Shown here piece by piece: positions 1 through 10,729 of a stretch of 10,729 bases of DNA (the stretch's first letter is position 1; each line of letters starts with the position of its first letter). The notes beneath the pieces were generated by a model. It searched no databases. It worked only from the letters and a program-made list of their open reading frames with translations, and was not told the origin of the DNA. Source of the DNA: Gammaproteobacteria bacterium. Lineage in GTDB: Bacteria; Pseudomonadota; Gammaproteobacteria; SURF-13. The position numbers and the translations under genes were made by a program. The stretch is taken from assembly GCA_023487615.1 (NCBI GenBank), contig JAMDBH010000061.1:815-11543 (forward strand). Direction: 5' to 3'.

Positions 1-117
1 GTCACCGGCCATAACAGCAGATAAAGCGCCGCCAAGGCGAGCACCGCTGCGATCAGGCGTTGCGTGGCGACCTCCATGCCTCGCGGCCAGCGCCGCGCAA
101 GATCTATCGCCCACACC
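1..117. repeat. Left arm of 117-bp perfect inverted repeat
   Basis: Bases 1-117 are the exact reverse complement of 573-689 (position k pairs with 690-k), with no mismatch seen; identity stops at 118/572. The arm is an inverted duplicate of the 3' part of the PAP2 gene, with about 455 bases between arms. Its position at the very edge of the window suggests a fold-back chimera at a contig end rather than a biological repeat. If the real contig continues to the left, the inverted copy may extend further. Confidence 0.95.
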
Positions 118-792
118 TTGTTTCTGTGGATCAATAAACAGGGCCTGTTCGCCGACGATGTTGTGTGGGCGGCCATTACGATGCTGGGTGACGGCTGGAT
201 TGCCATGATCTTACTGCTGCCGCTGGCGGGGCGGCGCCCGGACATCCTCTGGGCAGCCATGGTTGCCGGTCTACTCAGTACACTGCTGGTGCTCAGCTTC
301 AAACTCGCGCTCGGCGTTGCACGTCCACCGGCCGTGTTGTCACCCGAGAGCTTTCATCTCATCGGCCCCGCCCTCAAGGCCACGGCCTTTCCCTCCGGCC
401 ACACGGCTACTATCTTCGCCTGGGCGGGTGTGGTCGCACTCGGTTTTAAGAATGGATGGCTAGGGGCGGGCCTGTTGCTCATCGCCGCCGCCGTCGGGCT
501 ATCGCGCATCATGGTGGGCGTGCATTGGCCGCTCGACGTACTGGGCGGGGCGCTGCTCGGTTGGATGAGTGCGGTGTGGGCGATAGATCTTGCGCGGCGC
601 TGGCCGCGAGGCATGGAGGTCGCCACGCAACGCCTGATCGCAGCGGTGCTCGCCTTGGCGGCGCTTTATCTGCTGTTATGGCCGGTGACCAGTTATGCGG
701 ATACACAAGTATTGCAGCGCGTCATTGCGCTGAGCTGTTTGATGCTGGCTCTGCCGGGCTTGATACGTCTATTCGTGGCTTCACACGGATGA
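64..792 (+). CDS. PAP2-family membrane phosphatase with chimeric 5' end
   Basis: This is a type 2 phosphatidic acid phosphatase-like integral membrane enzyme; relatives dephosphorylate lipid phosphates such as undecaprenyl diphosphate, phosphatidate or lipid A. All three PAP2 signatures are intact in the 242-residue frame: K80-x6-R87-P88, P110-S-G-H113, and S147-R148-x5-H154-x3-D158, with hydrophobic segments between and after them. The first 18 codons (64-117) are not genuine. They lie in a perfect inverted copy of 573-689, and homology to the family starts at about codon 19 (LFLWIN, comparable with LLVWIN near the N-terminus of the other PAP2 protein at 3475). The authentic start therefore seems lost at the 117/118 junction, probably only a few residues missing, or it is a TTG at 118. 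The 3' end overlaps the convergent glycosyltransferase by 71 bases. Family assignment is firm; substrate is unknown. Confidence 0.85.
   Translation: MATSMPRGQRRARSIAHTLFLWINKQGLFADDVVWAAITMLGDGWIAMILLLPLAGRRPDILWAAMVAGLLSTLLVLSFKLALGVARPPAVLSPESFHLIGPALKATAFPSGHTATIFAWAGVVALGFKNGWLGAGLLLIAAAVGLSRIMVGVHWPLDVLGGALLGWMSAVWAIDLARRWPRGMEVATQRLIAAVLALAALYLLLWPVTSYADTQVLQRVIALSCLMLALPGLIRLFVASHG
573..689. repeat. Right arm of 117-bp perfect inverted repeat
   Basis: This segment is the partner of bases 1-117. It sits inside the PAP2 reading frame downstream of the last catalytic motif and codes for normal-looking protein, so this copy is taken as the original and the copy at 1-117 as the derived one. 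Confidence 0.95.
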
Positions 793-2362
793 GCGCAATC
801 CCGTTTTTGTAATAAAGCGTCTCGTAGCCCTTGAGGCGCGGCAGATAGCTCGACTTGGTCAGTGCGATCTCGCCGGGGCGCGGTTCGCGCCGCTCCACAA
901 GCCGTTCGCTGTAAACATTAAAGCTCGGCGCGTTCAGTCCCCCCATTTCGGCGAAATCGTCAACGATGAAGCTCGGCGCGTTCAGTCCCCACATGACCAC
1001 CGTATAATCGGCCCGCTTGGCGATGAGCGCCGCCTCCTTGATGGGCGATTGCAAAATCTGCCCCGCTATCGGCAGCACAAACAGCGCCACCCCCGTCACG
1101 GTAACGAGCCCGCTGCACAACAATTTTCCTGGGCTGCTAAACCGGTTTTCAAACATAAAGTACACAGTGAGTAAAATGGCCAGTGAAAAAAATAATCTGT
1201 AGGGGAATGAAAAGTAATCGCCCGCATCGCGCAATGTGTCTCGAATAAACACATCATGCACCGCCGCGAGCCAGGCATGAATCAGTTCGGGGAGAAACAG
1301 CAAGGCGGTAAACAAGAGCAGCGGCGGCAGAAGGATCATGAATCCGGAGCGCAATGTGTCCAGGTACATGGCCATCAAGATGATGGCGGCGGGATAGCCG
1401 TACACCGCATAGTGGGGCAACTTGGTGCCGGAAAACGAAAAAAATATCAGAACGAATAAAAACCATATCAGGAGATAACGTTTTAGATCATCGTTGACGA
1501 TTTCGCCGAAATGGGTGAAGGTTTTGAACAGCAGTACGGTGTAAGGCAACAGACCGATGAGGACGACCGGGATATAATAAAAAAATCCGCCGCCATGCTG
1601 CTCAAAGGTTTCTCCAAAGCGGGCGATATTATGCTTGAAGAAAAATCCCTGGATAAAGGCGTCGCCCTCTCTGAGGTACTGCGCGATGTACCAGGGCAGG
1701 GCCAGCAGCCCGAACAGCGCCATCGCACGAAGATTAAACAGCGCCATGAGCCAAGTCCTGAATTCACCCTTGCTCAAAAAAAACAACAGACTCACGGCGA
1801 GTGGAATGACCACCGCAACCGGCCCCTTGGTGAGAAAGCCCAGGGCCATGGCTGCGGCGCTGAGATAGACATATCTCAGTTCGCGTGACTGATAGAAAAG
1901 ATAAGTACTAAACAGTGCACCGCTGAGAAACAGATTCAATAGGGCGTCCGCGATGGCGGCCTTGGCGATGAGCGAGATCTGCAACGTACTGGCCGTGATG
2001 ATGGCGGCATACAAAGCCATGGCGGTGGTCGTGTACCTCTTTGTGAAGAGAAAGATCAGCCAGACCCACAGCGTGGCGGCTAAAGCCGAGGGTAACCGCA
2101 AGGCGAATTCATTAAGACCCAAGGTCCAGACGCTCGCGGCCTGCAACCAGTGGATTAGCACCGGCTTGTCGTAGCGCGGCGCACCATTCAGATAAGGGGA
2201 AATAAAATCGCCGCGCACGAACATCTCGCGGGTGGCCTCGCTGAAGGCGCCCTCGTCCAGGTCGAACAGCGGCACCGCATGGATGTTGAGAAAAAAACCG
2301 GCCAGCACACAGGCGGCGAACAATGTGTAAAGCCCTATGTTGGAGCGAGTGAGGCTGTTCAT
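722..2362 (-). CDS. ArnT-like (GT39/GT83-type) membrane glycosyltransferase
   Basis: A multipass glycosyltransferase of the PMT/ArnT superfamily, which moves a sugar from a polyprenyl-phosphate carrier to an acceptor on the periplasmic face. The N-terminal loop has the expected DLDEGAFSEATREM block with the acidic D-E pair, followed by RYDKPVLIHWLQ. Further family blocks are KGPVAVVIP, PWYIAQ, HNIARFGETFEQHGGG and SGTKLPHYAVYGYPA. About a dozen hydrophobic segments precede a C-terminal soluble region. The frame is open to a GTG at 2404 and an ATG at 2398, but those lie in or beside a palindromic repeat. The ATG at 2362 has AGGG eight bases upstream and gives 546 residues, so it is preferred. 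Residues about 459-481 carry an unusual 16-residue insertion in which GLNAPSF occurs twice. It converges on and overlaps the PAP2 gene and is divergent from the operon at 2499. Sugar and acceptor are unknown. Confidence 0.88.
   Translation of the reverse strand: MNSLTRSNIGLYTLFAACVLAGFFLNIHAVPLFDLDEGAFSEATREMFVRGDFISPYLNGAPRYDKPVLIHWLQAASVWTLGLNEFALRLPSALAATLWVWLIFLFTKRYTTTAMALYAAIITASTLQISLIAKAAIADALLNLFLSGALFSTYLFYQSRELRYVYLSAAAMALGFLTKGPVAVVIPLAVSLLFFLSKGEFRTWLMALFNLRAMALFGLLALPWYIAQYLREGDAFIQGFFFKHNIARFGETFEQHGGGFFYYIPVVLIGLLPYTVLLFKTFTHFGEIVNDDLKRYLLIWFLFVLIFFSFSGTKLPHYAVYGYPAAIILMAMYLDTLRSGFMILLPPLLLFTALLFLPELIHAWLAAVHDVFIRDTLRDAGDYFSFPYRLFFSLAILLTVYFMFENRFSSPGKLLCSGLVTVTGVALFVLPIAGQILQSPIKEAALIAKRADYTVVMWGLNAPSFIVDDFAEMGGLNAPSFNVYSERLVERREPRPGEIALTKSSYLPRLKGYETLYYKNGIALIRVKPRIDVSSPAEPASNSSAQ
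921..990 (-). repeat. 22-bp direct duplication flanking an inverted insert
   Basis: Bases 921-942 and 969-990 are identical 22-base copies, 48 bases apart. The stretch between them, extended to 942-969, is the exact reverse complement of 1488-1515 (28 of 28 bases, mismatching immediately on both sides). In protein terms GLNAPSF is repeated around IVDDFAEMG. The 48-base addition keeps frame and adds no stop. Confidence 0.95.
1488..1515 (-). repeat. Probable donor of the inverted 28-base insert
   Basis: In the minus-strand gene this segment codes HFGEIVNDD within a normal part of the ArnT-like protein. Its exact reverse complement occurs at 942-969, where it is read as IVDDFAEMG. It is taken as the donor because it lies in continuous family-like sequence, while the other copy interrupts a motif. 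Confidence 0.85.
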
Positions 2363-2402
2363 ATCGCGGGCCCTAGAGTCCATTTCGGATAAAACCATAT
2401 TC

Positions 2403-2465
2403 ACCGCGGAGGACGCGGAGAGATAAGTTCAAAAAGACTTGGTTCAGCTCTGCGCCCTCTGCGGT
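2403..2465. repeat. Imperfect palindromic intergenic repeat (CCGCGGAGGACGCGG type)
   Basis: Left arm 2403-2419 and right arm 2449-2465 are complementary at 14 of 17 positions; two of the three differences would be G-U pairs in RNA. The loop is about 29 bases. Short sequences of this kind, built on GCGGAGGACGCGGAGA and its complement, are commonly seen between genes in proteobacteria; that comparison is from memory. It sits between the two divergent genes, so any promoters for them lie in or beside it. I could not identify convincing -35/-10 pairs. Confidence 0.7.
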
Positions 2466-2498
2466 AAATTGTTTTTGCTTGATGATCTTCTTCGTAGA

Positions 2499-3482
2499 AT
2501 GGGCGAAAGGGTTGCGCTGCGCGCTCGCGCCACCTACACTGAGTCAGCACCCTCATCGCCAACCAGCCCGCCAAACTACCTCGTGAAGCTATCATATCTC
2601 ATAGGCATCACTCTCTTTATCGCCTTCGTGGCGCTGATCGAATTCTATCTCGGTTGGCGGAACGTGCTCGCCCCCTGGCGGGCCTTGCCCTATAGTCTAT
2701 TATTCCTGGCTATTATACTGACGTTTTTTACTTACTGGGTCAGGGCCGTGCGGTTGTATGACTATTTCCGCGATGAAATGCGGGGGGCGTTTGCCTCTTG
2801 CTTCAGACTCATGCTGCTGCATAATTTTTTCAATAACATGCTTCCGATGCGGGCCGGAGAGATTTCCTTTCCCATACTTATGAAGCGCTACTTCAACGTG
2901 CCGCTGATGCGTTCCACCCCCGCACTGCTGTGGTTTCGGGTGCTGGACATGCACACCCTGGTGCTGCTCGCGCTGGGGATCACTCTTCGGCCCTGGACGT
3001 ATGCCGGCGCGGCGTGTCTGCTATGGTTGAGCGTGCCGTATCTGCTGTTTCTAGGTAATGCAAAGATACTCGGCTATCTGGACGCCAATCCAGGCGGCCG
3101 TCCGCGCAGACTGCTGCACAAGGTTTTAATCAGTCTCCCGCACACCCACAGCGCCTTCTGGCGCGCCTGGCTGTGGACCGTCATCAACTGGATCGTCAAA
3201 TTGGGCGTATTTGTCTGGGTGTTGCGATTGTTTATCGAGATCCCGTTCGCCGCCGCCTGGCTCGGCGTAATTGGCGGCGATGTGACCAGCGTGCTGCCCA
3301 TCCATGCCTTCGCGGGCGCCGGCACCTACGAGGCGGGCGTGGTGGCGGGCTTACTGCCGTTCGGCGCACCGGCCGCGGCCGCCTTCAAGGCCGCTGTCAA
3401 CCTGCACTTATTCTTGCTGGCCACCACGCTGCTGGGCGGTGCGGTGAGTCTATTGCTTTCACGGCCTGCTCAACATGGATGA
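2499..3482 (+). CDS. LPG-synthase-TM/AglD (UPF0104)-type multipass membrane protein
   Basis: This resembles the flippase-like transmembrane domain family that includes the membrane half of MprF and archaeal AglD (PF03706 type). Supporting blocks are HNFFNNMLPMRAGEISFPILMKR in the first half (the family's NNxLPxRxGE pattern) and GGDVTSVLPIHAFAGAGTYEAG in the second (the GxGxxE pattern), with about seven or eight hydrophobic segments. There is no C-terminal lysyl-transferase domain, so it is a stand-alone membrane domain, possibly moving a lipid-linked intermediate across the membrane; that role is inferred. The frame is open from a TTG at 2439 inside the palindromic repeat, which is unlikely to be the start. 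ATG 2499 (327 residues) or GTG 2583 (about 299 residues, just before the first membrane segment) are more plausible, and neither has a good ribosome site. Its end overlaps the next gene by 8 bases. Confidence 0.8.
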   Translation: MGERVALRARATYTESAPSSPTSPPNYLVKLSYLIGITLFIAFVALIEFYLGWRNVLAPWRALPYSLLFLAIILTFFTYWVRAVRLYDYFRDEMRGAFASCFRLMLLHNFFNNMLPMRAGEISFPILMKRYFNVPLMRSTPALLWFRVLDMHTLVLLALGITLRPWTYAGAACLLWLSVPYLLFLGNAKILGYLDANPGGRPRRLLHKVLISLPHTHSAFWRAWLWTVINWIVKLGVFVWVLRLFIEIPFAAAWLGVIGGDVTSVLPIHAFAGAGTYEAGVVAGLLPFGAPAAAAFKAAVNLHLFLLATTLLGGAVSLLLSRPAQHG

Positions 3483-4044
3483 GGCGCTGCTCGTCTGGAT
3501 CAACCAGTCCTGGGCGCATCCCTGGAATGATGTCCTGTTTTCCTGGCTTTCCGACCGCAACACCTTCGCCTTTCCGCTGGCGGCAGTTATGCTCCTGCTC
3601 AGCATAAAACAGTATGGCCGTGATGGAGTGCGGTTGTGGCTGGCGTTGCTTGCTCTGGTCATCGCCGGCGATGCGATGGGCAATCTGGTCAAGCATCTAT
3701 GGGCGCAACCGCGCCCATGCTATGTCATCGCTGAGTTGTTGCGGCTTCCCAACGGGCGCTGCGGATCTCAGTTGAACGGCATCCCCTCCAACCACGCGCT
3801 CAATTTTTTTGCGGTGGCCACTTTTATAAGTTTCATTACACGTTCGTGGAGATGGGCGCTGACGCTGTTCAGCATCGCTCTATTAGTAACGATCTCCCGT
3901 GTCTATCTCGGCAAGCATTATCCGAGTCAGGTGGCGATGGGCGCCGTGATCGGAACCCTGCTGGCTTACCTTGCCGCCCTCATCGGCGTACAATATTTTG
4001 ATTTTATGCGCCGCATCCATCATCCCCATGAACAGCACCGCTGA
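3475..4044 (+). CDS. PAP2-family phosphatase with atypical third motif
   Basis: A 189-residue membrane phosphatase of the PAP2 type, short and made almost wholly of the core domain. Motif 1 is K73-x6-R80-P81, motif 2 is P104-S-N-H107 (Asn instead of the commoner Gly), and motif 3 is S141-R142-x5-H148. The usual aspartate four residues after that histidine is Gln152 (HYPSQV rather than HYPSDV). That aspartate normally supports the nucleophilic histidine, so activity may be altered. The start at 3475 overlaps the previous gene by 8 bases and the next gene starts inside its last codons, implying coupled translation. With a GT2 enzyme and ArnT-like proteins beside it, a role in handling undecaprenyl phosphates or modifying lipid A is plausible but not shown. 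Confidence 0.88.
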   Translation: MDEALLVWINQSWAHPWNDVLFSWLSDRNTFAFPLAAVMLLLSIKQYGRDGVRLWLALLALVIAGDAMGNLVKHLWAQPRPCYVIAELLRLPNGRCGSQLNGIPSNHALNFFAVATFISFITRSWRWALTLFSIALLVTISRVYLGKHYPSQVAMGAVIGTLLAYLAALIGVQYFDFMRRIHHPHEQHR

Positions 4045-5044
4045 ATCCGTCGCGCACCGCGTCTCGCTCGTCGTGCCTCTGTACAACGAGGCGGAGAGCG
4101 TTGTGCCGCTGCTCCTGCGCGTCCACGAGGCACTGGCCGGTTATCGCCATCCGTGGGAGTTGATTCTGGTCAGCGACGGCAGCACGGACGACACGGAACG
4201 AGTGGTGCGGCAGGGCGCCGCACAATACGGCCGCCACGTGCGCGTGATAACCCTACAACGCAACTTTGGTCAGACCGCTGCGATGCAGGCGGGCATTGAT
4301 GCGGCGCGCGGCGACGTGATCGTCACGCTGGACGGCGATCTGCAAAACGACCCGGCCGATATCCCGCGCATGGTGCAGCGCCTGCTGGACGAGGATCTCG
4401 ATCTGCTGGTCGGCTGGCGCAAAGACCGCAAAGACAATCTCTGGCTGCGCACCATTCCCTCGCGCATCGCCAACTGGCTGATCGGACGGATGACCGAGGT
4501 GCGCCTGCACGATTACGGGTGCAGCCTCAAGGTATATCGCGCGCAGGTCATCAAGAACGTTCGCCTCTACGGCGAGATGCACCGCTTCATCCCGGCCTGG
4601 ATGGCCGCACATACGGCAACCTCGCGTATCAAGGAGGAGGTCGTTGCGCATTCGCCGCGTCAGTTCGGCGTCTCCAAATACGGTCTCTCGCGCACCTTCC
4701 GCGTGATTATGGACCTGCTCTCGGTGTACTTCTTCATCCGCTTCCGCGCGCGCCCCGGTCACTACTTCGGCGGTATAGCACTCGCGTTCGGCGGCATCGG
4801 CTTCATCGGCATGAGTTATCTATTCGTTCTCAAGATCTTTTTCGGGGAGAACATCGGCACACGTCCGTTGTTGATGATAAGCGTATTGCTCATTGTGATG
4901 GCCGTGCAGTTTCTCACCACCGGCGTGTTAAGCGAACTGATTGCGCGCACCTATTTCGAATCGGGCCAGGCCCGCTCATACATCATGCGCAACCCCGAAA
5001 GTCCGGAGGAATCAGCCGAGGCGGGCTGGAAGCATCCGGCATGA
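4028..5044 (+). CDS. GT2 polyprenyl-phosphate glycosyltransferase (ArnC/GtrB/DPM-like)
   Basis: This 338-residue enzyme is predicted to transfer a sugar from a nucleotide donor to undecaprenyl phosphate on the cytoplasmic face. The GT-A domain shows SLVVPLYNEAES at residues 13-24, VSDGSTDDT at 48-56, NFGQTAAMQAGIDAARGD at 79-96 and the metal-binding LDGDLQNDP at 101-109 (D102-x-D104), then DYGCSLKVYR. Two C-terminal membrane helices (about 245-271 and 280-305) match the GtrB/ArnC architecture. The frame is open from a TTG at 3971, but homology starts just after the ATG at 4028. That start overlaps the PAP2 gene by 17 bases, as expected for a coupled operon. The first acidic residue of the DDGS-type motif is Ser, a position that varies in this family. 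The sugar cannot be deduced. Confidence 0.9.
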   Translation: MNSTAESVAHRVSLVVPLYNEAESVVPLLLRVHEALAGYRHPWELILVSDGSTDDTERVVRQGAAQYGRHVRVITLQRNFGQTAAMQAGIDAARGDVIVTLDGDLQNDPADIPRMVQRLLDEDLDLLVGWRKDRKDNLWLRTIPSRIANWLIGRMTEVRLHDYGCSLKVYRAQVIKNVRLYGEMHRFIPAWMAAHTATSRIKEEVVAHSPRQFGVSKYGLSRTFRVIMDLLSVYFFIRFRARPGHYFGGIALAFGGIGFIGMSYLFVLKIFFGENIGTRPLLMISVLLIVMAVQFLTTGVLSELIARTYFESGQARSYIMRNPESPEESAEAGWKHPA

Positions 5045-5104
5045 TGCTCGGCAAGAGACCGGCCGGCCGGCATTGTCGCGGATTGTGTCCATGAGCCAGG
5101 CGGT

Positions 5105-5177
5105 CTCTCCCTCATCCGGCCCTTCGGGCCACGGCTGCGCCCCCCTCGCTTCGCTCTCCCCAGCGGGAGAAGGGGAG
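5105..5177. repeat. REP-like repeat with two small hairpins
   Basis: A stretch starting CTCTCCCTCATCCGGCCC contains two hairpins: 5118-5130 (GGCCC-TTC-GGGCC) and 5155-5170 (TCTCCC with GGGAGA), ending AAGGGGAG. It resembles the CTCTCCCTCATCCGG...GGGAGAAGGGGAG elements commonly found between proteobacterial genes; that comparison is from memory. It lies in the 160-base gap between the GT2 gene and the next start. A 12-base self-complementary CCGG run lies just before it at 5059-5070. Confidence 0.65.
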
Positions 5178-5204
5178 TCAGTGCGGTCCTTCGGCCGCAG
5201 GTTC

Positions 5205-6665
5205 ATGGGTAGAGGCGTCATCATCGCCCTGCCGTTTTTTTTACTCAGCCTGCCGCTCCTCAAGGCCGTGCTGATGTGGGGCGCAGGCCTGGAGTTGCAC
5301 TTCGATGAAGCCCAATACTGGGAATGGTCACGCCGACTAGACGGGTCTTATTATTCCAAGGGCCCGCTGGTCGCCTGGCTGATTGCATTATCCGAAACCT
5401 TACTTGGCCACGGCGCCTGGCAAGTCCGCCTCCCCGCCTGGTTAGCCTACAGCGGTTTCCTTGCTCTGTTGTTCTACTTTGCACATCAAGTGTGGAACAG
5501 CCGCGCGGCGAGCGAATGGGTGCTGCTGTTGGGGCTCACCACGCCGCTGTTCTTCAGTCTCGGATCGGTGATGACCACCGACATCCTGTTGTTGCTGCTG
5601 TGGACATGGGGTCTGTGGGCCGTGTGGCGCGCGCTGTTTCGCGGCCGGTCACTTGCCTGGTATGAGTTCGGCGCGGCGGCGGGCCTCGGAGGGCTGACCA
5701 AGCTCAGCATCGTCTTGCTGCCTGTTTTTGTTGGCCTGTGGCTGTTGCTCACCCGCGCCGGCCGCGAGCAACTCAAGACCCCCCACCCGTGGCTGGCGGC
5801 GCTGCTGGCCCTGGTCCTGTTCAGCCCGGTAGTCCTCTGGAACGCTCAGCACGACTGGGTCATGTTTCGTCACGAGCTGGGTCATGTCGCGCATGACGAA
5901 TTGTCGCTGAACAGCCTACTGGATTTTTCACTGACTCAAATTTTTGCCTTGTCGCCGCTTGTGGCGTTGGTGGCGGCCAGCGTGTTATGGCGCAGACCTG
6001 CATCCGAGCAGCAACGCTTCCTGTGGTACTCGTCGCTGTCCCTGTTAGGATTTTTTCTGATCAAGGCGTTCAGCGCCAAGGTTCAACTCAACTGGGCGGC
6101 GCCGAGTTATATCGGATTTCTGATTCTGTTTGCCGGACAGCTACCCGATCTCGCGCGCGTGAAGCGGGCGTTTGTTTACGTCGGGGTGTTCATATCGCTG
6201 ACGATGATAGCAATCGGCCATTTTCCCTATAGCTTTGGCTTGGCAAGTCAGCAGGACCCGTTTCGTAAAATGCGCGCCTGGCAAGCGCCGGTGGCGACAG
6301 TGCAGATCGCCCTGGAGGAGGCGGGCAAGCCCATCGAATTTATTCTTACCGATTCGTATACCCTAGCGGGCGAACTGGCCTTTTACTGGCCAACCCCGAT
6401 GCCTGTTTACATCACCGGCAACGCCACGCGCCGTTACAATCAACACGATCTATGGCCCGGTATCGAACGCGAGGCGGGGCGTAATGGCGCATACATAAGT
6501 ACCTCCACCGAACCGCCGCCGGAATTATTGCGCGCCTTCACCCATTGCGTGCTGCTCCCGCCGGTGACCGCCTATGCGCCCGACGGCGCCGTGCTGCGCA
6601 CCCTCTACGCAAGACACTGCACGGACTATCAGCCGATTACCTGGCCGCGCCCGTCGCGTTACTAA
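5205..6665 (+). CDS. Second ArnT-like (GT39/GT83-type) membrane glycosyltransferase
   Basis: A 486-residue multipass protein of the PMT_2/ArnT-like group, predicted to use a polyprenyl-phosphate sugar, such as the GT2 product made by its upstream neighbour. After the first membrane segment comes LHFDEAQYWEWSRRL (residues 31-45, with the D34-E35 pair typical of the first periplasmic loop) and YYSKGPLVAWLIA. These belong to the DEAxYWxWS subgroup, distinct from the DLDEGAFSEA type of the minus-strand gene. The frame stays open back to 4941, and an ATG at 5091 would give 524 residues. However, the extra N-terminal residues are encoded by the REP-like repeat and look non-protein, so ATG 5205, right before the first hydrophobic segment, is preferred. 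The C-terminal soluble part ends with a Cys-containing LYARHCTDY. It is probably in the same operon as 2499-5044. Confidence 0.85.
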   Translation: MGRGVIIALPFFLLSLPLLKAVLMWGAGLELHFDEAQYWEWSRRLDGSYYSKGPLVAWLIALSETLLGHGAWQVRLPAWLAYSGFLALLFYFAHQVWNSRAASEWVLLLGLTTPLFFSLGSVMTTDILLLLLWTWGLWAVWRALFRGRSLAWYEFGAAAGLGGLTKLSIVLLPVFVGLWLLLTRAGREQLKTPHPWLAALLALVLFSPVVLWNAQHDWVMFRHELGHVAHDELSLNSLLDFSLTQIFALSPLVALVAASVLWRRPASEQQRFLWYSSLSLLGFFLIKAFSAKVQLNWAAPSYIGFLILFAGQLPDLARVKRAFVYVGVFISLTMIAIGHFPYSFGLASQQDPFRKMRAWQAPVATVQIALEEAGKPIEFILTDSYTLAGELAFYWPTPMPVYITGNATRRYNQHDLWPGIEREAGRNGAYISTSTEPPPELLRAFTHCVLLPPVTAYAPDGAVLRTLYARHCTDYQPITWPRPSRY

Positions 6666-6685
6666 GGAAATCCTGAGTCATGTTG

Positions 6686-6768
6686 AACCGCCAAGGCGCC
6701 AAGACCGCCAAGATTTATTGCTTACCATTCAAATCTTTTTTCTCGGCGACCTTGGCGTCTTGGCGGTT
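6686..6768. repeat. Palindromic intergenic repeat (CCGCCAAGGCGCCAAG type)
   Basis: Left arm 6686-6703 and right arm 6751-6768 are complementary at 17 of 18 positions, the exception being a G-T (wobble) pair. Pairing continues imperfectly inward (7 of the next 10). The left arm carries a further CCGCCAAG unit at 6705-6712. Such GCCAAG/CTTGGCG palindromes are familiar between genes in many proteobacteria, from memory. It occupies most of the 131-base gap before rlmI and could act on transcript ends, but no U-tract follows the stem directly. Confidence 0.75.
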
Positions 6769-6796
6769 GGCGATATATTTTTCAGAGATCACTTAA

Positions 6797-8002
6797 ATGA
6801 GCACTCCAAAAACCCTCGCGCCGTTGCGTCTTAAAAAGAAAGAAGAGCGCCGCCTGCACACCGGTCATCTGTGGGTATTCAGTAACGAGGTGGACGTCGC
6901 GCACACGCCGCTGACGGGTTTCGAACCCGGCCAGCTTGTCAGCATCGAGGCGAGTAATGGCGCCGTGCTCGGCACCGGCTATGCCAATCCGTACTCGCTC
7001 ATCTGCGCGCGGTTGGTGAGCCGTGACCCGCACTACGTGCTCGATCAGTCGCTGCTGGTGCACCGCCTCAATATCGCACTGTCACTGCGCGAACGGTTGT
7101 TCGACAAGCCTTATTATCGCCTGGTGTTCGGCGAGGGCGATGCCCTGCCGGGCCTAGTGGTGGACCGCTACGGCGATGTACTGGTCGTGCAACTCACCAC
7201 CGCGGGCATGGAGCGCGTCAAAATAGAGGTGGTCGCCGCTCTGCAAAAAGTCATCAAGCCCCGCGCCATCGTTCTGCGCAACGATACTTCCAGTCGCGCT
7301 CTGGAAGGCTTGCCAAAGTATGTTGAAACGGTACTGGGTGAAACCCCCGAGTGGGTCAGGCTGGAAGAAAACGGCGTAGTGTTCGAGGTCCCGGTATTGA
7401 CCGGACAAAAAACCGGCTGGTTTTACGACCACCGCATGAATCGTGCACGCATGCGGCACTATGTAAAAGACCGGCGCGTGTTGGATGTTTTCAGCTATCT
7501 CGGCGGCTGGGGTGTTCAAGCCGCCGCGGCGGGAGCGAGCGAGGTGCTGTGCGTGGATTCCTCACAAACGGCGCTCGACCAACTGAGTCACAACGCCATG
7601 CTCAATAATGTCGCCGAGCGCGTCACCGGTATGCAGGCCGACGCCTTCGACGCACTCAAATCACTGCGCGCCGAACGCCAAAAGTTCGATGTCGTGATAC
7701 TCGATCCGCCAGCCTTCATCAAACGCAAAAAAGACCTCAAACAGGGTCTACAGGCCTATCACCAACTCAACCAAATGGCCATGCAAGTATTGCCCAAAGA
7801 CGGCATCCTGATCTCCGCCTCTTGTTCCCATCATCTCGAACCCAATGCTCTACAAGACGTACTGCTACAAACCAGTCGGCATGTAGACCGCAGCCTGCAA
7901 ATCCTCGAACAGGGCCAGCAAGGCCCCGATCACCCCATACACCCCGCCATCCCGGAAACCCGCTACCTCAAGGCCTTTTTTACCCGCATTTATCTAGGGT
8001 AG
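6797..8002 (+). CDS. rlmI: 23S rRNA m5C1962 methyltransferase RlmI-like
   Basis: A cytosolic SAM-dependent RNA methyltransferase; E. coli RlmI methylates C1962 of 23S rRNA. The 401 residues match the usual length (about 396). Domains run in order: an N-terminal PUA-like region (about 8-75, with LKKKEERRLHTGHLWVFSNEV), a central EEHEE-type region, then a Rossmann methyltransferase core. The core shows GQKTGWFYDHR at 203-213, the SAM-binding VLDVFSYLGGWG at 228-239, an acidic D254 after the next strand, LDPPAF at 302-307, and SCSHH at 342-346 with the probable catalytic Cys343. The ATG at 6797 lies just after the intergenic repeat with only a weak ribosome site, but protein similarity begins within ten residues. 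It appears to be a single-gene unit unrelated to the envelope genes upstream. Confidence 0.93.
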   Translation: MSTPKTLAPLRLKKKEERRLHTGHLWVFSNEVDVAHTPLTGFEPGQLVSIEASNGAVLGTGYANPYSLICARLVSRDPHYVLDQSLLVHRLNIALSLRERLFDKPYYRLVFGEGDALPGLVVDRYGDVLVVQLTTAGMERVKIEVVAALQKVIKPRAIVLRNDTSSRALEGLPKYVETVLGETPEWVRLEENGVVFEVPVLTGQKTGWFYDHRMNRARMRHYVKDRRVLDVFSYLGGWGVQAAAAGASEVLCVDSSQTALDQLSHNAMLNNVAERVTGMQADAFDALKSLRAERQKFDVVILDPPAFIKRKKDLKQGLQAYHQLNQMAMQVLPKDGILISASCSHHLEPNALQDVLLQTSRHVDRSLQILEQGQQGPDHPIHPAIPETRYLKAFFTRIYLG

Positions 8003-8142
8003 CATAGCCCCGATAGTTGGGTGTAGCATGGAAAGGCAGTAACTCCCCCCGCCGGGATCACCGCCCGGCAGAGGTCTTCTCAAGGCCCTGAGTTTTTCAG
8101 AGGTCTCTTCAGTCAACAAGCTCAAGAAATGAGGAGGATCTT
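8003..8142. other. Intergenic region with small hairpin and 9-bp direct repeat
   Basis: This 140-base gap has a 6-bp stem (8051-8056 with 8064-8069, GCCGGG/CCCGGC, 7-base loop) and two copies of CAGAGGTCT (8069-8077 and 8098-8106). The hairpin has no T-run after it, so it is not a clear intrinsic terminator. No promoter could be assigned confidently. Confidence 0.4.
8131..8137 (+). promoter_or_regulatory. Strong ribosome binding site fixing the start at 8143
   Basis: GAGGAGG lies five bases before the ATG at 8143. It is the best Shine-Dalgarno sequence in the window and settles the start of the uncharacterised gene; most neighbours have weak or no visible sites. Confidence 0.85.
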
Positions 8143-9627
8143 ATGGTTAAACGCTCCAAGAGTCATGTTTCCGAACTGCATCCCGCCGATCTCGATCTGC
8201 ACGCGCGTTGGCAAGTCGAGGACTATATACACTGGCCGTGGCGACCGAGGCCGTGCAAGGTCCGCATTCTGTTTTATTCCGACAGCGGCGTCACACTCAC
8301 CGAGCCGCTCCCCAACCCCTTTACCCCCGGCAGCACGCCGGCCTTCGATCTCGGCAAGGTCAAACAGGTGTTGAAGGCCGATCCCTGGTACTGGGTCAAT
8401 TTCGACGTGACCTTCAAACTGAGATCGCAGCCCAACAGCCGCCTCGACCAGTTGAATATCAGCGCCAACTACGACCAGATCTGGTTCTTCGGAGTAGGTT
8501 CCGGCAATGTATTGACCGCCGCCGAGATCACCGCGCTGAATAATTTCATGAACCAGGGCGGCGGCATCTTCATGACCGGCGATCACGCCAATCTGGGACA
8601 GGCCATCGGCCAGCAGATCCCGCGTGCCGGCAAGATACGCCAGTGGCCGGCGCCCAACGCCGTTCAGCCCTTCTGGAACAACACCCTGCGCGAAGGGCCG
8701 ACGCCCGGTTTTCAATTCGATGACCAGTCCGACGACACCCCGCAACCTTTAAGGCTTAAGACCTATCCCGCAGGATTTCCCTGGTCCTACAGTTGGTGGA
8801 AGCGTTACCCTCACCCATTGTTTTGCAGCCAGTGGGGGCCGATAAAAATCTTCCCCGATCACCAGCACGAAGGCGAGGTGATTCTGCCGGGCAGCTTCCC
8901 GGCGGCCGAGTGGCCCAGCAAAAACGGCTTCCAGGCCAAGCCCGAACTCATCGCCTGGGGGCGCATCCTGTCGCCGGATGCCGACGTCGGCCGCACCGTG
9001 GCGGTCGCCGCCGCCTATGACGGGCATAGGGTGGACTTGGGCCGCATCGTCACCGACTCCACCTGGCATCACTTCTTCAACATCAATCTATGGGGCTACC
9101 CTCAAACGGCGCAAGGACTCAATGCACTGAAATATATCGAGGCCTATTACCTCAATCTCGCGGTGTGGCTCGCCCCGCCCAAGTTGCAGAGTTGCATGTT
9201 GAATGCCTTGTGCTGGGGCATCCTGTGGCACCCGAAGATATGGGAAATTCTGGAACTCAAGCCGATTCATCTCGGCCTCCAGGCGCGCGACGTGTTAGGC
9301 CGCTATGCTCCGCAATGCACCATTTACCGCTTCATTATTGACCGCATCCCGCCGGATATTCGTCTCAAGCTCGAGAAGATTCCCGATGACGGCGATTTTC
9401 TACCGCAGGTGGGTCCCATTGAAGACCTCATCCTCGGCGAGATCTTGAGCGGCATGCGCGGCAAACACAAAGGGCTTGACGACACGCCCAAGCCGCCTGC
9501 CGATCTCAAGAGCTTGGATAAGGTCGTGACCGCGGCCATTGAACGCAGCTTCGAGAGCTTGCTCACTACCCAAGAGCGCGCCCTCAAACAGTATCGAGGG
9601 ATACTGCGCGGTATGCTTAAAGGCTGA
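8143..9627 (+). CDS. Uncharacterised protein with ThuA/GATase1-like region
   Basis: A 494-residue soluble protein of unknown function. Residues about 38-165 look like the class I glutamine-amidotransferase/ThuA-like fold: a strand KVRILFYSDS, then YDQIWFFGVGSG, a helix after LTAAEITALNNFMNQGGG, and GIFMTGDHANLG at 141-152, followed by IPRAGKIRQW. No nucleophilic Cys sits at the expected turn (GDH is there instead), so amidotransferase chemistry is unlikely. A second conserved-looking block is GRIVTDSTWHHFFNINL (300-316), which I recall from other hypothetical proteins with the GDH motif. D147, H148, H309, H310 and the DHQHE cluster (239-243) could form a metal or sugar site; this is inference. 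The C-terminal third (about 345-494) is helical and unlike anything I recognise. There is no signal peptide or clear membrane helix. It stands alone between repeats. Confidence 0.85.
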   Translation: MVKRSKSHVSELHPADLDLHARWQVEDYIHWPWRPRPCKVRILFYSDSGVTLTEPLPNPFTPGSTPAFDLGKVKQVLKADPWYWVNFDVTFKLRSQPNSRLDQLNISANYDQIWFFGVGSGNVLTAAEITALNNFMNQGGGIFMTGDHANLGQAIGQQIPRAGKIRQWPAPNAVQPFWNNTLREGPTPGFQFDDQSDDTPQPLRLKTYPAGFPWSYSWWKRYPHPLFCSQWGPIKIFPDHQHEGEVILPGSFPAAEWPSKNGFQAKPELIAWGRILSPDADVGRTVAVAAAYDGHRVDLGRIVTDSTWHHFFNINLWGYPQTAQGLNALKYIEAYYLNLAVWLAPPKLQSCMLNALCWGILWHPKIWEILELKPIHLGLQARDVLGRYAPQCTIYRFIIDRIPPDIRLKLEKIPDDGDFLPQVGPIEDLILGEILSGMRGKHKGLDDTPKPPADLKSLDKVVTAAIERSFESLLTTQERALKQYRGILRGMLKG

Positions 9628-9632
9628 CCGAA

Positions 9633-9662
9633 AAGTCCCCTCCCCATAAGGGGAGGGGACTT
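9633..9662. terminator. Perfect 13-bp hairpin after the 8143-9627 gene
   Basis: AAGTCCCCTCCCC (9633-9645) and its exact complement (9650-9662) flank a 4-base ATAA loop, six bases after the stop codon. The stem is strong, but on the plus strand only TCCTTT-like sequence follows. The T-run is better on the minus strand (TTTT). It may act as a terminator or mRNA end stabiliser, or it may be one of the GGGGAGGGGACTT palindromes that are repeated in some genomes. Confidence 0.6.
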
Positions 9663-9667
9663 CCTTT

Positions 9668-9811
9668 GGGCGCCTCTAAAAAATGTGTCTTTTGCCTTTA
9701 TGCCGCGTTGGAATTCTGCTCGAAATGCTCATGTACTGGTGTGTACACTCCGCTTCCTCGCAGAATTCCGCCTTGCCTAAAGACAAAATCCACTATTTTT
9801 TAGAGGTGCCC
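9668..9811. repeat. 144-bp nested palindromic element, MITE-like
   Basis: Outer arms 9668-9684 (GGGCGCCTCTAAAAAAT) and 9795-9811 are complementary at 16 of 17 positions. Inside, TGTCTTT (9686-9692) faces AAAGACA (9778-9784), and GGAATTCTGC (9710-9719) faces GCAGAATTCC (9760-9769). The centre has CTCATGTACTGG and GTGTACACTCCG. It has the terminal inverted repeats of a miniature inverted-repeat element, but it codes for nothing and I see no clear target-site duplication. The central ATGTAC...GTACACTCCGCTTCCTCG sequence resembles a repeat I recall from other gammaproteobacterial genomes. It fills most of the 236-base gap before lgt. Confidence 0.7.
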
Positions 9812-9863
9812 ATTTATCGCCGACGGGCTGTTTTTCAATAGCCTGCTAGTCCATAATTGCGGC

Positions 9864-10658
9864 ATGCTCCGCTATCCCCAAATTGACCCGGTCGCTCTTC
9901 ACCTTGGCCCGCTCACCATTCACTGGTACGGCCTCATGTATCTCATTGGTTTCGCCGCCGCCTGGTGGCTGGGCCGCTTGCGTGCGCAACGACCCGGTTC
10001 GAACTGGAAGCCGGAACATATCAGCGACCTGATCTTCTACGGTGCACTGGGTGCGGTGTTGGGCGGGCGTTTGGGCTATGTGCTGTTCTACGACCTCCCC
10101 GGTTTTCTCGACGCCCCACTGAACATCATCAAGGTCTGGCAGGGCGGCATGTCGTTTCACGGCGGATTGATGGGCGTCCTGATCGCCATGTGGCTCTTCG
10201 GCCGCCGTTACCGCAAGACCTTCTTTGAGGTCACGGATTTTATCGCCCCACTGGTGCCCATCGGCCTCGGCGCGGGACGCATCGGCAACTTCATCAACGG
10301 CGAACTGTGGGGCAAGGTGAGCGACGTGCCGTGGGCGATGGTGTTCCCCAACGGCGGACCGCTGGCGCGCCATCCTTCGCAGTTGTATCAGGCGTTCCTG
10401 GAGGGCCTGGTACTGTTCATCGTCCTCTGGCTCTACTCCAGCAAACCGCGCCCTACGATGGCTGTCTCCGGGCTGTTTTTGGTTTGTTATGGCGTATTCC
10501 GTTTTGTCGTGGAGTTCGTGCGCATGCCAGATGCCCAACTCGGCTATCTCGCCTTTGGCTGGCTCACGATGGGGCAGGTATTATCCGCCCCTATGATTCT
10601 TGCTGGCCTAGGGTTTATGGCGTGGGCCTACAAATCAAACCCTCGCGTTCGGGACTGA
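9864..10658 (+). CDS. lgt: Prolipoprotein diacylglyceryl transferase Lgt
   Basis: The inner-membrane enzyme that transfers diacylglyceryl from phosphatidylglycerol to the lipobox Cys of preprolipoproteins, the first step of lipoprotein maturation. The 264-residue length is typical. The Lgt signature [15 protein letters not shown] lies at 136-150 (R139, N142, E147). Essential-type residues are visible as Y22 in IHWYGLMY and H99 in GGMSFHGG (E. coli numbering about +4). Also typical are RLGYVLFY (69-76), RHPSQLYQ (169-176) and a C-terminal [11 protein letters not shown]. About seven hydrophobic segments are present. The ATG at 9864 lacks a good Shine-Dalgarno sequence, but [12 protein letters not shown] is the normal family N-terminus. 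thyA starts one base after its stop, the common lgt-thyA arrangement, so the two are probably cotranscribed. Confidence 0.97.
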
Positions 10659-10659
10659 T

Positions 10660-10729
10660 ATGCAGCACTATCTGCAATTTCTAAGACACATCCGCGAGCA
10701 CGGTACGCCTAAGGGAGACCGCACCGGCA
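10660..10729 (+). CDS. thyA: Thymidylate synthase ThyA, N-terminal fragment cut by window end
   Basis: The ATG at 10660 opens a frame of 23 complete codons reading MQHYLQFLRHIREHG and then TPKGDRTG, which matches the ThyA N-terminus (YLxLLxxVLxxGxxKxDRTG). The Arg in DRTG belongs to the nucleotide phosphate-binding site of this enzyme, which makes dTMP from dUMP and methylene-tetrahydrofolate. Only one base separates it from the lgt stop, and lgt-thyA adjacency is a classic proteobacterial arrangement, which supports the call despite the short length. The rest lies beyond the window. Confidence 0.9.
   Translation, partial: MQHYLQFLRHIREHGTPKGDRTG

Follow-up and report, generated by a model that had tools for sequence, protein, structure and literature searches.

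Gene content and context of the locus

Families could be assigned to eight of the nine main open reading frames (ORFs) that were scanned in the window, i.e. the whole 10,729-nucleotide stretch of gammaproteobacterial DNA analysed here. They comprise a PAP2-family phosphatase, a minus-strand ArnT-like membrane glycosyltransferase (GT39/PMT_2), an LPG-synthase-TM protein, a second PAP2 protein, a GT2 glycosyltransferase, a second PMT_2 protein, a SAM methyltransferase with a PUA domain (presumably RlmI-like) and Lgt. The ninth, ORF 8143-9627 (494 aa), matched no Pfam, NCBIfam or PHROG family at E 0.001, and no Rfam family was detected anywhere in the window. By eye, a further coding sequence starts at its right edge.

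Two PMT_2-type genes (722-2404 and 4941-6665), two PAP2-type genes (64-792 and 3475-4044) and the GT2 and LPG-synthase-TM genes lie together within less than 7 kb; judged by these family assignments, the cluster looks like a neighbourhood for lipid-linked sugar transfer that is partly conserved in relatives. Of the 86 loci compared, 63 have relatives of two or more of the nine ORFs; the nearest genome loci (L001-L004, L010, L011 and L061) do not belong to these 63. The longest contigs recorded for ArnT-like homologues and for PAP2 homologues have lengths in common (11054, 10883 and 14454), which points to linkage of the two genes in closer relatives. Overall, the gene neighbourhood looks ordinary. 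Two intergenic features were observed in passing. A long near-perfect palindrome at 9665-9815, between ORF 8143-9627 and lgt, gave a single-strand DNA fold of -35.1 kcal/mol (z -8.07, with none of 200 shuffles as stable), and our impression is that of a dispersed intergenic repeat. An inverted repeat at 6683-6776, between the second PMT_2 gene and the methyltransferase gene, was noted by eye.

The ArnT-like gene (722-2404, minus strand) encodes a protein of 560 aa that belongs to GT39/PMT_2 by its score against PMT_2 (Pfam PF13231; 63.3 bits at a gathering cut-off of 26.1). Its only solved relative by profile search is ArnT, the lipid A aminoarabinosyltransferase (5ezm/5f15, E 2.5e-38), and 5ezm is also the best PDB match of the predicted fold (Foldseek, TM 0.71/0.74). 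The overall fold is thus common to both proteins, but the identity in the 5ezm alignment is only 21%, and the score against the ArnT equivalog NF009784 (NCBIfam) is 162.1 bits, far under the cut-off of 567. This places the window protein outside ArnT proper, and its substrate is not assignable from ArnT.

Anatomy of an inverted insert in the ArnT-like gene

Two 22-nt direct copies (minus strand) lie within this gene, at 969-990 on the upstream side of an insert in coding orientation and at 921-942 on its downstream side. They form a maximal direct repeat (22/22) and flank a segment of 28 nt (942-969, plus strand) that is complementary at every position (28/28, again a maximal exact repeat) to a donor segment at 1488-1515 (plus strand) of the same gene, approximately 520 bases away (spacer 518 bases). 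Neither pair of copies shows any divergence, and the window contains the 22-mer and the 28-mer nowhere else at up to three mismatches. The inverted segment shares exactly one base with each of the 22-mer copies (bases 969 and 942). The added unit amounts to 48 bases (969 minus 921), or 16 residues, in frame; the ORF stays open despite the insert, and its predicted product contains the peptide GLNAPSF twice.

An earlier note, made from the sequence alone, had described this arrangement. Its account of the flanking 22-base copies around the reverse complement of 1488-1515 proved exact to the base, as did the net gain of 48 bases with the frame kept and no stop, and the duplicated GLNAPSF was likewise borne out. 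The 1-3 bases of microhomology that it reported at the junctions, on the other hand, have to be reduced to a measured overlap of a single base at each. A double template switch, with a jump to the opposite strand and a return about 20 bases upstream as the note proposed, is the simplest description of the insert and fits the sequence exactly.

A chance origin of the repeats is excluded: the longest exact inverted match in 50 first-order Markov windows did not exceed 19 nt (mean 13.9), and in no dinucleotide shuffle (200 for each motif) did either motif find two or more matches with up to three mismatches.

The AlphaFold model of the insert-bearing protein retained an intact ArnT-like fold (mean pLDDT 87.8). 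Residues 474-488, with pLDDT below 50, fall between a strand (469-471) and a helix (493-499) of the predicted C-terminal domain, in line with the earlier assignment of the 16 added residues to that domain. In the model the insert is tolerable as a low-confidence loop and adds no confident structure.

Distribution of the insert among relatives

In the window protein the insert parts W472 from the LN.PSF motif, leaving 17 residues between W472 and L490. All of the 120 listed homologues (the best 120 of 4,197 matches) lack the insert and have a single residue between the corresponding positions, so that a check of the GLNAPSF copy number, as suggested in the earlier note, returned single-copy spacing throughout these 120. 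Measured against the same 120 proteins, the insert is the only window-specific indel in the product of ORF 722-2404. The nearest among the matches listed (P0001) has 96% identity across the alignment but is without the insert; since the protein database holds representatives of 90% clusters, a carrier may hide in the P0001 cluster (11 members). A search targeted to the insert (residues 464-505) yielded 49 candidates with one match at E <= 0.01 (P0003), which also lacks it.

At the level of genomic loci, 68 of the 83 hits spanning the site have the single-copy length when residues are counted to Y498. The other 15 (<=47% identity) have the gap placed elsewhere in the alignment and, by reading, one PSF-like motif each. 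The 83 hits are partly dependent, as L081, L082, L084 and L085 share their genomes with L002, L061, L001 and L010. A count taken from the pairwise alignments had pointed to extra residues in many distant loci; it was undone by the recount to Y498. As a separate observation, the aligned stretch includes a single TGA in three of six matches, namely the ArnT-like genes of L081 (G002:C38), L082 (G005:C29) and L083 (G009:C1). These stretches end at query residue 546-548, and the alignments have probably run past a natural stop.

A search for a nearer genome covered 80 loci and produced relatives no closer than ~60% identity and no second assembly of the same strain; the family of one relative had a match in six of eight genomes (58-61% identity). 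The viral contigs searched held no relative of the window, and no plasmid matched 700-2410 by distant blastn. Judged by the protein and locus alignments, the insert is derived and unshared with the relatives examined: the same 16-residue insertion, the discovery of which in relatives would have spoken against an artefact according to the earlier note, has no carrier among the 120 listed homologues or the 83 locus hits.

A second inverted join at the left edge

Bases 1-117 of the window (minus strand) are the exact reverse complement (117/117) of 573-689 (plus strand), a segment inside the PAP2 gene (ORF 64-792, plus strand; PAP2 score of 72 bits against a cut-off of 27.2). This copy, which does not figure in the earlier note, creates an inverted join at 117/118, situated 0.8 kb from the insert, with a spacer of 455 bases between the copy and its source. 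The PAP2 gene has lost its usual start to this copy, from which approximately the first 18 residues of the ORF (64-117) derive. All 10 aligned PAP2 homologues (the best 10 of 297) lack the join and have another N-terminus, rejoining the window protein at about residue 18-20. By this comparison the listed start of the PAP2 ORF (64-117) is chimeric. If the window is part of a longer contig, the copy may extend beyond base 1. Apart from the two pairs described, the window showed no exact inverted pair of at least 24 nt within 2 kb.

For comparison, control loci were scanned for exact inverted repeats (24 nt or longer, spacer above 30, starts within 2000 bases of each other). Comparable pairs were present in 6 of 80 genome loci (1.25 Mb) and in none of 166 viral loci (1.46 Mb), that is in 6 of 246 control loci overall, and none of them was flanked by a duplication; the window is the only sequence with an inverted pair flanked by a direct duplication (L081-L086 left out). 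An inverted terminal 30-mer was seen at 0 of the 144 ends of 72 complete control contigs, a figure that is relevant only if base 1 is a contig end. These 72 contigs were hand-picked (26 of 80 genome-locus rows and 46 of 126 viral rows); 40 viral stretches fell outside the end check, and the inverted-repeat scan covered all 166. The controls are largely MAG contigs and IMG/VR viral sequences, among which fold-back ends may be rarer than in raw assemblies. Moreover, some of the IMG/VR records may represent regions excised from contigs, for example the four complete ones whose identifiers start with 2.

Origin of the insert

The earlier note had left the choice between a real mutation and a chimera open. 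Both sides of that choice still stand and the matter is unsettled, but the evidence now tilts towards an amplification or library chimera, because of the left-edge inverted join, the absence of the insert from all relatives examined and the one-base overlaps at its junctions. Our preferred explanation, to which we give a probability of roughly two in three, is that the insert is an in-vitro template-switch chimera, as formed in whole-genome amplification, that was carried into the consensus, and not a fixed mutation. Two exact inverted joins fall within the window's first 1.5 kb, with re-priming 519 and 455 bases back and, assuming leftward strand growth, with the same polarity. The complete identity of the copies (22/22, 28/28 and 117/117) and the scarcity of comparable pairs in the control loci also speak for this explanation. 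Two unshared inverted joins that lie 0.8 kb apart, each reach ~0.5 kb back and share their polarity suggest one cause, although the 1-117 copy could have a separate cause and hence not corroborate the insert.

Under the preferred explanation, the growing 3' end of a leftward strand would lose its template near base 969, prime on the strand of opposite polarity ~519 bases behind and copy 28 bases of the same gene in inverted form. It would then come off and pair again with the template it had left, 21 bases behind its point of departure, leaving the 22-base duplication. The same process with no return within the window would account for the join at 117/118, where the end would leave near 118 and prime 455 bases behind; base 1 would then presumably be a contig end. 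The likeliest setting would be strand-displacement (phi29-type) amplification of scarce DNA followed by assembly from thin coverage, with branch migration freeing 3' ends and so making re-annealing behind the departure point possible.

Published descriptions of multiple displacement amplification (MDA) chimeras fit both joins in part. In the sections of Lasken and Stockwell 2007 (PMC1855051) drawn on here, 406 of 475 chimeras are inverted, 337 of these 406 have partners less than 10 kb apart, and a chimeric junction occurs about once per 22 kb. At both joins in the window the second segment is likewise inverted and the partners are less than 10 kb apart (spacers of 518 and 455 bases). As far as the excerpted reports go, the inverted type is again dominant among the MDA chimeras of another study (PMC6515389), and the chimeras of T7 strand displacement are inverted repeats for the most part (PMC9484634). 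The ArnT-like event differs from the chimeras in the consulted part of PMC1855051 in that it returns to the first template after 28 nt, and in its junction overlap of only one base. In that source, inverted joins over less than 10 kb overlap by at least two bases in 93.5%. Priming at two or more complementary bases, usual if not universal, is lacking at both insert junctions; the one-base overlap also speaks, more weakly, against a usual MDA join. A double switch with a 28-nt insert, moreover, is not a product described as common in the MDA papers cited here, which counts against the preferred explanation. Library-preparation artefacts of another kind were considered and set aside in view of the one-base overlap, since these, in the portion of the report used here (PMC10908179), form where natural inverted repeats or palindromes already exist. 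Chimeras account for only a minor share of reads in single-cell MDA data (0.93-4.68% in the excerpted text of PMC6515389), and phi29-amplified C. elegans assemblies are, by the passages used here, nearly identical in quality to unamplified ones, with more wrongly oriented read pairs in the amplified libraries (PMC4060946). Because such reads are few and amplified assemblies mostly sound, a chimera would seldom be expected in a consensus and would need thin coverage to enter it.

This general soundness of amplified assemblies lends some weight to the alternative that the living lineage acquired the insert by a true template-switch mutation, which we regard as possible but doubtful. A replication fork would have switched strands, inverted 28 bases and returned upstream, adding a 16-residue loop in a recent and probably near-neutral event; the 1-117 copy would then have arisen independently during assembly or library preparation, or be another natural rearrangement. 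The kept frame and stop-free reading favour this possibility and count against a chimera; 23,845 of 135,419 random double switches in ORF 722-2404 (0.176) do the same, so that a selected mutation is favoured less than sixfold. The ArnT-like fold kept in the AlphaFold model, with the insert as a low-confidence loop, points the same way, and the absence from relatives is equally compatible with a recent true mutation, even if the lack of any carrier, together with the breaking of a W472-L490 spacing otherwise held by every listed homologue, sits less easily with a natural change. The insert shares with the four-point template switches of great apes (PMC7954356, as excerpted) the departure, the inverted fragment and the return to the original strand before the departure point. 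Inserts there have a median of 12 and a maximum of 128 nt, and events with this order of return are known, although in vivo the order requires opening of the new duplex. The window differs in a donor ~520 bases away and in another inverted join nearby, for which few or no comparable pairs exist in the controls. The one-base overlaps also stand against a natural origin: in the consulted part of a Salmonella study (PMC3411829), five of seven inversion junctions tested were confirmed, those with at least 12 bp of microhomology, and the junctions at 7 and 9 bp were not (shortest tested, 7 bp). Similarly, the quasipalindrome-associated switches of Escherichia coli (PMC7202029, as far as cited here) have the template-switch mechanism in common with the insert but start from imperfect inverted repeats, in contrast to its one-base overlap.

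Two further explanations carry far less weight. A fold-back contig end is a typical spot for assembly-graph tangles, and the left edge, if base 1 is such an end, would offer a place for a mis-join made by the assembler alone, without a chimeric molecule underlying the insert. We consider this very improbable, as the flanks share only one base with the insert, so that both junction words would be expected in at least one read, and a graph error alone should not create them. For an old selected feature, or a programmed invertible or diversity-generating element, one could invoke the kept frame and the duplicated GLNAPSF peptide; but no relative examined carries it, its copies are identical with no more of them in the window at up to three mismatches, and none of the nine ORFs scanned belongs to a recombinase family, which makes such an origin hardly credible.

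Significance

If the insert is an artefact, as the preferred explanation holds, it would be a clean case of a frame-keeping chimera that could pass gene calling, and a false 16-residue insertion could in this way enter protein databases; the nearby second inverted join would serve as a useful warning sign. If real, the insert would illustrate directly how a bacterial protein can be lengthened in a single step by template switching. That this uncultured gammaproteobacterium underwent a true recent switch adding 16 residues at once to a conserved membrane glycosyltransferase with its frame intact, and with the neighbouring copy as a second natural event, appears unlikely to us; were both joins natural, the lineage would be one prone to fold-back template switching.
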